A DNA stretch of 64,000 bases, from NCBI RefSeq assembly GCF_009725985.1, contig NZ_RCNR01000002.1, positions 1 to 64,000 on the forward strand, read 5' to 3'. Both the position numbers and the translations under genes were made by a program. The notes beneath the pieces were generated by a model. That model had not been told where the DNA came from. It ran no database searches and saw only the letters and a program-made list of their open reading frames with translations. This document shows, in pieces, positions 1-64,000 of the stretch. The first letter of the stretch is position 1. Each line of letters starts with the position of its first letter. Source of the stretch: Zobellia amurskyensis (GTDB lineage: Bacteria; Bacteroidota; Bacteroidia; Flavobacteriales; Flavobacteriaceae).

Positions 1-351
1 TTGGTCTGCCCAACGCTCTAAATTCCCGCTTTGCGGATAGGGTATTCCTAGATCGGTTTCAATCTCCTTAAAGATATTTATTAATGAAGGTGGGTGTGGA
101 ATACCATCTTTGACGGAAAAACAAAGTCCGTTTGCTTGATTAGGCCCGTGGTAGGGGTCTTGACCAATAAGGACCACTTTGGTTTTATCAAATGGACTAT
201 GCTCAAAAGCGGCAAAAATATCCTTGCCCTTAGGGTAGCAAGTGTTTTGTGTGTATTCCTCTTTTACAAAATCTATGAGCTGTTTAAAATATGCTGCTTC
301 AAATTCTTGAGAAAGCGGTGCTATCCAGCTTTTATGTATTTGTACTGTCAT
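1..351 (-). CDS. ung: Uracil-DNA glycosylase, family 1 (partial, 3' end outside window)
   Basis: Removes uracil from DNA as the first step of base excision repair in the cytoplasm. The visible 117 residues are the N-terminal half of the protein. They contain the catalytic water-activating loop GQDPYHG with Asp65, followed by the N-Q-A-N-G-L-C-F-S segment and the P-H-P-P-S-L substrate-clamp loop, both diagnostic of family 1 enzymes. The start is the ATG at 351-349, and the frame runs open off the left edge. It is transcribed away from the lipoprotein gene on its right. A possible -7 element (TATTTTTG on the minus strand, 435-442) lies about 84 bases upstream of the start. The family is certain; the C-terminal His motif lies outside the window. 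Confidence 0.95.
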   Translation of the reverse strand, partial: MTVQIHKSWIAPLSQEFEAAYFKQLIDFVKEEYTQNTCYPKGKDIFAAFEHSPFDKTKVVLIGQDPYHGPNQANGLCFSVKDGIPHPPSLINIFKEIETDLGIPYPQSGNLERWADQ

Positions 352-496
352 TTTTTATGATCATTTTTGTATTGTAACGATAATGCCCTAGGAACTTCTA
401 GGAGAATTTCAAAAATGCAATTCATCGTCGTTTGCAAAAATACTTAAAAATAGCAGTTCGTTTCCTATCAAATGACCGCTCTAAACATTGAGAAGA

Positions 497-1006
497 ATGA
501 AAAAATACTTTTTAACCCTATTATCCATATCGCTCTTAGCTAGTTGTATGGAAGAGAAGGAAATAAGCTCTATTAATTCTGAAAATTGGTCACAACGGAA
601 AATAGATATTAGTAAAAAGGATTCGTTGGAGTATGGTAAATCCTATTTGTCCATATACTCTCAAATATATAGTATGACGGAGCATAAGACCCATAACCTA
701 ACAGCTATGGCCAGTCTAAGGAATACGAGCGACAAAGACACAGTATATTTATTAAAGGCGGAATATTTTGATACCCACGGAAAATCTCTTCGAACCTACT
801 TTGCCCACCCTATTTATCTTGCACCAATGGAAACTACCGCAATTATTATTGATGAGGTTGATGTTGAAGGAGGTACTGGGTCAAATTTCTTGATAGAATG
901 GAAAGTGCCAAAAGGTTGTCCAGAACCTTTGTTTGAGGGTGTTATGAATTCTACGATGTCTCAACAGGGGCTTTCGTTCACAACACAAGCAAGACGTATT
1001 GAGTAA
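497..1006 (+). CDS. DUF3124-family lipoprotein
   Basis: A 169-residue predicted lipoprotein: basic N-terminus, hydrophobic stretch and lipobox L-L-A-S-C with Cys17. The mature part fits DUF3124. It has a Y-x-S-I-Y-S strand near residue 55, L-T-A-M-A-S-L-R-N-T, then a Y-F-D-T-H-G-K turn, and a G-G-T-G-S-N-F-L-I-E-W motif in the C-terminal third. The family has no established function, and the fold looks like a small beta sandwich. The open frame begins at a TTG (488), but the ATG at 497 places the signal peptide correctly and is preferred. It lies upstream of mutS2 in the same direction, but mutS2 has its own promoter element. Confidence 0.8.
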   Translation: MKKYFLTLLSISLLASCMEEKEISSINSENWSQRKIDISKKDSLEYGKSYLSIYSQIYSMTEHKTHNLTAMASLRNTSDKDTVYLLKAEYFDTHGKSLRTYFAHPIYLAPMETTAIIIDEVDVEGGTGSNFLIEWKVPKGCPEPLFEGVMNSTMSQQGLSFTTQARRIE

Positions 1007-1057
1007 CCAGTGCTTTTACGGTAATAGTAATGGATTTCACATCTCGCCATCATTGAC

Positions 1058-1065
1058 TACCTTTG
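1058..1065 (+). promoter_or_regulatory. -7 promoter element (TACCTTTG) of mutS2
   Basis: Matches the Bacteroidota -7 consensus TAnnTTTG and ends 19 bases before the mutS2 ATG. No clear TTG -33 box is visible at the usual spacing, so the call rests on the -7 match and its position. Confidence 0.5.
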
Positions 1066-1084
1066 CCGTCGCAATTAAATAAGA

Positions 1085-3259
1085 ATGGCAAATATTCACC
1101 CTAAAACAGTACAAGATCTTGAGTTTCCCACAGTTTTAAAGCAGGTTTCGGCCCGTTGCTCTACTGAATTGGGTAAAGAACGTGCACTGGAAATAGCTCC
1201 CATTGAAGACAAAATAGCTGTAGTTGAGACTTTAGGGCAAACAGCAGAGTATCTATCTTCTTTCATTAGTGAAAACCGAATACCTCCCCATGGTTTTGAT
1301 GCTATAAACAAAGAACTTCAGTTACTTAGAATAGAGAACACGACGCTTGAAGTTTCCAGTTTCAAAAAAATCGGTACCATTTGCATTACGGTTACCGCTC
1401 ATAAAAAATTCCTCAAAAAATTTAAAGAATACTATCCCCTACTTTTTGAAGTTTCAAATAAAATTGAATTAAACACCGATATCCCCAAGGAAATAGACGT
1501 GGTTATAGATCGTTTTGGAGAAGTCAAGGACCGGGCATCTAACAAGCTATTCGATATACGCCGTCAGATGAATCAGGTGAAAGGTAAAATTGGTCAGAGC
1601 TTTGCATCGGCCCTCAATACCTATCATGGGTCTGATTATTTGGATGATATTAGGGAGTCGGTTGTTGAGAATCGCAGAGTTCTGGCGGTAAAGGCTATGT
1701 ACCGCAGAAAAGTAAAAGGTACCGTAATGGGGACTTCCAAAACGGGAAGTATTGTTTACATAGAGCCGGAGGCTACTTTAAAATACAGTCGAGAACTTAA
1801 TAATCTTGAATACGATGAGAAAGAGGAAATACAGCGTATTCTCAACGAACTTACAAACCAAATACGACCTTTTGCTTGGTTGTTGGCGGAATATCAAGAG
1901 TTCCTAGCTCACATGGATATTACGGCGGCCAAGGCCTCGTATGCCAGGGATACGAATTCATTGTTGCCGAAAATCAATGATGAAAAGCGACTCTATTTAC
2001 GAGATGCTTTTCACCCCTTGCTCTATTTGAGTAATAAATTACAACGTACGGAAACGTATCCGCAGACCATAGAATTGCACTCCGAAAACCGGATTATTGT
2101 AATTAGCGGACCCAATGCGGGCGGTAAAAGTATTACACTGAAGACTATTGGATTACTTCAAGTAATGCTTCAATCAGGACTTCTAATTCCCGTTCATGAA
2201 AGGAGTTCCGTTTGTTTATTCGATACGATATTGACAGACATAGGTGATAATCAATCCATAGAAAATCACTTAAGTACGTACAGCTACCGTCTAAAGAACA
2301 TGAAGAACTTTTTGCGGATCTGTGATGATCAAACGCTGTTTCTTATTGATGAGTTTGGTACAGGTAGTGATCCTGAATTAGGTGGTGCCTTGGCGGAAGC
2401 TTTTTTAGAAGTGTTTTATGAACGCGGGGCGTACGGGGTTATTACCACCCATTACGCCAACCTAAAGGCGTTGGCAGATGAGTTGCCACACACCACGAAT
2501 GCGAACATGGTATTCAACAGCAAAACGTTGGAACCTACGTTTCAGTTGGTTCTTGGTGAAGCGGGTAGTTCGTTCACTTTTGAGGTTGCCCAGAAGAATG
2601 GCATTCCTTATAGCTTGATTAACAAGGCAAAGAAGAAGGTAGAGCGAGGCAAAGTGCGATTTGATGCCACGATAGCTAAACTTCAGAAAGAACGTAGTAA
2701 AATGGCACAAACGGGCTCTCGGCTTCAAGAAGAGGAGTCCAAGGCACGAGAAGAGGCCATGCGATTAGAAAAACTGAATGCCAAGGTAAAGAGCAAACTG
2801 GAGAACTATCAAGAGCTTTATGACCATGACCAGCGTATGGTGCAATTGGGAAATAAGATTGATAAGGCCGCAGACCGCTATTTTATTGATAAAAAGAAAC
2901 GCTCACTTGTGTCTGAACTTTTGCGTATTGTTGAAACGGAGAATAGTAAGCGTAAAATAAAAACGGCAAAAGAGGCCAAAGTTGAACGTACCAAAAAAGC
3001 ACAGGTCGCACAAGAAGTTCAAAAAGAGGTCAAGGTAATTCGTGAGAAGAAGATTGTCGAAAAGAAAAAGGCGGTTATCAAAGAAAAGAATAAGCCACGC
3101 CCAATTTTTAAATTAGGAGACCGTGTTCGTATGCAGGACGGTAAATCCGTTGGTACGATAGATAACTTGGAAAAGAACAAGGCTATTGTAAATTATGGCA
3201 TCTTTACGACCAACGTAAGTGTTGATCAGCTGGAGTTGGTGGAACGGGTTAAAAAGTAA
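1085..3259 (+). CDS. mutS2: MutS2-family DNA-binding ATPase lacking the Smr domain
   Basis: A MutS-like ATPase of the MutS2 branch, which has no N-terminal mismatch-reading domain. In other bacteria MutS2 acts on recombination intermediates or on collided ribosomes. The N-terminal core and clamp helices occupy about residues 1-300. Walker A G-P-N-A-G-G-K-S is at 342-349 and Walker B L-I-D-E-F-G-T-G-S at about 420-428. A Lys/Glu-rich coiled coil follows at about 520-660. The last ~50 residues form a KOW-like segment (L-G-D-R-V-R-M). At 724 residues it is shorter than Bacillus MutS2 (~785) and has no C-terminal Smr nuclease domain. The family is secure; its role here is inferred. Confidence 0.92.
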   Translation: MANIHPKTVQDLEFPTVLKQVSARCSTELGKERALEIAPIEDKIAVVETLGQTAEYLSSFISENRIPPHGFDAINKELQLLRIENTTLEVSSFKKIGTICITVTAHKKFLKKFKEYYPLLFEVSNKIELNTDIPKEIDVVIDRFGEVKDRASNKLFDIRRQMNQVKGKIGQSFASALNTYHGSDYLDDIRESVVENRRVLAVKAMYRRKVKGTVMGTSKTGSIVYIEPEATLKYSRELNNLEYDEKEEIQRILNELTNQIRPFAWLLAEYQEFLAHMDITAAKASYARDTNSLLPKINDEKRLYLRDAFHPLLYLSNKLQRTETYPQTIELHSENRIIVISGPNAGGKSITLKTIGLLQVMLQSGLLIPVHERSSVCLFDTILTDIGDNQSIENHLSTYSYRLKNMKNFLRICDDQTLFLIDEFGTGSDPELGGALAEAFLEVFYERGAYGVITTHYANLKALADELPHTTNANMVFNSKTLEPTFQLVLGEAGSSFTFEVAQKNGIPYSLINKAKKKVERGKVRFDATIAKLQKERSKMAQTGSRLQEEESKAREEAMRLEKLNAKVKSKLENYQELYDHDQRMVQLGNKIDKAADRYFIDKKKRSLVSELLRIVETENSKRKIKTAKEAKVERTKKAQVAQEVQKEVKVIREKKIVEKKKAVIKEKNKPRPIFKLGDRVRMQDGKSVGTIDNLEKNKAIVNYGIFTTNVSVDQLELVERVKK

Positions 3260-3349
3260 TGTTTTGAAAGATCTTGTTTTATTGGTTATCTCTTAATATT
3301 AATTTATACTAACCGGAGGCATTTTTGTTTTCCTTTATAATTTAAGGCA

Positions 3350-3757
3350 GTGGAAAATTCAAAAAAAATTATTCTTTTTGATGGTGTTTGCAACTTATGC
3401 AATGGTGCTATTCAGTTTATAATAAAACGGGATACTGCGGATGTGTTCCGGTATGCGCCTTTACAAAGTACTATTGGTCAAAAACTCATTTCAGAGCGAA
3501 ATATTGATTCTTCTAATATCGATTCCATCATTTTAATTGAACCTGGTGTTGCTTTTTACGTGAAATCCGATGCTGCGTTAGAAATTGGAAAACAATTGAA
3601 AGGTTACGGGGTAATTTCATCTGCGTTACAATGGATTCCGGGCAGTATACGTGATATCGTATACGATTTTATAGCACGTAATCGCTATAAGTGGTATGGC
3701 AAAAAAGAGGAGTGTATGATTCCTACGCCCGAGTTGAAAGCCAAATTCCTCTCATAG
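3350..3757 (+). CDS. DCC-family thiol-disulfide oxidoreductase (DUF393)
   Basis: A 135-residue protein of the DCC/YuxK family (DUF393), a thioredoxin-like redox fold. The defining motif D-G-V-C-N-L-C-N-G lies at about residues 11-19, giving the Asp and CxxC pair near the N-terminus. Further family features are R-Y-A-P-L-Q-S and S-D-A-A-L-E-I in the middle and a C-terminal R-N-R-Y-K-W-Y-G-K. It starts at a GTG (3350), as no ATG precedes the motif. The substrate is not known for the family. It stands between mutS2 and a DUF1206 gene with about 100-base gaps on both sides, so there is no clear operon. Confidence 0.88.
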   Translation: MENSKKIILFDGVCNLCNGAIQFIIKRDTADVFRYAPLQSTIGQKLISERNIDSSNIDSIILIEPGVAFYVKSDAALEIGKQLKGYGVISSALQWIPGSIRDIVYDFIARNRYKWYGKKEECMIPTPELKAKFLS

Positions 3758-3856
3758 GAATTGCAAACCCTTCTTATCTCATTCGTTTAAAACTTATTGT
3801 AATCGGGCTAAGTGCTAATGGAAGTTTAAAGTATCATTAGTGAACTTCTATACGCC

Positions 3857-4642
3857 ATGAACAATAAGATAAAACAAGTAGCCTATGTTGGCTTTGTAGC
3901 CAAGGGCTCCGTATACGCCATTACCGGAATATTAGCTTTTCTTGCAGCTTTTAATTTGGGAGGTCAAAAAGCGGGAAAATTACAGATTATTGAATTTCTG
4001 GAAAAGCAGCCTTTTGGTAAGTTCTTACTAGCCGCTCTTGGGGTTGGTTTAATTTGTTATGCATTGTGGCGCTTTGTCCAAAGTATTCAGGACCCAGAAA
4101 ATATGGGTACTGATGGCAAAGCCCTTGTTAAAAGGGTAAGCTTCTTTATTAGTGGCCTCATCTATTTAGGGCTGGGTATTTTTGCAATTGTGGATATCTT
4201 TTATGAACCGGATTCTGGCTCTGGAGGGTCGAGTTCTTTTCTAACCGGAGATATTAGGACCTATTGCTTTATTATCATTGGTATCGCTTTGGCTGGAAAA
4301 GGTATTTATCAATTCATAAAAGTATACAAGGGAGATTTCCTTAAGAAATTTAACCTAGCATCCCTTTCCGATGCAACTCAACGCAAGTTCATAAAAAACG
4401 TGGGCTATGTTGGACTCATGGCTAGAGGTATAATGACAAGCATTATATCTTACTTCTTCTTAAAAGCAGGATTTAGCTTAGCTGGGAGTGATTCGTCTAG
4501 CATGAAGGGCACTACGGAAGCCTTTCAGTTTATTCAACAAAACTCATCTGGCCCATGGTTAATGGGTATAGTGGCAACGGGACTAGTGTGCTATGGAGTA
4601 TATATGTTCACCAAGGCACGGTATCGTCAGTTTAGTAATTAA
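3857..4642 (+). CDS. DUF1206-family inner-membrane protein
   Basis: A 261-residue polytopic membrane protein with about six hydrophobic segments, arranged as three repeats of a two-helix unit. Each repeat begins with a similar Y-V-G-F/L-V/M-A-K/R-G motif, at about residues 10, 95 (diverged) and 180. This repeated pattern is the signature of DUF1206, whose function is unknown. It converges with the symporter gene on its right with only 12 bases between the stops, and no strong terminator hairpin is visible there. Confidence 0.85.
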   Translation: MNNKIKQVAYVGFVAKGSVYAITGILAFLAAFNLGGQKAGKLQIIEFLEKQPFGKFLLAALGVGLICYALWRFVQSIQDPENMGTDGKALVKRVSFFISGLIYLGLGIFAIVDIFYEPDSGSGGSSSFLTGDIRTYCFIIIGIALAGKGIYQFIKVYKGDFLKKFNLASLSDATQRKFIKNVGYVGLMARGIMTSIISYFFLKAGFSLAGSDSSSMKGTTEAFQFIQQNSSGPWLMGIVATGLVCYGVYMFTKARYRQFSN

Positions 4643-4654
4643 GATTATCGCCGT

Positions 4655-5980
4655 TTATTTGACTTTGTCGTAGTTATCGTCCCAGTTCTTCACTTTGGGT
4701 TTGCCCAATTTTCCAACGGACTTAGCAACCATCATAGCAACACAGGCATCACCCGTAACATTTACCACGGTTCGTAGCATGTCTAACGGTCTGTCCACTG
4801 CAAAAATAAGTGCTAGGCCTATCGCCAATTTGTCCTGAGGAAAGCCAATTGCTTCCAAAACAATTACCAACATCACCATACCTGCGCCAGGAACAGCAGC
4901 AGATCCTATTGATGCCAACAGCGCGGTAAGCACAATGGTAAGCTGTCCGGAAAAAGATAAATCAAATCCTAAAGCTTGTGCGATAAAAACTGCGGCAACA
5001 CCTTGGTAAAGACTGGTTCCATCCATATTTATGGTCGCACCTACGGGGAGGACAAAACTGGATACTTCTTTATCTACACCTATATGCTCCTCTACCCTTT
5101 CCATAGTTACAGGTAGTGTAGCTGCACTAGAACTGGTTGAGAAAGCCAATAGTTGTGCTGGACTCATTTCTTTTAGAAATTTCCATGGACTGTAGCGTGT
5201 AAACGAAGTCACCACAATGCTATAAAACACAATCATTAATAGTAACCCTAATGTAACAACCCCTGCATATTTTAAGAGAGCTATTAATAAGTCCGGGTCT
5301 CCGGAAGTAGCTACAACGTTTGCCAACAAAGCAAACACGGCTACAGGTGCTGTTAGCATAATTAAATCGACCATTTTTAACACAATGTCATTTAGAGCGT
5401 CAAAAAAATCTTTGAGGGGCTTGGCCTTCTCCTCACCAATAAGAAGCATGGAAATACCCATGAAAATGGTGAAAAATATAACTTGGAGCATCAAACTATT
5501 GTCACCCAATGCCTTAATAGCATTATCTGGCACCATGTCTTCTAAGAATTGAAGTGGCCCGCTATCTTTTTGTCTAGAGGCTTCTTCTAATTTTGAAGTA
5601 ACACCACTATCGCTAGAATAGGTTTCAGTTAATTTGGCTATAGTATCTTCTGAGATGCCTTCACCTGGTTTAAGAAGGTTTACGAGTATAAGACCTATGG
5701 AAATTGCAATTATAGTAGTACCAATGTAAATGGCTATGGTTCTCAAACCAATGTTTCGGAACTTAGAAATATCCTTTAAATCCGATATTCCCTTTATCAG
5801 CGAAGCTAAAATAAGTGGAATTGCAATTAGCTTTAAAAGCTTAACGAAGATAGATCCTAAAGGGTTTATCCAATCTAGAACAAAGTCTTTGCCCCATTCT
5901 ACGTAAGTCATTCCAAAACCAAAGAGAATACCTAAGACCATTCCGATCAAGATTCTCCAGTGTAATTCCAATTTTCGCAT
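4655..5980 (-). CDS. Dicarboxylate/amino acid:cation symporter (DAACS family)
   Basis: A 441-residue secondary transporter of the GltP/DctA/SdcS family. It takes up glutamate, aspartate or C4-dicarboxylates with Na+ or H+ across the inner membrane. Visible features are eight or so hydrophobic helices, the Ser-rich re-entrant loop (A-F-S-T-S-S-S-A-A-T-L-P-V-T) near residue 285, and N-M-D-G-T at about 318-322, the cation-site motif. The helix carrying V-D-R-P-L-D-M-L-R-T-V-V-N-V-T-G-D lies near 395-411. A soluble insert at about residues 115-160 separates early helices. The precise substrate cannot be told. It is monocistronic and converges with the DUF1206 gene. Confidence 0.9.
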   Translation of the reverse strand: MRKLELHWRILIGMVLGILFGFGMTYVEWGKDFVLDWINPLGSIFVKLLKLIAIPLILASLIKGISDLKDISKFRNIGLRTIAIYIGTTIIAISIGLILVNLLKPGEGISEDTIAKLTETYSSDSGVTSKLEEASRQKDSGPLQFLEDMVPDNAIKALGDNSLMLQVIFFTIFMGISMLLIGEEKAKPLKDFFDALNDIVLKMVDLIMLTAPVAVFALLANVVATSGDPDLLIALLKYAGVVTLGLLLMIVFYSIVVTSFTRYSPWKFLKEMSPAQLLAFSTSSSAATLPVTMERVEEHIGVDKEVSSFVLPVGATINMDGTSLYQGVAAVFIAQALGFDLSFSGQLTIVLTALLASIGSAAVPGAGMVMLVIVLEAIGFPQDKLAIGLALIFAVDRPLDMLRTVVNVTGDACVAMMVAKSVGKLGKPKVKNWDDNYDKVK

Positions 5981-6079
5981 GCATCAAAAGTTTAAGCAAG
6001 TAATATACTGCTTTTGATCCGAAAGCAGAAAAACAACCTACAAATCACCTTTGGATTTAATGAATTGCCAATAAATTGA

Positions 6080-7150
6080 TTACGAATTTGCCTTAATAGT
6101 ACGATTTAGCAAGCTAAAATCCGCCATTACCAATGCGGCCATAGCCTCAACAATAGGTACGGCGCGAGGTACCACGCAAGGGTCATGGCGCCCTTTACCC
6201 TTTGTTTGTACAAAATTACCATCCTTATCTATGGTTTGGTAAGGCTGTATTATGGTTGCTACAGGCTTGAAGGCAACACTAAAATAAATGTCCATCCCGT
6301 TACTGATTCCGCCTTGAATACCACCACTGTAGTTTGTCTTTGTAGTGCCATCTTGGTTGAATTGGTCATTGTGCTCACTGCCTTTCATGGTGACACCTGC
6401 AAATCCGCTTCCATACTCAAACCCCTTTACGGCGTTTATGGAAAGCATTGCTTTGCCCAGTTCTGCATGGAGTTTGTCAAAAGCAGGTTCTCCAAGGCCA
6501 ATGGGCACATTTTGAATCACGCAGCTGATAACCCCACCAATTGTATCTCCTTGTTTCTTTATTTCTTTAATGTATCCTTCCATTTTGGCTGCCATCTCTG
6601 GATCAGGACAGCGTACGGCATTTGATTCTATGAGGGAAAAATCCAATTCTTGATATGGGGTTTCCATTTTCATGTTTCCAACTTGAGAAACATAAGCGTT
6701 AATCTTCATTTTGGACAAAAACTGCTTAGCTATGGCTCCGGCCACTACCCTACTTGCGGTTTCACGTGCCGAGCTGCGGCCACCACCACGATAATCTCTA
6801 AAACCATACTTCTGATCGTAAACATAATCTGCATGAGAAGGACGATACGAGTCTTTTATATGTGTATAATCGTGAGATTTCTGGTTGGTGTTATGAATGG
6901 CAAAGCCAATAGGCGTGCCTGTGGTCTTTCCTTCAAAAATTCCCGAGTAAAATTCAACGGTATCCGGTTCTTTTCTTTGGGTAACAATAGCAGACTGGCC
7001 TGGCTTTCTTCGGTTTAGCTCGGTTTGAATGGCTTCAAAATCGATTTCTATTCCTGATGGACATCCGTCTAAAACGCCTCCTATAGCTACACCATGAGAT
7101 TCTCCAAATGTTGAGAGTTTAAATAGGTTTCCAAAAGAATTTCCTGCCAT
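6080..7150 (-). CDS. aroC: Chorismate synthase
   Basis: Catalyses the last common step of aromatic biosynthesis, 5-enolpyruvylshikimate-3-phosphate to chorismate, using reduced FMN as a catalyst that is not consumed. The 356 residues include the N-terminal signature F-G-E-S-H-G (14-19), the [15 protein letters not shown]-binding segment at about 119-130, and the C-terminal [13 protein letters not shown]. These are all three family signatures at normal positions and full length. It stands alone, divergent from the LpxH-type gene across a 350-base gap. Confidence 0.97.
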
Positions 7151-7500
7151 TCTAAAAAATTAAAAATTAATTATTGCTAAACCGTACGGGCCAAAACCGT
7201 AAAATGAAACACTGTTAATAGGTGTTCCCTTTGATTTTGGCTAGCGGTAAAGATAAATCTTAAATCAATGACCGCAAAATTAGGTATTCAGTATTCACGA
7301 ATAATATGATTCAGCAACCACTTAAAGATTATTTAATGGTTTCAACATCTATTGGTATTGTCAACTTCACGTTCTCTTTACATGCATATGATTAATTTGT
7401 ACATCCCCGAGAATTAAAAGAAATAACGAAGCTCCTGCCCGTTGTTTTATTCGTTTTTAAGTTCATTAGAGTACATAATAATAGAACATTACGATTGAGT
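7151..7500. other. 350-base intergenic region between divergent aroC and LpxH-type gene
   Basis: No coding sequence, repeat or clear hairpin is visible. It presumably holds the two divergent promoters. One -7 match on the minus strand (TAATTTTG, 7275-7282) could serve aroC, but it lies about 125 bases from that start and has no -33 partner at normal spacing. Confidence 0.4.
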
Positions 7501-8274
7501 ATGAAAAAACGAAAAATAGATATTGCCGTAATTTCGGATGTTCATTTGGGTAGCTACGAATGTCATGCGGACGAATTGCTCACATATTTAAGTAGCATTC
7601 AGCCAAAGACCCTTATTTTAAATGGGGACATCCTTGATATAAGACGATTTAACAAAAGCTACTTTCCGCCAGAACATACCAAGGTGCTCCGTAAAATCAT
7701 TACCCTGTCAATGAAGGGTGTAGAAGTGTATTACATTACGGGGAACCATGATGATATGATGCGCAGATTTGCCGGTGTGTCTTTGGGGAGCCTGCATATT
7801 GTAAACAAACTTATGCTAGAGCTTAATGGTAAAAAAGCCTGGTTTTTTCATGGGGATATTTTTGATATATCCATGCGAAATGCCAAATGGTTAGCTAAAC
7901 TTGGGGGATACGGCTATGCGCTACTGTTTATTGCTAACCGAGCGCTAAACTGGTCATTAAAGAAAAGAGGGAAGGATAAATACTCACTTTCTAAAAAGAT
8001 TAAAAAGAATGGTGCCAGAAGCTTGGACTACATTGCCAAATTTGAAAAATCCGCAGTAGCTATAGCTATTGAAAATGATTATGATTATGTGGTTTGCGGC
8101 CATATTCATCAGCCCAAAAAGAGCAGGCACGAAACGGATAACGGCTCTTGTACGTACCTAAACTCCGGTGATTGGGTAGAAAACCTTACCGCGTTGGAAT
8201 ACTCTTTAAAACGATGGAAAGTTTACCGCTACAATCACGATAAACTTTCCCCTTTTTTATGGATGAAGAATTAA
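7501..8274 (+). CDS. LpxH-type UDP-2,3-diacylglucosamine diphosphatase / metallophosphoesterase
   Basis: A 257-residue calcineurin-like phosphoesterase, probably the lipid A enzyme that cleaves UDP-2,3-diacylglucosamine to lipid X and UMP at the inner membrane. All metal-binding motifs are visible: S-D-V-H-L-G (Asp13, His15), N-G-D-I-L-D near 45, G-N-H-D-D near 80, H-G-D-I-F-D near 115, and G-H-I-H-Q-P near 200. The frame opens at a TTG two codons earlier, but the ATG at 7501 is preferred. The Bacteroidota version is longer than E. coli LpxH (~240) and diverges in the lid, so a different phosphodiester substrate is possible. A lipid A acyltransferase gene lies 8 kb away, not in the same operon. 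Confidence 0.8.
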   Translation: MKKRKIDIAVISDVHLGSYECHADELLTYLSSIQPKTLILNGDILDIRRFNKSYFPPEHTKVLRKIITLSMKGVEVYYITGNHDDMMRRFAGVSLGSLHIVNKLMLELNGKKAWFFHGDIFDISMRNAKWLAKLGGYGYALLFIANRALNWSLKKRGKDKYSLSKKIKKNGARSLDYIAKFEKSAVAIAIENDYDYVVCGHIHQPKKSRHETDNGSCTYLNSGDWVENLTALEYSLKRWKVYRYNHDKLSPFLWMKN

Positions 8275-8363
8275 AGAACATGAACATGCAAGACCTCATT
8301 AATTCTATAGCCGTAGCCAAATCAAAACCGAAAAAAGAAGGCGAAGCCCCTCTTGAAGGTTGA
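8259..8363 (+). CDS. Possible small ORF overlapping the end of the phosphoesterase gene
   Basis: A 34-codon frame (ATG to TGA) starts inside the last 16 bases of the LpxH-type gene and fills the gap before the convergent dehydrogenase gene. The peptide is hydrophilic and Lys/Glu-rich (starts M-D-E-E-L-K-N-M-N-M, ends G-E-A-P-L-E-G) with no recognised motif. An overlapping start would allow translational coupling. Nothing else supports it, and it could be chance. Confidence 0.2.
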   Translation: MDEELKNMNMQDLINSIAVAKSKPKKEGEAPLEG

Positions 8364-8373
8364 ATCTAACTAA

Positions 8374-11283
8374 TTAGGCCAGCGCATTTTTTAAAATGGT
8401 TACCGGATGCAAGGCCTTTCGTTGGGTTCCATCATATATTTGATGTCTACAGCTGGTTCCGTTTGCTGAAATAATAGTATCCTCTGGCGATTTTCTTACG
8501 GATGGGAAAAGCTTTAATTCGCCCACTTTCATACTTACCTCATAATGTTCTTTTTCATATCCAAAAGAACCCGCCATGCCACAACAACCTGAACTAATAA
8601 TGGAAACTTTATAGTTTTCCGGAAGGTTCAGTACATCAAAAGTCACCTTTTGGTTACTCAAAGCTTTTTGGTGACAGTGCGCATGAATCTTAACGGTTTT
8701 AGCTTCTTTGGTAAACAAATCTGCCGTGATTTCTTTTTTCTGTATTTCTGCGGCTAAAAACTCTTCCAATAGAAAAGAGTTGACCGCGATAGCATTTGTC
8801 GTTTCGGAATCTTGTGAAAACCGCTTATACTCGTCACGGAAAGTCAAAACTGCTGATGGCTCCAAACCAATAACAGGAAGACCGTTAGCAGCAAACTCTT
8901 TCAGCTTAGGAATATTGGCCATGGCTAATTTTTTAGCCTGCTTTAAAAAGCCTTTTGATAAATAGGTTCTACCGCTTTCAGCATAAAAAAGCTGTACATC
9001 ATAGCCTAGTTTGGTAAGTACCTCAATAGCATCTTTACCTAATTCAATATCTAGGAATTGACTAAACTCATCTATATATAAAACAACTTTTTGTCTTGTT
9101 ATAGTGTGCTTGTTTTTAAATGATTGTAGGTAATTATCAAAATTAAAGCTATAAACTTTTGGCAGGCTTCTTTCTGGAGCAACACCTGCGGATTTTTTTA
9201 ATAAACCCCCAAAGAATTTTGAATCGTATACGGCATTGGTCAATCCTGGCATTTTACTGCCCAACTTGTTGAATGTAGTGTTGTAAGCGAATAATTTACC
9301 GCGTAGTGGGTAGCCGTTCGCTTCTTGATATTGATATAAAAACTCCGCTTTCAACGTTGCTACATCTACATTACTAGGGCACTCTGTGGCACAAGCTTTA
9401 CAACTTAAACAAAGATCAAAAACCTCTTTAAGTTCCTTCTGGTCAAACTTATTTTTTTGCTCTCCTGTAGTTAAATATTCACGGAGCGCATTTGCTCTAC
9501 CTCTAGTGGTATGTTTTTCATCTCGGGTGGCATGAAAACTTGGGCACATAGCTCCCGCCGCATGTTCAGTTTTTCGGCAATCACCACCTCCGTTACATTT
9601 CTCGGTAGCTTTTAGTATGCCTTCACTATCGGAAAAATCTAATAGTGTTTTTATTTCTGGTTCCTTGCGATCTACTTCATAACGAAGTGATTCGTCCATT
9701 GGGTAGGCATCCACAATTTTACCAGGGTTAAAAATACCTTCAGGGTCAAAATAGGATTTTATCCTTCTTAATAACTGATAGTTTTCCTCGCCTATCATTA
9801 AAGGAATAAACTCGGCACGAACAATACCATCACCATGCTCACCACTAAATGAACCTTTATATTTTTTTGTCAGTTTAGCTACATCCGTAGTAATATCCCT
9901 AAACATAACCACGTCATCTGTCTTCTTTAGGTTTAAGATAGGTCTGAGGTGCAACTCCCCTGCTCCTGCATGGGCATAGTACACAGCGGACTGCTTATAG
10001 CCATCCATAATTTTTGTGAACTCACCTATAAAATCCTTTAAATCGGCCACGGCAACTGCCGTGTCTTCAATACAGGCCACCGCTTTGCGGTCACCCACCA
10101 TATTTCCGAGGAGTCCTAAACCGGCTTTACGAAGAATAACGGCTTTATTTACATCATCACCTCTTAATATAGCTTCCGAATAGCTTAGGCCAGAAGCTTT
10201 TGCCGTTAGCAACAGCGCATCAATTTGTCTCTGAAGGTCTTCTTGGGTATGTGCTTTAACCTCTAACATCAAAAGCGCAGCAGGATCTCCATCAACAAAA
10301 AACCGATTCTTTAATTGCTCACGGTTATTCTTTGTGCAGTCAAGAATTACCCTGTCCATCATCTCACAAAGATGTAAATCATGCTCCATTACCGGAGCAA
10401 CGTCAGACAGGCAGTCTTCCAAAGTTTTGTAATGAGTTACCACCATGGCGGAAAACTTGGGTGGTAAATCGTCTAATTGAAAAGTTATTTCTGTAGTAAA
10501 AGCTAAAGTACCTTCGCTTCCGCTCAATAGCTTACAGACATTAATTTTTTCATCGGTACCGCCAAATACATTGCTATTCAATAATTCGTCTACTGCGTAA
10601 CCTGTATTTCTTCTATGAATCTCTGGTTTTGGAAATTCTTCAAAAATGCGTTCTTGTACTTCCTTTGGGGATAACTCTTTATGGATTTCTCTATATATGG
10701 TACCTTCTAAGGTGTTTAGACTTTTTTTCTCTTCAAATTCAGATACGGTAAGCGCTTTAAACTCTACTTCATTACCATCTGACAATACTGTCTTAAGTGA
10801 GACTATTTTTTCACGTGTAATACCATATTTTATAGAGGTAGTTCCGGACGAATTGTTTCCAACCATACCTCCAACCATACAGCGGTTGGCCGTTGAAGTA
10901 TTTGGCCCAAAAAACAAGCCGTAAGGAGATAGGTACTGGTTCAGCTCATCCCGAATAACACCGGGTTGTACCGTTACCTGCTTCTTTGTTTCATCTAGGC
11001 TAACAATTTTAGTAAAGTGCTTGGATGTGTCCACTACAATACCTTCACCCACTACTTGGCCTGCCAAAGACGTACCTGCGGTACGGGGAATAAGACCAAT
11101 TTTATGCTTATTTGCAAAATGAACTAAAGTCTGGAGGTCTTTAATCGTTTCGGGGAAAGTAACAGCTGTAGGAATTTTTCTATATACAGAAGCATCGGTA
11201 GCGTACAAGGTTTTTGTTAAACTATCCGATAAAACACGACCTTGCAGTGAACTAGCTAATTCTTGAAGTAAATTTTTATTCAA
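8374..11283 (-). CDS. FAD-linked oxidase with Fe-S and CCG domains (YdiJ/D-2-hydroxyacid dehydrogenase type)
   Basis: A 969-residue fusion that oxidises a D-2-hydroxyacid (D-lactate or D-2-hydroxyglutarate) and passes electrons to the respiratory chain. The N-terminal half is a PCMH-type FAD domain (P-R-T-A-G-T-S-L-A-G-Q near residue 60) plus a FAD-oxidase C-terminal domain ending in G-E-H-G-D-G and P-E-G-I-F-N-P-G-K-I. The middle carries Cys-rich Fe-S ligands including C-L-S-C-K-A-C-A-T-E-C-P near 630. The C-terminus has CCG-type motifs (H-C-H-Q-K-A-L and S-S-G-C-C-G-M-A-G-S-F-G-Y-E). The domain order matches E. coli YdiJ (~1018 residues). No transporter or regulator lies adjacent, so the exact substrate is open. 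Confidence 0.88.
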   Translation of the reverse strand: MNKNLLQELASSLQGRVLSDSLTKTLYATDASVYRKIPTAVTFPETIKDLQTLVHFANKHKIGLIPRTAGTSLAGQVVGEGIVVDTSKHFTKIVSLDETKKQVTVQPGVIRDELNQYLSPYGLFFGPNTSTANRCMVGGMVGNNSSGTTSIKYGITREKIVSLKTVLSDGNEVEFKALTVSEFEEKKSLNTLEGTIYREIHKELSPKEVQERIFEEFPKPEIHRRNTGYAVDELLNSNVFGGTDEKINVCKLLSGSEGTLAFTTEITFQLDDLPPKFSAMVVTHYKTLEDCLSDVAPVMEHDLHLCEMMDRVILDCTKNNREQLKNRFFVDGDPAALLMLEVKAHTQEDLQRQIDALLLTAKASGLSYSEAILRGDDVNKAVILRKAGLGLLGNMVGDRKAVACIEDTAVAVADLKDFIGEFTKIMDGYKQSAVYYAHAGAGELHLRPILNLKKTDDVVMFRDITTDVAKLTKKYKGSFSGEHGDGIVRAEFIPLMIGEENYQLLRRIKSYFDPEGIFNPGKIVDAYPMDESLRYEVDRKEPEIKTLLDFSDSEGILKATEKCNGGGDCRKTEHAAGAMCPSFHATRDEKHTTRGRANALREYLTTGEQKNKFDQKELKEVFDLCLSCKACATECPSNVDVATLKAEFLYQYQEANGYPLRGKLFAYNTTFNKLGSKMPGLTNAVYDSKFFGGLLKKSAGVAPERSLPKVYSFNFDNYLQSFKNKHTITRQKVVLYIDEFSQFLDIELGKDAIEVLTKLGYDVQLFYAESGRTYLSKGFLKQAKKLAMANIPKLKEFAANGLPVIGLEPSAVLTFRDEYKRFSQDSETTNAIAVNSFLLEEFLAAEIQKKEITADLFTKEAKTVKIHAHCHQKALSNQKVTFDVLNLPENYKVSIISSGCCGMAGSFGYEKEHYEVSMKVGELKLFPSVRKSPEDTIISANGTSCRHQIYDGTQRKALHPVTILKNALA

Positions 11284-11370
11284 CGGTAAACAATTTAGAA
11301 CGCTAAATTAAGTTTTTATGCTTGAAAGGCGAACGTAAAACGCTTTTTTAGAACCAAAAATCACAAGAAT

Positions 11371-11889
11371 ATGAAAAAATGGAAATTTTTATTTTTTATT
11401 TGCTTTAGCCTCACCGTACTTTCCCTTCAGGCCCAAGAAATTGCAGACAACGCACTAGGTTTAAGGCTTGGTGACAGCGATGGTTTCGGTGCCGAAATCT
11501 CTTATCAAAAATCTATTGGCCGTTATACACGAGCAGAAATTGATCTAGGTTATCGCGATAGTCGCGAGTTTGATGCCGTAAAACTGACCGGTGTTTACCA
11601 GTGGGTATATGAGATTGACAAAGGATTTAACTGGTTTTATGGCGCCGGTGGAGGTCTTGGAAGTGTAGATTTTTCTCCCGTACCGAATAGAAACAACCCA
11701 ACTATTGCCGAGGATCCGGATGGCGGACTTTTTGTTTTTATTGCCGGTGATGTGGGTGTGGAATATAATCCAGACCTGCCCATTGTAGTTTCGTTAGATT
11801 TTAGACCGGAACTAGGCCTTTTAGGATATAAGAATTTTGATAACAAGTTCAATTTTGACATTGCATTGGGCATACGTTACCAGTTCTAA
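11371..11889 (+). CDS. Exported beta-barrel-like protein of unknown function
   Basis: A 172-residue protein with a signal peptide (M-K-K-W-K-F then a hydrophobic stretch, cleavage likely after L-Q-A-Q-E). The mature part has alternating hydrophobic/polar strands separated by Gly/Asp-rich turns and ends in Q-F after I-R-Y. The terminal aromatic residue and strand pattern suggest a small outer-membrane beta-barrel. No specific family is recognised. A good terminator follows it. Confidence 0.6.
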   Translation: MKKWKFLFFICFSLTVLSLQAQEIADNALGLRLGDSDGFGAEISYQKSIGRYTRAEIDLGYRDSREFDAVKLTGVYQWVYEIDKGFNWFYGAGGGLGSVDFSPVPNRNNPTIAEDPDGGLFVFIAGDVGVEYNPDLPIVVSLDFRPELGLLGYKNFDNKFNFDIALGIRYQF

Positions 11890-11914
11890 AACAATAAATA
11901 GGAATACTCTTCTA

Positions 11915-11948
11915 AGCTCTTGACTCATAATGTTAAGGGCTTTTTTTT
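11915..11948 (+). terminator. Rho-independent terminator
   Basis: Stem AGCTCTTGAC / GTTAAGGGCT (ten pairs, two of them G-T) with a 7-base loop, followed by eight T. It lies 26 bases after the stop of the barrel-like protein gene. Confidence 0.75.
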
Positions 11949-11963
11949 GTACCGATATATACC

Positions 11964-11971
11964 TACATTTG
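11964..11971 (+). promoter_or_regulatory. -7 promoter element (TACATTTG) of the TlpA-like gene
   Basis: Exact TAnnTTTG match ending 20 bases before the ATG at 11992, just after the preceding terminator. Confidence 0.55.
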
Positions 11972-11991
11972 CCCAATCTTAAATAAAAGGA

Positions 11992-13110
11992 ATGAAAAAA
12001 GTAGTATTGTCAGTTTGTATCTTACTAGGTTTAATAGCCTGTAACCAAAAACCCGAGGGGTTTAACTTTAAAGGAAATATCACTGGTGAAGTTGAAAACG
12101 GAACAAAAGTATTTCTAAAAGCTATGGGCGACAATGGTCAGCCTGTGGATATCGATACCACAACTGTAGAGAACGGAACGTTTGTTTTTACAGGTAAAGC
12201 GGATATGCCAGAAATGCATTACGTCTTTGTGGACAAACTGATGGGCTATACTGCTGTAATCTTGGAAAATGGAGATATAGAGCTTAAGGCTCAAAAAGAT
12301 AGCTTAGGTTTTGCTACCGTAAAAGGATCAAAGCAAAACGAAGTGTTCATGGATTATATGGACCGATCTAAAAAGATAACTGCCCAAGCACAATCTATAC
12401 AACAGGATATGCAAAAGGCAGATGAAGCTACAGCCAATTCACTTCGTGATGAAATGGTAGAGCTTCAAGACGAGTACAAAAACTTTGAGTTAACGTATAT
12501 TAAAGAACATCCAGATGCACTTATTTCTGTTCTATTGATTGATAGAGCTATTGGTGCACGTGCGGTAACTGCTGAAGAGGCACAGGCTATGTATGATGGC
12601 CTTTCACCTGAAATAAAGAAAACTAAGGCAGCAACTTCGGTTTCAGAGAAACTGGATGCTCAAAAGAAAGCTGAAGAAAACCAAAAGAGTACAGCTATAG
12701 GTGCTAAAGCTCCTGCTTTTACAGCTCCTACTCCAGATGGTAAGGAATTGGCACTTGCCGATGCTTTGGGAAAAGTTACTTTAATCGACTTTTGGGCCGC
12801 GTGGTGCAAGCCTTGTCGTGCTGAGAACCCCAATGTGGTAAGTGTTTATGAGAAGTACCATGACAAAGGTTTGAACATTATTGGTGTTTCTTTGGATAAA
12901 ACTGGCGATGCTTGGAAAAAAGCCATTGCCGATGACGGTTTAACTTGGAACCAAGTTTCTAACCTTGCTTATTTTAACGACCCAATTGCCAAGTTGTATA
13001 ATGTAGATGCTATTCCTGCTGCTTTCTTACTGGATGAGAATGGTATCATCATTGCTAAAAACTTGAGAGGTCCTGCTTTAGAGCAGAAAGTTGCCGAACT
13101 ACTTAAATAA
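11992..13110 (+). CDS. TlpA-like thioredoxin-fold lipoprotein with N-terminal DUF4369-like domain
   Basis: A 372-residue predicted lipoprotein (lipobox L-I-A-C, Cys17) anchored on the periplasmic face of a membrane. Residues about 25-120 form a beta-rich DUF4369-like domain common in Bacteroidota. A helical linker spans 125-230. The C-terminus is an AhpC/TSA-thioredoxin domain with W-A-A-W-C-K-P-C-R-A-E-N-P (Cys272, Cys275) and the cis-Pro loop I-P-A-A-F-L-L. It likely reduces disulfides in exported proteins or supports cytochrome c maturation. No partner gene lies beside it, so the client is unknown. It has its own promoter element and terminator. Confidence 0.88.
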   Translation: MKKVVLSVCILLGLIACNQKPEGFNFKGNITGEVENGTKVFLKAMGDNGQPVDIDTTTVENGTFVFTGKADMPEMHYVFVDKLMGYTAVILENGDIELKAQKDSLGFATVKGSKQNEVFMDYMDRSKKITAQAQSIQQDMQKADEATANSLRDEMVELQDEYKNFELTYIKEHPDALISVLLIDRAIGARAVTAEEAQAMYDGLSPEIKKTKAATSVSEKLDAQKKAEENQKSTAIGAKAPAFTAPTPDGKELALADALGKVTLIDFWAAWCKPCRAENPNVVSVYEKYHDKGLNIIGVSLDKTGDAWKKAIADDGLTWNQVSNLAYFNDPIAKLYNVDAIPAAFLLDENGIIIAKNLRGPALEQKVAELLK

Positions 13111-13130
13111 AAGAATACAGATAATTAAAA

Positions 13131-13167
13131 AGCCCCGAGCGGATTTCCGTTCGGGGCTTTTTTTATT
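13131..13167. terminator. Bidirectional terminator between convergent genes
   Basis: Stem AGCCCCGAGCGG / CCGTTCGGGGCT (12 pairs, one G-T) around a four-base ATTT loop. A run of T follows on the plus side and a short A run precedes it. It serves the TlpA-like gene and probably the LVIVD gene facing it. Confidence 0.9.
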
Positions 13168-13180
13168 TGAATAAGAGTGT

Positions 13181-14818
13181 TTAGAACTTGTTTCTAACAT
13201 CTTTGAACTCACCAATAACGGTGGCACTCCCTAATTTTTTCACACTACCGAATACATTGGCTTCAGAATCATCTCCTATAAACTCTAGCGTTGCACCATC
13301 GTTAAGAATGATATCTCCATAAACCGTTAAGTTTCCTTCAATTCTTAGGGTTGCATCCTTGTTAACCGTAATGTTCTTTCGTTTGTTGTTTCTTCCTATG
13401 TACAACGTACCGTTCATTTCGAACAAACCATCACTATTAATATAGCTACTGTTGTTTACCGCCCAAGTACCACATAGTAATAAAGAACCGTTTACGTTAA
13501 CTGAATTAAAGTACTTAGATCCTTTAAATTCTTTGGTTTCTCCTTGGTTTACTGAAAGGTTTGCACTCCCGGAGTAATAGGATAAATTAGAACAACGAGC
13601 TTCTAAACTTTGATCAGGTCTGTTTAGTTTAACAATCTGAAGTCCGGCTTTACCAGAGGCTGCAAAAATATAATCGCCTTTAGAGGCTACATAATTAATT
13701 GACCCGTCTAGGTCAACAACACCAATAATATTGGTTTGTCCATCTTTTTCTTCTGACAAACATAAACCGGCACCACCATTGGCCATAAGCAACACATCTT
13801 CATTGATCGCTACAGCATTGGTTACGATATTTTGGGTTTCAGTTCCTTCAGGGTTTAATAAAATTGGAATGTATTCTACTAGGTCACCACTGGTCACGTT
13901 GTACACTCCGGCTCCTTTAGACCCTTCGGAAACATATATTTTATCCCCAGATAAATCAAGGGTTCTTTTACTGTTATCACCAAAATCCGAGCTAATAGCT
14001 ATCTCTTTGGTTACGGTAAAGTTTTTGTCCATGATGCTAACGCCTTGGCTGGCGTCCAACACAGCAATAGTTCCATTGTTTTGTGCTACTGAACGTAAAT
14101 CAGAAAAAGAAACATCATTTTGAGTAGAAAGGTCAGAGACCTTATAAGACGTTAATAAACCATCTTTACCACTGGTGACTAAAACTCCGGTGGAAGATAC
14201 TTTAACATCATTTGCGGTAAAACCTTCTTGGAAACCGTAGGTTAACTCACCACTTACGTCAAGTCTACCATTAGAAGCCGGTATCTTAACTACAAAAGAG
14301 TTTGCCGTAGCTCTAACCGATTTTTCGGAATCTACACCACCAACGGCATATACATAACCATTATCATAAGCAATGGAATTGATGTCTGCATTGGAATAGT
14401 ATAATCTAGACGTTACTTGTGGGTTGTTAGGATCACTAACATCTATAATGTCAATACCACCTGCGTAACCATCTTCTACCGTATTATAAGATACATACGC
14501 GTAATCTCCATCTACGTCTACATGAGAGGCCGTAAGGTTTTCCGCTCCGCTATAAGAAGGTGGGTCTACACGGGCAATTAAGGTTAACGGATAATCCCCC
14601 GCCATTTCTTCACCCGTTTTTGAGGTTTTACCAGTAGTTCCGTCCGTAAGATTAATTTGTAAAACACCAGCATCATCATAAAGAATACTGTTTTCGAGTA
14701 CAGATTCTTTGCCTTCAAGAGAAATATTGTCTTCGGTGTCACTAAAAACTGTGGTCTCATCACTACAAGAAGTAGCAAGTGCAACAGCCGCAAATGCGGC
14801 AAGGGTAAGTCTTTTCAT
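13181..14818 (-). CDS. LVIVD-repeat lipoprotein with C-terminal beta-helix-like tail
   Basis: A 545-residue lipoprotein (T-S-C lipobox, Cys18). Residues about 75-400 contain LVIVD-type repeats, a beta-propeller-like surface domain, seen as G-G-I-D-I-I-D-V-S-D-P-N-N-P-Q-V near residue 125 and G-L-Q-I-V-K-L-N-R-P near 393. The last ~130 residues change character. They show short repeating units (N-G-S-L-L-L-C-G-T, N-G-T-L-Y-I-G, E-G-N-L-T-V-Y-G-D, N-D-G-A-T-L-E-F-I-G-D) like a bactofilin or right-handed beta-helix. The role is probably at the cell surface, perhaps adhesive or structural, but is not established. A possible minus-strand -7 element (TATTTTTG) lies at 14865-14872. Confidence 0.75.
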   Translation of the reverse strand: MKRLTLAAFAAVALATSCSDETTVFSDTEDNISLEGKESVLENSILYDDAGVLQINLTDGTTGKTSKTGEEMAGDYPLTLIARVDPPSYSGAENLTASHVDVDGDYAYVSYNTVEDGYAGGIDIIDVSDPNNPQVTSRLYYSNADINSIAYDNGYVYAVGGVDSEKSVRATANSFVVKIPASNGRLDVSGELTYGFQEGFTANDVKVSSTGVLVTSGKDGLLTSYKVSDLSTQNDVSFSDLRSVAQNNGTIAVLDASQGVSIMDKNFTVTKEIAISSDFGDNSKRTLDLSGDKIYVSEGSKGAGVYNVTSGDLVEYIPILLNPEGTETQNIVTNAVAINEDVLLMANGGAGLCLSEEKDGQTNIIGVVDLDGSINYVASKGDYIFAASGKAGLQIVKLNRPDQSLEARCSNLSYYSGSANLSVNQGETKEFKGSKYFNSVNVNGSLLLCGTWAVNNSSYINSDGLFEMNGTLYIGRNNKRKNITVNKDATLRIEGNLTVYGDIILNDGATLEFIGDDSEANVFGSVKKLGSATVIGEFKDVRNKF

Positions 14819-14876
14819 TATAAGTAGGTTTAAAAGCTATTAGATTTGGGTTCTAACAGAACGTCAAAAATACGTT

Positions 14877-14890
14877 CAAGTGTATACTTG
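14877..14890. promoter_or_regulatory. Inverted repeat upstream of the LVIVD gene
   Basis: CAAGT-GTAT-ACTTG lies about 60 bases upstream of the LVIVD start, beside a -7-like element. It could be an operator. The arms are only 5 bases, so chance is a real alternative. Confidence 0.25.
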
Positions 14891-15000
14891 AATCTATTTT
14901 TTTCGATGAATTACCTATATAATGGGCTTTTCTTTACTTTTTATCGAAATATTTAGGGGTCAACTAGGAGTTTTATTAAGGAATATCGATAAACGGTAAC

Positions 15001-15651
15001 TTAGATTTTACCAAGTTTAGCCATTATTAAAAGTATAATAATAGGTAACGCTAACAAGCCTACCATGAGTGGCTCATTTACTAGTAATTCAGGCATAAAT
15101 AAAAGTGTACTTGCATAACCGCCAATGGCACCACCAAAATGCGCTGTGTGACCAATATTACCCATTCGGCTTTTCATTCCGTAAATGGAATACAATAGAT
15201 AACCAATACCAAAAACATAGGCAGGAACCGGCAGGGGAATGAACATAATACCCAGTTGCATATTAGGTTGAAGCAATATTGCAGCGTATAAGACTCCGGT
15301 TACGGCACCACTTGCTCCTACTGCACTATAGTGAGGTTCATTTTTATGAAAGAACATAGCTAAAAGGCTACCTGCAAGTAAACTAATGAAATAGACAGCT
15401 ATAAATTTTCCGGACCCGAACCAGTTTACAACTACTGGGGCGAAAAAATAAAGCGTAAACATATTAAAGAAAAGGTGGGCAATATCTACATGTAAAAAAC
15501 CAGAAGTAAGCATACGGTCTTTCTGACCTGCCTGAATCTGGCCAATACCAAATTTGTAACGTTCAAAGAAAGCGGTATCGTTAAATCCTTTTAAAGAGAC
15601 TAAAATATTGGCAGCGATTACCACGATGGTGGCAATATCTAGGTTGTTCAT
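15001..15651 (-). CDS. Rhomboid-family intramembrane serine protease
   Basis: A 216-residue membrane protein with about six transmembrane helices that cleaves substrates inside the membrane. The catalytic Ser is in G-A-S-G-A-V-T-G near residue 114 and the catalytic His in G-H-T-A-H-F-G-G-A-I-G-G near residues 168-172. The early L1-loop motif, seen as M-L-T-S-G-F-L-H-V-D-I-A-H-L-F-F-N-M, is also present. The substrate is unknown. Its promoter region is shared with the divergent acyltransferase gene. Confidence 0.92.
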   Translation of the reverse strand: MNNLDIATIVVIAANILVSLKGFNDTAFFERYKFGIGQIQAGQKDRMLTSGFLHVDIAHLFFNMFTLYFFAPVVVNWFGSGKFIAVYFISLLAGSLLAMFFHKNEPHYSAVGASGAVTGVLYAAILLQPNMQLGIMFIPLPVPAYVFGIGYLLYSIYGMKSRMGNIGHTAHFGGAIGGYASTLLFMPELLVNEPLMVGLLALPIIILLIMAKLGKI

Positions 15652-15672
15652 AGAGTGCAGTTAATTTCGGTT

Positions 15673-15690
15673 CAAATATAGTTATATTTG
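15673..15690. promoter_or_regulatory. Divergent pair of -7 elements (rhomboid / acyltransferase)
   Basis: CAAATATA at 15673-15680 reads TATATTTG on the minus strand, 22 bases before the rhomboid start. TATATTTG at 15683-15690 is on the plus strand, 19 bases before the acyltransferase start. Both match TAnnTTTG, so the two promoters are back to back within 18 bases. No good -33 boxes are visible. Confidence 0.5.
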
Positions 15691-15708
15691 CCTACTTAAA
15701 AGGTTTTC

Positions 15709-16596
15709 ATGCAGTTGCTTGTTTTTATTTTGGTCTATCCATTGTTGTGGTTGATTTCCATACTTCCCTATCGGCTTTTTTATGGATTTTCAGATTTTGT
15801 TTTCTTTTGGGTGTATCATGTAGTTGGTTACCGGAAAAAGGTAGTGCAGCACAACTTGGAATTGGTCTTCCCTCACAAGACCCCATCGGAAATAAAAGAC
15901 ATTCAAAAGAAATTTTATCACCATATGTGCGATATCTTCTTGGAGATGGTAAAAACAATGAGTCTTTCCAAAGAGGCCGTAAAGAAGCGCTATACGGTCA
16001 AGAATATAGAGGTCTTACAGGAAATTGAAAAAGATAATAGTATTCTGGTAGTCTGCTCTCATTATGCCAATTGGGAATGGAATGTGAGTATGAATAACTA
16101 TGTAGAGTCTAAGGGCTATGCCGTGTATCAAAAGGTAAGCAATTCTTATTTTGATCGATGGATTAAAAAAGTCCGTGCTCGTTGGAATACGACCCTTATT
16201 ACAAAAGAAGAAACTGCTAAGACCGTATTGCTGAATTACAAGAATAACGTAAAGGGAATTTTTGGTATGGTAAGCGACCAATCTCCCCAACGTAGTCGGG
16301 CGCACTATTGGACCGAATTTATGGGCGTAAAAGTACCCGTTATTAATGGAGCCGAAACTTTAGCACGTAAAATGGACCTTGCCGTAGTTTTTTTAAAGGT
16401 GTCAAAAATTAAGAGAGGATATTATAGTGCCGAATTTATTCCGATTACTACTGGAGGACGTTCAACTGAAAAAAATGAAATTACTGATACATTCTTGCGC
16501 TTGGCAGAACAGCAAATAAGGGAAAAACCTGAATACTACTTGTGGACGCACAGGCGTTGGAAACATAAGGACAAGGTTCCTGTGGAGTTTCAGTAA
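15709..16596 (+). CDS. LpxL/HtrB-type lipid A acyltransferase
   Basis: A 295-residue late acyltransferase expected to add a secondary fatty acid to lipid A, or a related acyl chain, at the inner membrane. It has an N-terminal membrane anchor, the H-Y-A-N-W-E-W motif near residue 118 (the HX4E active-site pair), Q-S-P-Q-R-S-R-A-H-Y near 187, N-G-A-E-T-L-A-R near 210, and a C-terminal Y-L-W-T-H-R-R-W-K. Length and motif order fit the family. The LpxL/LpxM branch cannot be separated by eye. It ends just before the tandem repeat array. Confidence 0.88.
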   Translation: MQLLVFILVYPLLWLISILPYRLFYGFSDFVFFWVYHVVGYRKKVVQHNLELVFPHKTPSEIKDIQKKFYHHMCDIFLEMVKTMSLSKEAVKKRYTVKNIEVLQEIEKDNSILVVCSHYANWEWNVSMNNYVESKGYAVYQKVSNSYFDRWIKKVRARWNTTLITKEETAKTVLLNYKNNVKGIFGMVSDQSPQRSRAHYWTEFMGVKVPVINGAETLARKMDLAVVFLKVSKIKRGYYSAEFIPITTGGRSTEKNEITDTFLRLAEQQIREKPEYYLWTHRRWKHKDKVPVEFQ

Positions 16597-16600
16597 CCCT

Positions 16601-16921
16601 CTTCCTTCGACTGCGCTCAGGAAGGCGTTACTTCAATTAAGCGAGAATTTTTTTAAAGTACTTCGCTCAGGAAGGTGTTACTTCAACTACATGAGAATGT
16701 TTTTAAAGTACTGTGTTTAGGAAGGTGTTACTTCAATTAAGTGAGAATCTTTTTTTAGCTGACTGTACTCAGGAAGGTTTTGCTTCAATTAAGTGAGAAT
16801 TTTTTTAAAGTACTGCGCTCAGGAAGGCGTTACTTCAACTACATGAGAATCTTTTTAACCGACTGCGCTTAGGAAGGTGATCTTAACTAACATGAATCAT
16901 CTGAAATAGGACTGCAGTCAG
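16601..16921. repeat. ~50-bp tandem repeat array (about six units)
   Basis: Head-to-tail units begin with GAAGG at 16621, 16671, 16721, 16773, 16823 and 16873. Most are 50 bases, one is 52, and the last is degenerate. Each reads roughly GAAGGYGTTACTTCAAYTA, then RTGAGAAT, a T run, AAAGTACT and GCGCTCAG. A partial unit core (16604-16620) precedes the first. The period is not a multiple of three and the frames are broken, so the array is non-coding. Units are contiguous with no unique spacers, so it is not CRISPR. It fills the gap between the acyltransferase gene and glmM. Confidence 0.85.
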
Positions 16922-16982
16922 TAAAGCCTAAGTTAAATCAGCTGTGGTCTTGGTAAAGTATTTCTCGGTTAAACATAAAAAT

Positions 16983-17030
16983 GCTCGGAATGAAAATGAG
17001 AAGAATCTCAATCATTCCGAGCGTTTTGTT
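16983..17030. terminator. Bidirectional terminator hairpin
   Basis: Outer stem GCTCGGAATGA / TCATTCCGAGC (11 pairs) encloses a small inner stem TGAG/CTCA. GTTTTGTT follows on the plus side and AAAAA precedes it, giving T5 on the minus strand. It probably ends glmM transcription and any read-through of the repeat array. Confidence 0.8.
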
Positions 17031-17043
17031 ATTAAGCACCTCC

Positions 17044-17060
17044 CTGAGCGCAGTCGAAGG
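17044..17060. repeat. 17-bp inverted copy of the array core
   Basis: CTGAGCGCAGTCGAAGG is the exact reverse complement of CCTTCGACTGCGCTCAG at 16604-16620. The two copies therefore flank the tandem array and the terminator in inverted orientation, about 430 bases apart. Confidence 0.8.
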
Positions 17061-17072
17061 GCGGTGCTAATT

Positions 17073-18461
17073 TTATAAACCAGCTACCGCTTTGATCTCT
17101 CCAATTATTCGATCGGCAAGTTCATCTGCTTGAGACTGACTTTTAGCTTCGGTATAAATACGGATAATTGGTTCTGTGTTTGACTTTCTTAAGTGTACCC
17201 AGTTTTCAGCGAAGTCTATTTTAACTCCGTCAATAGTAGATATTTCTTCGTCTTTATATTTTTCGGCCATAGCCTTAAGAATACCATCTACATCAAGATC
17301 TGGTGTCAATTGTATTTTCTTTTTGCTCATAAAGTATGAAGGATAGCTAGCACGAAGGTCTGCAACCGTGCCACCGTTTTCCGCCATTAACATTAAGAAT
17401 AATGCGGTACCAACTAAAGAATCACGACCATAGTGACTCTCTGGATAGATAATACCTCCATTACCTTCTCCACCAATAATAGCATTGTTCGCTTTCATTT
17501 TTGTAACCACGTTTACCTCTCCTACTGCAGCGGCTTCGTACGTGCCACCGTGCTTCTGGGTAATATCGCGTAGGGCACGTGAAGAAGATAGGTTAGAAAC
17601 CGTATTTCCTTTGGTCTTTCCTAAAACATAATCAGCGCAAGCTACTAGGGTGTATTCCTCACCAAACATTTCGCCAGTATTATCAATGAATGCCAAACGG
17701 TCTACGTCTGGATCAACTACGATTCCAAAATCGGCTTTCTCTTCAACAACTAAAGCACAAATATCTCCCAAATGCTCTTTTAAAGGTTCTGGGTTATGAG
17801 GAAAATGGCCTGTTGGGTCACAGTATAGCTTTACTACTTCAACACCAAGTTCTTCCAATAGTTTGGGAATAGCAATTCCTCCTGTGGAGTTTACACCATC
17901 TACTACTACTTTGAATTTAGCTTTGCGAATGGTATCGGCATCTACTAAGGAAAGGTCCAATACTTCATCAATATGAATATCTATGTAAGAATCATTTCTG
18001 GTAATGCTTCCTAAATCATCAACCTCAGAGAAATTAAAATCTTCTTTATCGGCAATCTCAAGAATTTTAGCGCCTTGGGCAGCATCTAAAAACTCACCTT
18101 TTTCGTTCAATAATTTAAGTGCGTTCCATTGTTTTGGGTTGTGACTCGCGGTCAAAATAATACCACCATCCGCTTTTTCCAAGGGTACAGCTATTTCCAC
18201 CGTAGGTGTGGTAGACAAATCTAAATCAATAACATCTATTCCAAGACCAACCAAAGTAGATACTACTAAGTTTTGGATCATTTCACCAGAAAGGCGCGCA
18301 TCTCTGCCAATAACCACTTTTAGTTTCTCCTTTTTAGAGTATTCCTTTAACCAAATACCGTATGCCGCAGCAAATTTAACCGCGTCTATGGGGGTTAAGT
18401 TATCTCCCGGGCTACCTCCAATAGTGCCTCGTATACCTGAAATCGATTTTATTAATGTCAT
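17073..18461 (-). CDS. glmM: Phosphoglucosamine mutase (alpha-D-phosphohexomutase family)
   Basis: Interconverts glucosamine-6-phosphate and glucosamine-1-phosphate for UDP-GlcNAc, peptidoglycan and lipid A synthesis. The 462 residues carry the phosphoserine loop T-A-S-H-N-P (Ser106), the metal-binding D-P-D-V-D-R near residue 245, the sugar-binding G-E-G-N-G-G near 325, and a C-terminal phosphate-binding R-K-S-N-T-E-P-I-I-R-I-Y. The Bacteroidota branch is often annotated phosphoglucosamine mutase, though a phosphomannomutase/phosphoglucomutase role cannot be excluded. A minus-strand -7 element (18483-18490) lies 21 bases upstream of the start. Confidence 0.9.
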   Translation of the reverse strand: MTLIKSISGIRGTIGGSPGDNLTPIDAVKFAAAYGIWLKEYSKKEKLKVVIGRDARLSGEMIQNLVVSTLVGLGIDVIDLDLSTTPTVEIAVPLEKADGGIILTASHNPKQWNALKLLNEKGEFLDAAQGAKILEIADKEDFNFSEVDDLGSITRNDSYIDIHIDEVLDLSLVDADTIRKAKFKVVVDGVNSTGGIAIPKLLEELGVEVVKLYCDPTGHFPHNPEPLKEHLGDICALVVEEKADFGIVVDPDVDRLAFIDNTGEMFGEEYTLVACADYVLGKTKGNTVSNLSSSRALRDITQKHGGTYEAAAVGEVNVVTKMKANNAIIGGEGNGGIIYPESHYGRDSLVGTALFLMLMAENGGTVADLRASYPSYFMSKKKIQLTPDLDVDGILKAMAEKYKDEEISTIDGVKIDFAENWVHLRKSNTEPIIRIYTEAKSQSQADELADRIIGEIKAVAGL

Positions 18462-18482
18462 ATTTTTCTAAAATAGTTTATG

Positions 18483-18516
18483 CAAATATACAGGTCTAGG
18501 GCTAATACTATGTTTG
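18483..18516. promoter_or_regulatory. Divergent -7 elements (glmM / ACP phosphodiesterase)
   Basis: CAAATATA at 18483-18490 reads TATATTTG on the minus strand for glmM. TATGTTTG at 18509-18516 on the plus strand is 20 bases before the ATG at 18537. This placement supports 18537, not the upstream in-frame ATG at 18480, as the start of the plus-strand gene. Confidence 0.5.
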
Positions 18517-18536
18517 CAATTTGTAAATTCGAGCTT

Positions 18537-19121
18537 ATGAATTTTCTGGCACACATTTATCTATCCTTTGGCGACCAAGAAATTACTTTGGGCAATTTTA
18601 TTGCGGATAGTATCCGGGCCAATAAATACACGCATTTACCGGAGCGGGTGCAACAAGGAATTATGCTGCACCGTGAAATTGATACCTTTACGGATACACA
18701 TGATATTCCTAAAATTAGTAGCAAGCGGCTTCATAAGAACTACAGCCACTATAGCCGTGTAATCGTAGATATTTTTTACGATCACTATCTGGCCAAAAAT
18801 TGGAGTACCTATTGTGATACCCCTTTGGATGTTTATGTAGAGAATTTTTATGACCTGTTGGAAGACAATTACAAGATTCTTCCGGTAGGCGTACAACGGA
18901 TGATGCCTTATATGATTGCGGATAATTGGATTTATAACTACTCCAAAATGGAGGGAATAGCCAAGGTCTTAAATGGTATGAACCGTAGAACAAAAAACAA
19001 ATCTAAAATGAATTTTGCTATTTTAGATTTGGAGGAACATTATGAAGAATTTGAAGAGGAGTTTACCGCTTTCTTTGATGAGCTTATGGTGTTTTCAAAA
19101 CAAAAATTTATTTCACTTTAA
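18537..19121 (+). CDS. Acyl carrier protein phosphodiesterase (AcpH, DUF479)
   Basis: A 194-residue AcpH-family protein expected to remove the phosphopantetheine arm from holo-ACP. Typical features are the start M-N-F-L-A-H-I-Y-L, then G-N-F-I-A-D-S-I-R, the H-R-E-I-D-T-F-T-D-T-H motif near residue 45 and V-D-I-F-Y-D-H-Y-L-A near 75. All are HD-like metal-site features of the family. The frame extends upstream to 18480, but that start would precede the promoter and add residues not seen in the family, so 18537 is chosen. It is divergent from glmM. Confidence 0.85.
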   Translation: MNFLAHIYLSFGDQEITLGNFIADSIRANKYTHLPERVQQGIMLHREIDTFTDTHDIPKISSKRLHKNYSHYSRVIVDIFYDHYLAKNWSTYCDTPLDVYVENFYDLLEDNYKILPVGVQRMMPYMIADNWIYNYSKMEGIAKVLNGMNRRTKNKSKMNFAILDLEEHYEEFEEEFTAFFDELMVFSKQKFISL

Positions 19122-19177
19122 TATCGAGGCATATACGAATCAATTTTAAAACATTTTAAACTTCAAACCGACCGCGT

Positions 19178-20881
19178 ATGAAACCAACACGATTAATCCT
19201 TTTAAAGACCCTTGTTCTCCTTCTTTTTGTTAGTTGTAAAAGTGAGCCGCTTAAGCCTGCCAAACCCACGGGTGTTGTTGCTGAAAAGGCTATGGTGGTC
19301 TCTGCACGGGAAGAAGCTTCAACCATTGGTGCTACTATTTTAAAACAAGGTGGAAATGCTTTTGATGCCATGGTGGCAACAGAACTTGCTTTAGTGGTTT
19401 CTTATCCATTTGCCGGTAATATTGGCGGCGGCGGGTTTATGGTCTACCGTAAAGCAGATGGTTCTATAGGAGCATTGGATTATCGTGAAAAAGCGCCATT
19501 ATCGGCTACAAAAGATATGTATTTGGATTCTCTGGGTAACGTTATCCCAGGTATGAGTACCAAAGGGGCTACGGCAGTTGGCGTTCCCGGTACCGTTGCA
19601 GGAATAATAGAGGTACACAAGAAATTTGGGTCTATGCCTTTGGCCGATATCCTTGCCCCTGTTATTGCTCTGGCGGATGAAGGTGTGATCATCACAGAAA
19701 AACAGGCCGAAAGGTTTGAACATTATAAAGAGATTATTCTTGAAGTAAATGACAGCGTTACTACTTTTCCCATTGGCTGTAAAGCGGGTGACTTGGTAAA
19801 ATACCCGGCATTGGCAAACACGCTTAGACGTATTGCAAAAGATGGTAGGGACGGATTTTATAAAGGGAAAATCGCAAAAGTACTGGCATCCTTTATTCAA
19901 AAGAAGGGTGGTTTTGTTACCGAAGAAGATTTGGAGCAATATGAAGCCCGTTGGCGGGAACCTGTTGTTTTTGACTATAAAGACCTTCATATTATTTCTA
20001 TGAGTCCGCCTAGTAGCGGTGGTATGACCATCAATCAGATTTTAAGGATGATGGAACCTTATGATATTGCCAAATTTGGTCACAACTCGGAAAAGACCAT
20101 TCAGTTATTTACAGAAGCCGCACGCCGTGCCTATGCCGACCGGAATTATTGGTTGGGTGATCCTGATTTTGTGAGCATTCCCATGGACGACCTTTTAAGT
20201 CCTGATTACCTAGAAGAGCGTATGGACAACTTTTCCTTTAGCAAAGCCACTAGGTCCGAAGATATTCGTGAGGGCAACTTTGAAACTACGGAAAGTATGG
20301 AAACCACCCACTATTCTATTGTAGATGCAGAAGGCAATGCAGTTTCCGTAACCACTACCCTAAACGGAGCGTATGGTTCTAAACTTTACTGTGACGAACT
20401 CGGCTTTTTCTTGAATAATGAAATGGATGATTTTAGCGCCAAGGCCGGTGTTCCCAATATGTTTGGTCTTGTGGGTGCCGAAGCCAATAGTATTGAACCT
20501 GGAAAACGTATGTTAAGCAGCATGACACCTACCATAGTAGAAAAAGAAGGCAAATTGTGGATGGTAGTAGGAACTCCTGGAGGTTCTACCATTATAACCG
20601 CTGTGGCACAAACTATTCTAAACGGGTACGAGTTTAATATGAGCATGCAAGATGCGGTAGATGCGCCGCGCTTTCACCATCAGTGGTTACCGGATGTGGT
20701 GACTTTTGAGCCAGATGGTTTTTCCGAAGAACTGAAAACCAATTTAAAATCAAAAGGGTATCATATTAATGAAGACCGTACGCCAATTATTGGTAAAGTA
20801 GATGCTATTCGTGTTTTGTCCGATGGAACTTTAGAAGGTGGAGCCGATAAACGTGGTGATGATACCGCTGTCGGTTTTTAA
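19178..20881 (+). CDS. ggt: Gamma-glutamyltransferase / glutathione hydrolase (lipoprotein)
   Basis: Cleaves the gamma-glutamyl bond of glutathione and related peptides outside the cytoplasm. A single 567-residue precursor carries a lipobox F-V-S-C (Cys20), so the enzyme is likely membrane anchored. It self-cleaves before the nucleophile Thr376 in T-T-H-Y-S-I-V-D, giving a large and a small subunit. Other signatures are G-G-N-A-F-D-A near residue 60, I-G-G-G-G-F-M-V-Y near 85, S-S-M-T-P-T and G-T-P-G-G-S-T-I-I near 450-470. Length is normal. The downstream gene follows after 26 bases and may be co-transcribed. Confidence 0.95.
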   Translation: MKPTRLILLKTLVLLLFVSCKSEPLKPAKPTGVVAEKAMVVSAREEASTIGATILKQGGNAFDAMVATELALVVSYPFAGNIGGGGFMVYRKADGSIGALDYREKAPLSATKDMYLDSLGNVIPGMSTKGATAVGVPGTVAGIIEVHKKFGSMPLADILAPVIALADEGVIITEKQAERFEHYKEIILEVNDSVTTFPIGCKAGDLVKYPALANTLRRIAKDGRDGFYKGKIAKVLASFIQKKGGFVTEEDLEQYEARWREPVVFDYKDLHIISMSPPSSGGMTINQILRMMEPYDIAKFGHNSEKTIQLFTEAARRAYADRNYWLGDPDFVSIPMDDLLSPDYLEERMDNFSFSKATRSEDIREGNFETTESMETTHYSIVDAEGNAVSVTTTLNGAYGSKLYCDELGFFLNNEMDDFSAKAGVPNMFGLVGAEANSIEPGKRMLSSMTPTIVEKEGKLWMVVGTPGGSTIITAVAQTILNGYEFNMSMQDAVDAPRFHHQWLPDVVTFEPDGFSEELKTNLKSKGYHINEDRTPIIGKVDAIRVLSDGTLEGGADKRGDDTAVGF

Positions 20882-20907
20882 TGTATTTGTCTGATTTTTA
20901 GAGCACA

Positions 20908-21618
20908 ATGAAGGTATTGAAAATTTTAGGAAAAGGGATTCTAATTCTTGCCGGCTTACTTTTGGTTGGTTTTGGAATCCTTTATATGTTGTATAATGAA
21001 CCTTTACCTCAGGGAACTCCTGGTGCAGAGGCCGATGCCCTTGCCGACAAGATGCTTGACGCCATTAATAACGAAGCGTATGCTAAAACTAATTATTTGG
21101 AATGGAGTTTTGCCAATGGCGCACATTCATATAAGTGGGATAAGGAAAATGGTGAGGTTGATGTGGAATGGGATGCTTACCGTGTACTTCTCAACTTAAA
21201 GAATACTTCTAAAAGTAAGGTGTTTGAAAATGAAGCCGAAGTTATTGGTAATGACCGAAAAGAACTCATTGCCAAGGCCGAAGGTTTTTTCAATAATGAT
21301 TCCTTTTGGCTTGTTGCTCCTTTCAAGGTTTTTGATAACGGAACACAACGTAGTTTGGTAACCTTAGAAGACGGCTCTAATGCTTTGATGATTACGTATT
21401 CTTCTGGCGGTAGTACACCCGGAGATTCGTACCTATGGCATTTAGGGCCTAACGGATTACCCGAAAGCTACCAAATGTGGGTGAGCATTATTCCCATAGG
21501 CGGACTCAAAGCGACATGGGATGACTGGAAGATTATGGAAACCGGTGCTTTCTTACCAACTTCCCATAAGTTAGGACCCATGACTTTGGATATGGGTGAA
21601 GTTAGAGGGTATAATTAA
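20908..21618 (+). CDS. Conserved membrane-anchored protein of unknown function
   Basis: A 236-residue protein with one N-terminal transmembrane segment (residues 10-29). The soluble domain is rich in Trp and aromatic residues: W-S-F-A-N-G-A-H, Y-K-W-D, V-E-W-D-A-Y-R-V and L-W-H-L-G-P-N-G-L-P. The pattern suggests a lipocalin-like or LolA-like beta fold. No named family was recognised. It follows ggt by 26 bases in the same direction, so an operon is plausible. It converges with the MBL-fold gene with six bases between stops. Confidence 0.6.
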   Translation: MKVLKILGKGILILAGLLLVGFGILYMLYNEPLPQGTPGAEADALADKMLDAINNEAYAKTNYLEWSFANGAHSYKWDKENGEVDVEWDAYRVLLNLKNTSKSKVFENEAEVIGNDRKELIAKAEGFFNNDSFWLVAPFKVFDNGTQRSLVTLEDGSNALMITYSSGGSTPGDSYLWHLGPNGLPESYQMWVSIIPIGGLKATWDDWKIMETGAFLPTSHKLGPMTLDMGEVRGYN

Positions 21619-21624
21619 TACTCA

Positions 21625-22770
21625 TCAAAGGTTTTTCCACCAATTAGCATAAGTACTAACAGAATCTGCAACTATAATTTCTTGACCTATTTGAGGTGCA
21701 ATTACCTTTAGGTTCAACTCTAAAGCTTTTGCCTCAACACGTTTTATTGGGTCTTTCCAATCGTGAAGTGCCAATTTAAAACCTGCCCAATGTATAGGCA
21801 TTATTTTCTTTGCCTTTACGTCCAAACCTGCTTGTGCTGTTTCTTCGGGCATCATATGTATATCCGGCCACATTTCGTCATATTGTCCGCATTCCATTAA
21901 CGCCAAATCAAAAGGACCGTATTTCTCGCCTATTTCTTTAAAGTGCGGTGCATAACCACTGTCTCCACTAAAATAAATGTTTTCATCTAAAGATTTCACG
22001 ACCCAAGAACTCCAAAGTGTACTTTGGCTGTTGTCTAATTTTCTTCCAGAAAAATGCTGGGCCGGCGTACAGACCAATGTTATGTTCTGCAATTGTTTTT
22101 CTTCCCACCAATCCATCTCTGTTATCTTGTCTGCAGGAATTCCCCAAGCTTCTAAATGCACTCCTAACCCTAGCGGCACAAAATAATGCTTGGTCTTGTC
22201 CTTTAGTTTTAAAATGGTTTCGTAATCCAAATGGTCATAATGATCATGAGAAAAAATGACCGCGTCAATACGAGGTAACTTTTCAACTTCTAATGGCATT
22301 TCCTTGTTAAACCGGTCGTCTCCCAACCAAGGGTGTGGTGCTGGAACCATACCGAACATAGGGTCTAACAAGATATTCAACCCATCCATTTGGAGCAAAA
22401 ATGAAGAATGCCCATACCATATCATTCGTGTTTTACTCTTATAATCGGCAACATTGGCAGAATCTAATTTTATGACTTTTAAATCCTCTTTGGGGCGACC
22501 GTTGGGGACTTTAATCGTGAAAAATTTGTAGGCAAGGTTCAAACTTTCCGAAAAACTCAAATCTTTGGGTACGGCCTTTTTATTAATAAATATGCCCTCT
22601 TTAAATTGTTCCGATTGCTTATAAACCTGCTGACGTTCTTTAGTGACATCACCACCAAAACTTGGATAGAAATTATTGAACAAAACGTATGCTATTACTA
22701 AAACTCCAATTAATACAACAACCGTAAGTAGTACTTTCTTTAAAATTTTTCTCAGCATTATTTTATTCAA
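21625..22770 (-). CDS. Membrane-anchored MBL-fold metallo-hydrolase (NAPE-PLD/UlaG-like)
   Basis: A 381-residue protein with an N-terminal membrane segment (about residues 8-30) and a metallo-beta-lactamase domain. Visible metal motifs are F-S-H-D-H-Y-D-H-L-D near residue 175, a second-site His in T-P-A-Q-H-F-S-G-R near 240, Y-F-S-G-D-S-G-Y near 267, and M-P-I-H-W-A-G-F near 325. The order and the W-Y-G-H-S-S-F-L-L motif near 118 fit the phospholipase-D-like NAPE-PLD/RomA group. The substrate is unknown. A second ATG four codons in (22758) is an alternative start. Confidence 0.82.
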   Translation of the reverse strand: MNKIMLRKILKKVLLTVVVLIGVLVIAYVLFNNFYPSFGGDVTKERQQVYKQSEQFKEGIFINKKAVPKDLSFSESLNLAYKFFTIKVPNGRPKEDLKVIKLDSANVADYKSKTRMIWYGHSSFLLQMDGLNILLDPMFGMVPAPHPWLGDDRFNKEMPLEVEKLPRIDAVIFSHDHYDHLDYETILKLKDKTKHYFVPLGLGVHLEAWGIPADKITEMDWWEEKQLQNITLVCTPAQHFSGRKLDNSQSTLWSSWVVKSLDENIYFSGDSGYAPHFKEIGEKYGPFDLALMECGQYDEMWPDIHMMPEETAQAGLDVKAKKIMPIHWAGFKLALHDWKDPIKRVEAKALELNLKVIAPQIGQEIIVADSVSTYANWWKNL

Positions 22771-22826
22771 CTAGTCTCATTAGTATAGCAAAGGTCTTGG
22801 CTTTGTAAGTCAACAAATTCAACCTT

Positions 22827-22849
22827 TTGGTAAAAATAAGATTTACCAA
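22827..22849. promoter_or_regulatory. Inverted repeat between the DinB remnant and the MBL gene
   Basis: Perfect 8-base arms TTGGTAAA / TTTACCAA with a 7-base spacer, 57 bases upstream of the MBL-fold start. There is no T run, so an operator is more likely than a terminator. Confidence 0.35.
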
Positions 22850-22918
22850 GATATAACGGACCTCTCTAGGGTTAAATACAACGAAACAATGAAGAGGTGT
22901 ACCAATGAATGTATTGAC

Positions 22919-23317
22919 TTATTGAAACAAAACGTATCTAGGTGGCACAAGTCCGTTTAGACGCATGGAGACTAGCATTTGTGCTCTGTGATGCGTTATA
23001 TGGTCAGATAGCAGCATAAAAATTTGTCGTTTACTTCTGTTCAGACCAAAATAATCTAATTCATCATCTAATTGAGCAGTATCAAATTGACCAATTAGTT
23101 GTATGGTTTCATCAAACGTGGTATTGATTAAAGCTATCATTTCAGCTTTGGATTTTGTGCCGACTTTAAAAACGGTGTCCGTTTGCCAATCTCTAGATTC
23201 TCTGTCCCCTAATAAAGATTGACTATGCCAATCCATGGCGTAACCAATATGTAAAAGATTCTCCGCAAAACTTAGGGATTCTGGTGTAGCCTTAAAAGCA
23301 TATTTATGCTCCGGTAT
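22919..23317 (-). pseudogene. DinB-family protein, 5'-truncated remnant
   Basis: The frame encodes the body of a DinB/YfiT-type four-helix protein: A-T-P-E-S-L-S-F-A-E-N-L-L-H-I-G near the left junction, then a D-W-H-S metal-site region, and S-D-H-I-T-H-H-R-A-Q-M, the characteristic C-terminal His cluster. The expected first helix (about 25-30 residues) and start codon are missing. The frame opens with I-P-E-H-K-Y immediately after the stop codon of the 119-aa cassette gene, in the same reading frame. The first ATG is at 23236, inside the domain, and would give only 105 residues. Most likely it was decapitated by insertion of the upstream cassette. Confidence 0.75.
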
Positions 23318-23677
23318 TTATAATTTATAATCTGTATTTGGCAAAGCAATATCAACACTAAAATTAATTCTAGAAATTGTTTTATTTTCCTCTGTTCCTT
23401 TAGTTTTTGCTCCTAACCCTATTCCGTAAACGGATATTCCTGCCTTAATTCCATTCTCTTCTTTTTCTGTTACAGTAACAGCTACGTCAAAATCAACCTT
23501 GGAAACTTTAACTGCTCCTTCTTCTTCATTGTAGAAAATATAATTTTCGTTAGAATCATTTTTTGGTCTAAATCTCGGATTAATTCTGGCGTTATGTTCG
23601 ATAGCAAACTCTTTACAATCATCCAATCCTTTTATAACAGATTTGATTGTCTCGGATATAAATTCATCTAATTTCAT
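23318..23677 (-). CDS. 119-aa protein of unknown function, cassette partner (trypco2-like?)
   Basis: A 119-residue cytoplasmic protein. The N-terminal third is helical (F-I-S-E-T-I-K-S-V-I-K-G-L). The C-terminal two thirds are beta-rich with V-D-F-D-V-A-V-T-V-T, Y-G-I-G-L-G-A-K-T and I-N-F-S-V-D-I-A-L-P. The layout resembles small proteins of the trypsin-co-occurring (trypco2) type, often found with effector genes; that link is from memory and tentative. It lies 37 bases downstream of the OLD-type ATPase gene on the same strand and is probably co-transcribed. Its TAA directly abuts the DinB remnant in the same frame. Confidence 0.6.
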   Translation of the reverse strand: MKLDEFISETIKSVIKGLDDCKEFAIEHNARINPRFRPKNDSNENYIFYNEEEGAVKVSKVDFDVAVTVTEKEENGIKAGISVYGIGLGAKTKGTEENKTISRINFSVDIALPNTDYKL

Positions 23678-23714
23678 AGTTTTCTATTGGTTTGCACTGT
23701 TTTAACTATTTATT

Positions 23715-25370
23715 TCAATATGATAATTCCCAACACTTCTGCAGTGCTTCATAGCATATTCTTAAATCATTTTCAAATTGTTCCTTTGTGATATTTTGAC
23801 CTACATGCTTTGCTAGCTGTTTCTTTTTTGTGCCCGTGATAATTCTATTACCATTTTCTTGAACGGCATCCAGGTCTTCTTGATTCTTTTTCCAATTACC
23901 ATAGACGGTACATTTTTGATTAGGATATGATTGTTCAATATCTCTCCCGACAAGTTGGAAGAATTGACCATTACGTTTTAAGGATTTGTAATTATTCAAA
24001 AACTGTTTCACACCACCAGCTGTCTGCTCGCTTGGCTCATCAATAAGTATGATTGTTTTATTTCCATAAATACTTGAATTTAATGGTATGAAAGCCTTTT
24101 CAATAGAATTTATTGTTCTTTCTACTTGATCAATATCACCATTTGCTTTTATTATTTGAATTTTAGGTTTATCCTCATAAAACCTTTTAATAACTCTAGT
24201 CAATAATTCGAGTTCAGATTGCCCTTCTACAATTAGGAAATTTTGAGGCAGTAATAAATCCCCAGGACTACCACCTAATAATTCAAAAACTACATATGGT
24301 TTATCTAATTCGTTAGTAAGTTCAAATTCTGTTTGTCCTTCTGATTTTTCTACTTTTAGAATTGATTGATTTTCAAAATTATCTACTACAAAAACTGATG
24401 AATGTGTGTTGATAAAAACTTGATCATTTTCATTAGACAAAGTATACAAAACATCCTTTAATTTCCTTTGTGCTGTTGGGTGTAAATGGAGTTCAGCTTC
24501 ATCAATAAAGAATAGAAATGATTTACCCATATCATCATTAGATTTTCTAAAATCTGCGTATGCCTGGATTATCGCAAGCATTAATGCTCTTTGCATCCCA
24601 TCTCCTTTTTCTTCTGCTGTAGTTTCTACGCCGTCATCAATTGTAGTTTCAAAATTCTTTAAAAAATCGTCAAACACAGGTGCGGTCACTTCAAATTTCA
24701 CCTTTGTACAATCCGGGAATTGTTTTTCTAAATAAGTTTGAACTTTATCCCCTACATTGTCAAATTCAATTTTTATTTCAGAGTTGTCGTCTTCAAATAG
24801 CTCTCTAAATTTTTGTTGAAATTCTTGATATTGTACATTTTCTTGTAGAATAGCAGACAATACTCCTGATAACATAATACCCATAGGAGTAGTTTTGCTA
24901 TATTTTGCAACCGCATCATAATATTGCTTTGTTGTAACGTACTCAAATTTTGGCAAAAAATCATTTAGTGCCTTATCGAAACCTGTTCCTGGGTCTACTT
25001 CTTCACCATTAACAATGAACTTTCTTTTTTTTACATCTACAGCAGTACATCTTGACACTATAACCGTATCACTCCCATTTAATGCCTTTAATATTTTTGT
25101 TTTATTAGTTTGATTTTGCATATTACTGGCTCCTTGTTGTGCACCAGAAAATTCCAATTCAACCAATATTTCATTCCCGTTTTGCCTTTTGTGCTTAAGC
25201 TCAGAAACAATTTGTCCTCTACTTAATCCGTTAAATAAAAACTGAATAGATTCAAAAAAATTTGTTTTACCACAATTGTTTTGACCAACAGCAATATTAA
25301 AATCTGTAGTTTCAAATTCCGTATTTTTTATAGACCGGAAATTTTCAATTTTAACACGAGTGATTTTCAT
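23715..25370 (-). CDS. OLD-family ATPase with TOPRIM-like domain
   Basis: A 551-residue overcoming-lysogenization-defect type protein: an ABC/SMC-like ATPase followed by a TOPRIM nuclease-like domain. The N-terminus I-E-N-F-R-S-I-K is typical. Walker A G-Q-N-N-C-G-K-T is at 29-36, and Walker B with D-loop F-F-I-D-E-A-E-L-H-L-H-P is around Asp290. The TOPRIM domain starts at I-V-E-G-Q-S-E (Glu382) and includes N-G-D near 406. The usual DxD position reads I-D-E-P (Asp444), so the second acid is missing. Related proteins (OLD, GajA, PARIS AriA) act in phage defence. Base composition is visibly AT-richer than the flanks. No second helicase gene of Gabija type is present. Confidence 0.85.
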   Translation of the reverse strand: MKITRVKIENFRSIKNTEFETTDFNIAVGQNNCGKTNFFESIQFLFNGLSRGQIVSELKHKRQNGNEILVELEFSGAQQGASNMQNQTNKTKILKALNGSDTVIVSRCTAVDVKKRKFIVNGEEVDPGTGFDKALNDFLPKFEYVTTKQYYDAVAKYSKTTPMGIMLSGVLSAILQENVQYQEFQQKFRELFEDDNSEIKIEFDNVGDKVQTYLEKQFPDCTKVKFEVTAPVFDDFLKNFETTIDDGVETTAEEKGDGMQRALMLAIIQAYADFRKSNDDMGKSFLFFIDEAELHLHPTAQRKLKDVLYTLSNENDQVFINTHSSVFVVDNFENQSILKVEKSEGQTEFELTNELDKPYVVFELLGGSPGDLLLPQNFLIVEGQSELELLTRVIKRFYEDKPKIQIIKANGDIDQVERTINSIEKAFIPLNSSIYGNKTIILIDEPSEQTAGGVKQFLNNYKSLKRNGQFFQLVGRDIEQSYPNQKCTVYGNWKKNQEDLDAVQENGNRIITGTKKKQLAKHVGQNITKEQFENDLRICYEALQKCWELSY

Positions 25371-25423
25371 ATGTAGTTTTTGTTTGCAATTAATTTTTGG
25401 ATATAGGCTAATAATATTTAATT

Positions 25424-25483
25424 ACCAATTTACACCCCTAACCAAAAAAAACCTTACAGAAATCTGTAAGGTTTTCAACAAAA
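25424..25483. repeat. Dispersed ~60-bp repeat, copy A (with a terminator hairpin)
   Basis: Begins ACCAATTTACACCC and ends TTTTCAACAAAA. It matches the copy at 34687-34747 at 50 of 60 positions without gaps, and more loosely the copy at 27350-27409. It contains a perfect hairpin, AAACCTTACAGA / TCTGTAAGGTTT (25449-25474), bounded by an A run and TTTT, which can terminate the alpha/beta hydrolase gene on the minus strand. Confidence 0.7.
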
Positions 25484-25524
25484 CTCTCAACAATACTATG
25501 TTACATAATAAATAACAACTCTAA

Positions 25525-26526
25525 TTATTCTTTTAAGTACGACACCAGTGCATCTATAAAAACATCAAACTTTTCTACATGTGGTAGGTGGCCTACGTTT
25601 TCTATCTCAACCAGTTTTGAGTTTGGTATCGTTTTTTTAGTTTGTTTTCCTAACTCACTATATAACCCCATAGTTTTTCTAACCTCTTCTGAAACCAATG
25701 GTTTCCCTAAAGCGGTTCGGTCTCTGGTTCCTATTATTAATAATGTGGGAGCGGTTATGTTTTTAAATTCATACACCACAGGTTGGGTAAAAATCATGTC
25801 ATAGGTTAATGCAGCATTCCAAGCTATGGTTTTGTACTCAGAATTTAATGTCCAACCGGCCAATAAGTTTACCCATTGGTCATATTCCGGTTTCCATTGA
25901 TTGTCATAATAGTTAACGAGCTGGTATTTTTTTATGCCCTCGTAGCTCTTTTTAAGCTCATTGGCATACCACCACTCTACTGGTTTGTAAGGCACTTTTA
26001 GTTTCCAATCTTCTAAACCAATGGGGTTTTCTAGAATCAGTTTTTCTGTGGTTTCCGGGTACATTAAAGCAAAACGTGTGGCTAGCATACCCCCCATAGA
26101 ATGTCCTAGAACGGCAGTTTTAGTAATATTCAGCTTGTCTAGTAGCGCTTTTGTGTTTTGGGCCAATTGCTGAAAGGTGTAATGAAAATGGTCCGGTTTG
26201 GAAGATTTCCCAAATCCGATTTGGTCCGGAACAATAACACGGAAACCTTCTTTGGCTAAAGCTTCTATAGTGGTTTGCCAATAGGCGCCATTAAAGTTTT
26301 TACCGTGTAACAAGACAATGTTTTTGCCATTGTAATTGTCTGGAGTAACATCCATATACCGCATTTGTAGGTCTTGCTCTTGAATGTTCAATTCTAAAGT
26401 TTCAACTGAATATGGATATTCATAATTTGATAATTCAATATCTAACCATTGCAAATTACCGTCTTGTGCGATACTTAACTGTGTAGAAAGGATTACGATG
26501 AGCAACCCAAATATGTTCTTTTTCAT
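25525..26526 (-). CDS. Exported alpha/beta hydrolase
   Basis: A 333-residue alpha/beta hydrolase with an N-terminal signal peptide (M-K-K-N-I-F-G-L-L-I-V-I-L, cleavage near I-A-Q-D). It shows the oxyanion motif L-L-H-G-K-N-F, the nucleophile elbow G-H-S-M-G-G-M, an acid after the I-I-G-T-R-D-R strand, and the His in V-G-H-L-P-H. The frame extends 22 codons upstream, but that extension is not signal-like, so the ATG at 26526 is chosen. It is probably a periplasmic esterase or peptidase of the proline-iminopeptidase/haloperoxidase type; the substrate is unknown. Confidence 0.85.
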   Translation of the reverse strand: MKKNIFGLLIVILSTQLSIAQDGNLQWLDIELSNYEYPYSVETLELNIQEQDLQMRYMDVTPDNYNGKNIVLLHGKNFNGAYWQTTIEALAKEGFRVIVPDQIGFGKSSKPDHFHYTFQQLAQNTKALLDKLNITKTAVLGHSMGGMLATRFALMYPETTEKLILENPIGLEDWKLKVPYKPVEWWYANELKKSYEGIKKYQLVNYYDNQWKPEYDQWVNLLAGWTLNSEYKTIAWNAALTYDMIFTQPVVYEFKNITAPTLLIIGTRDRTALGKPLVSEEVRKTMGLYSELGKQTKKTIPNSKLVEIENVGHLPHVEKFDVFIDALVSYLKE

Positions 26527-26760
26527 TTTGTAAATTCTAATAGGGAATAATTCTTCTTTTACTACTGTTTCTATGTTCTGAATATTAAGCAAAAACTAAA
26601 TTGGAGATACAAGTCCGCACTTAACTTCACAGCAAATTTAAGGCTGTATTAAACATTCGAGTAACAGAAAGTTTTAAGGTTTTCATAAAAGATTCTATGT
26701 GCAATTTTCAGTACCGAGTAAACATATTTACAAGTATTCTGGCTACCCTCCTATCACAAT

Positions 26761-26810
26761 AAAAAACCGCCAATCAATAGTATGTATTGACAGGTGGGTT
26801 TCCCTTTTTT
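26761..26810 (-). terminator. Terminator of the 153-aa lipoprotein gene
   Basis: Interrupted stem AAACC-CC-TCAATA / TATTGA-GG-GGGTTT with a GTATG loop, preceded by AAAAAA (T6 on the minus strand). A T6 run on the plus side also permits plus-strand termination. Confidence 0.6.
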
Positions 26811-26839
26811 CTAAATTCACTTTTGGAATAAAACTGAAT

Positions 26840-27301
26840 TTAATTCAGCTTTTTATATATCTCAATGTTTTGAAAAATAGTATCGCTGCGCTCATAAGTG
26901 TTTACCTGCTTATAAGTGTTGTTACTGCGTTCTATGGGAATTACATACGTATTTACATCACTCTGCATAGATTTAGACATTGAAGTTAGGGTTTCTGTAA
27001 TGGTATCATTTTTAAAAGTATAGGTACCATAGCCATGCCATTCAGAAGCATCCGCAGCTGGGTCCGTATTCCAGATAACATGTCCGTCTAAATAAATTTT
27101 ATGTTGCACTTTACTGGTGTCAACACTTAGCGTATCTCCGTTTCCTAAATTATAGAAATGGCTCAATTCCCAAACCCCAACTATGGCACTTGAATTACTC
27201 CCTTTTTCTGGATTGCTGGTTGCATTACAAGAAATGCAAATGCCTACTAGGACAAATGTGCTGGCTAAAACGAAATATTTAAGAGTGGCTTTTTGTTTCA
27301 T
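26840..27301 (-). CDS. Small lipoprotein, lipocalin-like, function unknown
   Basis: A 153-residue protein with an N-terminal hydrophobic signal ending I-S-C (Cys25), probably a lipoprotein. The mature part begins G-V-W-E-L-S and continues with short strands (Y-L-D-G-H-V-I-W-N-T, Y-G-T-Y-T-F-K-N-D-T-I-T-E-T) as in lipocalin-like stress proteins of Bacteroidota. No functional residues can be named. It stands alone with its own terminator. Confidence 0.6.
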   Translation of the reverse strand: MKQKATLKYFVLASTFVLVGICISCNATSNPEKGSNSSAIVGVWELSHFYNLGNGDTLSVDTSKVQHKIYLDGHVIWNTDPAADASEWHGYGTYTFKNDTITETLTSMSKSMQSDVNTYVIPIERSNNTYKQVNTYERSDTIFQNIEIYKKLN

Positions 27302-27349
27302 AACTTAGGAAGGTTTCATTAGGTTACGATTGTAACTCTTAGTTTAGTA

Positions 27350-27409
27350 ACCAATTTACAACCTTTAATAGCCTATCCTACAAAACACGTAAGATTTTTA
27401 ATAAAAAGA
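27350..27409. repeat. Dispersed ~60-bp repeat, copy C (diverged)
   Basis: Starts ACCAATTTACAACCTTTAA and ends AATAAAAAG. It shares its first 10 bases and general order with the copies at 25424 and 34687, but has small deletions and no strong hairpin. Confidence 0.45.
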
Positions 27410-27436
27410 TAAGCAACTTAAATATAAAAACAAAAA

Positions 27437-27456
27437 AGCGGCAAAAGCTTGCCGCT
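27437..27456 (-). terminator. Terminator downstream of the siderophore-interacting protein gene
   Basis: Stem AGCGGCAA / TTGCCGCT with a four-base loop. A run of A on the left gives T6 on the minus strand. Confidence 0.7.
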
Positions 27457-27501
27457 CTTGCCGCATAGGGTACTACCTAAATCTATATGTTTAATTGAAA
27501 T

Positions 27502-28230
27502 TTATTCCAACCCCTTTTTTCCTGGATTCCAAAAAGGTTTTGTTTTAATTTGCTTAGTTGGCCATTGCAGCTCTTTTCTAAAAAAATGATTTAAGGCGAC
27601 ACAAACCCTACTATCGCCAGCAATGTAGACCATTTTCTTGCCCTTTAGTCCGGGGAGTATTTCCTTTAATTTAGCGATGATTTCAGTACTTGGGTTTTGA
27701 GGAAACTCAAAGAAATCAAAAGGGGTGTCGCCATGAATATCCGGAAACAGCTCGCTTTTTTGTTCGCTGTAGATGACACTGGCTATTTGCTTGTTTTCGC
27801 CAATGTTCCGGTGAATCATGTACAAATGCGAAAGTGCAGAAAGGTCGCCTACCATAAGGTAACTATCGGCAGCATCATCTGCTAGAAAATTGCCTTTCTT
27901 CCATTTGAAGTAAATCTGGTCTCCCTCTTGGCATTCTTTTGCCCATTGTGAGCCAATTCCATCGCTATGTGTAGCAATTGCCAAATCTAGGAAGCCTTCC
28001 GTTCTGCTAATATCCCAAACACTATAACTTCTGATTTTATCCTTTAGGGAGATTTCGTCTTTGCCAATGCCAATGCCCATTCGTAAGAACGAACCGGGAA
28101 TAAAATTAGCCTTGCGAATACTCTCGCTCTGTAACCGGATTCTAAAAACGGATTTGGATAGGGCTTCTTTCTGAATAATGGTAGCCTCGTTCAAGACTAC
28201 TTTTTTTAGGATATTTTCTATAATGCTCAC
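27502..28230 (-). CDS. Siderophore-interacting protein (FAD-binding ferric reductase)
   Basis: A 242-residue flavoprotein of the SIP/ViuB family, which reduces ferric siderophore complexes in the cytoplasm. It shows the FAD-binding R-S-Y-S-V-W (usual RxYT/S), G-I-G-S-Q-W-A near 95 (usual GPAxxWA), the NAD(P)-side D-L-S-A-L-S (usual DETALPA) near 130, and A-G-D-S-R-V (usual AGExxxxR) near 205. It precedes nothing on its strand and follows the NmrA/QorB-like gene by 16 bases, so the two are probably co-transcribed. No TonB receptor or siderophore synthesis gene lies nearby. Confidence 0.88.
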   Translation of the reverse strand: MSIIENILKKVVLNEATIIQKEALSKSVFRIRLQSESIRKANFIPGSFLRMGIGIGKDEISLKDKIRSYSVWDISRTEGFLDLAIATHSDGIGSQWAKECQEGDQIYFKWKKGNFLADDAADSYLMVGDLSALSHLYMIHRNIGENKQIASVIYSEQKSELFPDIHGDTPFDFFEFPQNPSTEIIAKLKEILPGLKGKKMVYIAGDSRVCVALNHFFRKELQWPTKQIKTKPFWNPGKKGLE

Positions 28231-28246
28231 TCCTGCTATGCTTATT

Positions 28247-29101
28247 TTATTGATGGGTTTGGTAATAGTCCGTTATCATTTCTAACGGTGCCTTATGCGA
28301 TCTTCCAGCTGCGCTTTCAAAATCTGAAGGTACTTCATTTGCGCCATTTTTAATGCCTTCATAAATACCGGCAATAACCGTTCCCATAAATTCGCCCAAC
28401 GCTTCTTGGCGCTCTTGTTTATACTCATCAACCCCCACCGAAGTATATTTTAAATCCGTCTTATACACCTCATTAATGTATTCGGCCAGTTGCGTTTGGG
28501 TAATTGCTTCGCCCAAAAGATTGTAGGTCTGGTTATTGAGTTTATCATTATATAGCATTTGTGCATAGGCAAAACCAAGCTCCTCCCTACTGGTATAGCC
28601 ACATTTGCCATCTGCTGCACAATTCCTGATTTCGCCTTCTTTTACATAGGTGTCTACGTACTCTAAATCCGGCTCAATATAAATTCCGTTTCTACCAATA
28701 ATCCACTGTAAGCCAGAATTGCGGACATCTTCTTCCGTTTGGCGATTACTGTTTACCACAGGGCTAAAAGCAGTTCCGGTTTCACTACCAACAATGCTTG
28801 TGTAGACTATCTTTTGTACACCATTATTCTTAGCGGCTTCAATCACGTTTCTATGTTGTTCAATTCTCTTTTGAGGCTCGTCCATTCCTGAAACCAGTAA
28901 TACCTTATCCACTCCTTTTAGGGCGCTATTAAAGTCCTCGCGATTGTTATAATCGCCTTTTCTGATTTCAACGCCTAAATGTTTTGCTTTCTCGGGAGTT
29001 CTAGCAATACCGATTACGTTGTCTTTTCCTATTAAACGAACCAGGTGCTTAACGATTGAAGCGCCTAATTTTCCACTTGCCGATGTGACCGCTATTTTCA
29101 T
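28247..29101 (-). CDS. NmrA/QorB-like NAD(P)-binding reductase
   Basis: A 284-residue atypical short-chain dehydrogenase with the N-terminal Rossmann motif T-S-A-S-G-K-L-G-A near residue 7. It has L-L-V-S-G-M-D near 70, Y-T-S-I-V-G near 100 and G-R-N-G-I-Y-I-E-P near 140. The architecture follows E. coli QorB, a quinone reductase that uses NADPH, and it is a paralogue of the gene at 40216. It precedes the siderophore-interacting gene by 16 bases on the same strand. The substrate is uncertain. Confidence 0.82.
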   Translation of the reverse strand: MKIAVTSASGKLGASIVKHLVRLIGKDNVIGIARTPEKAKHLGVEIRKGDYNNREDFNSALKGVDKVLLVSGMDEPQKRIEQHRNVIEAAKNNGVQKIVYTSIVGSETGTAFSPVVNSNRQTEEDVRNSGLQWIIGRNGIYIEPDLEYVDTYVKEGEIRNCAADGKCGYTSREELGFAYAQMLYNDKLNNQTYNLLGEAITQTQLAEYINEVYKTDLKYTSVGVDEYKQERQEALGEFMGTVIAGIYEGIKNGANEVPSDFESAAGRSHKAPLEMITDYYQTHQ

Positions 29102-29136
29102 ATGTTTCTTTTTACTTGATAATCGAGATTAAATGC

Positions 29137-29154
29137 TTCGAGACTTGCCTCGAA
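29137..29154. repeat. Short inverted repeat
   Basis: TTCGAG / CTCGAA with a six-base spacer. It lies in the 116-base gap upstream of the reductase gene, which also holds a second CTTGCCCCGAGG-like copy at about 29189-29200. It could be a fragment of a dispersed element. There is no T run. Confidence 0.3.
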
Positions 29155-29217
29155 ATTAAAGTGTATTCCTTTTAATGCCCCGTGTGCTTGCCCCGAGGTA
29201 GTTTCCTACTATTAACT

Positions 29218-29844
29218 TTAAGCTAGACCAGCCTTCCTTTTACGCATGGCCATAATTTTTTTTCTTACTGATGGAATTCTAATAATAAAACCTAAGCCCA
29301 CGATTACGGCATAGATTATCCACGTTTTTTCTAAAATAGCTACGTGTACTAAACTAAGAAAAATAGCTGCGTAAGCTAAACTTTGTAGCTTTTTCCAGTT
29401 CAACTTCAATAGCTTCATAGACTTTCTGTTCGATGTGAAAAACAAGGGAATCAATATGAGAACAGCAATGAATCCGGCTACATAATTTACTTGGGTAAAG
29501 GTTTCCAAAAAACCTTCTGCCCAAACAAAAATTATAAAATGAATAAAACTCCAAACCGCTGTGGCGATACCCATGGCTTGCCTCACAAACAGGTTGGTGA
29601 CTCCAAAGAGGATGAAAAACGGAGTACACGTAAGTACCGCGGTCATCCACCGTATGGCGAACTCTCCGGAAACGTGATACAGCATTTCTAGGGTTGTTTT
29701 CCCCTCTCCCCCTGCGCCTTCTGCCAAAGCTATGGAAAACCCGTTAGATAGATTTACTTCTAACATATTGGTCAAAACTAATAATGGCAAACTAGCCAAG
29801 ATAGTTACCAACATCCAACCATAGTTCTTTTTTAAAAAGGTCAT
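29218..29844 (-). CDS. YedZ/MsrQ-like haem-binding membrane protein
   Basis: A 208-residue protein with about six transmembrane helices and a ferric-reductase-like domain. Candidate b-haem ligands are the His in Y-H-V-S-G-E-F-A (near 59), the His in F-I-H-F-I-I-F-V-W (near 102) and the His in S-L-V-H-V-A-I-L (near 164). L-N-W-K-K-L-Q near 150 is a typical family segment (usual W-x-x-L-H-R-L). In E. coli, MsrQ passes quinol electrons to periplasmic MsrP. No msrP is visible in this window, so the partner is unknown. It starts two bases after the stop of the 65-aa gene. Confidence 0.75.
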   Translation of the reverse strand: MTFLKKNYGWMLVTILASLPLLVLTNMLEVNLSNGFSIALAEGAGGEGKTTLEMLYHVSGEFAIRWMTAVLTCTPFFILFGVTNLFVRQAMGIATAVWSFIHFIIFVWAEGFLETFTQVNYVAGFIAVLILIPLFFTSNRKSMKLLKLNWKKLQSLAYAAIFLSLVHVAILEKTWIIYAVIVGLGFIIRIPSVRKKIMAMRKRKAGLA

Positions 29845-29845
29845 A

Positions 29846-30043
29846 TTATTCGGACGATTTTAATGCCTTCAACTCTTCTTCCAAAGCTTCGGCTTTTGCC
29901 CTAAACTTTTCCATGGCTTTTTTAAGCTGCCCTATTTTTTTGAAGGCTTCCTCATCCTGGACAGTTGCATAAGTTGTTTTACCCTCCTTTTGTTTTATTT
30001 TGGATTTGCTACCGCATGTTGGGCAACTAGCTACATCGCTCAT
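29846..30043 (-). CDS. Small zinc-ribbon/coiled-coil protein, function unknown
   Basis: A 65-residue protein with C-P-T-C-G near the N-terminus, half of a zinc-ribbon-like knuckle with no second CxxC. From residue 32 it forms a charged coiled coil (heptads through L-K-K-A-M-E-K-F-R-A-K-A-E-A-L-E). It lies two bases before the MsrQ-like gene and eight bases after the methyltransferase stop, which points to one operon. The family is not recognised. Confidence 0.6.
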   Translation of the reverse strand: MSDVASCPTCGSKSKIKQKEGKTTYATVQDEEAFKKIGQLKKAMEKFRAKAEALEEELKALKSSE

Positions 30044-30051
30044 ATCTTAAC

Positions 30052-30678
30052 TTATTTAGTATGTATTAAAACTACTTTACCTCCAACCTTGGGCTGCAAG
30101 TGGTACTTCTTATTTTGACTTATCGTTTTTAGAAATTCTTGTGTATCCGCCATCTCGGCATTATCAACATAAACAAGAGTGCCTATTTTAAAATTAGGTT
30201 CTAACATCTTAAAAAGCGGCAGATACAAATCTTTCCAACCATCTAGCACCAACAAGTCTATAGGCTCCGTATGATTTTTTAAGGTTTCCATGGCATCGCC
30301 AATTCTTACTTCAATTAAATCGCTTACCCCAGCTTCTTCAAAATTTTCCATTGCCTTATGCGCCTTAGATTCAATGAGCTCTGTAGTAATGATAGTGCCT
30401 TCTGTTTGCTTGACCCCTTGTGCCAAGAAAAGTGTAGATATGCCAAATGAGGTGCCAAACTCAACCACCTTCTTGAGGTTGTTCTCCTTTATGAGTTGTA
30501 CCAAATCAAGCCCTTGTTCCCTAGAAATAGAAAGATATACATCTTTAAAATCTATGGGTTTCATTGGTCTAATAATGCTTTTGGCCAGGCCTTTAATTAT
30601 TTTTAGACGATCACTTTTCGCGTCATTAAACAATTGGTCTATGGTCAATTCTATGCTATTGGGTTGTCTAACTACCAT
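30052..30678 (-). CDS. Class I SAM-dependent O-methyltransferase-like protein
   Basis: A 208-residue protein with Rossmann motif I V-V-E-F-G-T-S-F-G-I-S-T near residue 70, then T-T-E-L-I near 98, R-I-G-D-A-M-E near 122 and L-L-V-L-D-G-W near 142. This matches the O-methyltransferase family 3 (catechol OMT-like) layout. The substrate cannot be inferred. It heads a tight three-gene run with the 65-aa and MsrQ-like genes on the minus strand. Confidence 0.8.
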   Translation of the reverse strand: MVVRQPNSIELTIDQLFNDAKSDRLKIIKGLAKSIIRPMKPIDFKDVYLSISREQGLDLVQLIKENNLKKVVEFGTSFGISTLFLAQGVKQTEGTIITTELIESKAHKAMENFEEAGVSDLIEVRIGDAMETLKNHTEPIDLLVLDGWKDLYLPLFKMLEPNFKIGTLVYVDNAEMADTQEFLKTISQNKKYHLQPKVGGKVVLIHTK

Positions 30679-30847
30679 AACGTTTTAATTGCACTACAAA
30701 GTTGTAGTAATTGTACCGGTAAAACCGAATCAAAATGGGGTTTAAAATGGTTAAAGTGAAACCTTCTAGTTTCCACTAAGACCTATAAGACCTACTTTTT
30801 TTCTTCAAAAGTTTGTACAAAACCACGTTCGCCATCTATTTTCATGT

Positions 30848-31291
30848 TTACTCCGGTGTTTTTAGGTGATCAATAATGCCACTTCTGAATACGGTTTTCA
30901 ACGTTCTTTCGGGCTTATTCTCATAACCGATAATAATAGAGCTGTGTACAATCATTTTTTCAAAGTCAAGAACAATGGTCAAGTAGTCCTTAATTCCTGT
31001 TTCATGCCAATTGATTAAATAAAGTCCATTGCCAATTTTTCGAGAACGGTACTGAATATCTTGATTGCCATTCCCTTTTCCTGGTCCTGCCAACCACTCA
31101 TATTTGGCCATACCGTTGTAAAATTCAAAGTGGATAGCTGTACCGTTTTGATATTGAAAATTTAATGAGTAGCCATCTACCAAGTGTTCTGGTTCTCCAA
31201 ATTGATACAGGTTTTCTTGTGTAGTTTTGTTTTGAGCAAAACTATTTCCAATAGTGAACAATGCGAGAATAATTAATGTGCCGATTTTCAT
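30848..31291 (-). CDS. Exported MoaF-like beta-barrel protein
   Basis: A 147-residue protein with a signal peptide (M-K-I-G-T-L-I-I-L-A-L-F, cleavage near S-F-A-Q). The mature domain has F-E-F-Y-N-G-M-A-K-Y-E-W, I-G-N-G-L-Y-L-I-N-W-H-E and V-L-D-F-E, as in MoaF-related lipocalin-like proteins. That assignment is tentative. The frame extends seven codons upstream, but the ATG at 31291 gives a proper signal peptide. Just after its stop lies a 17-codon frame (30792-30845) in another phase, M-K-I-D-G-E-R-G-F, which may be a degraded tail or chance. Confidence 0.6.
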   Translation of the reverse strand: MKIGTLIILALFTIGNSFAQNKTTQENLYQFGEPEHLVDGYSLNFQYQNGTAIHFEFYNGMAKYEWLAGPGKGNGNQDIQYRSRKIGNGLYLINWHETGIKDYLTIVLDFEKMIVHSSIIIGYENKPERTLKTVFRSGIIDHLKTPE

Positions 31292-31387
31292 TTTTGTAAT
31301 TTTTAAGTTCATTACAAAAGTATAACCATATAGAATGGCTAGGTAGGTTAATCTTAGAAGATAAATGGTAAATATGAGCGGGCAATG

Positions 31388-32272
31388 CTACAAAGAAGCC
31401 TTAAACTGTTTGGGTGTAGTGCCCATGTGTTTTTTAAAGAATTTGGTAAAGTTGGTCACTTCATCAAAACCTACGGCATACCCAACCTCCTTTAAACTAT
31501 AATCCGTACTTACTATAGCCCTTTTTGTTTCTAGGATTACAAAATTGTCTATGAAATGTTTGGCCGTGTTTAAGGTAAATTCCTTGACTATTTTATTTAA
31601 GTGCTTGGTAGAAATAAACAGCATGTCTGCATAATCCTTTACATTTCTTGTGGTAACGTAGTTTTTCTCTACTAAATCCTTAAAATTGAAAAAGAGCGTT
31701 TGGTGTGTTGTATTTAAGTTATCCAGTGGTGTTTTATGTGCATGACGCTCCAACCGTAATAAATAAATCTCCAGTAGTTTTGAAATTATTTCTTTTTGGG
31801 CATAGGTGTTATCACTTTCAAATTCTTCTCTTAACTGCTCAAGGAAAATGTTGTTGAACGTACTGTTCTCCACCAAAGGTTCGGAAATGTGATAGTTGTA
31901 CAAATGCGAAATGTAATTGATAGACGATTTAGAGAAATACCTTAAAACGAAATCTTCCGTAAAAACCACCAAATAACCACTATATTGAAAATTAGGCTGG
32001 AAAGCGTGTACCTGGCCTTTCGCTATTTTTAGTACAGAACCCTCTTTTATAGCATAATCCTTTAAGTCTACTTGATGCACCCCTTTGCCATTGGTAATGA
32101 TCATTAAAGCAAAGAAGGTGATTCTGTGCGGCTGTTTGGGGTCGTGATTAGGGTCCTTAGCTACTCTTGAAAATAGTTCGGCCAAATCAAAAAACTCAAC
32201 ATCAGTATCTCCCTCATTACTCTTAAAGGCAACGTTGGGAATATTTTTTAGTGCTATGTTTTGTTCTTTCAC
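31388..32272 (-). CDS. AraC-family transcriptional regulator
   Basis: A 294-residue regulator with an N-terminal cupin-like sensing domain (H-Q-V-D-L-K-D-Y-A near residue 60, V-H-A-F-Q-P near 87) and a C-terminal double helix-turn-helix. The second HTH ends G-Y-A-V-G-F-D-E-V-T-N-F-T-K-F-F-K-K-H-M-G-T-T-P. It is a paralogue of the regulator at 39212. It follows histidine decarboxylase by 51 bases on the same strand and may be co-transcribed with it or regulate it. The effector is unknown. Confidence 0.88.
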   Translation of the reverse strand: MKEQNIALKNIPNVAFKSNEGDTDVEFFDLAELFSRVAKDPNHDPKQPHRITFFALMIITNGKGVHQVDLKDYAIKEGSVLKIAKGQVHAFQPNFQYSGYLVVFTEDFVLRYFSKSSINYISHLYNYHISEPLVENSTFNNIFLEQLREEFESDNTYAQKEIISKLLEIYLLRLERHAHKTPLDNLNTTHQTLFFNFKDLVEKNYVTTRNVKDYADMLFISTKHLNKIVKEFTLNTAKHFIDNFVILETKRAIVSTDYSLKEVGYAVGFDEVTNFTKFFKKHMGTTPKQFKASL

Positions 32273-32323
32273 TTGTTAAAAATAACATTCTGCACGGTTT
32301 ATGCCTTAGATAAGCAGTTAATT

Positions 32324-33472
32324 TTACACCATACTTGGCACTGGCTCTTTTTCCTCTATCATATCTGCTATAAACTCGTCTATTTGTTTTTTAGTAACAT
32401 TTGGCATGCAGATAATATGAGTGGCCTCATCTGTAGCTAATTGCCACTTTTCTTTAATGGAATGTGACACCTTAGGAAATACAACGGTAATAGCTCCAGT
32501 ATTGGTCCACGCCTGTATTCCTATTTTGGCTAGTTCCTCTTTACAATATTCAGCGGTTTCTAAACTGTGCCGATAACGAGCCTCCAAGCCCTTAATACCC
32601 ATTTTCTTTATGGCGTACCATAAAAATAACGGACTATGCCCGTTTCTAGAACCTGTAATGGTCGTATCTAGAGAACCAATATAAGAAATGCCTCGTGCGA
32701 TTCTATCTCTCAGAGAACGCTTGGCTATAATGACTCCTGAAGGAAAGGGTGACCCAATAAATTTATGGCCGCTAATGGAAATGCTATCTGCACCATCCTG
32801 AAAGTCAAATGGAATACGAGGTTCTATAAAAGCACCATAAGAACCTGCTAGTGCAGCATCACAATGGATGTAATGGTTTTGAATCGCCAATTTTTTCAAA
32901 ATAGCTTTCACTTTAGAAACATCATCCTTTGCCTCGGTCATGGTAGTACCGAATGTGGTGAGAATAATAGCCGGTTTATCTCGGTTAAGCTGTAACGTAT
33001 TCTCAAAATCTTCATAATCCAATTCTCCATTGTCTTGGGCTCTAATGGTAATACTTGGAAGATTCAACAAATGAATATTTTTCCGCACGCTATAATGGGT
33101 AGACTCGGAAAAATACACCATTGCTTTAGGGTGTAATTCCCTAGCTAAATATAAACCGTACAAGTTACTTTCAGAACCGCCATTGGTTACATAGCCCCAA
33201 TAATCCTTTTGGTCCGCTCTAAATAACTGGGCAAAGAAATCAACTACTTCCCTTTCCATGTCGTGTGTTTGAACCTTATACGTATTATCCTCATACGGAT
33301 CTCCAACATTATTAATAGGGTGTTTTAAAAACTCATACAGTCGAGAGTAATCAAAATCCTTAGCCACGGGGTATCCTATAACTCGATCCTTTTCTTGTAT
33401 CAATTTAGTTAAAAGCTCATCTATTTGTTGTTCATTATCCATATTTGTCGTCATTTCATCTTTCATATTCAT
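32324..33472 (-). CDS. hdc: PLP-dependent histidine decarboxylase
   Basis: A 382-residue group II PLP decarboxylase closest in layout to the Gram-negative histidine decarboxylases (histidine to histamine), which are also ~380 residues. It shows T-N-G-G-S-E-S-N near 97-104, H-C-D-A-A-L-A-G with cofactor Asp205, S-I-S-G-H-K-F-I-G with PLP Lys237, and G-S-R-N-G-H-S-P near 275. Substrate specificity is by family resemblance only. It is divergent from an Lrp-type regulator, with a long inverted repeat between them, and sits upstream of an AraC regulator. Histidine decarboxylases also feed some siderophores, and a siderophore reductase gene lies 4 kb away, but no NRPS is present. Confidence 0.82.
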   Translation of the reverse strand: MNMKDEMTTNMDNEQQIDELLTKLIQEKDRVIGYPVAKDFDYSRLYEFLKHPINNVGDPYEDNTYKVQTHDMEREVVDFFAQLFRADQKDYWGYVTNGGSESNLYGLYLARELHPKAMVYFSESTHYSVRKNIHLLNLPSITIRAQDNGELDYEDFENTLQLNRDKPAIILTTFGTTMTEAKDDVSKVKAILKKLAIQNHYIHCDAALAGSYGAFIEPRIPFDFQDGADSISISGHKFIGSPFPSGVIIAKRSLRDRIARGISYIGSLDTTITGSRNGHSPLFLWYAIKKMGIKGLEARYRHSLETAEYCKEELAKIGIQAWTNTGAITVVFPKVSHSIKEKWQLATDEATHIICMPNVTKKQIDEFIADMIEEKEPVPSMV

Positions 33473-33493
33473 TCTGTAAAATTACGATTGATA

Positions 33494-33538
33494 ATAGTTT
33501 ATTACTTATATTTTAATTAATTTAGAATATTAAACTAT
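33494..33538. promoter_or_regulatory. Inverted repeat between hdc and the Lrp regulator
   Basis: Arms ATAGTTTA (33494-33501) and TAAACTAT (33531-33538), 37 bases apart start to start, extending imperfectly to 11 bases. It lies in the AT-rich divergent intergenic region and is a candidate operator for the adjacent Lrp/AsnC regulator. Confidence 0.5.
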
Positions 33539-33610
33539 AATATTTGTTTTGGTAGTTTTGAATTACTGTATATGAATTTAGAAGGGTAAGAAATAGATAA
33601 ATAATCTAAT

Positions 33611-34063
33611 ATGGATGAGATAGATCGCAAAATACTGATGCAAATTCAGGAAAATGCAAAGCAAAATACCAAGGAAATAGCGAGTAAAGTGGGGCTTAGC
33701 GTAACTCCTACTTATGAAAGAATAAAAAAATTAGAACAACGGGGAATTATAGCATCTTACGTTGGGGTGTTGGACAGAACTAAAATTGGAAAAAAACTGA
33801 TTGCGTATTGCCAAGTCACCTTATCCAAGCAACAAAAGAAGTTGGCAGATAGTTTTAAACGTGAGATGCTTTTATTGCCCGATATTATGGAATGTCATCA
33901 AGTCTCTGGAAATTTTGATTACCTACTAAAGATTGCCGTAGATGATATTGCTGGATTTCATGAGTTTATCAACGAGAAATTATCCATCATAAATGGAATT
34001 GCCACCATACACACCTCTTTTGTTTTAAACTCAGTGAAAGATAGTACGGCTTATAATTTGTGA
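33611..34063 (+). CDS. Lrp/AsnC-family transcriptional regulator
   Basis: A 150-residue regulator. The N-terminal winged helix reads M-D-E-I-D-R-K-I-L, then I-A-S-K-V-G-L-S-V-T-P-T-Y-E-R-I-K-K-L, and the C-terminal RAM domain senses amino acids (M-E-C-H-Q-V-S-G-N-F-D-Y-L-L-K near residue 97). Length and order are normal for the family. The divergent partner is histidine decarboxylase, so histidine is a plausible effector (inference). It converges with the PH-domain gene with 10 bases between stops. Confidence 0.92.
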   Translation: MDEIDRKILMQIQENAKQNTKEIASKVGLSVTPTYERIKKLEQRGIIASYVGVLDRTKIGKKLIAYCQVTLSKQQKKLADSFKREMLLLPDIMECHQVSGNFDYLLKIAVDDIAGFHEFINEKLSIINGIATIHTSFVLNSVKDSTAYNL

Positions 34064-34073
34064 TTTTTCAATA

Positions 34074-34451
34074 TTAGCTAAGTAGTTTTTCGCTTAAATA
34101 TTTCCCTACTTTTTTAATATTCAAAGATTTTCTGAATTTGATTTCAAAAACTCCAACACCGCTCACCCAAATCTTAAAATCACTGTCACCATCAAAAGTT
34201 CCGGCAGTTTCAATGGAAAACGAGCTTATTTTGGAATAGGGAAACGACTTGAATTCCTTTTTACTCCCCGTAAGCCCTTGCACATCCATGGCTATAATTC
34301 TTTTGGACGTAAACCAAACCTTATCCCGCACATGGGAATAGGCCAAATCTATTGATTCGTCATCTACAAGTATATCAGCAACCTTTACTCTACTGGCTTC
34401 AGGGTTTTCTTCTTTAGTAACGCTAAAGGTTACTAGTAAATCAATTTTCAT
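34074..34451 (-). CDS. Bacterial PH-domain protein (DUF1696-like)
   Basis: A 125-residue protein that is a single bacterial pleckstrin-homology fold: strands around V-W-F-T-S-K-R-I-I-A-M-D-V-Q-G, then F-P-Y-S-K-I-S-S-F-S-I-E-T, and a final helix L-N-I-K-K-V-G-K-Y-L-S-E-K. This pattern is typical of the bPH family related to DUF1696/YvqI-type proteins. No function is established. It stands alone. Confidence 0.75.
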   Translation of the reverse strand: MKIDLLVTFSVTKEENPEASRVKVADILVDDESIDLAYSHVRDKVWFTSKRIIAMDVQGLTGSKKEFKSFPYSKISSFSIETAGTFDGDSDFKIWVSGVGVFEIKFRKSLNIKKVGKYLSEKLLS

Positions 34452-34896
34452 GTTTTTATATTTTACTGAAACAGAATATATTTAGGTATCTTAAATCATT
34501 ATTCACTTAGACTTGGTAACGTCCTAAAAAACAACGTCCCTTTTCAAATACCTTGACTCTCTGTTTCTATTTTTTTACAAAGTTAATGGCCGCTTCTAAT
34601 ATTTTGTCTCTTCTATCACAGTTACGTTTGTAAAATGAGCATATTAATAAGCTTCGGACCCTTGTCTGCTTATTAAATTACACTTCACCAATTTACACCC
34701 TTTAACAATACCTACCTTACAGAAATACGTCAGGTTTTCAACAAAAGCTTCCATATCACTATTTTGAAATTAGAATTTGAAAATTAACAAAGTCTTTGAT
34801 CTGCCTTTTGGTCACTTTTCTTGAAAATAGAGTACTTTTCGTATAGATTTAAAAGGCCACATTTTTTCCTATTTAGGCCGGTAGAAAGCGTAATTT
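34452..34896. other. 445-base intergenic region with repeat B and a possible gene remnant
   Basis: It contains the dispersed repeat at 34687-34747 and a 9-base hairpin TTAATAAGC / GCTTATTAA (34644-34676). On the minus strand at 34567-34629 a short frame reads R-R-D-K-I-L-E-A-A-I-N-F-V-K-K then stop, which resembles the start of a TetR-type HTH domain. That match is about 15 residues and has no start codon in frame, so it is a weak remnant candidate. Nothing else coding is visible. Confidence 0.4.
34687..34747. repeat. Dispersed ~60-bp repeat, copy B
   Basis: Ungapped match to copy A (25424-25483) at 50 of 60 positions, including the exact blocks TTACAGAAAT and TTCAACAAAA. The hairpin of copy A is not preserved here. 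Confidence 0.65.
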
Positions 34897-35550
34897 ATGG
34901 TACAGCAAGAAAAGGAAATGACCTTGGCCCCCAGACCCAATTACCGCAAGCGAATTGAGATATTGGGCTTCTGTATCGGGCTTTTTGCATTAGTGGCACA
35001 ATTGGCACTTATAATTCAAAATAGGCAGGCATCTGTTATAGAAACCATTATAAGATACTTTAGCTTTTTTACCATTTTGACCAATACACTTGTTGTACTG
35101 TTTTTTGCAAAAAATATCTTTAATAGGCAAAGCTCTGTTTCGTTTTGGGGTTCAAAAGGTGCCTTTACTGCCATCACAACTTTTATACTTATTGTAGGGT
35201 TGGTGTATCAATTTGTATTAAGGCAAATATGGATTCCAGACGGGTTGCAACTTTTGGTTGATGAACTTTTACATTCCGTTATTCCACTATTTTTCTTCGG
35301 CTATTGGGTGGTATACTCTAAACAAGCTGATTTTGACACGGGGTCGGTTTTTAAATGGTTAATATATCCTATAGCTTATATCGTATTTGTAATGACAAGA
35401 GGTCATTTTAGCAACTTTTACCCCTACCCTTTTTTAGACATAAAAAGCATTGGAACGGAACAAACATTGATAAATATTCTTGGCCTTATCTTGGTATTTA
35501 TAGTTTTGTTGAGTACAATAATCTTTATTGGAAAAAAACTTAAAAAATAA
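34897..35550 (+). CDS. Pr6Pr-family membrane protein (FAR-17a/AIG1-like)
   Basis: A 217-residue protein with six transmembrane helices. Typical features are I-R-Y-F-S-F-F-T-I-L-T-N near residue 55, L-L-V-D-E-L-L-H-S-V-I-P near 122, and Y-P-Y-P-F-L-D after M-T-R-G-H-F near 170. These conserved Asn, His and Arg positions match the Pr6Pr group of FAR-17a/AIG1-like proteins, whose eukaryotic relatives are threonine/serine-dependent lipid hydrolases. Bacterial function is unknown. The META lipoprotein gene follows after six bases, so they are likely co-transcribed. Confidence 0.8.
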   Translation: MVQQEKEMTLAPRPNYRKRIEILGFCIGLFALVAQLALIIQNRQASVIETIIRYFSFFTILTNTLVVLFFAKNIFNRQSSVSFWGSKGAFTAITTFILIVGLVYQFVLRQIWIPDGLQLLVDELLHSVIPLFFFGYWVVYSKQADFDTGSVFKWLIYPIAYIVFVMTRGHFSNFYPYPFLDIKSIGTEQTLINILGLILVFIVLLSTIIFIGKKLKK

Positions 35551-35556
35551 ACTCAT

Positions 35557-36363
35557 ATGAAATTACATAAATTATCTTGTTTACTGGTTCTTTCAATAGT
35601 TCTAACCTCTTGCACGTCAACCAAGAAAACTACGGACCATAAACTCTATGATACTGTCTGGGAGCTGGAGTACCTATCCGGACCACGTATAGCCTTTTCT
35701 GGTTTGTATCCGAATCGGAAACCGGTAATCAGCTTTAACAAAGAAAGATCACGTGTAGAAGGCAACAATAGCTGCAATGGGTATTCGGCCGATTTTACTC
35801 TTAATGGCAAACAGATTTCCTTTGGAGAACCTGGCCCTACAACTATGATGTTCTGTGGACAAGGGGAAGCCTTTTTTGTCAACACCATGAAAAAGATAAC
35901 GGCCTACACGATAGATGAGGACGGGAAATTGAATCTTTTTTTGGATGACGTTCCTATGATGCGTTTTAAGGTAAAGGACAATAGTACCGCAGTTAAAATA
36001 CCGGAAGACACCTCCTTATTAAATACGGGTTGCTATGCATTTGATGATAGCAAAAGCAGTATTGAATTTGATATCACTTCTGTAAAAGCGAACAAAATAA
36101 AGGGAGTGTTAAGTTATAATTTATATGAAAAGGATGCTAATAAAGGTAGCTTTTTGGGCACTTTGAATGGAGATAAATTAATTGGAAAATATACGTTTTC
36201 CTCCGAGGGAATCGAAAGTGTTCGTGAAGTAGCTTTCCAAGTAAAAGGCACTAGTTTGGTGGAAGGTTATGGCTCTGTTGATGCAACGGGAACCAGGTTT
36301 AGAGACCCAAATACAATATCGTATACATCTGCCATGCCCTTAACATTGGGTAGCTGTAAGTAA
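35557..36363 (+). CDS. META-domain (HslJ-like) lipoprotein
   Basis: A 268-residue lipoprotein (lipobox L-T-S-C, Cys19). Residues about 30-145 form a META domain: W-E-L-E-Y-L-S-G, then V-E-G-N-N-S-C-N-G-Y, and T-M-M-F-C-G-Q, as in the heat-shock protein HslJ. The C-terminal ~115 residues are a separate beta-rich domain beginning N-T-G-C-Y-A-F-D and ending L-G-S-C-K. The two Cys could pair. Function is unknown. It lies directly downstream of the Pr6Pr gene. Confidence 0.85.
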   Translation: MKLHKLSCLLVLSIVLTSCTSTKKTTDHKLYDTVWELEYLSGPRIAFSGLYPNRKPVISFNKERSRVEGNNSCNGYSADFTLNGKQISFGEPGPTTMMFCGQGEAFFVNTMKKITAYTIDEDGKLNLFLDDVPMMRFKVKDNSTAVKIPEDTSLLNTGCYAFDDSKSSIEFDITSVKANKIKGVLSYNLYEKDANKGSFLGTLNGDKLIGKYTFSSEGIESVREVAFQVKGTSLVEGYGSVDATGTRFRDPNTISYTSAMPLTLGSCK

Positions 36364-36389
36364 TAAAGCCTTGGTATGAAAATATATTT

Positions 36390-37673
36390 TTAAAGCATTT
36401 TTCTAGTGGTAGCCTCTTCTTCTTTGTAAACCTTTTTTACTATTTCGTACAAATCGGGAATTACCGTTTTGGCTATAGGTGAATTGTTGTTCAGTAATAC
36501 ACAAATACCTAAATCCGCTTCCGGATACACAGCAATCTCGTTTCTGTAGTTGTTCACACTTCCGCCGTGATGCCAAATGGTTTTTTCATAAGTCGCATCT
36601 CCTTCGGTGAACTTGTGTATTCTCCAACCAAAACCATAATAAGATCTTGTATGACCTGGCCATCGCTGATAGTACTTACTATGACCGGAAATCTCAATAA
36701 AAGGATTAAACGCCTCGCCAATGGCGGAACTCTTCATTATTTCTGGGTTGTGCCCTAGCAGAAAACGCATCCAACGGCCCATATCATGGGCATTAGAACT
36801 GATTCCACCTGCTGCAATGGCATTGTAATAATTATCTCTTATATGTGCTGCTCTCCAACCATTTCTGATTCTAACGTGAGGCATGGCAATATTCAACTCG
36901 TGGGTTAAAGTCTCAAAATTTGTAGTGGTGGTACACATTTCCAACGGCTTAAAAAAACGATCGTCCAAAAGAGTATTAATCTTTTTTCCGGTAGCTTTTT
37001 TCATCATCTCTCCGCAAAGGGCGAACATGGCGTTTTGGTAGCTATACATAATTCCCGGCTTGCTGATAGGCATTACCTCCTTAAATCGTTTGGCAATATC
37101 CTCTAATGGTAGGCCTGCCTCTACAAGATTGGTATAACTATGGTAAGGTGTTCCAGAAGTGTGGGATAAAATATTGGCGAGCGTTACGTTTTTGGTATTT
37201 GAGCCATCGCCCAATTGAAATTCAGGAAGGTAATCGATTACTTTATCCGTCCAATTTAATTTTCCTTCATCCTTAATATTAGCGGCCAACATTCCTGCGA
37301 AACCTTTTGATAATGACCCCAGTCTAAAAACGGTTTCGCCATTAACGGAACTACTCTCAACACTGTTCTTTCTACCAAACCCTTCAGAAATCATAATAGA
37401 ATCTCCTTTTACAATACTTACCCCTGCCCCAACTACATCTCCGTTGGCAATAGCTTTTTTGAAATAAGCGTTTAAGGCAGATTGTAATTTCTTTTGTCTG
37501 GAAGTATAAAGAACGGCATCCTTTCTATTGCTTGGTGCTTTTTCTGTAGTTGTAACTGCAGTTTCCGCTTTTTGTGGTTTATCTTTTGATTCTGAGTGGA
37601 ATAGACGTGAAGTAAGCGCTGATAGCGTGAATACGACGAGCGCAGACGCAATTAAAATTTTATATCTCTGCAT
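36390..37673 (-). CDS. Serine hydrolase, class C beta-lactamase-like
   Basis: A 427-residue protein with an N-terminal signal/anchor and the serine beta-lactamase/DD-peptidase fold. The SxxK nucleophile motif is S-L-S-K (Ser120-Lys123), the second motif Y-S-Y-Q-N lies near 213, and the third is H-H-G-G-S near 372. Proteins like this in Bacteroidota may be esterases, DD-peptidases or peptidases as often as lactamases. No ampR-like regulator is adjacent, so resistance should not be assumed. It converges with the META gene. Confidence 0.85.
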   Translation of the reverse strand: MQRYKILIASALVVFTLSALTSRLFHSESKDKPQKAETAVTTTEKAPSNRKDAVLYTSRQKKLQSALNAYFKKAIANGDVVGAGVSIVKGDSIMISEGFGRKNSVESSSVNGETVFRLGSLSKGFAGMLAANIKDEGKLNWTDKVIDYLPEFQLGDGSNTKNVTLANILSHTSGTPYHSYTNLVEAGLPLEDIAKRFKEVMPISKPGIMYSYQNAMFALCGEMMKKATGKKINTLLDDRFFKPLEMCTTTTNFETLTHELNIAMPHVRIRNGWRAAHIRDNYYNAIAAGGISSNAHDMGRWMRFLLGHNPEIMKSSAIGEAFNPFIEISGHSKYYQRWPGHTRSYYGFGWRIHKFTEGDATYEKTIWHHGGSVNNYRNEIAVYPEADLGICVLLNNNSPIAKTVIPDLYEIVKKVYKEEEATTRKML

Positions 37674-37775
37674 TGATGAAAGGGTTCTTTGGTTGTTTAA
37701 GATGGACTAAAATAGGATGAATTGCTTAAATAACGGATGAAATACCCTTTTTCTTATGTTTTTTGAGCTCTTTTT

Positions 37776-37794
37776 ATAATGTTTTTAACATTAT
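37776..37794. promoter_or_regulatory. Palindrome between divergent hydrolase and YcaQ-like genes
   Basis: ATAATGTT-TTT-AACATTAT, 8-base arms, in the 229-base divergent gap. It may be an operator. A -7-like TACTTTTG for the YcaQ-like gene lies at 37862-37869, 33 bases before its start. Confidence 0.35.
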
Positions 37795-37902
37795 CCATCA
37801 TCTAGGGGGCTTTTTGGACAAATGTGGCGGTTCTTACTTCAAAAAATACTGGGGATGTTATTACTTTTGCTTTCTTATCAAAGCTGGCCCTTAATTATTT
37901 AG

Positions 37903-39111
37903 ATGAACTTAGAAAAAGAAAACCTTTCACTTCGCGAAGCCCAAAAAATAGTCTTGTTATCGCAGCGTTTACCGGGTGTAAATGGCGCCGGTTCCGCTAC
38001 AAATGCAACACTACACGCCATAGAGCATTTGGGCTATGTTCAAATTGATACAATTTCGGTAATAGAGCGGGCACATCACCATACATTGTACAACAGAAAT
38101 CCTCGCTACCAGGCGTCTCATATTAAGGAGTTAATAGCTGACGGAAAGGTTTTTGAATATTGGTCACATGCTGCGGCTTATCTTCCTATGGAAGAATTCC
38201 GCTTTACTTTGCCTCGCAAGCATGCCATTGCTACCGGAAAACAAAAACATTGGTTTAAACAAGATGATTCTGTTATGCAATGGGTTTTGGACCGCATAAA
38301 AAATGAAGGTCCATTAATGGCCAAAGATTTTGATAAAAAAGGGGTCAAGCCCGGAGAATGGAAAACGGCACCTAAAAAACAAGCACTAGAAAATTTATTT
38401 ATGCAAGGCGATTTAATGATTAAAGAACGGGTGAATTTTCATAAAGTGTACGACCTAACCGAAAGAGTTCTGCCTCCTGCCATAGATACCACGCTACCAA
38501 CTGAAAAGGAACAAGGCAAATTTTTAGTGAAAAAATATTTGCAGACCAATGGGTTAGGAAAGCTATCTGAAATGACGTACTTACTAAAAAACACAAAACC
38601 AGCAGTTACAAATGCGCTGAACCTAATGCTTGAAACTGGTGAAATAAAAGAAATACAGGTAGATAAAACCGACTATTATGTTTTACCGGAGTCGCTTGAA
38701 TTATTAAACCAACCATTGTCCAGAAAGAAACTCAAAATTCTATCTCCATTTGATAATTTGCTCATCCAAAGGAAACGCACGAAAGAGATTTTTAAATTTG
38801 ATTATCTTTTGGAATGCTATGTGCCACAGCACAAAAGGAAACATGGCTATTTTACATTACCAATTCTGTGGGATGGAAAGCTCGTAGCCCGAATGGATAG
38901 TAAAGCCGATAGAAAACAAAAAATATTAGATATTCATCAGCTTACCTTGGAGCAAAGTCTAAAGAAAACAGAAGCGTTTTCCAATGCATTATGCATAGAG
39001 TTGCAATCGTTTTTAAAATTTAATGATTGCAAGGGCATTCGTCTCCACAGGACGGTTCCGTCAAGTTTCAAAGAAGAATTTGAAAGTAGTTATCCAAACT
39101 TGATAGTCTAA
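37903..39111 (+). CDS. YcaQ/AlkZ-like DNA glycosylase (winged-helix DNA-binding)
   Basis: A 402-residue protein of the HTH_42 family, whose members excise bulky alkylated bases or unhook interstrand crosslinks. It is built of tandem winged-helix domains. The QxD variant of the catalytic loop is visible as Y-V-Q-I-D-T-I-S near residue 47, followed by R-A-H-H-H-T-L-Y-N-R. Y-W-S-H-A-A-A-Y-L-P near 86 is another family mark. Length matches E. coli YcaQ (~410). The assignment of the catalytic motif is from memory of the family. Confidence 0.88.
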   Translation: MNLEKENLSLREAQKIVLLSQRLPGVNGAGSATNATLHAIEHLGYVQIDTISVIERAHHHTLYNRNPRYQASHIKELIADGKVFEYWSHAAAYLPMEEFRFTLPRKHAIATGKQKHWFKQDDSVMQWVLDRIKNEGPLMAKDFDKKGVKPGEWKTAPKKQALENLFMQGDLMIKERVNFHKVYDLTERVLPPAIDTTLPTEKEQGKFLVKKYLQTNGLGKLSEMTYLLKNTKPAVTNALNLMLETGEIKEIQVDKTDYYVLPESLELLNQPLSRKKLKILSPFDNLLIQRKRTKEIFKFDYLLECYVPQHKRKHGYFTLPILWDGKLVARMDSKADRKQKILDIHQLTLEQSLKKTEAFSNALCIELQSFLKFNDCKGIRLHRTVPSSFKEEFESSYPNLIV

Positions 39112-39211
39112 GTATAGGCGGAGTGCTTTTTCACCCTTAGCCTTCCTTTATATCTTAATGACACAAACACATTGCATAAAAGCTAAATAGAATATTTTTG
39201 AGTGCATTTAA

Positions 39212-40102
39212 ATGCAAAAACAAAGACAAATATTGATTGAAATTCAGAACATAAAATTCAATAATGAAACAAGACCTGATTTAGGTTTTGAACTTGTTAG
39301 GCTCGAACAACTTTTAGCACGTGAAATTGAACAAGATATTACACAACTTCACAAAGTTGAATTTTATCAAATTCTGATTATTACGGAAGGTACTGGGAAA
39401 CACACCATAGATTTTACGGATTACGATTACACAGCTAATACAATTTTAACCATCCGGAAAGACCAAGTCCACCGGTTTTTTGAAAATTCAGAATCAAAAG
39501 GTTTTCTTTTAATTTTTACAGAAGACTTTTTAGCCAGTTTGTTAAGCCACAAAGAAGTTTCCCGTTCTCATGAGCTATTCAATGAGTTTTTGACCTCACC
39601 AAAGATAGCAGTAGATAAAGAAGATTTTCTATCTATAGAGTCGCTTATTAAGGATATTGAATTGGAGTATACCAAAAACTATGATGAATTCTCTAGTGGT
39701 ATTATTAGAAATGCGCTGCATATATTGGTGTATAGACTATTCCGTATAAAAGTAAAACAAGGTATAACCTTATCCAAGCATAAGTACGTGGCTGATTTTA
39801 TACGATTTCAGCACCTTGTAGAGGAACGTTGTTTTGAGACCAAAAAGACCTTGGATTATGCCAATTTAATGGGGTGTACACCAAAAACTCTTAATAACGT
39901 TTGCAAAGCAATTGTAGATAAATCATCTAAAATGATCATAGATGAAATTCTTGTAACACAAATTAAGCGCTTGCTTATCAACACCTCAATGTCTATTACA
40001 GAAATAGCTTATACATCTGGTTTTGATGAACCTACTAATATGTATAAGTATTTCAAAAAGCACACAGAAGCTACTCCCGAGGTGTTCCGACAACAACATT
40101 AG
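39212..40102 (+). CDS. AraC-family transcriptional regulator
   Basis: A 296-residue regulator: N-terminal cupin-like domain (K-H-T-I-D-F-T-D-Y near residue 62, D-Q-V-H-R-F-F near 88) and a C-terminal AraC HTH ending Y-T-S-G-F-D-E-P-T-N-M-Y-K-Y-F-K-K-H. It shares layout and several blocks with the regulator at 31388, so the two are paralogues. It lies 114 bases upstream of the QorB-type gene in the same direction and probably controls it (inference). Confidence 0.88.
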   Translation: MQKQRQILIEIQNIKFNNETRPDLGFELVRLEQLLAREIEQDITQLHKVEFYQILIITEGTGKHTIDFTDYDYTANTILTIRKDQVHRFFENSESKGFLLIFTEDFLASLLSHKEVSRSHELFNEFLTSPKIAVDKEDFLSIESLIKDIELEYTKNYDEFSSGIIRNALHILVYRLFRIKVKQGITLSKHKYVADFIRFQHLVEERCFETKKTLDYANLMGCTPKTLNNVCKAIVDKSSKMIIDEILVTQIKRLLINTSMSITEIAYTSGFDEPTNMYKYFKKHTEATPEVFRQQH

Positions 40103-40215
40103 TAAACACTTTCCTTTTTTTACAGTACATCTTCATTTTTCTATAGTCCTTGCCTTGAGCATCATGGCTACTTTTGTCCTATACATTTTAAGTAACTTTT
40201 TATAACATATAGCAT

Positions 40216-41061
40216 ATGAAAATTGCAGTAACAGGAGCTACCGGTAAATTAGGTTCTCTAGTAATTGAAAAATTAAAAGAAAGAACTACTAAGGCTAACA
40301 TTATAGCATTGGCAAGAACACCAGAAAAAGCAAGTGATTTAGACGTTGAAGTACGTGCTTTTGATTATGGTAACGCAACACAGATGACCAGTTCTTTGGA
40401 AGGTGTGGACAAACTTCTTTTAATTTCCGGAAGCGAGTTAGGGCAGCGTTTAGAACAACATAGCAATATTATATCAGCCGCAAAAGGAGCAGGAGTAAAA
40501 TCTATAGCTTACACTAGCCTTTTAAAGGCCGATAAATCTAGTTTATCTTTGGCTCCTGAACATTTAGGTACAGAGAAAGTTTTAGAAGAATCGGGCATTC
40601 CTTTTACTTTATTAAGAGACGGCTGGTATACAGAGAATTACACAGATTCCTTAAAGGATACTCTAGCACTAGGTACTTTGTATGGTAGCGCAGGAGATGG
40701 TAAAATAGCTTCGGCTACAAGAGAAGATTTTGCTGAGGCTGCCGCAATAATATTAACTACCGACGGCCATGAGGGAAAAACTTACGAATTGGCGGGAGAC
40801 GAGTTTTTTACTATGAAAGATTATGCAAATGAAATTTCTAAACAAACAGGTAAAGCTATTACTTATGTGAATCTTCCAGAAGCGGAATATGCCAAAGCAC
40901 TTCAAAGCGCAGGCGTGCCTACTCCAATTGCAGAGTTCTTAGCAGGTTCGCATACGTCAACGGCTAATGGAGATTTGTTTAATGATGGTCATCAATTATC
41001 AGTAATTCTAGGTAGACCCACTATTCCATTGTCTAAAACTATAGCAGAGGTTTTAGCATAA
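40216..41061 (+). CDS. QorB-type NAD(P)H:quinone oxidoreductase / NmrA-like reductase
   Basis: A 281-residue NmrA-like reductase that tracks E. coli QorB closely along its length. Rossmann motif T-G-A-T-G-K-L-G is at residue 7, then L-A-R-T-P-E-K-A, L-L-L-I-S-G-S-E-L-G-Q-R, I-A-Y-T-S-L-L near 97, L-L-R-D-G-W-Y-T-E-N-Y near 136, and G-K-I-A-S-A-T-R near 165. Predicted to reduce quinones with NADPH in the cytoplasm. The gene after an AraC regulator repeats the arrangement at 28-32 kb. A strong terminator follows. Confidence 0.87.
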   Translation: MKIAVTGATGKLGSLVIEKLKERTTKANIIALARTPEKASDLDVEVRAFDYGNATQMTSSLEGVDKLLLISGSELGQRLEQHSNIISAAKGAGVKSIAYTSLLKADKSSLSLAPEHLGTEKVLEESGIPFTLLRDGWYTENYTDSLKDTLALGTLYGSAGDGKIASATREDFAEAAAIILTTDGHEGKTYELAGDEFFTMKDYANEISKQTGKAITYVNLPEAEYAKALQSAGVPTPIAEFLAGSHTSTANGDLFNDGHQLSVILGRPTIPLSKTIAEVLA

Positions 41062-41076
41062 AATCAGGTAGTTTAT

Positions 41077-41128
41077 AAAGAAAGGGTGTTATTTGAATGT
41101 AAACTAATAACATCCCTTTCTTTTTTTT
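41077..41128 (+). terminator. Rho-independent terminator of the QorB-type gene
   Basis: Stem GAAAGGGTGTTATT / AATAACATCCCTTTC with one bulged base, followed by eight T. Confidence 0.85.
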
Positions 41129-41197
41129 ACAAAATTTCAGACTTTTAGTCATTTTGATATGTAGCATCTTATAATAGGCTTCTAAATTTCACAAAAT

Positions 41198-41695
41198 ATG
41201 GAAAACTCAGAATATAAAATTCCTCAAACTACAAGAATCGGACACGTGCATCTAAAAGTGGCCGATCTACAACGTTCACTGGACTTCTATCATGGACTTC
41301 TTGGTTTTGAAATTACAACACTGTATGGACAAGAAGCAGCATTTATTTCCGCTGGAGGTTATCACCATCATATTGGATTGAATACCTGGCAAAGCAAAAA
41401 CGGTCCACAACCACCACAAAATAGTACAGGGCTTTTTCATACAGCAATCCTTTATCCTTCTAGAAAAGATTTAGCAGAAATTTTACAACACCTCACCAAA
41501 GCAGATTACCCCATAACTGGAGCCGCAGATCACGGTGTATCCGAGGCACTTTATATGAACGACCCTGACGGCAACGGAGTTGAATTGTATTGGGATAGGC
41601 CTCAAAAAGAATGGACAAAAAGGGAGGACGGTGGTTTGGAAATGTACACGAGACCTTTAAACCTTCAAGACCTCCTTAACGAATTAAATTTATAG
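41198..41695 (+). CDS. VOC-family (glyoxalase/extradiol dioxygenase-like) protein
   Basis: A 165-residue vicinal-oxygen-chelate protein. Two beta-alpha-beta modules are visible: H-V-H-L-K-V-A-D-L near residue 15 (metal His), Y-H-H-H-I-G-L near 59, then L-F-H-T-A-I-L-Y near 85, and D-P-D-G-N-G-V-E-L-Y-W-D near 125 with the metal Glu. It is similar to the N-terminal half of Bacillus CatE. Substrate unknown. It is monocistronic by spacing. Confidence 0.85.
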   Translation: MENSEYKIPQTTRIGHVHLKVADLQRSLDFYHGLLGFEITTLYGQEAAFISAGGYHHHIGLNTWQSKNGPQPPQNSTGLFHTAILYPSRKDLAEILQHLTKADYPITGAADHGVSEALYMNDPDGNGVELYWDRPQKEWTKREDGGLEMYTRPLNLQDLLNELNL

Positions 41696-41854
41696 TTATA
41701 AAATTCTTCTATTTATTTTAAGTATTGACTCCCCTTTTTCTTTCTATCGATTTTAAAACTTTCTCTTTTTTATAGTGTAAAGGCATTTTTGGATCATGAA
41801 TTAGCTGGAGTGCTAAAGTATTTTTGCAAAGAAATTAATACTTAAAAAAAGAAA

Positions 41855-42715
41855 ATGAAAAACACACTATTATCTACAGTCCTAGTCTCAGCTCTTAGTT
41901 TATCCTCTTGTAATGCTCAAGATGATGATACAACAACTGAGGTGTCAAACGAAGAAAAAGTAATACAACTACTAAAATCTATAGAAACAGGTGCACAAGA
42001 ACCTGCTGCCTACATTAACCCTAATAACTATGTACAACATAATTTAGGAGTTGCTGATGGCATTGCTGGTTTTGTAGCCACACTGCAAGCGTTACCTCCA
42101 AATTCTGCCAAAGTAAATACAGTTAGAACTTTTGAAGATGGCAACTTTGTATTCAGCCATACAGACTACAACTTCTTTGGTCCAAAGATTGGTTTTGATA
42201 TTTTTAGATTTGAAGATGGATTGATTGTAGAACACTGGGACAACTTGCAAGTAAAACCAGAACTACCTAATCCAAGTGGGCATACCATGACAGATGGCAC
42301 TACAGAGATTACTGATTTAGATAAAACCGAGAAAAATAAGGAGCTTGTAAAGAATTTTGTTACCGATATTTTGGTAAACGGAGATATGAGCAAAATATCA
42401 GCGTATTTTGACGGTGACAATTACATACAGCATAATCCAAATATTCCTGATCAGCTTTCTGGTTTAGGGGCAACCTTAGAAGCATTGGCTAAACAAGGTA
42501 TTTTTATGAAGTATGACAAAATACACACGGTATTAGGAGAAGGTAACTTTGTATTGGCAGTTAGTGAAGGCGATTTTGGTGAAGATCATAACTCTTTTTA
42601 TGATTTGTTTAGAATAGAAAACGGCAAAATAGCAGAACACTGGGATGTTGTTGAAAAAATAGCCCCCAAAGAAAACTGGAAAAACCAAAACGGTAAATTC
42701 AACTTCCCTAAGTAA
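41855..42715 (+). CDS. Lipoprotein with two SnoaL/NTF2-like domains
   Basis: A 286-residue lipoprotein (L-S-S-C, Cys19). Two copies of a SnoaL-like domain follow. The first (about 35-150) has Y-V-Q-H-N-L-G-V-A-D-G and V-E-H-W-D-N-L-Q, and the second (about 160-285) has Y-I-Q-H-N-P-N-I-P-D and A-E-H-W-D-V-V-E. The conserved His pairs suggest a cyclase, dehydratase or ligand-binding pocket. It is related to the single-domain protein at 48969. The role is unknown. Confidence 0.8.
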   Translation: MKNTLLSTVLVSALSLSSCNAQDDDTTTEVSNEEKVIQLLKSIETGAQEPAAYINPNNYVQHNLGVADGIAGFVATLQALPPNSAKVNTVRTFEDGNFVFSHTDYNFFGPKIGFDIFRFEDGLIVEHWDNLQVKPELPNPSGHTMTDGTTEITDLDKTEKNKELVKNFVTDILVNGDMSKISAYFDGDNYIQHNPNIPDQLSGLGATLEALAKQGIFMKYDKIHTVLGEGNFVLAVSEGDFGEDHNSFYDLFRIENGKIAEHWDVVEKIAPKENWKNQNGKFNFPK

Positions 42716-42773
42716 TTTAAGGTTTTAGGCTATATACAGTATAAGGTGACGAAAATGAAACCGTATATTTAAT

Positions 42774-42803
42774 AAAAAAGGCAGCTATTTAGCTGCCTTT
42801 TTT
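42774..42803. terminator. Perfect bidirectional terminator
   Basis: AAAAAAGGCAGCTA / TAGCTGCCTTTTTT, 14 perfect pairs with a two-base loop, between the convergent SnoaL-lipoprotein and HxlR genes. Confidence 0.92.
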
Positions 42804-42820
42804 ATCTACAATGACGAAAT

Positions 42821-43210
42821 CTATTCTTCAATTAAAAATTCACCTTTAATTTCGGCAGCATAAAGCCCCCAATCTCTAATACTCTCAAGAATAGGAACTA
42901 AACTTTGTCCAAACTCAGTTAAAGCATATTCTACTTTTAAAGGAGGTTTTTTAGTGAATACTTTACGGGTAACCAAACCATCTAATTCTAATTTTTTAAG
43001 TTGAAGGCTTAAAGTTCGTTCTGTAATTCCTTCTACTTCTTTGCGCAACTCATTGTAACGTTTTTTATCATCTGCCAAATGAATTAAAATAACACTTTTC
43101 CATTTCCCTCCTATAAGTTCCATTGCGGCACTTGTTGGACAAGAGGAAATTTTGCCGTTAATTTTAATTTTCGGCTTTTTCTCAAACAACTCTTTTCTAT
43201 CCATTACCAA
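42821..43210 (-). CDS. HxlR-family (DUF24) redox-sensing regulator
   Basis: A 129-residue winged-helix regulator. The family signature C-P-T-S-A-A-M-E-L-I-G-G-K-W-K near residues 24-38 includes the conserved N-terminal Cys24. In YodB/HypR-type members the equivalent Cys reacts with quinones or hypochlorite. The recognition helix reads R-T-L-S-L-Q-L-K-K-L-E near 65-75. It is divergent from a nitroreductase gene, the same pairing as yodB/yodC of Bacillus. Two perfect inverted repeats with ACTAT arms lie in the shared gap. A role as electrophile-responsive repressor of the 43.4-48.1 kb genes is inferred. Confidence 0.9.
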   Translation of the reverse strand: MVMDRKELFEKKPKIKINGKISSCPTSAAMELIGGKWKSVILIHLADDKKRYNELRKEVEGITERTLSLQLKKLELDGLVTRKVFTKKPPLKVEYALTEFGQSLVPILESIRDWGLYAAEIKGEFLIEE

Positions 43211-43287
43211 ATTATTTAAAAAACCTATTACTAGGCTATATCTTATCTATTATATCACAAATCTATAACACTATACTTTAGCATACA

Positions 43288-43304
43288 ACTATATTTTTTA
43301 TAGT
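43288..43304. promoter_or_regulatory. Candidate HxlR operator 1
   Basis: Perfect inverted repeat ACTATA-N5-TATAGT, 78 bases upstream of the HxlR start, suited to autoregulation. Half-sites of the form ACTAT also occur nearby. Confidence 0.55.
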
Positions 43305-43403
43305 ATAAATTTACACATCATTAATCCCTGATTATCAATTAATTAAAAAATATTTTTCATACTATCAATCTTGACCGTTATTGTGTGTTAATCATACTAT
43401 ACT

Positions 43404-43430
43404 TACTTTTGTCACTATAATTTTGATAGT
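43404..43430 (+). promoter_or_regulatory. Nitroreductase promoter -7 element with overlapping operator 2
   Basis: TACTTTTG at 43404-43411 matches TAnnTTTG, 47 bases before the ATG at 43459. Immediately after it lies ACTAT-N7-ATAGT (43414-43430), a position where a bound repressor would block the promoter. Confidence 0.55.
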
Positions 43431-43458
43431 ACAATTTATTCACATAGAATATAAGAAA

Positions 43459-44112
43459 ATGAACCTAACAGAAATTTTAAACAACCGTTACTCAGTAAAA
43501 GAATTTGATGCTACTAAAAAGATTTCAGATTCAGATTTTGAACAAGTAAAAGACTTATTACGTTTAAGTCCGTCTAGCGTAAACTTACAACCTTGGCATT
43601 TTCTAATCGCAGATACTGCAGAAGGTAAAGCAAGAATTGCAAAAGGAACACAAGGCTTCTTTCATTTTAATACACCTAAGGTTTTAGATGCTTCTCACGT
43701 AATTGTTATTGCTGCACGTACAAATGCAGACGAAGCCTATATGACTAGCATTTTAGAAAAAGAAGATGAAGATGGTCGTTTTGCTGCACAAGAATTTAAA
43801 GACCAAATGCACGGTGGGCGTATGTTATTTGCTGACATTCATAAATACGACCTTAAAGATTTACCACACTGGATGGAAAAACAGGTGTATTTAAATATGG
43901 GGTCACTTCTACTAGGTGTTGCTGCTTTAGGTATTGATGCTTGCCCAATGGAAGGCGTAGATGTAAAAGCTTTAGATGAAGAGTTTGGATTACGTGATAA
44001 AGGGTACACAGCTTTAGCAGTAGTTTCTTTGGGATACAGAAAAGACACTGATTTTAATGCAAAATTACCAAAATCTAGATTTTCTGAAGACACAATTATT
44101 ACCAAGTTATAA
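43459..44112 (+). CDS. FMN-dependent nitroreductase family protein (NfsB-like)
   Basis: A 217-residue nitroreductase that uses NAD(P)H to reduce nitro compounds, quinones or similar acceptors. It shows the start M-N-L-T-E-I-L-N-N-R-Y-S-V-K-E-F, L-S-P-S-S-V-N-L-Q-P-W-H-F near residue 40 (FMN binding), and P-M-E-G-V-D near 165. Length is normal for the NfsB group. The frame is open 26 codons further upstream, but that extension spans the promoter and operator, so 43459 is the start. It is the first gene of a five-gene run. Confidence 0.88.
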   Translation: MNLTEILNNRYSVKEFDATKKISDSDFEQVKDLLRLSPSSVNLQPWHFLIADTAEGKARIAKGTQGFFHFNTPKVLDASHVIVIAARTNADEAYMTSILEKEDEDGRFAAQEFKDQMHGGRMLFADIHKYDLKDLPHWMEKQVYLNMGSLLLGVAALGIDACPMEGVDVKALDEEFGLRDKGYTALAVVSLGYRKDTDFNAKLPKSRFSEDTIITKL

Positions 44113-44143
44113 TCGTAAAACAAGACTTTTAATTAGAAACATT

Positions 44144-44767
44144 ATGAAAAGTACAATCGTAAAATTCACAGCAAAACCAGAACATACAACTAGTTTTGCC
44201 GCAACATTAAAAGAAGCACAAAAAGCAACACAAAAAGAATCTGGGAATAAAGAAATTAGAGTATTTGTATCTAAATCAGATGCCAATGTCTTTTTTGTTT
44301 ACGAACGCTGGGCAGATAAGGCTGCAATAACCTCTCACGATAATGAGCCGCATACAAAAAAGCTAATGGAGGTTGGTAAAACAGCACTACAAACTGCTCC
44401 TGATTTTTATTTTTTAGGCGATACAAATCCGTTACCAGACCATTCTAAATCTGCAAACCCAGAAGACGAAGTGTTTATTATTTTCTTCATTTTTAAGTTG
44501 AAAACTGAATTTAGAGCACAACTTCTAACACAGTTCGAAGACCATATTACAAATACTAGAAAAGAGGAAGCAGGAAACATCCTTTTTGATTTATACACAG
44601 TAGATGACCAAGAAGATACTTTGGCAGTTTATGAGCATTGGAGAAAAGAATCTGATGTTTGGGATATTCATTTTAACCAGCCATACGCAGTAAAAACAGG
44701 TAAACTAATGGAAGAAGCTGTTGTTGGAGATTTAAAACAGTATATGAATTTTGTAAAAGAAATTTAA
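44144..44767 (+). CDS. Tandem-domain ABM (antibiotic biosynthesis monooxygenase-like) protein
   Basis: A 207-residue cytoplasmic protein made of two dimeric alpha/beta-barrel ABM modules fused in tandem. The first shows I-R-V-F-V-S-K near residue 37 and F-F-V-Y-E-R-W-A-D-K-A-A near 50. The second shows L-F-D-L-Y-T-V-D near 148 and L-A-V-Y-E-H-W-R-K near 162. Single ABM proteins usually dimerise, and the fusion may fix a heterodimer. Relatives include quinol monooxygenase YgiN. The start is the ATG at 44144; the open frame upstream overlaps the nitroreductase gene. Confidence 0.75.
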   Translation: MKSTIVKFTAKPEHTTSFAATLKEAQKATQKESGNKEIRVFVSKSDANVFFVYERWADKAAITSHDNEPHTKKLMEVGKTALQTAPDFYFLGDTNPLPDHSKSANPEDEVFIIFFIFKLKTEFRAQLLTQFEDHITNTRKEEAGNILFDLYTVDDQEDTLAVYEHWRKESDVWDIHFNQPYAVKTGKLMEEAVVGDLKQYMNFVKEI

Positions 44768-44800
44768 GTGAAAAATCACACTCAAAAAAGAACAACTATT

Positions 44801-45658
44801 ATGAAAAAAGCAATTCTATTATTTTCCTTAGCACTTTTAGCAAGCTGCGGAAATCAAACTAAAAAAGAAGCAGTTTCTACCTCAGAAACATACGGGCACG
44901 AACATCCACATCCACATAGCTTAGATGAGAATGGATTGGCTCCATATACCGAAAACACCATTCATCAATACGCACCAACAGTTGCCTTATTAAACAGTAT
45001 TTACGAAGGTGATATTACACCAGAACAAATGGTACAGCAAGGTAACATTGGTATTGGCACAGTAAATCATTTAGCTGGCGAATTGGTTGCTGTAGACGGT
45101 GTGGTCTATACAATTGATGCCGAAGGTGGAATAAAAGTTGCGCCACAGGATTTGGAATCGCCAAATATGACGATGATAAATTTTCAGCCGAAAAGAACGG
45201 TAACCGTTGAAAATATTGGGTCTTATGAAGATTTAACGAAAGCACTTCAAAAGTATGCAACCTCAATAAACAGTTTTTATGCTTACCGAATTAAAGGTGA
45301 GTTTGGTTATTTAAAAATGGCATCTGCCCATAAAGTAGAAAATGAAGATGTGTCGTTATTTGAATATCTAGATACTCGTGTAATGTACACAAGAGAAAAT
45401 ATTAAGGGGACTTTAGTCGGTTTATTTACGCCAGATTATTTAGGGAATATTGTAATCCCAGGAATGCATTTTCACTTTTTATCTGAAGACATAAAATTAG
45501 GCGGACATTTAGAAGACATAAGGTTTGATAAGCTTCAGGTTGAAATTCAAGAAATAAATCAAGTAAACCTACAACTTCCAGAAATCGAAAAATTTAGAAC
45601 TAGAGAATTAAAACAAGGAGCTGCACCAAAAGCTACAGCTAAACAAAATGGTAAATAA
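44801..45658 (+). CDS. budA: Alpha-acetolactate decarboxylase, lipoprotein form
   Basis: Converts acetolactate to acetoin with a zinc-type active site. A 285-residue protein with a lipobox L-L-A-S-C (Cys16), so it is exported and membrane anchored. A His-rich linker (G-H-E-H-P-H-P-H, about 32-39) follows. Core family motifs are Y-E-G-D-I-T near residue 70, G-I-G-T-V-N-H-L-A-G-E near 85, P-G-M-H-F-H-F-L-S-E-D near 220 and G-G-H-L-E-D, which supply the zinc His residues. The open frame begins 11 codons earlier at a GTG, but the ATG at 44801 starts the signal peptide. Brevibacillus has a secreted homologue, so export is not unprecedented. No acetolactate synthase gene is near. Confidence 0.87.
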   Translation: MKKAILLFSLALLASCGNQTKKEAVSTSETYGHEHPHPHSLDENGLAPYTENTIHQYAPTVALLNSIYEGDITPEQMVQQGNIGIGTVNHLAGELVAVDGVVYTIDAEGGIKVAPQDLESPNMTMINFQPKRTVTVENIGSYEDLTKALQKYATSINSFYAYRIKGEFGYLKMASAHKVENEDVSLFEYLDTRVMYTRENIKGTLVGLFTPDYLGNIVIPGMHFHFLSEDIKLGGHLEDIRFDKLQVEIQEINQVNLQLPEIEKFRTRELKQGAAPKATAKQNGK

Positions 45659-45681
45659 TATCAGTCTTAAAAACATATAAA

Positions 45682-46623
45682 ATGAAAGCAATCTTATTAG
45701 AAAAAGCAGGAGGACCAGAAAACCTTCACTTAACAGAAGTAAATAAACCCAACATAAAAAACAATGAAGTATTAGTTGCTGTAAAAGCAATTTCATTAAA
45801 CCCAGCAGATGTTAAGCCAAAATATGTTGATAAAATGCTGAATATGATGTACGGCGAAAAACGTCCTGTTATTTTAGGATGGGATATTGCAGGAACCATT
45901 AATGAAGTTGGTACAGATGTCACCAATTTAAAAGTAGGAGATAAGGTATTCGGGATGGTAAATTTTCCTGGTGTTGGTAACGCTTACGCAGAATTTGTAG
46001 CAGCTCCAGAAAGCCATTTAGCTATAATGCCAGAGACTATTTCTTTTGAAGAAGCTGCAGCCACAACGTTAGCTGCGTTAACAGCATTACAAATCTTAAG
46101 TGGTAGAATCAATAAAGGAGATAAAGTATTAATACAAGCGGGATCTGGTGGCGTTGGTCATTTTGCAATACAAATTGCTAAAAATATAGGAGCATATGTT
46201 ATTACAACATCCTCTGCAAAAAACAAAGATTTTGTACTATCAATTGGTGCAGATGAGCATATAGATTATCACGCTCAAAAATTTGAAGAAGTATTAACAG
46301 ACATCGATTTTGTTTTAGACACGCTTGGTGGTAAGGTTTTAGAAAATTCAGTAAAAGTTTTAAAAGAAGGTGGTACACTTTTTACCACATTAGATAAAGA
46401 TTTACCAGAAGATGCTAACGCTATTGTAGCTGATAAAAATTTATCTATTAACAATATCCTAGTGCATTCTAGCGCAGAAGATATGAATACTTTAAAAGGT
46501 ATGTTAGAAAACGGTAGCCTTAAGCCAAACATTTATAAAACGTTTGCTTTTGAAGATATGGCAGATGCACATACAGAAGTAGAAAAAGGAAGAACTGTAG
46601 GTAAAGTAATCGTGACACTTTAA
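45682..46623 (+). CDS. Zinc-free quinone oxidoreductase (MDR superfamily, NADP-dependent)
   Basis: A 313-residue medium-chain dehydrogenase/reductase. The N-terminal GroES-like domain has L-N-P-A-D-V-K near residue 37, G-W-D-I-A-G-T-I near 62 and G-D-K-V-F-G-M-V near 83. The Rossmann motif G-S-G-G-V-G-H-F-A-I-Q near 153-163 binds NADPH. Structural-zinc cysteines are absent, as in quinone oxidoreductases. Expected to reduce quinones or enones. It is the fourth gene of the HxlR-linked run and 23 bases before the aldehyde dehydrogenase start. Confidence 0.88.
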   Translation: MKAILLEKAGGPENLHLTEVNKPNIKNNEVLVAVKAISLNPADVKPKYVDKMLNMMYGEKRPVILGWDIAGTINEVGTDVTNLKVGDKVFGMVNFPGVGNAYAEFVAAPESHLAIMPETISFEEAAATTLAALTALQILSGRINKGDKVLIQAGSGGVGHFAIQIAKNIGAYVITTSSAKNKDFVLSIGADEHIDYHAQKFEEVLTDIDFVLDTLGGKVLENSVKVLKEGGTLFTTLDKDLPEDANAIVADKNLSINNILVHSSAEDMNTLKGMLENGSLKPNIYKTFAFEDMADAHTEVEKGRTVGKVIVTL

Positions 46624-46646
46624 GAAACTTTTAAAATATATTGAAA

Positions 46647-48137
46647 ATGAAAACACAAGAACAATTACCAAATTATACTCAAAAAATATTTGTAGGTGGC
46701 GAATGGAAAGACGGAAATGGACCAGCCATAAAAAATATTAACCCTTGGAATCAAGAAGAATTATTTACCTTAAACGGAGCATCTACCGATGATGTAAACG
46801 AAGCGTTTGAACTAGCTGCAATAGCACAAAAAAAATGGGCTGCCGTATTACCTCCTGAAAAAAGTAGGATGATGCTTAAGTTGGCTGAAGTGGTTAGAAA
46901 CAGAAAGCAAGAGTTTGCAGAATGGGCAAGAAAGGAAGTAGGCGCAACATTGGCTAAAGGGTATTTTGAAGCAGAATTGGTAGCGAGTGTTTTTGAAAGT
47001 AGCGTACACTTACCGTTATTAGTAGAAGGTAAAATATTACCACAAGATATAGAAGGCAAAGAATCTGTTGCCATTAGAAAACCATTAGGCGTTATCGGTT
47101 TAATTTCTCCTTGGAATTTTCCTGGACAGTTAACAGCACGTACGTTAGGACCTGCATTAGCAGTTGGTAACGCTGTAGTTTTAAAACCAGCATCTACATC
47201 AATTGTTACAGGAGGGTTAATTTTTGCTTCATTTTTAGAAGAAGCAGGTTTTCCTAAAGGGTTATTAAGTGTATTGCCAGGTGGAGGAAGCTCTATAGGT
47301 AGTGCAATTACTAAGCACCCAATTTCTAAGCTAATCTCTTTTACAGGATCAACACCTGTAGGTCGTCAAGTTGGTAAAAATGCTTTGGAAGCAGATATTA
47401 TTAAAAATATCGAGTTAGAATTAGGTGGAAATAGTCCGTTTGTAGTACTGGAAGATGCAGATATCGACCAAGCTGTTGAAGCTGCTGCTTGGGGTAAATT
47501 TATGAACCAAGGTCAAATTTGTATGGCTATTAATAGAATTATTGTTGAAGATAAAGTCTATGATGAATTTACAGAGAAATTTATAGCCAAAGTAAAAACT
47601 TTGAAGCGTTTAGATATGAATGACCCTGATACGTTTATAGGGCCAATCATAGATCAAGCACAGTTTGATACTGTAAAAGGTTTAATAGATAAGGCGAAGG
47701 AGCAAGGTTACAAAATGGCTCTAGGAGGTGAAGCAGAAGGTTTACATATGCCACCACACGTTTTTGTAGATGTAGATGAAAATTGTCCATTGTTTCAAAA
47801 TGAAATTTTTGGACCAGCGGTATCTATTGCAAGAGCAAAAGATATGGAAGATGCTTTACGCTTAGCTAACGCAACAGATTACGGTTTGTCTAGTTCTGTG
47901 TTTACAAAAGATGAAGGCAAAGGAATGGTGTTTGCACAAGGTATTGAAGCTGGCATGACTCATATTAATGACCAACCAGTTAATGATAGTGCTTATGCAC
48001 CTTTTGGAGGCGTTAAAAACTCTGGTTTAGGTCGTTTTAATGGACAATGGGGAGTGAAGTCTTTTACGGTTGCACATTGGGTTACTATTCAAAAAACACC
48101 AAGAAAATATCCGTTTAAAGCATCAGATTTTCAATAG
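46647..48137 (+). CDS. NAD(P)-dependent aldehyde dehydrogenase (benzaldehyde/salicylaldehyde type)
   Basis: A 496-residue aldehyde dehydrogenase. It shows the cofactor-binding P-W-N-F-P-G and K-P-A-S, then F-T-G-S-T-P-V-G-R near 235, the general-base Glu in L-E-L-G-G-N-S-P near 257, and the nucleophile Cys in N-Q-G-Q-I-C-M-A near 291. The C-terminus N-S-G-L-G-R-F-N-G is typical of the benzaldehyde/vanillin branch. The start is the ATG at 46647; a TTG two codons earlier is less likely. Leucine is mostly TTA, unlike the flanking core genes. It is the last gene of the run, followed by a strong terminator. Confidence 0.9.
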   Translation: MKTQEQLPNYTQKIFVGGEWKDGNGPAIKNINPWNQEELFTLNGASTDDVNEAFELAAIAQKKWAAVLPPEKSRMMLKLAEVVRNRKQEFAEWARKEVGATLAKGYFEAELVASVFESSVHLPLLVEGKILPQDIEGKESVAIRKPLGVIGLISPWNFPGQLTARTLGPALAVGNAVVLKPASTSIVTGGLIFASFLEEAGFPKGLLSVLPGGGSSIGSAITKHPISKLISFTGSTPVGRQVGKNALEADIIKNIELELGGNSPFVVLEDADIDQAVEAAAWGKFMNQGQICMAINRIIVEDKVYDEFTEKFIAKVKTLKRLDMNDPDTFIGPIIDQAQFDTVKGLIDKAKEQGYKMALGGEAEGLHMPPHVFVDVDENCPLFQNEIFGPAVSIARAKDMEDALRLANATDYGLSSSVFTKDEGKGMVFAQGIEAGMTHINDQPVNDSAYAPFGGVKNSGLGRFNGQWGVKSFTVAHWVTIQKTPRKYPFKASDFQ

Positions 48138-48163
48138 AAAATTTATGTCAAGTATCGATTTTT

Positions 48164-48215
48164 CTGTATGCTAAGGGTAACGTTCACACTACTACCCTAG
48201 CATACAGTTTTTTTT
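48164..48215 (+). terminator. Terminator of the HxlR-linked gene run
   Basis: Stem CTGTATGCTAAGGGTA / TACCCTAGCATACAG with one bulge, followed by eight T. Confidence 0.9.
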
Positions 48216-48319
48216 GGCTAACTTGTACGTCAAAATATCTATACAACTAGGTTATGAGAAGGAAGTCTCTTTTAAAACTTCTAGGTGCTCTACCTATTTT
48301 ATAGAAGCTTAAAATATAA

Positions 48320-48940
48320 ATGGACAACCTTCTTACCTTTTCAATCACCGTATTCACTGGCTTTTTTGCTATAATGAATCCGCTTTCCAATATGCCTATA
48401 TTTTTATCATTGGTTGGAGGTGCAGACCGAAAGACTCAACGAACTATTAGTAAAAAGGCGACATTAACGGCCTTTATCATCGTTACTATTTTCCTTGTCC
48501 TCGGTAAATTTATATTTCTTCTTTTCGGGATTACCATACCTGCTTTTAAAATTACTGGAGGTATTTTAATCTTCTTTGTTGGTTTTGACATGCTTCAATC
48601 TAAAAAGTCCAATGTAAAGCATTTAAAAGAGACTCATATAAATGAAGATTTGGCAATTTCACCACTTGCCATTCCAATTTTAGCGGGACCTGGGACTATT
48701 GTGACCGGAATGAATTTTGTTTCAAATGTAGGTTATCTAAAAATTGGTGTGGTTATAATAATTTTTGGTTTGTTATGTTGGCTTACTTACTTTTCCTTTA
48801 TGCTAAGTGAACTGGTGATTAAAAAAATAGGACACAATGTTATATCTGTAGTTGGTAAGATTATGGGGTTAATTATTGCCATTATAGGTACTGATATGAT
48901 TATTCAGGGTATTAAAATATCCTTTTCACTTTCTAACTAA
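48320..48940 (+). CDS. MarC-family integral membrane protein
   Basis: A 206-residue MarC/UPF0056 protein with six transmembrane helices. Visible family marks are F-A-I-M-N-P-L-S-N-M-P near residue 17, the G-I-L-I-F-F-V-G-F-D-M-L segment near 77-88, and P-L-A-I-P-I-L-A-G-P-G-T-I near 115. Long thought linked to multiple antibiotic resistance, but no transport function has been proved. It stands alone by spacing; the next gene starts 28 bases on. Confidence 0.9.
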   Translation: MDNLLTFSITVFTGFFAIMNPLSNMPIFLSLVGGADRKTQRTISKKATLTAFIIVTIFLVLGKFIFLLFGITIPAFKITGGILIFFVGFDMLQSKKSNVKHLKETHINEDLAISPLAIPILAGPGTIVTGMNFVSNVGYLKIGVVIIIFGLLCWLTYFSFMLSELVIKKIGHNVISVVGKIMGLIIAIIGTDMIIQGIKISFSLSN

Positions 48941-48968
48941 TACCCTTTAATTCTAAATCTTCAGAGTT

Positions 48969-49346
48969 ATGAATACTGCAGAAAATAAAAAGAACGCCAT
49001 AGCTTTTTACAGGTTGGCATATGAAGGCAATCCAAAAGAAGCTATTGAGAAATATGTAGGTGATAAATACATTCAACACAACCCTGGTGTTGCAGATGGT
49101 TTTCAAGGTTTTATTGATTATTTTGAAAGAATGAAAAGTGAGTACCCCGAAAAATCTATTGACTTTGTACGCAGCGTTGCCGAAGGAGACCTGGTTGCCC
49201 TTCATACACATCAAGTCTGGCCAGATGATGACCAATATATTACAATGGATTTCTTTCGGTTTGATGAAAATGGAAAAATTTGTGAGCATTGGGATTCCAT
49301 TCAACAAATACCAAAAGAATCTGCAAATCCAAATACCATGTATTAA
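48969..49346 (+). CDS. SnoaL/NTF2-like protein
   Basis: A 125-residue single-domain SnoaL-like protein: N-terminal helices (A-I-A-F-Y-R-L-A-Y), Y-I-Q-H-N-P-G-V-A-D-G near residue 36, and C-E-H-W-D-S-I-Q near 105. The same motifs occur twice in the lipoprotein at 41855. It may be an enzyme or a small-ligand binder; the substrate is unknown. It follows marC by 28 bases. Confidence 0.85.
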   Translation: MNTAENKKNAIAFYRLAYEGNPKEAIEKYVGDKYIQHNPGVADGFQGFIDYFERMKSEYPEKSIDFVRSVAEGDLVALHTHQVWPDDDQYITMDFFRFDENGKICEHWDSIQQIPKESANPNTMY

Positions 49347-49471
49347 AGGAGAATTTGAACTAGATGTGGTAAGGAATATTTTGTTTTTGTATCAACTTTA
49401 AGATTTACGAATGCCATTACGTCCAATATATTCTTAGTTTTATCATTCCATAGACTATAAACCAGTACAAC

Positions 49472-49906
49472 ATGACCATTGAAATTTTACACAAATACGA
49501 TCTTAACGATCAAGTACAGATAGAAATTCAAAATCTGTATAAACAGTTGAATGACAAAAATATACAAAGGCCACTACATCAAATACTTCAAGATGATAAT
49601 CATGTGGTTTTAGCGGCGTGTAAAGTCGAAGGTCATATTGTAGGGGTAGCACTTTTAGTTACTTATAAAGTGATTTCAGGATACCGAGGATTAGTTGAAG
49701 ATGTTGTTGTAGATGCCGAACATCGGGGAAAAGGAATTGGCAGAAAGTTAATGGAAAAACTTTTGCATGAAGCGGAACATCTTAATATGGATGAGATACT
49801 TCTGTTTTCGGGTCACCATAGAACACCTGCAATTAAACTTTATAAGAGTCTAGGTTTTACGTTGAGGGACAGCGGAGTATACAATCTTAAAGTATCCAAA
49901 TCTTAA
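49472..49906 (+). CDS. GNAT-family N-acetyltransferase
   Basis: A 144-residue acetyl-CoA-dependent acetyltransferase. The acetyl-CoA loop is visible as V-V-V-D-A-E-H-R-G-K-G-I-G-R-K-L-M near residues 78-94, followed by L-Y-K-S-L-G-F-T near 128. Substrate unknown. It converges with the S24 repressor gene with six bases between stops. Confidence 0.88.
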   Translation: MTIEILHKYDLNDQVQIEIQNLYKQLNDKNIQRPLHQILQDDNHVVLAACKVEGHIVGVALLVTYKVISGYRGLVEDVVVDAEHRGKGIGRKLMEKLLHEAEHLNMDEILLFSGHHRTPAIKLYKSLGFTLRDSGVYNLKVSKS

Positions 49907-49912
49907 AGATTT

Positions 49913-50677
49913 TTATACTTTTTTTACATGACGAAGCTGACTTTTTAATTCGTCCATAGATTCTTGCAACTGCCTTAAAAGCCCCTTCTCTGTGGTAGCA
50001 TCCTCACCAAATGTAATCCTACTGCTTACCTCCCAGATTTCCTGTATTTGAAATGGTTTGATGTCATAAGGTGGATAGGTTTCGTTTAGCGAAACCAAAG
50101 TAACGTTATTGGAGTTAGGTCGTTTTTCAACTTTCTTCACCAAAACGGCATCTTCCAAGACCACCACGTACATTTTATTTTGGCTTACATCATCAATATG
50201 TTCTACCGCCTTGGCCAAAACCCACTCTCCAGATCTCAAGTTGGGCAACATACTATCACCATCAACTTGAAAACCGCGATACGTTGCGTTTCTAAATTCA
50301 GGAATAGGCAGGTCAAAAGCAGGAAGTTGTTCGTACCAACTTGTGTCTTGAATATTCTGCGGATAACCGGCAGCTGCTTTTGCATTCACCAAGACCATAT
50401 TATCATTGCCAGAATTGTCTACCGTAACAACCTTAGGTATAACACTAACTTTTGATGTTTCAAGATATTTATTCTCACTATCGCCGAACAACCATAACGG
50501 ATTGATTTTGAACTGTCTCAAAAGTTCCATCACGACCTTTCCGGAAAGTTTGGTACGCCCCCGCTCTATATCTGCAGTCGTACTGGAAACTCCCAATAAT
50601 TTTGCGAATTCTGCCTGCGTGTGACCCAACTCCCGGCGAACATCTGTAAAGCGTTTTAACGTAATTTCATTTTCCAT
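49913..50677 (-). CDS. LexA-like HTH/S24 peptidase-type repressor
   Basis: A 254-residue repressor with an N-terminal XRE-type HTH (residues 10-60, T-Q-A-E-F-A-K-L-L-G-V) and a C-terminal S24/LexA-like autopeptidase. Ala103-Gly104 in K-A-A-A-G-Y-P is a candidate self-cleavage bond. The Ser nucleophile is Ser142 in V-D-G-D-S-M and the Lys base is Lys181 or Lys182 in V-L-V-K-K-V. A C-terminal Leu-rich coiled coil follows (225-250). It is divergent from the radical-SAM repair gene. TTTGGA inverted repeats overlap its own promoter. Inferred role: DNA-damage-responsive repressor, the local equivalent of LexA or a phage C2 repressor. Confidence 0.88.
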   Translation of the reverse strand: MENEITLKRFTDVRRELGHTQAEFAKLLGVSSTTADIERGRTKLSGKVVMELLRQFKINPLWLFGDSENKYLETSKVSVIPKVVTVDNSGNDNMVLVNAKAAAGYPQNIQDTSWYEQLPAFDLPIPEFRNATYRGFQVDGDSMLPNLRSGEWVLAKAVEHIDDVSQNKMYVVVLEDAVLVKKVEKRPNSNNVTLVSLNETYPPYDIKPFQIQEIWEVSSRITFGEDATTEKGLLRQLQESMDELKSQLRHVKKV

Positions 50678-50749
50678 ATAAATCTTGAATTGCCCTGTGT
50701 TCTTTAAAAAAAGTAATAGTTAACTCAACCTTCATTACTCTTTCTTCTT

Positions 50750-50828
50750 CAAATATACACAATTTGGATATACTCCAAAGTTTTATTTGGATTATATCCA
50801 TAATATGGAATTTTTACATAAATTTGGA
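50750..50828. promoter_or_regulatory. Divergent promoter region with repeated TTTGGA operator half-sites
   Basis: Inverted repeat TTTGGA-TATAC-TCCAAA (50763-50779), a second TGGAT-TAT-ATCCA (50788-50800), palindrome CCATA-A-TATGG (50798-50808) and a third TTTGGA half-site (50823-50828). On the minus strand a -7 element TATATTTG (50750-50757) pairs with TTTG (50776-50779) at an 18-base spacing, so the first repeat lies inside the repressor's own promoter. A plus-strand -7 TAAATTTG (50819-50826) overlaps the last half-site, ahead of the repair gene. Confidence 0.65.
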
Positions 50829-50847
50829 ATAAATACAAATACAAAGA

Positions 50848-52116
50848 ATGTCCTTATCATTTGATAGAATTAAAGAAAAATTGAACATCCTTGCCGATGC
50901 CGCTAAATACGATGTGTCTTGCTCAAGTAGCGGAAGTGTGCGAAAGAATACTACCCAAAGTTTAGGGGATAGCAGCGGTATGGGAATTTGCCACAGCTAT
51001 ACAGAAGACGGAAGATGTGTCTCCCTGCTGAAAATACTATTGACCAACCATTGTATTTTTGATTGTGCCTATTGTGTGACCCGTAAAAGTAATGATGTGC
51101 AACGCGCTGCTTTTAAAATTCAGGAGGTGGTAGATTTGACCATCAATTTTTATAGGCGTAACTATATAGAAGGTCTTTTTCTCAGCTCGGGAATATTCAA
51201 AAGTCCAGATTACACTATGGAACGCTTAGTGGCCGTGGCCAAGAAACTTCGGTTAGAAGAGAATTTTAACGGATACATTCATCTAAAATCCATTCCAGGA
51301 GCAAGTGATGAATTGATGCGTGAAGCCGGGCTTTATGCCGATAGACTATCCGTCAACATTGAGGTACCCACAATTTCTGGACTTAAACTATTAGCTCCGG
51401 ATAAAAAACATGAAGATTTTACTAAGCCTATGCTTAAGGTGAAAAATGAAATCATTCAATACAAATCAGAGAAAAAAATAATTAAGAGTACTCCAAAATA
51501 TGCTCCAGCTGGCCAGAGCACTCAAATGATTGTAGGTGCTACTGGAGAATCGGATAAAGACATTATGTATTCAGCAACACATTATTATAAAAATTATAAT
51601 ATGAAGCGGGTATATTACTCGGGTTATGTTCCTGTTGCAGAAGATAGCAGACTACCTGCCATTGGCACACAAGTACCCATGCTTAGAGAAAACCGTTTGT
51701 ATCAGACAGATTGGCTGTTACGTTTTTATGGTTTTGGGGTTCGGGAACTGTTAAATAATGACCACCCCAATTTAGATATGGATGTTGACCCAAAACTAGG
51801 TTGGGCCTTGCGTAACATGGAATACTTTCCTGTAGATATTAATAAAGCCGACAAAAGTGTGCTTGCCCGCGTTCCTGGATTGGGAATGAAATCAGTTCAT
51901 AAAATTATAAGTGCACGTAAGTTCCGAAAGTTGAACTGGGAGCATCTTAAGAAAATTGGCGTAGCGCTAAACAGAGCTAAATATTTTATTGTTTGCGACT
52001 CTAGTAAATGGGAACATAGGGATATGGAAGGAACGAAGATTAAAGGTCTTATTCTCCAAAATTCAACAGGTAAATTCAGAAAAGAATATAGTAGTCAATT
52101 ACAGTTATTTAGTTAA
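50848..52116 (+). CDS. Putative DNA repair/modification radical SAM protein (TIGR03916-type)
   Basis: A 422-residue radical SAM protein. The [4Fe-4S] cluster motif is C-I-F-D-C-A-Y-C (Cys69, Cys73, Cys76). L-F-L-S-S-G-I-F and H-L-K-S-I-P-G-A follow in the TIM-barrel core. A helix-hairpin-helix reads V-P-G-L-G-M-K-S-V near residue 343, suggesting DNA contact. The family is usually found beside a TIGR03915 partner and a uracil-DNA-glycosylase-like protein, as with the next gene. The chemistry is not established. It is divergent from the S24 repressor. Confidence 0.87.
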   Translation: MSLSFDRIKEKLNILADAAKYDVSCSSSGSVRKNTTQSLGDSSGMGICHSYTEDGRCVSLLKILLTNHCIFDCAYCVTRKSNDVQRAAFKIQEVVDLTINFYRRNYIEGLFLSSGIFKSPDYTMERLVAVAKKLRLEENFNGYIHLKSIPGASDELMREAGLYADRLSVNIEVPTISGLKLLAPDKKHEDFTKPMLKVKNEIIQYKSEKKIIKSTPKYAPAGQSTQMIVGATGESDKDIMYSATHYYKNYNMKRVYYSGYVPVAEDSRLPAIGTQVPMLRENRLYQTDWLLRFYGFGVRELLNNDHPNLDMDVDPKLGWALRNMEYFPVDINKADKSVLARVPGLGMKSVHKIISARKFRKLNWEHLKKIGVALNRAKYFIVCDSSKWEHRDMEGTKIKGLILQNSTGKFRKEYSSQLQLFS

Positions 52117-52159
52117 GTAGGCTTATTAAAACGAATATGGACAATTAAAAAAGGAAACT

Positions 52160-52933
52160 ATGAATGCTACAAAAACCTTAATTTATGATGGAAGTTTCAA
52201 TGGATTTCTAACGGCCGTTTTTGTGGCTTTTGAGGAAAAAATCCTGGTGTCGGATATTCAAAAAAATGTAGTCGCTCAAAGTGGTCTTTTTTCAGAGACC
52301 CAAACTATATTCACCCAGATAGATAAAGCCAAGAGAGTTTGGAACGGTATTCATAAAAAGAGTCATAGTGCCATTAAGGATATTTATTTTGCTTTTTTGA
52401 GTGAGAACAATGGTGTAGAGCTTTTACTCTATCGGTTTATTTGTAAAATGTTCGCAGGCACTACCTCTATAGCGACCGATTATTCTGATGGAATTGTTTT
52501 AAAAATTAGTCAATTGGCACGTTCTGTAGGTCGTGAAAAACACCGAATGGAAGCTTTTGTCCGATTTCAATTAACCAAAGACGAAATCTATTTTGCCAAC
52601 ATAGAGCCAGATTTTGATGTGCTACCCCTAATCTCAAAACATTTCAGGTCTAGATATGCCGATCAACAATGGCTTATCTATGATGTAAAACGGAAGTACG
52701 GTATTTACTTCGATTTAGATCAGGTTGAAATTATCTCTTTAGACCTTAATGAGATACATACCAATAGCCTGAATAAAAGCGCTCATTTTGAAGATGAGGA
52801 ATACAACTACCAAGACCTTTGGAATAATTATTTTAGAAGCACCAATATCAAATCACGAATTAATTTAAAACTTCACACCCAACATGTCCCCAAGCGCTAT
52901 TGGAAATACCTGAGCGAGAAGAAAGCGGTGTAA
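52160..52933 (+). CDS. TIGR03915-type putative DNA metabolism protein
   Basis: A 257-residue protein that partners the radical SAM gene. It begins with a family-typical Y-D-G-S-F-N-G-F-L-T-A-V-F near residue 8, followed by K-M-F-A-G near 97. A central V-G-R-E-K-H-R-M-E-A-F-V-R-F near 127 and W-L-I-Y-D-V-K-R-K-Y-G-I-Y-F-D near 174 are hallmark segments. In some bacteria this domain is fused to a UDG-like domain. Here it stands alone. Function unknown, presumed DNA repair. It lies 44 bases downstream of the radical SAM gene, and a terminator follows. Confidence 0.85.
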   Translation: MNATKTLIYDGSFNGFLTAVFVAFEEKILVSDIQKNVVAQSGLFSETQTIFTQIDKAKRVWNGIHKKSHSAIKDIYFAFLSENNGVELLLYRFICKMFAGTTSIATDYSDGIVLKISQLARSVGREKHRMEAFVRFQLTKDEIYFANIEPDFDVLPLISKHFRSRYADQQWLIYDVKRKYGIYFDLDQVEIISLDLNEIHTNSLNKSAHFEDEEYNYQDLWNNYFRSTNIKSRINLKLHTQHVPKRYWKYLSEKKAV

Positions 52934-52955
52934 ATGTTATGTGTCTCTTCGCGTG

Positions 52956-52986
52956 AAACCGGCGCAATGATATTATGCGGTTTTTA
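52956..52986 (+). terminator. Terminator after the TIGR03915-type gene
   Basis: AAACCG / CGGTTT outer stem with an inner CGCA/TGCG pairing, followed by TTTTT. Confidence 0.6.
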
Positions 52987-53100
52987 TTGAATAAAATGTT
53001 GACTCATAAGTCAGTTTTCGTCAATAATTGTGGGTGCTAGGGGCTACTTCCTTAACATAGATATAAGTAACGGCCACTTCTTTGTTAAAAGGCAAAAACG

Positions 53101-53108
53101 TACCTTTG
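53101..53108 (+). promoter_or_regulatory. -7 promoter element (TACCTTTG) of uvrA
   Basis: Exact TAnnTTTG match 17 bases before the ATG at 53126. TTTG at 53081-53084 is a possible -33 box with a short 16-base gap. The element lies inside the open extension of the uvrA frame and supports the start at 53126. Confidence 0.5.
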
Positions 53109-53125
53109 CAACTTTGCTATTGAAA

Positions 53126-55966
53126 ATGATAAACTACGAAGAAAATATTGAGGTTCAGGGTGCTCGCGTCCATAACCTTAAAAACATAGATGTTACTATA
53201 CCAAGAGAAAAACTGGTGGTTATAACCGGACTTTCTGGAAGTGGAAAGTCCTCCCTAGCCTTTGATACGATTTATGCCGAGGGGCAACGTCGTTATATAG
53301 AAACGTTTTCGGCCTACGCGAGACAGTTTCTAGGAGGATTGGAAAGACCTGATGTTGATAAAATAGATGGTCTTTCTCCCGTTATCGCCATTGAGCAGAA
53401 AACGACATCAAAATCTCCTCGGTCTACTGTTGGTACCATCACAGAGATTTATGACTTTCTTCGTCTACTTTTTGCACGAGCTGGTGACGCCTATAGCTAT
53501 AACACAGGTGAGAAAATGGTAAGTTATAGTGACGAGCAGATTAAAGAGCTTATTAAAAAGGATTATAACGGAAAGAAAATCAATATTCTAGCTCCCGTTA
53601 TCAAATCTAGAAAAGGTCATTACCGTGAGCTTTTTGAACAAATTGCTAAACAAGGTTTTGTAAAAGTCCGTGTTGATGGTGAAGTAAAGGATATTGTCAA
53701 GGGAATGAAAGCGGATCGTTACAAGACCCATGACATAGAGATTGTAATTGATCGCTTAAAAGTGGTTGATTCCGAGGATATGGATAAACGGCTTGCCGAA
53801 ACATTACACACGGCCATGTATAGTGGAGACAATGTGCTTATGGTCTTGGAAGAAGGTCAATCGGTAGCACGGTATTTTAGCCGTGATCTAATGTGTCCAA
53901 CAACTGGTATCTCCTACCCTGTTCCTGAGCCAAATACGTTTTCGTTCAACTCCCCTAAAGGAATGTGCCCCAACTGTAACGGATTGGGTCATGTGTACGA
54001 AGTAAACGAGAAAAAGATTTTCCCCAATAAGGCACTATCCATTAAATCTGGTGGGATTGCACCTTTGGGAGATTACAAAAGCTCATGGGCATTTAAACAG
54101 ATAGAGACGATAGCAAAACGTTATGAATTTGAGCTAACTGACCCTATTTCAAAAATATCCGACGAGGCCATTGATGTATTACTAAACGGTGGACACGAAA
54201 GTTTTGAGGTAGATTCCAAGAGCTTAGGTGTAAAGCGTAATTATAAAATAGATTACGAAGGTATAGCCAACTTCATAAAGAACCAATATGAGGAAGCAGG
54301 CACCACGGCATTAAAACGTTGGGCTAAGGAATATATGGACAAAATTATCTGTCCGGTATGTGATGGTTCTCGTTTACGAAAAGAATCGCTCAATTTTAAA
54401 ATCGAAGAAAAAAATATTGCGGAACTTGCGCATTTGGATATTGCGGAACTTGCTAATTTCTTCAAAGGATTAGAAAAAAAATTAGAGGGAAATCAACTTA
54501 AAATTGCCGAAGAAATTATTAAAGAAATACGAACGCGTATTCAGTTTCTTTTGGATGTTGGTCTTGATTACCTATCCCTTAACAGAAGTTCAAAATCACT
54601 ATCTGGTGGCGAAGCTCAGCGTATACGTTTGGCTACACAGATAGGTTCTCAATTGGTTGGTGTACTTTATATCTTAGATGAACCTAGTATTGGATTGCAT
54701 CAAAGAGACAATTCTCGGTTAATAAAGTCATTAGAAGCGCTTCGGGATATAGGTAACTCGGTAATTGTGGTAGAACATGATCGAGATATGATTGAATGTG
54801 CCGATCATGTAATTGATATAGGCCCCAGAGCGGGAAAACATGGGGGCGAAATAATTTCACAAGGCCCCCCAGAGGAGCTAAAGAACGAGAATACCCTTAC
54901 GGCGGATTACATCACCGGAAAAAAACAAATTGCTGTTCCGGATGAACGGAGAAAAGGGAATGGTAAAAAAATTACCCTTTCGGGTTGTACCGGAAATAAT
55001 TTAAAGAATGTTTCCGTAACCTTTCCATTGGGTCAAATGATCGGAGTTACAGGAGTTTCTGGTAGTGGTAAATCTACCTTAATAAACGAGACGCTTTACC
55101 CTATAATGAATGCCCATTATTTTAATGGTGTGAAGAAACCTATGCCCTATAAAAAAATTACGGGTCTAGAACATATTGACAAGGTGATTGACATCAATCA
55201 ATCTCCCATAGGACGAACACCAAGGTCAAACCCGGCTACATATACCGGAGTTTTTGGAGAAATTCGTTCGTTGTTCTCAAAAACTCCTGAGGCAGCCATT
55301 AGAGGTTACAAACCAGGCCGGTTCAGTTTTAATGTAAAAGGTGGGCGTTGTGAAACTTGTCAAGGTGGCGGTCTACGGGTTATTGAAATGAACTTCTTGC
55401 CCGATGTGTATGTAGAATGCGAAACTTGTAACGGAAAAAGGTTTAATAGAGAAACTCTAGAAATACGTTACAAAGGCAAATCTATTGCCGATGTTTTAGA
55501 GATGACAATTAACGAAGCTGTCGATTTTTTTGAACTTATACCTAAAATTTATCGTAAGTTGAAGACCATTCAAGATGTTGGATTGGGGTATATTTCGTTA
55601 GGACAACAGTCCACTACGCTTTCAGGAGGTGAAGCTCAACGGATTAAGTTGGCAACTGAACTATCTAAACGAGATACGGGTAATACTTTTTATATCTTGG
55701 ATGAACCTACAACAGGACTTCATTTTGAGGATATTCGTGTTTTAATGGAAGTTTTAACCCGTTTAGTAGACAAAGGAAATACCATATTGGTCATTGAACA
55801 TAATATGGACGTTATTAAAATGGCGGATTATATTATCGATATAGGTTACGAAGGTGGTCGTGGAGGCGGAAAAGTTGTGGCCAAAGGAACCCCGGAAGAA
55901 GTAGCTCAGGATAAAAAGAGCTATACGGCCAAATATTTGAGACCAGAATTAAATATTCCTGACTAA
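53126..55966 (+). CDS. uvrA: Excinuclease ABC subunit A
   Basis: The damage-recognition ATPase of nucleotide excision repair, acting with UvrB on DNA. 946 residues, a normal length. Two ABC ATPase halves each carry a Walker A (G-L-S-G-S-G-K-S-S and G-V-S-G-S-G-K-S-T) and an L-S-G-G-E-A-Q-R signature. Zinc-finger Cys pairs are C-P-N-C in the first half and C-E-T-C in the second. The frame is open 32 codons upstream from a TTG at 53030, but that part contains the promoter element and is not family-like. Placement after the S24 repressor/radical SAM genes suggests a DNA-damage block, though uvrA has its own promoter. Confidence 0.97.
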
Positions 55967-56023
55967 ACAAGAAGGGTTATTGGGGTAAGTAATCAGATTT
56001 TAGTGAAATTAATAGAACAACAG

Positions 56024-56039
56024 CTATAAATATTTATAG
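56024..56039. promoter_or_regulatory. 16-bp perfect palindrome after uvrA
   Basis: CTATAAATATTTATAG followed by TTTTA. It could be a weak terminator of uvrA or a binding site. A second hairpin CAGTCG-CAA-CGACTG lies at 56092-56106 in the same 212-base gap. Confidence 0.4.
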
Positions 56040-56178
56040 TTTTACGTTGCAATAAAATAAAAGTGATAAATTCATCTGTTGAATAAGAAAGCAGTCGCAA
56101 CGACTGTAGACAAGTGGTTGTAGTAAAACTGCAATTTGATCTTCAGATAAAAACTTGCATTAACAAGAGTAATTATAC

Positions 56179-56865
56179 ATGAGAAAAGAACAACACCATA
56201 AAGGTTGGAACGAAATAAAAACTAACGATTCTTGGGCCATATTTAAAATTATGGGCGAATTTGTTATGGGATTTGAAAAAATGGGGTCTATTGGTCCCTG
56301 CGTTTCTATTTTTGGTTCTGCCCGAACTAAAGAAGGCGATAAATACTATGAATTGGCCGTTAGCATAGCCAAAAGCATTGCGGATGCTGGTTATGGCGTA
56401 ATAACCGGAGGTGGTCCAGGAATAATGGAGGCCGGGAACAAAGGTGCTCATTTGGCAGGCGGTACTTCAGTTGGTTTAAATATAGATTTACCGTTCGAGC
56501 AGCATGACAATCCTTATATTGATTCAGATAAAAGCTTAGATTTTGATTACTTTTTCGTGAGAAAGGTAATGTTCGTGAAATATTCGCAAGGCTTTGTAGT
56601 TATGCCTGGTGGCTTCGGTACTTTGGATGAACTTTTTGAGGCCATCACTCTTATTCAAACCAATAAAATTGAGAAATTCCCAATAATTCTTGTTGGGAGT
56701 GAATTTTGGACCGGTCTTATGGATTGGATTAAGAACACTATGTTAGAAGTGAAAAATATAAGTGCTCACGATCTGGACCTCATTAAAATTGCCGATACGG
56801 AAGATGAAGTAGTAGACATTATTGATGCGTTCTACAAGGGCCGAAACTTGAGTCCTAATTTTTAA
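56179..56865 (+). CDS. LOG-family protein (TIGR00730 Rossmann fold)
   Basis: A 228-residue Rossmann-fold protein with G-G-G-P-G-I-M-E-A near residues 75-83 and P-G-G-F-G-T-L-D-E near 138-146. This is the LOG/lysine-decarboxylase-like signature, the phosphoribohydrolase active site. Such enzymes release cytokinin-like bases or hydrolyse nucleotide 5'-monophosphates. The physiological substrate in bacteria is often unknown. It lies nine bases upstream of the large M1-like gene, so the two are probably co-transcribed. Confidence 0.9.
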   Translation: MRKEQHHKGWNEIKTNDSWAIFKIMGEFVMGFEKMGSIGPCVSIFGSARTKEGDKYYELAVSIAKSIADAGYGVITGGGPGIMEAGNKGAHLAGGTSVGLNIDLPFEQHDNPYIDSDKSLDFDYFFVRKVMFVKYSQGFVVMPGGFGTLDELFEAITLIQTNKIEKFPIILVGSEFWTGLMDWIKNTMLEVKNISAHDLDLIKIADTEDEVVDIIDAFYKGRNLSPNF

Positions 56866-56873
56866 TATCGCTT

Positions 56874-59729
56874 TTGAAAATTAAATCCCTCATATGTTAT
56901 TTTTATCTCGGAACCCTTCTTTTGGGCGGTTTCGGTCAGGTATTTGCGCAGCATCAAAATATACTTACGGCTACGCTTGATGGTCAGAGTAAGGAAATAC
57001 ATGTGCAACAAGAGTTCGTCTATGAGAACAATTCGGACGTTAGGCTAAATACGTTGTATTTTAATGATTGGGCACATGCCTATGCCAGTAAAAATACGGG
57101 ATTGGCCAAGCGTTTTTCCGAAGAGTTCAAAAAAAGTCTTCACTTGGCCAAAAAACAGGAAAGAGGCTACACCAGTATTATAAGTGCTGTTGACAGTGAA
57201 TATAGAGGGCTACATTGGCGACGTACCACAGGTGAAGATTTGTTGAAAATAGATTTGAACAGTCCGTTGCCTCCAGGTGAATCCGCTAAACTTTTCTTAA
57301 CCTATACCATAAAGCTTCCAGAGAACAAGTTTACACCTTATGGCTATGACAAGAAAAAGAACAGTTATTATCTAAAAGACTGGTATTTGACACCTTCTTA
57401 TTTTGATGGTGCATGGCATTTATATTCCAACAAAAATCTAGAAGATCTTTATACAGGAGTTACTGAAACCACAGTGAATTTTGTTTATCCCAATAATTTA
57501 AACTTAGCTACTAATTTTACGGTACTTGGGGATAATACAATATCGAACGGGCAAATGGCCCAGTTAACCGCCGAACAACAGAAGAGCTGTGAAATTTTGC
57601 TCAGTCCAGAGAAGCGGTTTATGACCCATGTTACTCCGCAAATTACCGTAATTACGGATATAGAGGCTTTTAAATATGAAGATATTTTTAAAGGTTTGTC
57701 CATAAATAGGGTAACCGAGTTTATAGAAAATAACTTAGGGGAGTATCCGCACAGGCAGTTGCTTGTGAGTCAATTGGATTATGAAAAAAATCCATTGTAC
57801 GGTATCAATCAATTACCTTCATTTATAAGACCGTACGAAGAGCAGTTTCAATTTGAAATGAAATTTTTAAAAACTGCCCTTATTAATATTTTGGAAGAAA
57901 GTCTCTTCTTAGACCCCAGAAAGGAACAGTGGCTGAGTGATGCAATCGCCAACTATCTCATGATAGAGTTTGTAAATGAATATTATCCCGATCAAAAATT
58001 GCTTGGGAAATTATCTAAAATATGGGGAATAAGGAGTTTTAATCTAGCAAAGATGGATTTTAATGAACAATATCCATTTTTATACATGCTTACGGCTCGT
58101 ACCAATTTAGACCAACCGCTTAGCACCAGTAATGATTCCCTGATTAAATTTAATCAAAAAATAGCTAATAAATACAAGGCCGGATTAGGCCTCGCCTACC
58201 TAGCTAGTTATATTGGCAAGGACAAAGTAGATAAGAGTATCAAGACCTTCTACAAGCATTATAAGCTTAGTCAAGTAAAGACTTTAGATTTTGAATCGAT
58301 ACTTAAAAGATCTACCAATGCTGATGTTGATTGGTTTTTTCAAGACTTTGTTACTACAGATCGCAAAATAGATTTCAAGATTAAAAAAATAGAAAAAACA
58401 AAAGATTCGCTTAGAGTAACCATAAAGAACAAAAAAGGTACCAATGTGCCTATCTCTATGTTTGGGCTAAAGAATGATTCCGTAGTTTCAAAATATTGGT
58501 TTTCTGGCATAAACGATATTAAAACCGTTACTATTCCTAAGAATGATGAAAAGCGACTGGTTTTGAATTATGATCAGAAAATTCCTGAATTCAACCAACG
58601 GGACAACTGGAAGTCATTAGGCGGCTTTTTCTCAGGAAACAAGAAGCTAAAATTTACTTTCTTCCGTGATTCGGAAAACCCATACTATAATCAGGTTTTC
58701 TATGTTCCCATTCTCAACTTTAATATTTATGATGGATGGACGCCCGGGATGCGCCTATACAACAAAACCCTGTTAGAACGACCTTTCGTATACGATTTTG
58801 CCCCCTCCTATTCGTTTAGGGAAAAAGCGTTTGTAGGGTCTGGGAGAATCTCATACCGAAAGTATCTTAGTAAAAGTGGACTCTATTTAGCTAACTATAG
58901 TATTGGTGGATCCACATATCATTTTCAAGAAAATTCTCGATACTCAACCATAACCCCATCTATTACTTTTGGGTGGAGACCGGCCAACCTCATATCTAAT
59001 AAGAGGGAGTTTCTTCGTTTTAGATATGTAAATGTATTAAGGGATAAGGCAGAGAGTTTAGGCGATTTTGAAACACCACCGGATTACAGTATTTTAAATG
59101 CCAGATATACCAATAGAAACCCAGGTATCATTAATTATGTTTCATGGTTTGCAGATGCACAACATGCTAGCGACTTTACCAAAGTAGCTTTTGAACTAGA
59201 GTATCGAAAATTATTTGAAAGCAACCGTCAATTCAATTTCCGGTTCTACACAGGTAAATTCATCAGAAATAAAACTACAGATTATAAAGATCCGCACTAT
59301 TATAGTTTTGCATTAGACCGTCCTACCGACTATTTATTCGATTATGGTTACTTGGGTCGTTCGGAAGATTCAGGTATTTATAGTCAACAAATTATTATTG
59401 CCGAAGGTGGTTTCAAATCGTTTCTTCCCCAAGAATATCGCTTTGCCAATGATTATCTTACCACAATAAATACAAGCGTAAATTTATGGAAGTGGATTGA
59501 AGTCTATAGTGATTTGGGGTTTGTGAAAAATAAGGGTGTTAGCGGAAAGTTCGTATATGACTCAGGGGTTAGATTAAACCTTTTAACGGATTATTTTGAA
59601 CTCTATCTTCCCGTATATTCCAATAATGGTTGGGAAGTTTCACAACCTGACTATGGAGAGAAGATTAGATTTATTGTCACGGTGAGTCCTAAAACTTTAA
59701 TTGGCCTCTTTACAAGAAAATGGTTTTAG
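56874..59729 (+). CDS. M1-peptidase-like protein with C-terminal outer-membrane barrel, HExxH lost
   Basis: A 951-residue exported protein (signal L-G-T-L-L-L-G-G-F-G-Q-V-F-A-Q). It starts at a TTG, as the signal peptide lies directly after it and no ATG is near. Residues about 30-500 follow the M1 aminopeptidase layout. L-T-P-S-Y-F-D-G-A-W and W-L-S-D-A-I-A-N-Y-L are present, but the expected HExxH zinc site is replaced by N-I-L-E-E-S-L near residue 340. From about 590 to the end the sequence is amphipathic strands with a terminal Phe (R-K-W-F), as in an outer-membrane beta-barrel. It is likely a catalytically dead surface-linked relative; the role is unknown. Confidence 0.7.
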   Translation: MKIKSLICYFYLGTLLLGGFGQVFAQHQNILTATLDGQSKEIHVQQEFVYENNSDVRLNTLYFNDWAHAYASKNTGLAKRFSEEFKKSLHLAKKQERGYTSIISAVDSEYRGLHWRRTTGEDLLKIDLNSPLPPGESAKLFLTYTIKLPENKFTPYGYDKKKNSYYLKDWYLTPSYFDGAWHLYSNKNLEDLYTGVTETTVNFVYPNNLNLATNFTVLGDNTISNGQMAQLTAEQQKSCEILLSPEKRFMTHVTPQITVITDIEAFKYEDIFKGLSINRVTEFIENNLGEYPHRQLLVSQLDYEKNPLYGINQLPSFIRPYEEQFQFEMKFLKTALINILEESLFLDPRKEQWLSDAIANYLMIEFVNEYYPDQKLLGKLSKIWGIRSFNLAKMDFNEQYPFLYMLTARTNLDQPLSTSNDSLIKFNQKIANKYKAGLGLAYLASYIGKDKVDKSIKTFYKHYKLSQVKTLDFESILKRSTNADVDWFFQDFVTTDRKIDFKIKKIEKTKDSLRVTIKNKKGTNVPISMFGLKNDSVVSKYWFSGINDIKTVTIPKNDEKRLVLNYDQKIPEFNQRDNWKSLGGFFSGNKKLKFTFFRDSENPYYNQVFYVPILNFNIYDGWTPGMRLYNKTLLERPFVYDFAPSYSFREKAFVGSGRISYRKYLSKSGLYLANYSIGGSTYHFQENSRYSTITPSITFGWRPANLISNKREFLRFRYVNVLRDKAESLGDFETPPDYSILNARYTNRNPGIINYVSWFADAQHASDFTKVAFELEYRKLFESNRQFNFRFYTGKFIRNKTTDYKDPHYYSFALDRPTDYLFDYGYLGRSEDSGIYSQQIIIAEGGFKSFLPQEYRFANDYLTTINTSVNLWKWIEVYSDLGFVKNKGVSGKFVYDSGVRLNLLTDYFELYLPVYSNNGWEVSQPDYGEKIRFIVTVSPKTLIGLFTRKWF

Positions 59730-59843
59730 GGTTTAGTTGTTGAATTCTTAAAAAAATCAATTTTTGATTATTGAAAATTATCAAAACACTATTGATTTAC
59801 GTTCTTTTTTAAATATATTTTGATCAAGTAAGTTGTGCAAGCA

Positions 59844-59874
59844 TTGTAAAAATGCTTCTAGTTTATTATTTTTG
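59844..59874 (+). promoter_or_regulatory. Promoter of the 2-oxoacid dehydrogenase gene
   Basis: TTG at 59844-59846 and TATTTTTG at 59867-59874 with a 20-base spacer fit the Bacteroidota pattern. The -7 element ends 20 bases before the ATG at 59895. Confidence 0.65.
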
Positions 59875-59894
59875 TAAAAACTCGTATAGCTTAA

Positions 59895-62306
59895 ATGGAT
59901 ACTTCGCCTAAAACAAGTAACGATATTACGTTTGATGATTTTAAAACCCAGATTATAAGTGACTATAAAGTTGCTGTTCTAAGCAGAACCTGTAGTCTAT
60001 TGGGGAGAAAAGAAGTTTTGACCGGTAAGGCAAAATTTGGAATCTTCGGAGATGGAAAAGAGTTGCCACAATTGGCCATGGCCAGGTCATTCAAAGATGG
60101 AGATTTTAGGAGTGGCTATTACCGAGACCAGACCTTTATGATGGCTTTGGGACTGTTGACTCCAAAAGATATTTTCCACGGTCTTTACGCCACTACCGAT
60201 ATTGAAAAGGAACCTATGAGTGCAGGTCGTCAAATGGGCGGTCATTATGTAACTCACAGTCTGAATGAAGATGGAAGTTGGAAAAACTTAGCCAAACAAA
60301 AGAATAGTAGTGCCGATATTTCCTGTACAGCAGGTCAGATGCCAAGATTATTAGGTCTTGCGCAAGCTTCCAAAATGTATAGGAATTTGGACGGTGTGGA
60401 TGCCACAAACTTCTCGGACAAGGGTAACGAAGTTGCTTGGGGAACTATAGGAAACGCCAGTACCAGTGAAGGTATGTTTCTAGAGACCATAAATGCCGCA
60501 GGAGTGCTCCAAGTACCTATGGTAATTAGTATTTGGGATGATGAATACGGTATTTCGGTACCTGCAAAATACCACACGACCAAGGAAGATATTTCGGAAA
60601 TACTCAGTGGCTTCAAACGTACCGAAGAACATGATGGTTACGAAATATTTAAAGTAAAAGGTTGGGATTATACCGCGCTTATGCATGCCTATGAGAATGC
60701 ATCCGATATAGCAAGGGATGAGCACGTTCCAGTTATTATTCACGTTACAGAACTTACACAGCCACAAGGGCATTCTTCTTCCGGTTCTCACGAACGTTAT
60801 AAAAATGGAGATAGACTGGACTGGGAAAAAGAAAATGATTGCAATAAACGATTCCGGGAGTGGATTTTGGAAACAGGAATTACCACTGACGAAGAGCTTA
60901 AAGCAATTGAAAAAAATATTGTTAGAGAAGTACGTTCCGCAAAAAGAGAAGCTTGGTCCGAGTATTTAGAGAATCACAAAGCACTTAAAAAGCATTTGGT
61001 TGTATTGCTTGATAAAGCATCCGTTAAAAGTCAGAACAAAAACTTTATCGTAAAAGTAAAAAACGATCTTATTGCAATAGAGGAACCTATTAAAAAGGAT
61101 TTAGCCGTAAGTTCTAGAAAAGCCTTGAGATACTTAATAGGAGAATCATTTCCTGAGAAACAAGAGCTTTTACAATGGACAAACACTTTTCTGAAAGAAA
61201 CGCAACCCCTATACAGTGCCAACCTTTATAATGATGGGCCTACAGGAGCATTAAGCGTTAAAGAGGTTAAACCGGTCTATGCAGACGATTTTGAAAATGT
61301 TGATGGTAGGGTTATCCTTAGAGATAATTTTGATAAAATATTTGAGAAGTATCCGAACGCTTTAGTTTTTGGGGAGGATAGTGGTGCTATAGGCGATGTA
61401 AACCAAGGACTTGAAGGGCTTCAGAATAAATATGGGAAATTTAGGGTAGCTGATACCGGTATACGTGAGACCACTATTATAGGGCAAGGTACAGGTATGG
61501 CAATGAGAGGGCTTCGGCCAATTGCCGAAATACAATACCTAGATTATATATTTTATGCTTTGGCAACCCTAACCGATGATGTAGCCTGTTTGAGATACCG
61601 TACTGCCGGGAAACAAAAAGCGCCTTTAATCGTAAGAACAAGAGGGCATCGCCTAGAGGGGATCTGGCACTCAGGTTCTCCCATGGGAACACTTATTCAC
61701 TCTCTACGTGGCATGTATATTTTATCGCCTAGAAACATGACACAAGCAGCTGGTTTCTACAATACTCTTTTAAAAACAGACGAACCTGCTTTGGTAATCG
61801 AAAGTTTGAATGGATACCGATTAAAAGAACAAAAGCCAGTAAACCTAGGAGAGTTTTGCACTCCTATAGGTAAGGTTGAAACCATAAAAGAAGGAACTGA
61901 TATAACCATGGTTTCTTATGGCTCCACACTTAGAATTGTTCTACAAGCAGCAGAAGAATTAAAAGAAGTAGGTATTGATGCTGAAGTTATAGATGCACAG
62001 ACCTTACTACCTTTTGATGTACATCATGATACACTGGAAAGTGTTAAGAAAACCAATAGACTATTGGTCATAGACGAAGATGTTCCTGGTGGTTGTTCCG
62101 CTTATTTACTTAATGAAATCATTGAAAAGCAAGGGGCTTATGCTTATTTAGATTCAGCACCGCAAACTTTGAGTGCCCAAGCGCACAGACCAGCTTACGG
62201 AACGGACGGTGATTATTTTTCAAAGCCAAATGCTGAAGATATTTTTGAAAAAGTATATACTATTATGAATGAATTAGATCCAGAAAACTTTCCAAAATTA
62301 CGCTAA
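59895..62306 (+). CDS. Fused 2-oxoacid dehydrogenase E1 alpha/beta (branched-chain type)
   Basis: An 803-residue thiamine-diphosphate enzyme. It decarboxylates 2-oxoacids (probably branched-chain, from Val/Ile/Leu) and hands the acyl group to an E2 subunit. The alpha half (about 1-370) has a T-x-G-N-A-S-T-S-E-G-M segment near 195 and P-V-I-I-H-V near 280. The beta half (about 460-800) has V-F-G-E-D-S-G-A-I-G-D-V near 492, A-E-I-Q-Y-L-D-Y near 543 and R-T-R-G-H-R-L-E near 580. Alpha-beta fusion is common in this phylum. No E2 or E3 gene is adjacent. It has its own promoter. Confidence 0.9.
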   Translation: MDTSPKTSNDITFDDFKTQIISDYKVAVLSRTCSLLGRKEVLTGKAKFGIFGDGKELPQLAMARSFKDGDFRSGYYRDQTFMMALGLLTPKDIFHGLYATTDIEKEPMSAGRQMGGHYVTHSLNEDGSWKNLAKQKNSSADISCTAGQMPRLLGLAQASKMYRNLDGVDATNFSDKGNEVAWGTIGNASTSEGMFLETINAAGVLQVPMVISIWDDEYGISVPAKYHTTKEDISEILSGFKRTEEHDGYEIFKVKGWDYTALMHAYENASDIARDEHVPVIIHVTELTQPQGHSSSGSHERYKNGDRLDWEKENDCNKRFREWILETGITTDEELKAIEKNIVREVRSAKREAWSEYLENHKALKKHLVVLLDKASVKSQNKNFIVKVKNDLIAIEEPIKKDLAVSSRKALRYLIGESFPEKQELLQWTNTFLKETQPLYSANLYNDGPTGALSVKEVKPVYADDFENVDGRVILRDNFDKIFEKYPNALVFGEDSGAIGDVNQGLEGLQNKYGKFRVADTGIRETTIIGQGTGMAMRGLRPIAEIQYLDYIFYALATLTDDVACLRYRTAGKQKAPLIVRTRGHRLEGIWHSGSPMGTLIHSLRGMYILSPRNMTQAAGFYNTLLKTDEPALVIESLNGYRLKEQKPVNLGEFCTPIGKVETIKEGTDITMVSYGSTLRIVLQAAEELKEVGIDAEVIDAQTLLPFDVHHDTLESVKKTNRLLVIDEDVPGGCSAYLLNEIIEKQGAYAYLDSAPQTLSAQAHRPAYGTDGDYFSKPNAEDIFEKVYTIMNELDPENFPKLR

Positions 62307-62450
62307 TCGGTTCGTTATCAATACTGTTTATATATGGTGACTTCACTACATTGTAAATAGGTGTAGCGTTATGTTTTTATTTGTTGTAGATCTATTTTGG
62401 AAGATTCACGAAAATGAATACTTTTATCATTAATGTAAATTTAAAAACAT

Positions 62451-62825
62451 ATGTCTAATACACTTTTGAAAGATATCGGCTTGGCTCTATTACGTATTGC
62501 AGCATCTGCTATGATGGCTGTTCACGGGTATGGAAAATTGCAAATGTTGATCAATGGTGTAGAGTTTGGCGACCCTATTGGGATTGGAGCAACACCCTCA
62601 TTATTTCTGGCGGTATTGGCAGAACTTGTTTGTCCAATATTAATCATATTCGGTTTTAAGACCAGATTGGCCGCTATACCAACAGTTATTACCATGGCGG
62701 TAGCTGCATTTCTTGTACATGGTGCAGACCCATTTCAGAAAAAAGAAATGGCTCTTCTTTACTTGGTTGTATTTGTTGCCATTATTCTTTTAGGCCCTGG
62801 AAAATACAGCGTGGACAAAAGATAG
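62451..62825 (+). CDS. DoxX-family membrane protein
   Basis: A 124-residue protein with four transmembrane helices. It shows G-L-A-L-L-R-I-A near residue 10, M-A-V-H-G-Y-G-K near 22, an A-E-L-V-C-P-I-L-I-I-F-G segment near 57 and a final L-G-P-G-K-Y-S-V-D. This is the standard DoxX layout. Function unknown in most cases; some members act in redox or stress contexts. It converges with holA at one base between stops. Confidence 0.88.
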   Translation: MSNTLLKDIGLALLRIAASAMMAVHGYGKLQMLINGVEFGDPIGIGATPSLFLAVLAELVCPILIIFGFKTRLAAIPTVITMAVAAFLVHGADPFQKKEMALLYLVVFVAIILLGPGKYSVDKR

Positions 62826-62826
62826 T

Positions 62827-63828
62827 TTAGATAATCTTTACCAGTAGTTCTTTTAATAGGTCTGCCTGGGAATTAACATTGGCCCCTACCCCTTTTCCTT
62901 TCAGATCCATTTCACGAAGAGCGGATATAATTCCGCTAACTTTTTTCATGGGATAGTTTCGCGCAGCTGTCTGAAACTCACCAACAAAATAAGGGTTGAT
63001 TCGTAAGGCGCTTGCAACACTCTTGGGCGAATGGTCTTTTAGCCCATGGTATTGTAAAAGTTGACTGAAGAATGAATGCAGTAAAGTTACCGTAAGAACA
63101 AAGGGATTATCTTTTGGATTCTGAGAGAAATAGTTAATAATACGAGTAGCTTTTAGCACGTCTCTCTCCCCTATTGCTTTTTTTAGCTCAAAATTATTAT
63201 AGTCTTTACTAATACCTATATGTGCTTCTATATCTGCCGGTGTAATCTCACTTTGCTTAGGTAGGACCAATTGCAATTTTTCCAGCTCGTTATTGATTCG
63301 ACTAAGGTCCGTCCCCAAATATTCAGTAAGTAATATGGCTGCTTTGTGCGAAATACTATAGCCTCTACCCTGCAAATTCTTTCTTATCCAATCAGAGACT
63401 TGGTTTTCATATAGCTTCTTGCTTTCAAAAAGTACTCCTGCTTTCTGAACGGCTTTATATAACTTCTTGCGTTTATCTAATTTTTTGTACTTGTAACATA
63501 CCACAAGGACCGTTGTAGTTTGTGGATTTTCAACATAAGGAGTTAAGTTTTCAATGGTACGGACTAGATGTTGGGCCTCCTTAACAATAACCACTTGGCG
63601 TTCGGACATCATAGGGTATCGTTTTGCGTTGGCCACGATATCGTCTATGCTGACATCTTTTCCATACAGAACCATTTGATTAAATCCTTTTTCTTCTTCC
63701 GCCAAGAGATTTTTTTCTATATAGGAAGCAATGGCATCAATATAATACGGCTCTTCCCCAAATAGAAAGTATATGGGTTTGATCGTTCCATTTTTAATAT
63801 CGCTAACTATTTGTTTTGCTTCATCCAT
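62827..63828 (-). CDS. holA: DNA polymerase III subunit delta
   Basis: A 333-residue clamp-loader delta subunit that opens the sliding clamp. The N-terminal part reads P-I-Y-F-L-F-G-E-E-P-Y-Y-I-D, followed by a conserved M-M-S-E-R-Q-V-V-I-V-K-E-A near residue 73. The C-terminal region has L-K-L-L-type collar helices (L-L-H-S-F-F-S-Q-L-L near 245). Length is normal. It is divergent from the HsdR-N-like gene with 26 bases between starts, a gene pair typical of this phylum. Confidence 0.9.
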   Translation of the reverse strand: MDEAKQIVSDIKNGTIKPIYFLFGEEPYYIDAIASYIEKNLLAEEEKGFNQMVLYGKDVSIDDIVANAKRYPMMSERQVVIVKEAQHLVRTIENLTPYVENPQTTTVLVVCYKYKKLDKRKKLYKAVQKAGVLFESKKLYENQVSDWIRKNLQGRGYSISHKAAILLTEYLGTDLSRINNELEKLQLVLPKQSEITPADIEAHIGISKDYNNFELKKAIGERDVLKATRIINYFSQNPKDNPFVLTVTLLHSFFSQLLQYHGLKDHSPKSVASALRINPYFVGEFQTAARNYPMKKVSGIISALREMDLKGKGVGANVNSQADLLKELLVKII

Positions 63829-63854
63829 TCAAAAAAAATCATCAAATTTGCCAA

Positions 63855-64000
63855 ATGGCACCCCTTAATTTTCCGGAGTATAAATTCCGTTTCAAAAGTA
63901 GCGAAAATAACGTGCGTATTTTTGACTGTATACGCAAAAAATTTGTGGTTTTACAGCCCGAAGAATGGGTAAGACAACATGTAGTAAACTACTTGTTACA
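63855..64000 (+). CDS. HsdR-N-like (type I restriction R N-terminal) protein, partial
   Basis: The visible 48 codons begin M-A-P-L-N-F-P-E-Y-K-F-R-F-K and continue R-K-K-F-V-V-L-Q-P-E-E-W-V-R-Q-H-V-V. This is the start of the small stand-alone HSDR_N nuclease-like proteins that sit beside holA in Bacteroidota. The rest lies beyond the right edge. It is not by itself a restriction system; no hsdM or hsdS is visible. Confidence 0.8.
   Translation, partial: MAPLNFPEYKFRFKSSENNVRIFDCIRKKFVVLQPEEWVRQHVVNYLL

Follow-up and report, generated by a model that had tools for sequence, protein, structure and literature searches.

In the patatin-Omp85 protein PlpD of P. aeruginosa, an enzyme fold lies N-terminal to a 16-strand Omp85 barrel, and the available text of one study reports that the enzyme domain resides in the periplasm (PMC11116518). 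The Omp85 'Metallo' subfamily likewise carries a metal-enzyme domain on its barrel; this domain corresponds to PF00149, which is Metallophos in Pfam and is called a metalloprotease in the consulted portion of a 2014 Omp85 classification (PMC4104836). That portion lists no M1 class, and describes some Omp85 subfamilies as lacking POTRA domains. Recent work has revealed extensive modifications of the Bacteroidota BAM complex, and its authors, in the part of the report available, link the need for them to unusually complex outer-membrane proteins (PMC12611786).

A gene in a 64,000-nucleotide stretch of DNA from the marine bacterium Zobellia amurskyensis (the window) encodes an M1-peptidase fold joined to an Omp85-type barrel (Table 1). 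Whereas PlpD combines a patatin lipase with POTRA, the window protein has an M1 fold and a dead site, and neither a patatin domain nor a POTRA domain was found in it by Pfam scan or in the model. The enzyme-derived domain also differs from that of 'Metallo' proteins, which is not M1. The M1-barrel architecture and the loss of the zinc site are both well supported, and a full-length AlphaFold2 model of the 951-aa protein is of high confidence (pLDDT 93.6, pTM 0.91).

Table 1. Features of the M1-barrel gene and its neighbours, in window coordinates
Feature	Position	Strand	Basis or remark
M1-like pseudopeptidase fused to Omp85-type barrel	56874..59729	+	951 aa, TTG start
Probable signal peptide, residues 1-25 (...GFGQVFA/QHQN)	56874..56948	+	by-eye reading, some homologue N-termini
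M1-peptidase fold, residues 27-583	56952..58622	+	profile search, model, fold search; boundaries set by us
LYGIN, residues 308-312, at GMEYP place	57795..57809	+	alignment A1
KTALI, residues 333-337, at HExxH place	57870..57884	+	alignment A1
NILEESL, residues 338-344, originally supposed HExxH site	57885..57905	+	alignment A1
D356, at place of third zinc ligand Glu	57939..57941	+	alignment A1
Omp85-type barrel, residues 585-951	58626..59726	+	model and fold searches
Long loop between strands 11 and 12, residues 800-860, at position of Omp85 L6	59271..59453	+	model, alignment A1
LOG-family (TIGR00730) gene, directly upstream	56179..56865	+	neighbour outside the proposed system
Presumed uvrA (recognised from sequence), conserved neighbour	53030..55966	+	gene order
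2-oxoacid dehydrogenase E1 (alpha-beta fusion), conserved downstream neighbour	59895..62306	+	family by scan of the L228 homologue

The protein is genuinely related to M1 peptidases, though the single sequence shows this only weakly. A single-sequence Pfam scan matches PF01433 to residues 352-491 at E 4.1e-5 and 23.7 bits, below the 27.7 cut-off; the score is 27.1 bits in a genome search and 27.9 bits when the protein is scanned together with its neighbours, and a PDB search at E 1 with only this protein brings up no M1 entry. A profile built from 109 homologues (41 active) matches M1 aminopeptidases with an E of 6e-18. Alignments of the predicted model with these enzymes reach a Z of about 23 across some 470-480 residues (for example, 23.2 over 478). 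These profile and fold matches, together with the absence of HExxH, bear out the original prediction of an M1 framework without that motif. In the model, the M1 part consists of an N-terminal beta domain, a helical catalytic lobe and a beta domain, a layout in common with ERAP1, puromycin-sensitive aminopeptidase, tricorn factor F3 and the two-domain M1 of D. radiodurans. Unlike those aminopeptidases, the window protein has neither the zinc site nor the GxMEN motif, and carries a C-terminal barrel.

We compared active and inactive relatives in an alignment, A1, of 109 rows (41 active, labelled by HExxH, and 68 inactive; 40 rows are from Flavobacteriaceae). Rows shorter than 800 aa, such as truncated L143, were excluded beforehand, as were duplicates (L119, L122, L137), short M1 rows (L165-L167, L180) and two active rows with HExxH (L175, L176), and most near-identical Flavobacteriaceae loci were thinned out. 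A gap-free stretch of A1 aligns K333-T334-A335-L336-I337 with HExxH, so the NILEESL segment originally taken for the altered site falls just after the true equivalent. D356 replaces the third ligand Glu, and L308-Y-G-I-N312 replaces GMEYP, which we regard as the GxMEN exopeptidase motif in the form that it takes in this family. In M1 enzymes, motifs of the GxMEN type hold the N-terminus of the substrate. Since HExxH, the third Glu and GMEYP are all replaced, the M1 fold is probably catalytically dead, as had been proposed.

The third Glu and GMEYP are also present in all 41 active rows, whereas the full site occurs in 0 of the 68 inactive rows, 57 of which keep none of the four residues and 11 of which keep one or two. 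All 68 come from Flavobacteriales, the order of the window. Within the 40 Flavobacteriaceae rows, K333, R349, R409 and Q414 never vary, the place of the third ligand (E in 41/41 active rows) is D in 35/40, and at the GMEYP place Y309, G310 and N312 occur in 38, 39 and 36 rows, respectively. Neither MEYP nor HExxH at the site was found in 138 fetched Flavobacteriaceae loci (128 distinct sequences). HExxH strings in three of these loci are HERGH near residue 95, in the N-terminal domain and outside the site, and were rejected as zinc sites. To judge from these sequences, loss of the site is not a strain oddity. Family-wide absence of the ligands, which the original prediction had left to be checked, is supported by all 138 loci and extends to other families of the order. 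No replacement site is evident, as the 120 positions conserved at at least 95% in 71 Flavobacteriaceae rows, which include near-duplicates from overlapping collections, contain 0 His and 0 Cys. The nearest conserved candidate ligand is H90 (His in 66/71 of these rows), and a zinc site that uses it may exist.

The last ~360 residues were originally described as a barrel that ends in Phe. The model of the full protein agrees, showing with high confidence a ~365-residue barrel whose final residue is Phe and which comprises 16 strands (605 to 935, counted from DSSP elements of the model) and a C-terminal helix at 939-948. Because a fold search with the whole model listed only M1 chains, the barrel was also folded alone. 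Going by their titles, the 50 entries that Foldseek then listed belong to BamA/BAM, TamA, SAM and FhaC, the best of them at E 3.4e-7. TM-scores normalised by query length are only 0.41-0.52, which counts against the model proposed below. VIA aligned 287 residues with D. radiodurans BamA at Z 18.1 and rmsd 4.3, and all 50 rows that it listed are BAM, TamA, SAM, TOC, FhaC or CdiB entries, including the BAM complexes of F. johnsoniae and B. thetaiotaomicron.

A profile of the barrel matches an Omp85 profile with probability 80.5 and E 1.3e-5 over 281 columns. Comparisons that use sequence were otherwise negative: the barrel profile has no PDB sequence match at E 10, the protein has none in NCBIfam, a search of a viral library at E 0.001 came back empty, and Pfam's Omp85 family, PF01103, is absent from the 20 families matched by any of the 109 barrel rows at E 1. 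Matches of these rows to Pfam include DUF5686 in two rows (best E 8e-4) and scattered single matches; DUF5686 was set aside as barrel kin, as its alignment covers just 57 columns. Given that sequence-only links failed, kinship with Omp85 rests on the predicted structure and a moderate profile match.

With BamA, TamA, Sam50 and FhaC (Omp85/TpsB), the window protein has in common, in its predicted structure, the 16-strand fold (barrel Z up to 18.1) and the long loop between strands 11 and 12, here with the signature DYLFDYxxLGRSExGxxSQQx5GGFKS. Unlike these proteins, it has no POTRA domain; the M1 fold occupies the available N-terminal region, and no POTRA family appeared in the Pfam scan. The RG[FY] core of the Omp85 (V/I/L)RG(F/Y) motif is also missing from L6 in 108 of the 109 A1 rows, and this barrel may therefore operate differently from BamA. 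The loop has a different conserved Arg, Arg829, within LGRSE.

An outer-membrane location with the M1 domain on the periplasmic face would fit both the topology of Omp85 proteins and the case of PlpD (PMC11116518, available text). It is very improbable that the barrel instead secretes the attached M1 domain onto the cell surface, as in type Vd secretion. PlpD was first described in this way (PMC4104836, consulted portion), but a later study reports its patatin domain solely from the periplasm (PMC11116518, available text), and a surface use for a dead enzyme is not obvious.

The original prediction called for a search for the fusion across Bacteroidota, and relatives elsewhere in the class do have the same architecture with the site intact. 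These active fusions (for example, L149, L163 and L195) can be aligned with the window protein over their full length, and differ from it in retaining HExxH...E and GMEYP and in often lying directly before an LpxH-like gene. Strong homologues (E < 1e-50) of the window protein, counted by eye, are present in 193 of 199 Flavobacteriaceae genomes. No active fusion was recognised in this family among the matches listed, part of whose places were read for the site, and in six genomes searched closely, matches other than the window-type gene come from frames of 537-790 aa. The inactive rows group in a single clade, and the tree shows one change (SH-aLRT of 88 for 76 rows, and 100 in a quick tree of 56 rows that left out the long branches L208 and L184 and, to save time, 18 others). 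Most simply, then, the zinc site would have been lost once, in the ancestor of one Flavobacteriales clade.

Loss of the site coincides with a different distribution of conservation. In disjoint pairs of sequences, catalytic-lobe identity minus barrel-strand identity is +0.195 for active proteins (16 pairs) and -0.088 for inactive proteins (31 pairs; p 6.7e-8), and in the same pairs L6 identity minus strand identity is -0.006 and +0.159, respectively (p 1.3e-6). L6 is the best conserved segment of the inactive proteins, and constraint has moved in their clade from the M1 domain towards this loop. In inactive families other than Flavobacteriaceae, M1 identity drops to 18-25% at 35-50% barrel identity. 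Within Flavobacteriaceae, conservation is 0.41 for the catalytic lobe and 0.37 for the first eleven barrel strands, and therefore the M1 part has not become unimportant.

If only the barrel mattered, the M1 domain could be a decaying remnant, and its divergence, which is faster in the inactive clade than among active proteins, fits this idea. We consider it improbable, however, as the domain is full length in the inactive rows used (from which, as noted, rows below 800 aa had been removed) and is modelled with high confidence, and four of its residues, K333 among them, are invariant in Flavobacteriaceae. Although dN/dS values were mostly saturated and were little used, dN of the M1 part is low, at 0.049, in the sole Zobellia pair whose dS could be measured, and that dS is itself close to saturation.

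The dead M1 domain might also be an outer-membrane receptor for peptides or protein N-termini, used in sensing or in handing peptides to active M1 peptidases, with the barrel a mere anchor or scaffold. The model shows an intact M1 fold, active and inactive rows have Asp413 and Gln414 in common, and the invariant Arg409 of Flavobacteriaceae occurs in just 15 of the 41 active rows. The relatively conserved catalytic lobe in this family also agrees with a receptor, and Zobellia encodes a ~620-aa M1 protein with HELAH, related to the M1 part of the active fusion. Nevertheless, we regard such a receptor as unlikely: constraint on the M1 part is eased relative to active proteins while L6 is best conserved, and GMEYP, with its role in holding the substrate N-terminus, is gone. 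The shift towards L6 would favour a function of the barrel over a pure peptide receptor.

We tentatively propose that an Omp85-type barrel with a tethered peptidase evolved into a non-proteolytic accessory factor in outer-membrane assembly or quality control. According to this model, an M1 aminopeptidase fold stands where most Omp85 proteins carry periplasmic POTRA domains, and the protein was retained after its zinc site had been lost. Facing the periplasm, the dead domain would still bind a partner, or polypeptide that is unfolded or only partly folded, and would present it to the barrel, of which L6 is now the most constrained segment. Two reports weigh against such a factor. The purified F. 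johnsoniae BAM complex consists, in the available text, of BamA, D, G, H, M and P, with no M1 protein (PMC12611786), and PlpD, as presented in the accessible part of its report, is an Omp85 barrel that carries an enzyme without a shown assembly role (PMC11116518). A broader and more doubtful extension of the proposal is that the M1-for-POTRA architecture is widespread in Bacteroidota and tied to LpxH by gene order, and that the one loss in Flavobacteriales yielded a nearly universal non-proteolytic assembly or insertion factor, leaving a before-and-after series of selection moving from the enzyme domain to L6. As a further Omp85-type protein, one whose POTRAs are replaced by a pseudopeptidase and which occurs in almost every Flavobacteriaceae genome sampled, the fusion is a candidate for involvement in outer-membrane biogenesis. 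Comparison of the active and inactive clades would allow a direct test of whether a factor linked to a protease can turn into one devoted purely to assembly, with the L6 signature and the invariant K333 as point targets.

Gene neighborhoods differ between the two types. Of 40 active-type loci fetched, 39 were scored (L364 has no GMEYP frame), and all 39 encode GMEYP and HExxH. An LpxH-like gene lies directly downstream in 23 of them, and a gene for a redoxin-like protein lies upstream in 18. Among 91 inactive-type loci, no LpxH-like gene was found, and a redoxin-like stretch occurs once (L227, in a different short frame); consequently, the context of active genes cannot be carried over directly. 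LpxH belongs to lipid A synthesis, and Omp85 barrels have a lateral seam next to the membrane. The barrel could therefore be imagined to move or insert lipid or LPS precursors, with the M1-like domain docking a periplasmic partner. This role is rather unlikely, given that gene adjacency alone is weak, that the LpxH-like gene of Zobellia is on a different contig from the fusion gene, and that LpxH acts at the inner membrane and in the cytosol.

A LOG-family gene was originally reported to be paired with the fusion gene at a distance of nine bases. The genes are indeed adjacent, but the gap is 8 bases (56866-56873). This pairing is found in 76 of 80 close loci but in none of the 9 that hold an active gene (L238-L246). 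It is a gene order of Flavobacteriaceae and near kin that says little about function, and we dropped it as a functional clue. The dehydrogenase E1 gene found downstream in the window also adjoins the active gene in one of these nine loci, L239.

The M1-barrel gene (listed below) joins an M1-like pseudopeptidase to an Omp85-type barrel, and both this architecture and the loss of the zinc site are well supported. The window protein has a weak M1 match in Pfam and no match in NCBIfam, and its sequence alone found no M1 chain in the PDB. Its closest named relatives are from Zobellia (88-93% identity), which places the window in or near this genus. From 109 homologues (alignment A1), AlphaFold2 modelled the whole 951-aa protein at pTM 0.91 and a mean pLDDT of 93.6. 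In this model residues 27-583 form an M1 fold that aligns to known M1 structures, in agreement with the M1 framework of the original prediction; the best match is puromycin-sensitive aminopeptidase (Z 23.2 over 478 residues), followed by ERAP1 and tricorn factor F3.

Coordinates of the M1-barrel gene in the window
Feature	Position	Strand	Description
M1-barrel gene	56874-59729	+	ORF, TTG start, 951 aa

Five codons separate the TTG from the previous in-frame stop, and none is ATG. By eye, the N-terminus resembles a signal peptide with GFGQVFA at its end and QHQN just after. The gene starts 8 bases past the stop of the LOG-family gene (LOG), so the proposed pairing of the two holds as adjacency, but not at the distance of nine bases.

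The expected C-terminal barrel is present in the predicted model: 16 strands, counted manually, span residues 605-935 and are followed by a C-terminal helix, and strands 11 and 12 are joined by a loop of 60 residues (L6 in Omp85 naming). Modelled alone from a barrel-only alignment (A2), it reaches pLDDT 93.6 and pTM 0.89. The 50 Foldseek matches listed for the isolated barrel are by title BamA/BAM, TamA, SAM and FhaC (best E 3.4e-7), and among them TM-scores by query length are modest (0.41-0.52). Structural re-alignment of the Foldseek list, hence not an independent test, gave 50 listed matches that are all BAM, TamA, SAM, TOC, FhaC or CdiB entries, the best with Z 18.1 over 287 residues and rmsd 4.3. 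Profile comparison with Omp85 sequences gave a probability of 80.5 (E 1.3e-5, 281 columns). The window protein has no POTRA domain, and the (V/I/L)RG(F/Y) signature of L6 is missing, RG[FY] occurring in 1 of 109 A1 rows. M1-barrel proteins carry DYLFDYxxLGRSExGxxSQQx5GGFKS in L6, and its Arg829 is found in 36 of 41 active rows (those with HExxH), 40/40 Flavobacteriaceae rows and 25/28 other inactive rows. DUF5686 (PF18939) is probably also Omp85-related, judging from profile alignment (probability 94.5); its matches adjoin or overlap those of Omp85 (PF01103) in five genomes (G491, G494, G495, G498 and G502).

The likeliest reading, tentatively inferred, is that the protein is an accessory factor in outer-membrane biogenesis or quality control, in which the dead M1 domain would act as the periplasmic arm of the barrel. 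The enzyme domain of PlpD is reported as periplasmic (PMC11116518). A rival explanation is that the protein is a self-secretion system. The 2014 classification of Omp85 proteins has ten subfamilies with PF00149 as its metalloprotease class, and its main text has no word starting with "peptidase" (PMC4104836). In the portions available, the reported BAM subunits of F. johnsoniae include no named M1 protein (PMC12611786), and neither a TamL paper (PMC12045153) nor a 2026 BAM review (PMC13067283) mentions the M1-barrel protein. No M1-Omp85 fusion appears in titles or abstract openings of the open-licence literature among the matches listed.

HExxH is indeed absent, but NILEESL (residues 338-344), thought to stand in its place, does not: in a gap-free stretch aligned with active relatives, HExxH corresponds to K333-T334-A335-L336-I337, the third zinc ligand to D356, and GMEYP to residues 308-312. 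Rows of A1 were labelled active if HExxH occurred anywhere (41/109), and in every one of these the corresponding columns also show the third Glu and GMEYP, neither of which the label forces. Of the four site residues, none survives in 57 of the 68 inactive rows, one in 10 rows and two in a single row. K333 is invariant across the 40 Flavobacteriaceae rows, and four have His at 337. The loss extends across the family as sampled, one of the checks that had been proposed: MEYP is absent from every one of the 138 loci retrieved from Flavobacteriaceae, which comprise 128 distinct sequences, and HExxH strings occur in three, solely as HERGH near residue 95. Among the 120 positions conserved in at least 95% of 71 Flavobacteriaceae rows, none is His or Cys; H90 is His in 66 of the 71. 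The protein might alternatively be a peptide receptor.

To compare constraint, pairs were taken whose barrels are 35-50% identical. In active proteins (25 pairs) the N-domain, catalytic lobe and L6 have mean identities of 0.61, 0.62 and 0.42; the corresponding values are 0.34, 0.41 and 0.64 in 305 Flavobacteriaceae pairs, and 0.18, 0.25 and 0.55 in 162 pairs from other inactive families. The differences persist with disjoint pairs (16 active, 31 inactive; p 2.8e-8, 6.7e-8 and 1.3e-6), values that are a guide only, because such pairs still share ancestry. The M1 domain could instead be a remnant; in Flavobacteriaceae the catalytic lobe (0.41) is slightly more conserved than the first eleven barrel strands (0.37), so constraint on the M1 part has been relaxed in comparison with active proteins but not lost.

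All 199 Flavobacteriaceae genomes have a match at E 1e-3, and 193 have a strong homologue (E < 1e-50, counted by eye); in the remaining six no hit is stronger than 1e-12, and what matches there seems to be other M1 proteins. In the class, which we take to be Bacteroidia (GTDB sense), 267/295 genomes have some match, other M1s included, and strong matches are mostly ~1000-aa frames. A phylum sample yielded matches in 123/198 genomes, with a few ~990-aa frames outside the class, plus shorter ones of 600-690 aa. Both types occur within the order, presumably Flavobacteriales, and all 37 loci fetched from outside it (L148-L184) have HExxH. On trees built without active-site columns, inactive rows require one change (SH-aLRT 88 with 76 rows, 100 with 56) and adjoin active L195. 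Since the L195 locus (L239) and Zobellia share a dehydrogenase E1 neighbour, inactivation in place fits. Four genomes of one family hold both types (active/inactive L199/L198, L201/L200, L212/L211 and L214/L213); their active genes lie elsewhere on the tree, and thus the pairs did not arise by simple duplication into sister genes. In Flavobacteriaceae, genome G049 carries the gene twice (L141 and L307), with HExxH in neither copy. Zobellia (G000, contig C40) has a separate ~620-aa M1 protein with HELAH (L004, L317), a relative of the M1 portion in active fusions. Some homologues (in G083, G110, G122 and G806) carry a single in-frame stop or are split between contigs, which may reflect assembly errors.

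Among 80 close loci, some cut by contig ends, 76 have LOG upstream in the same orientation at no more than 400 bases, and in one more the alignment shows an overlap of 3. The dehydrogenase accompanies the gene in 79 of the 80 and uvrA in 76. For active-type context, 40 other families of the class were sampled at one locus each; 39 loci were scored (L325-L363), all with GMEYP and HExxH. The next downstream frame is LpxH-like in 23/39 (e.g. L241:6943-7692), and 13 of these overlap the M1-barrel gene or start within 5 bases. Their products match UDP-2,3-diacylglucosamine diphosphatase models (E 4.5e-27), with scores under the curated threshold, and their nine matches among PDB sequences are all LpxH. 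A further alternative is that the M1-barrel protein handles lipid; an LpxH-like gene is near the inactive-type gene in 0/91 loci. Upstream, the adjacent frame in 18/39 active-type loci (L329, L337, L344 and others) encodes a redoxin-like protein that contains CxPC and shares its family with the DUF4369-redoxin proteins scanned in L242 and L243; most of these proteins are probably lipoproteins, judging by eye from an N-terminal Cys. A redoxin-like stretch is near the inactive-type gene in 1/91 loci (L227), and the LpxH-like gene of Zobellia is on another contig.
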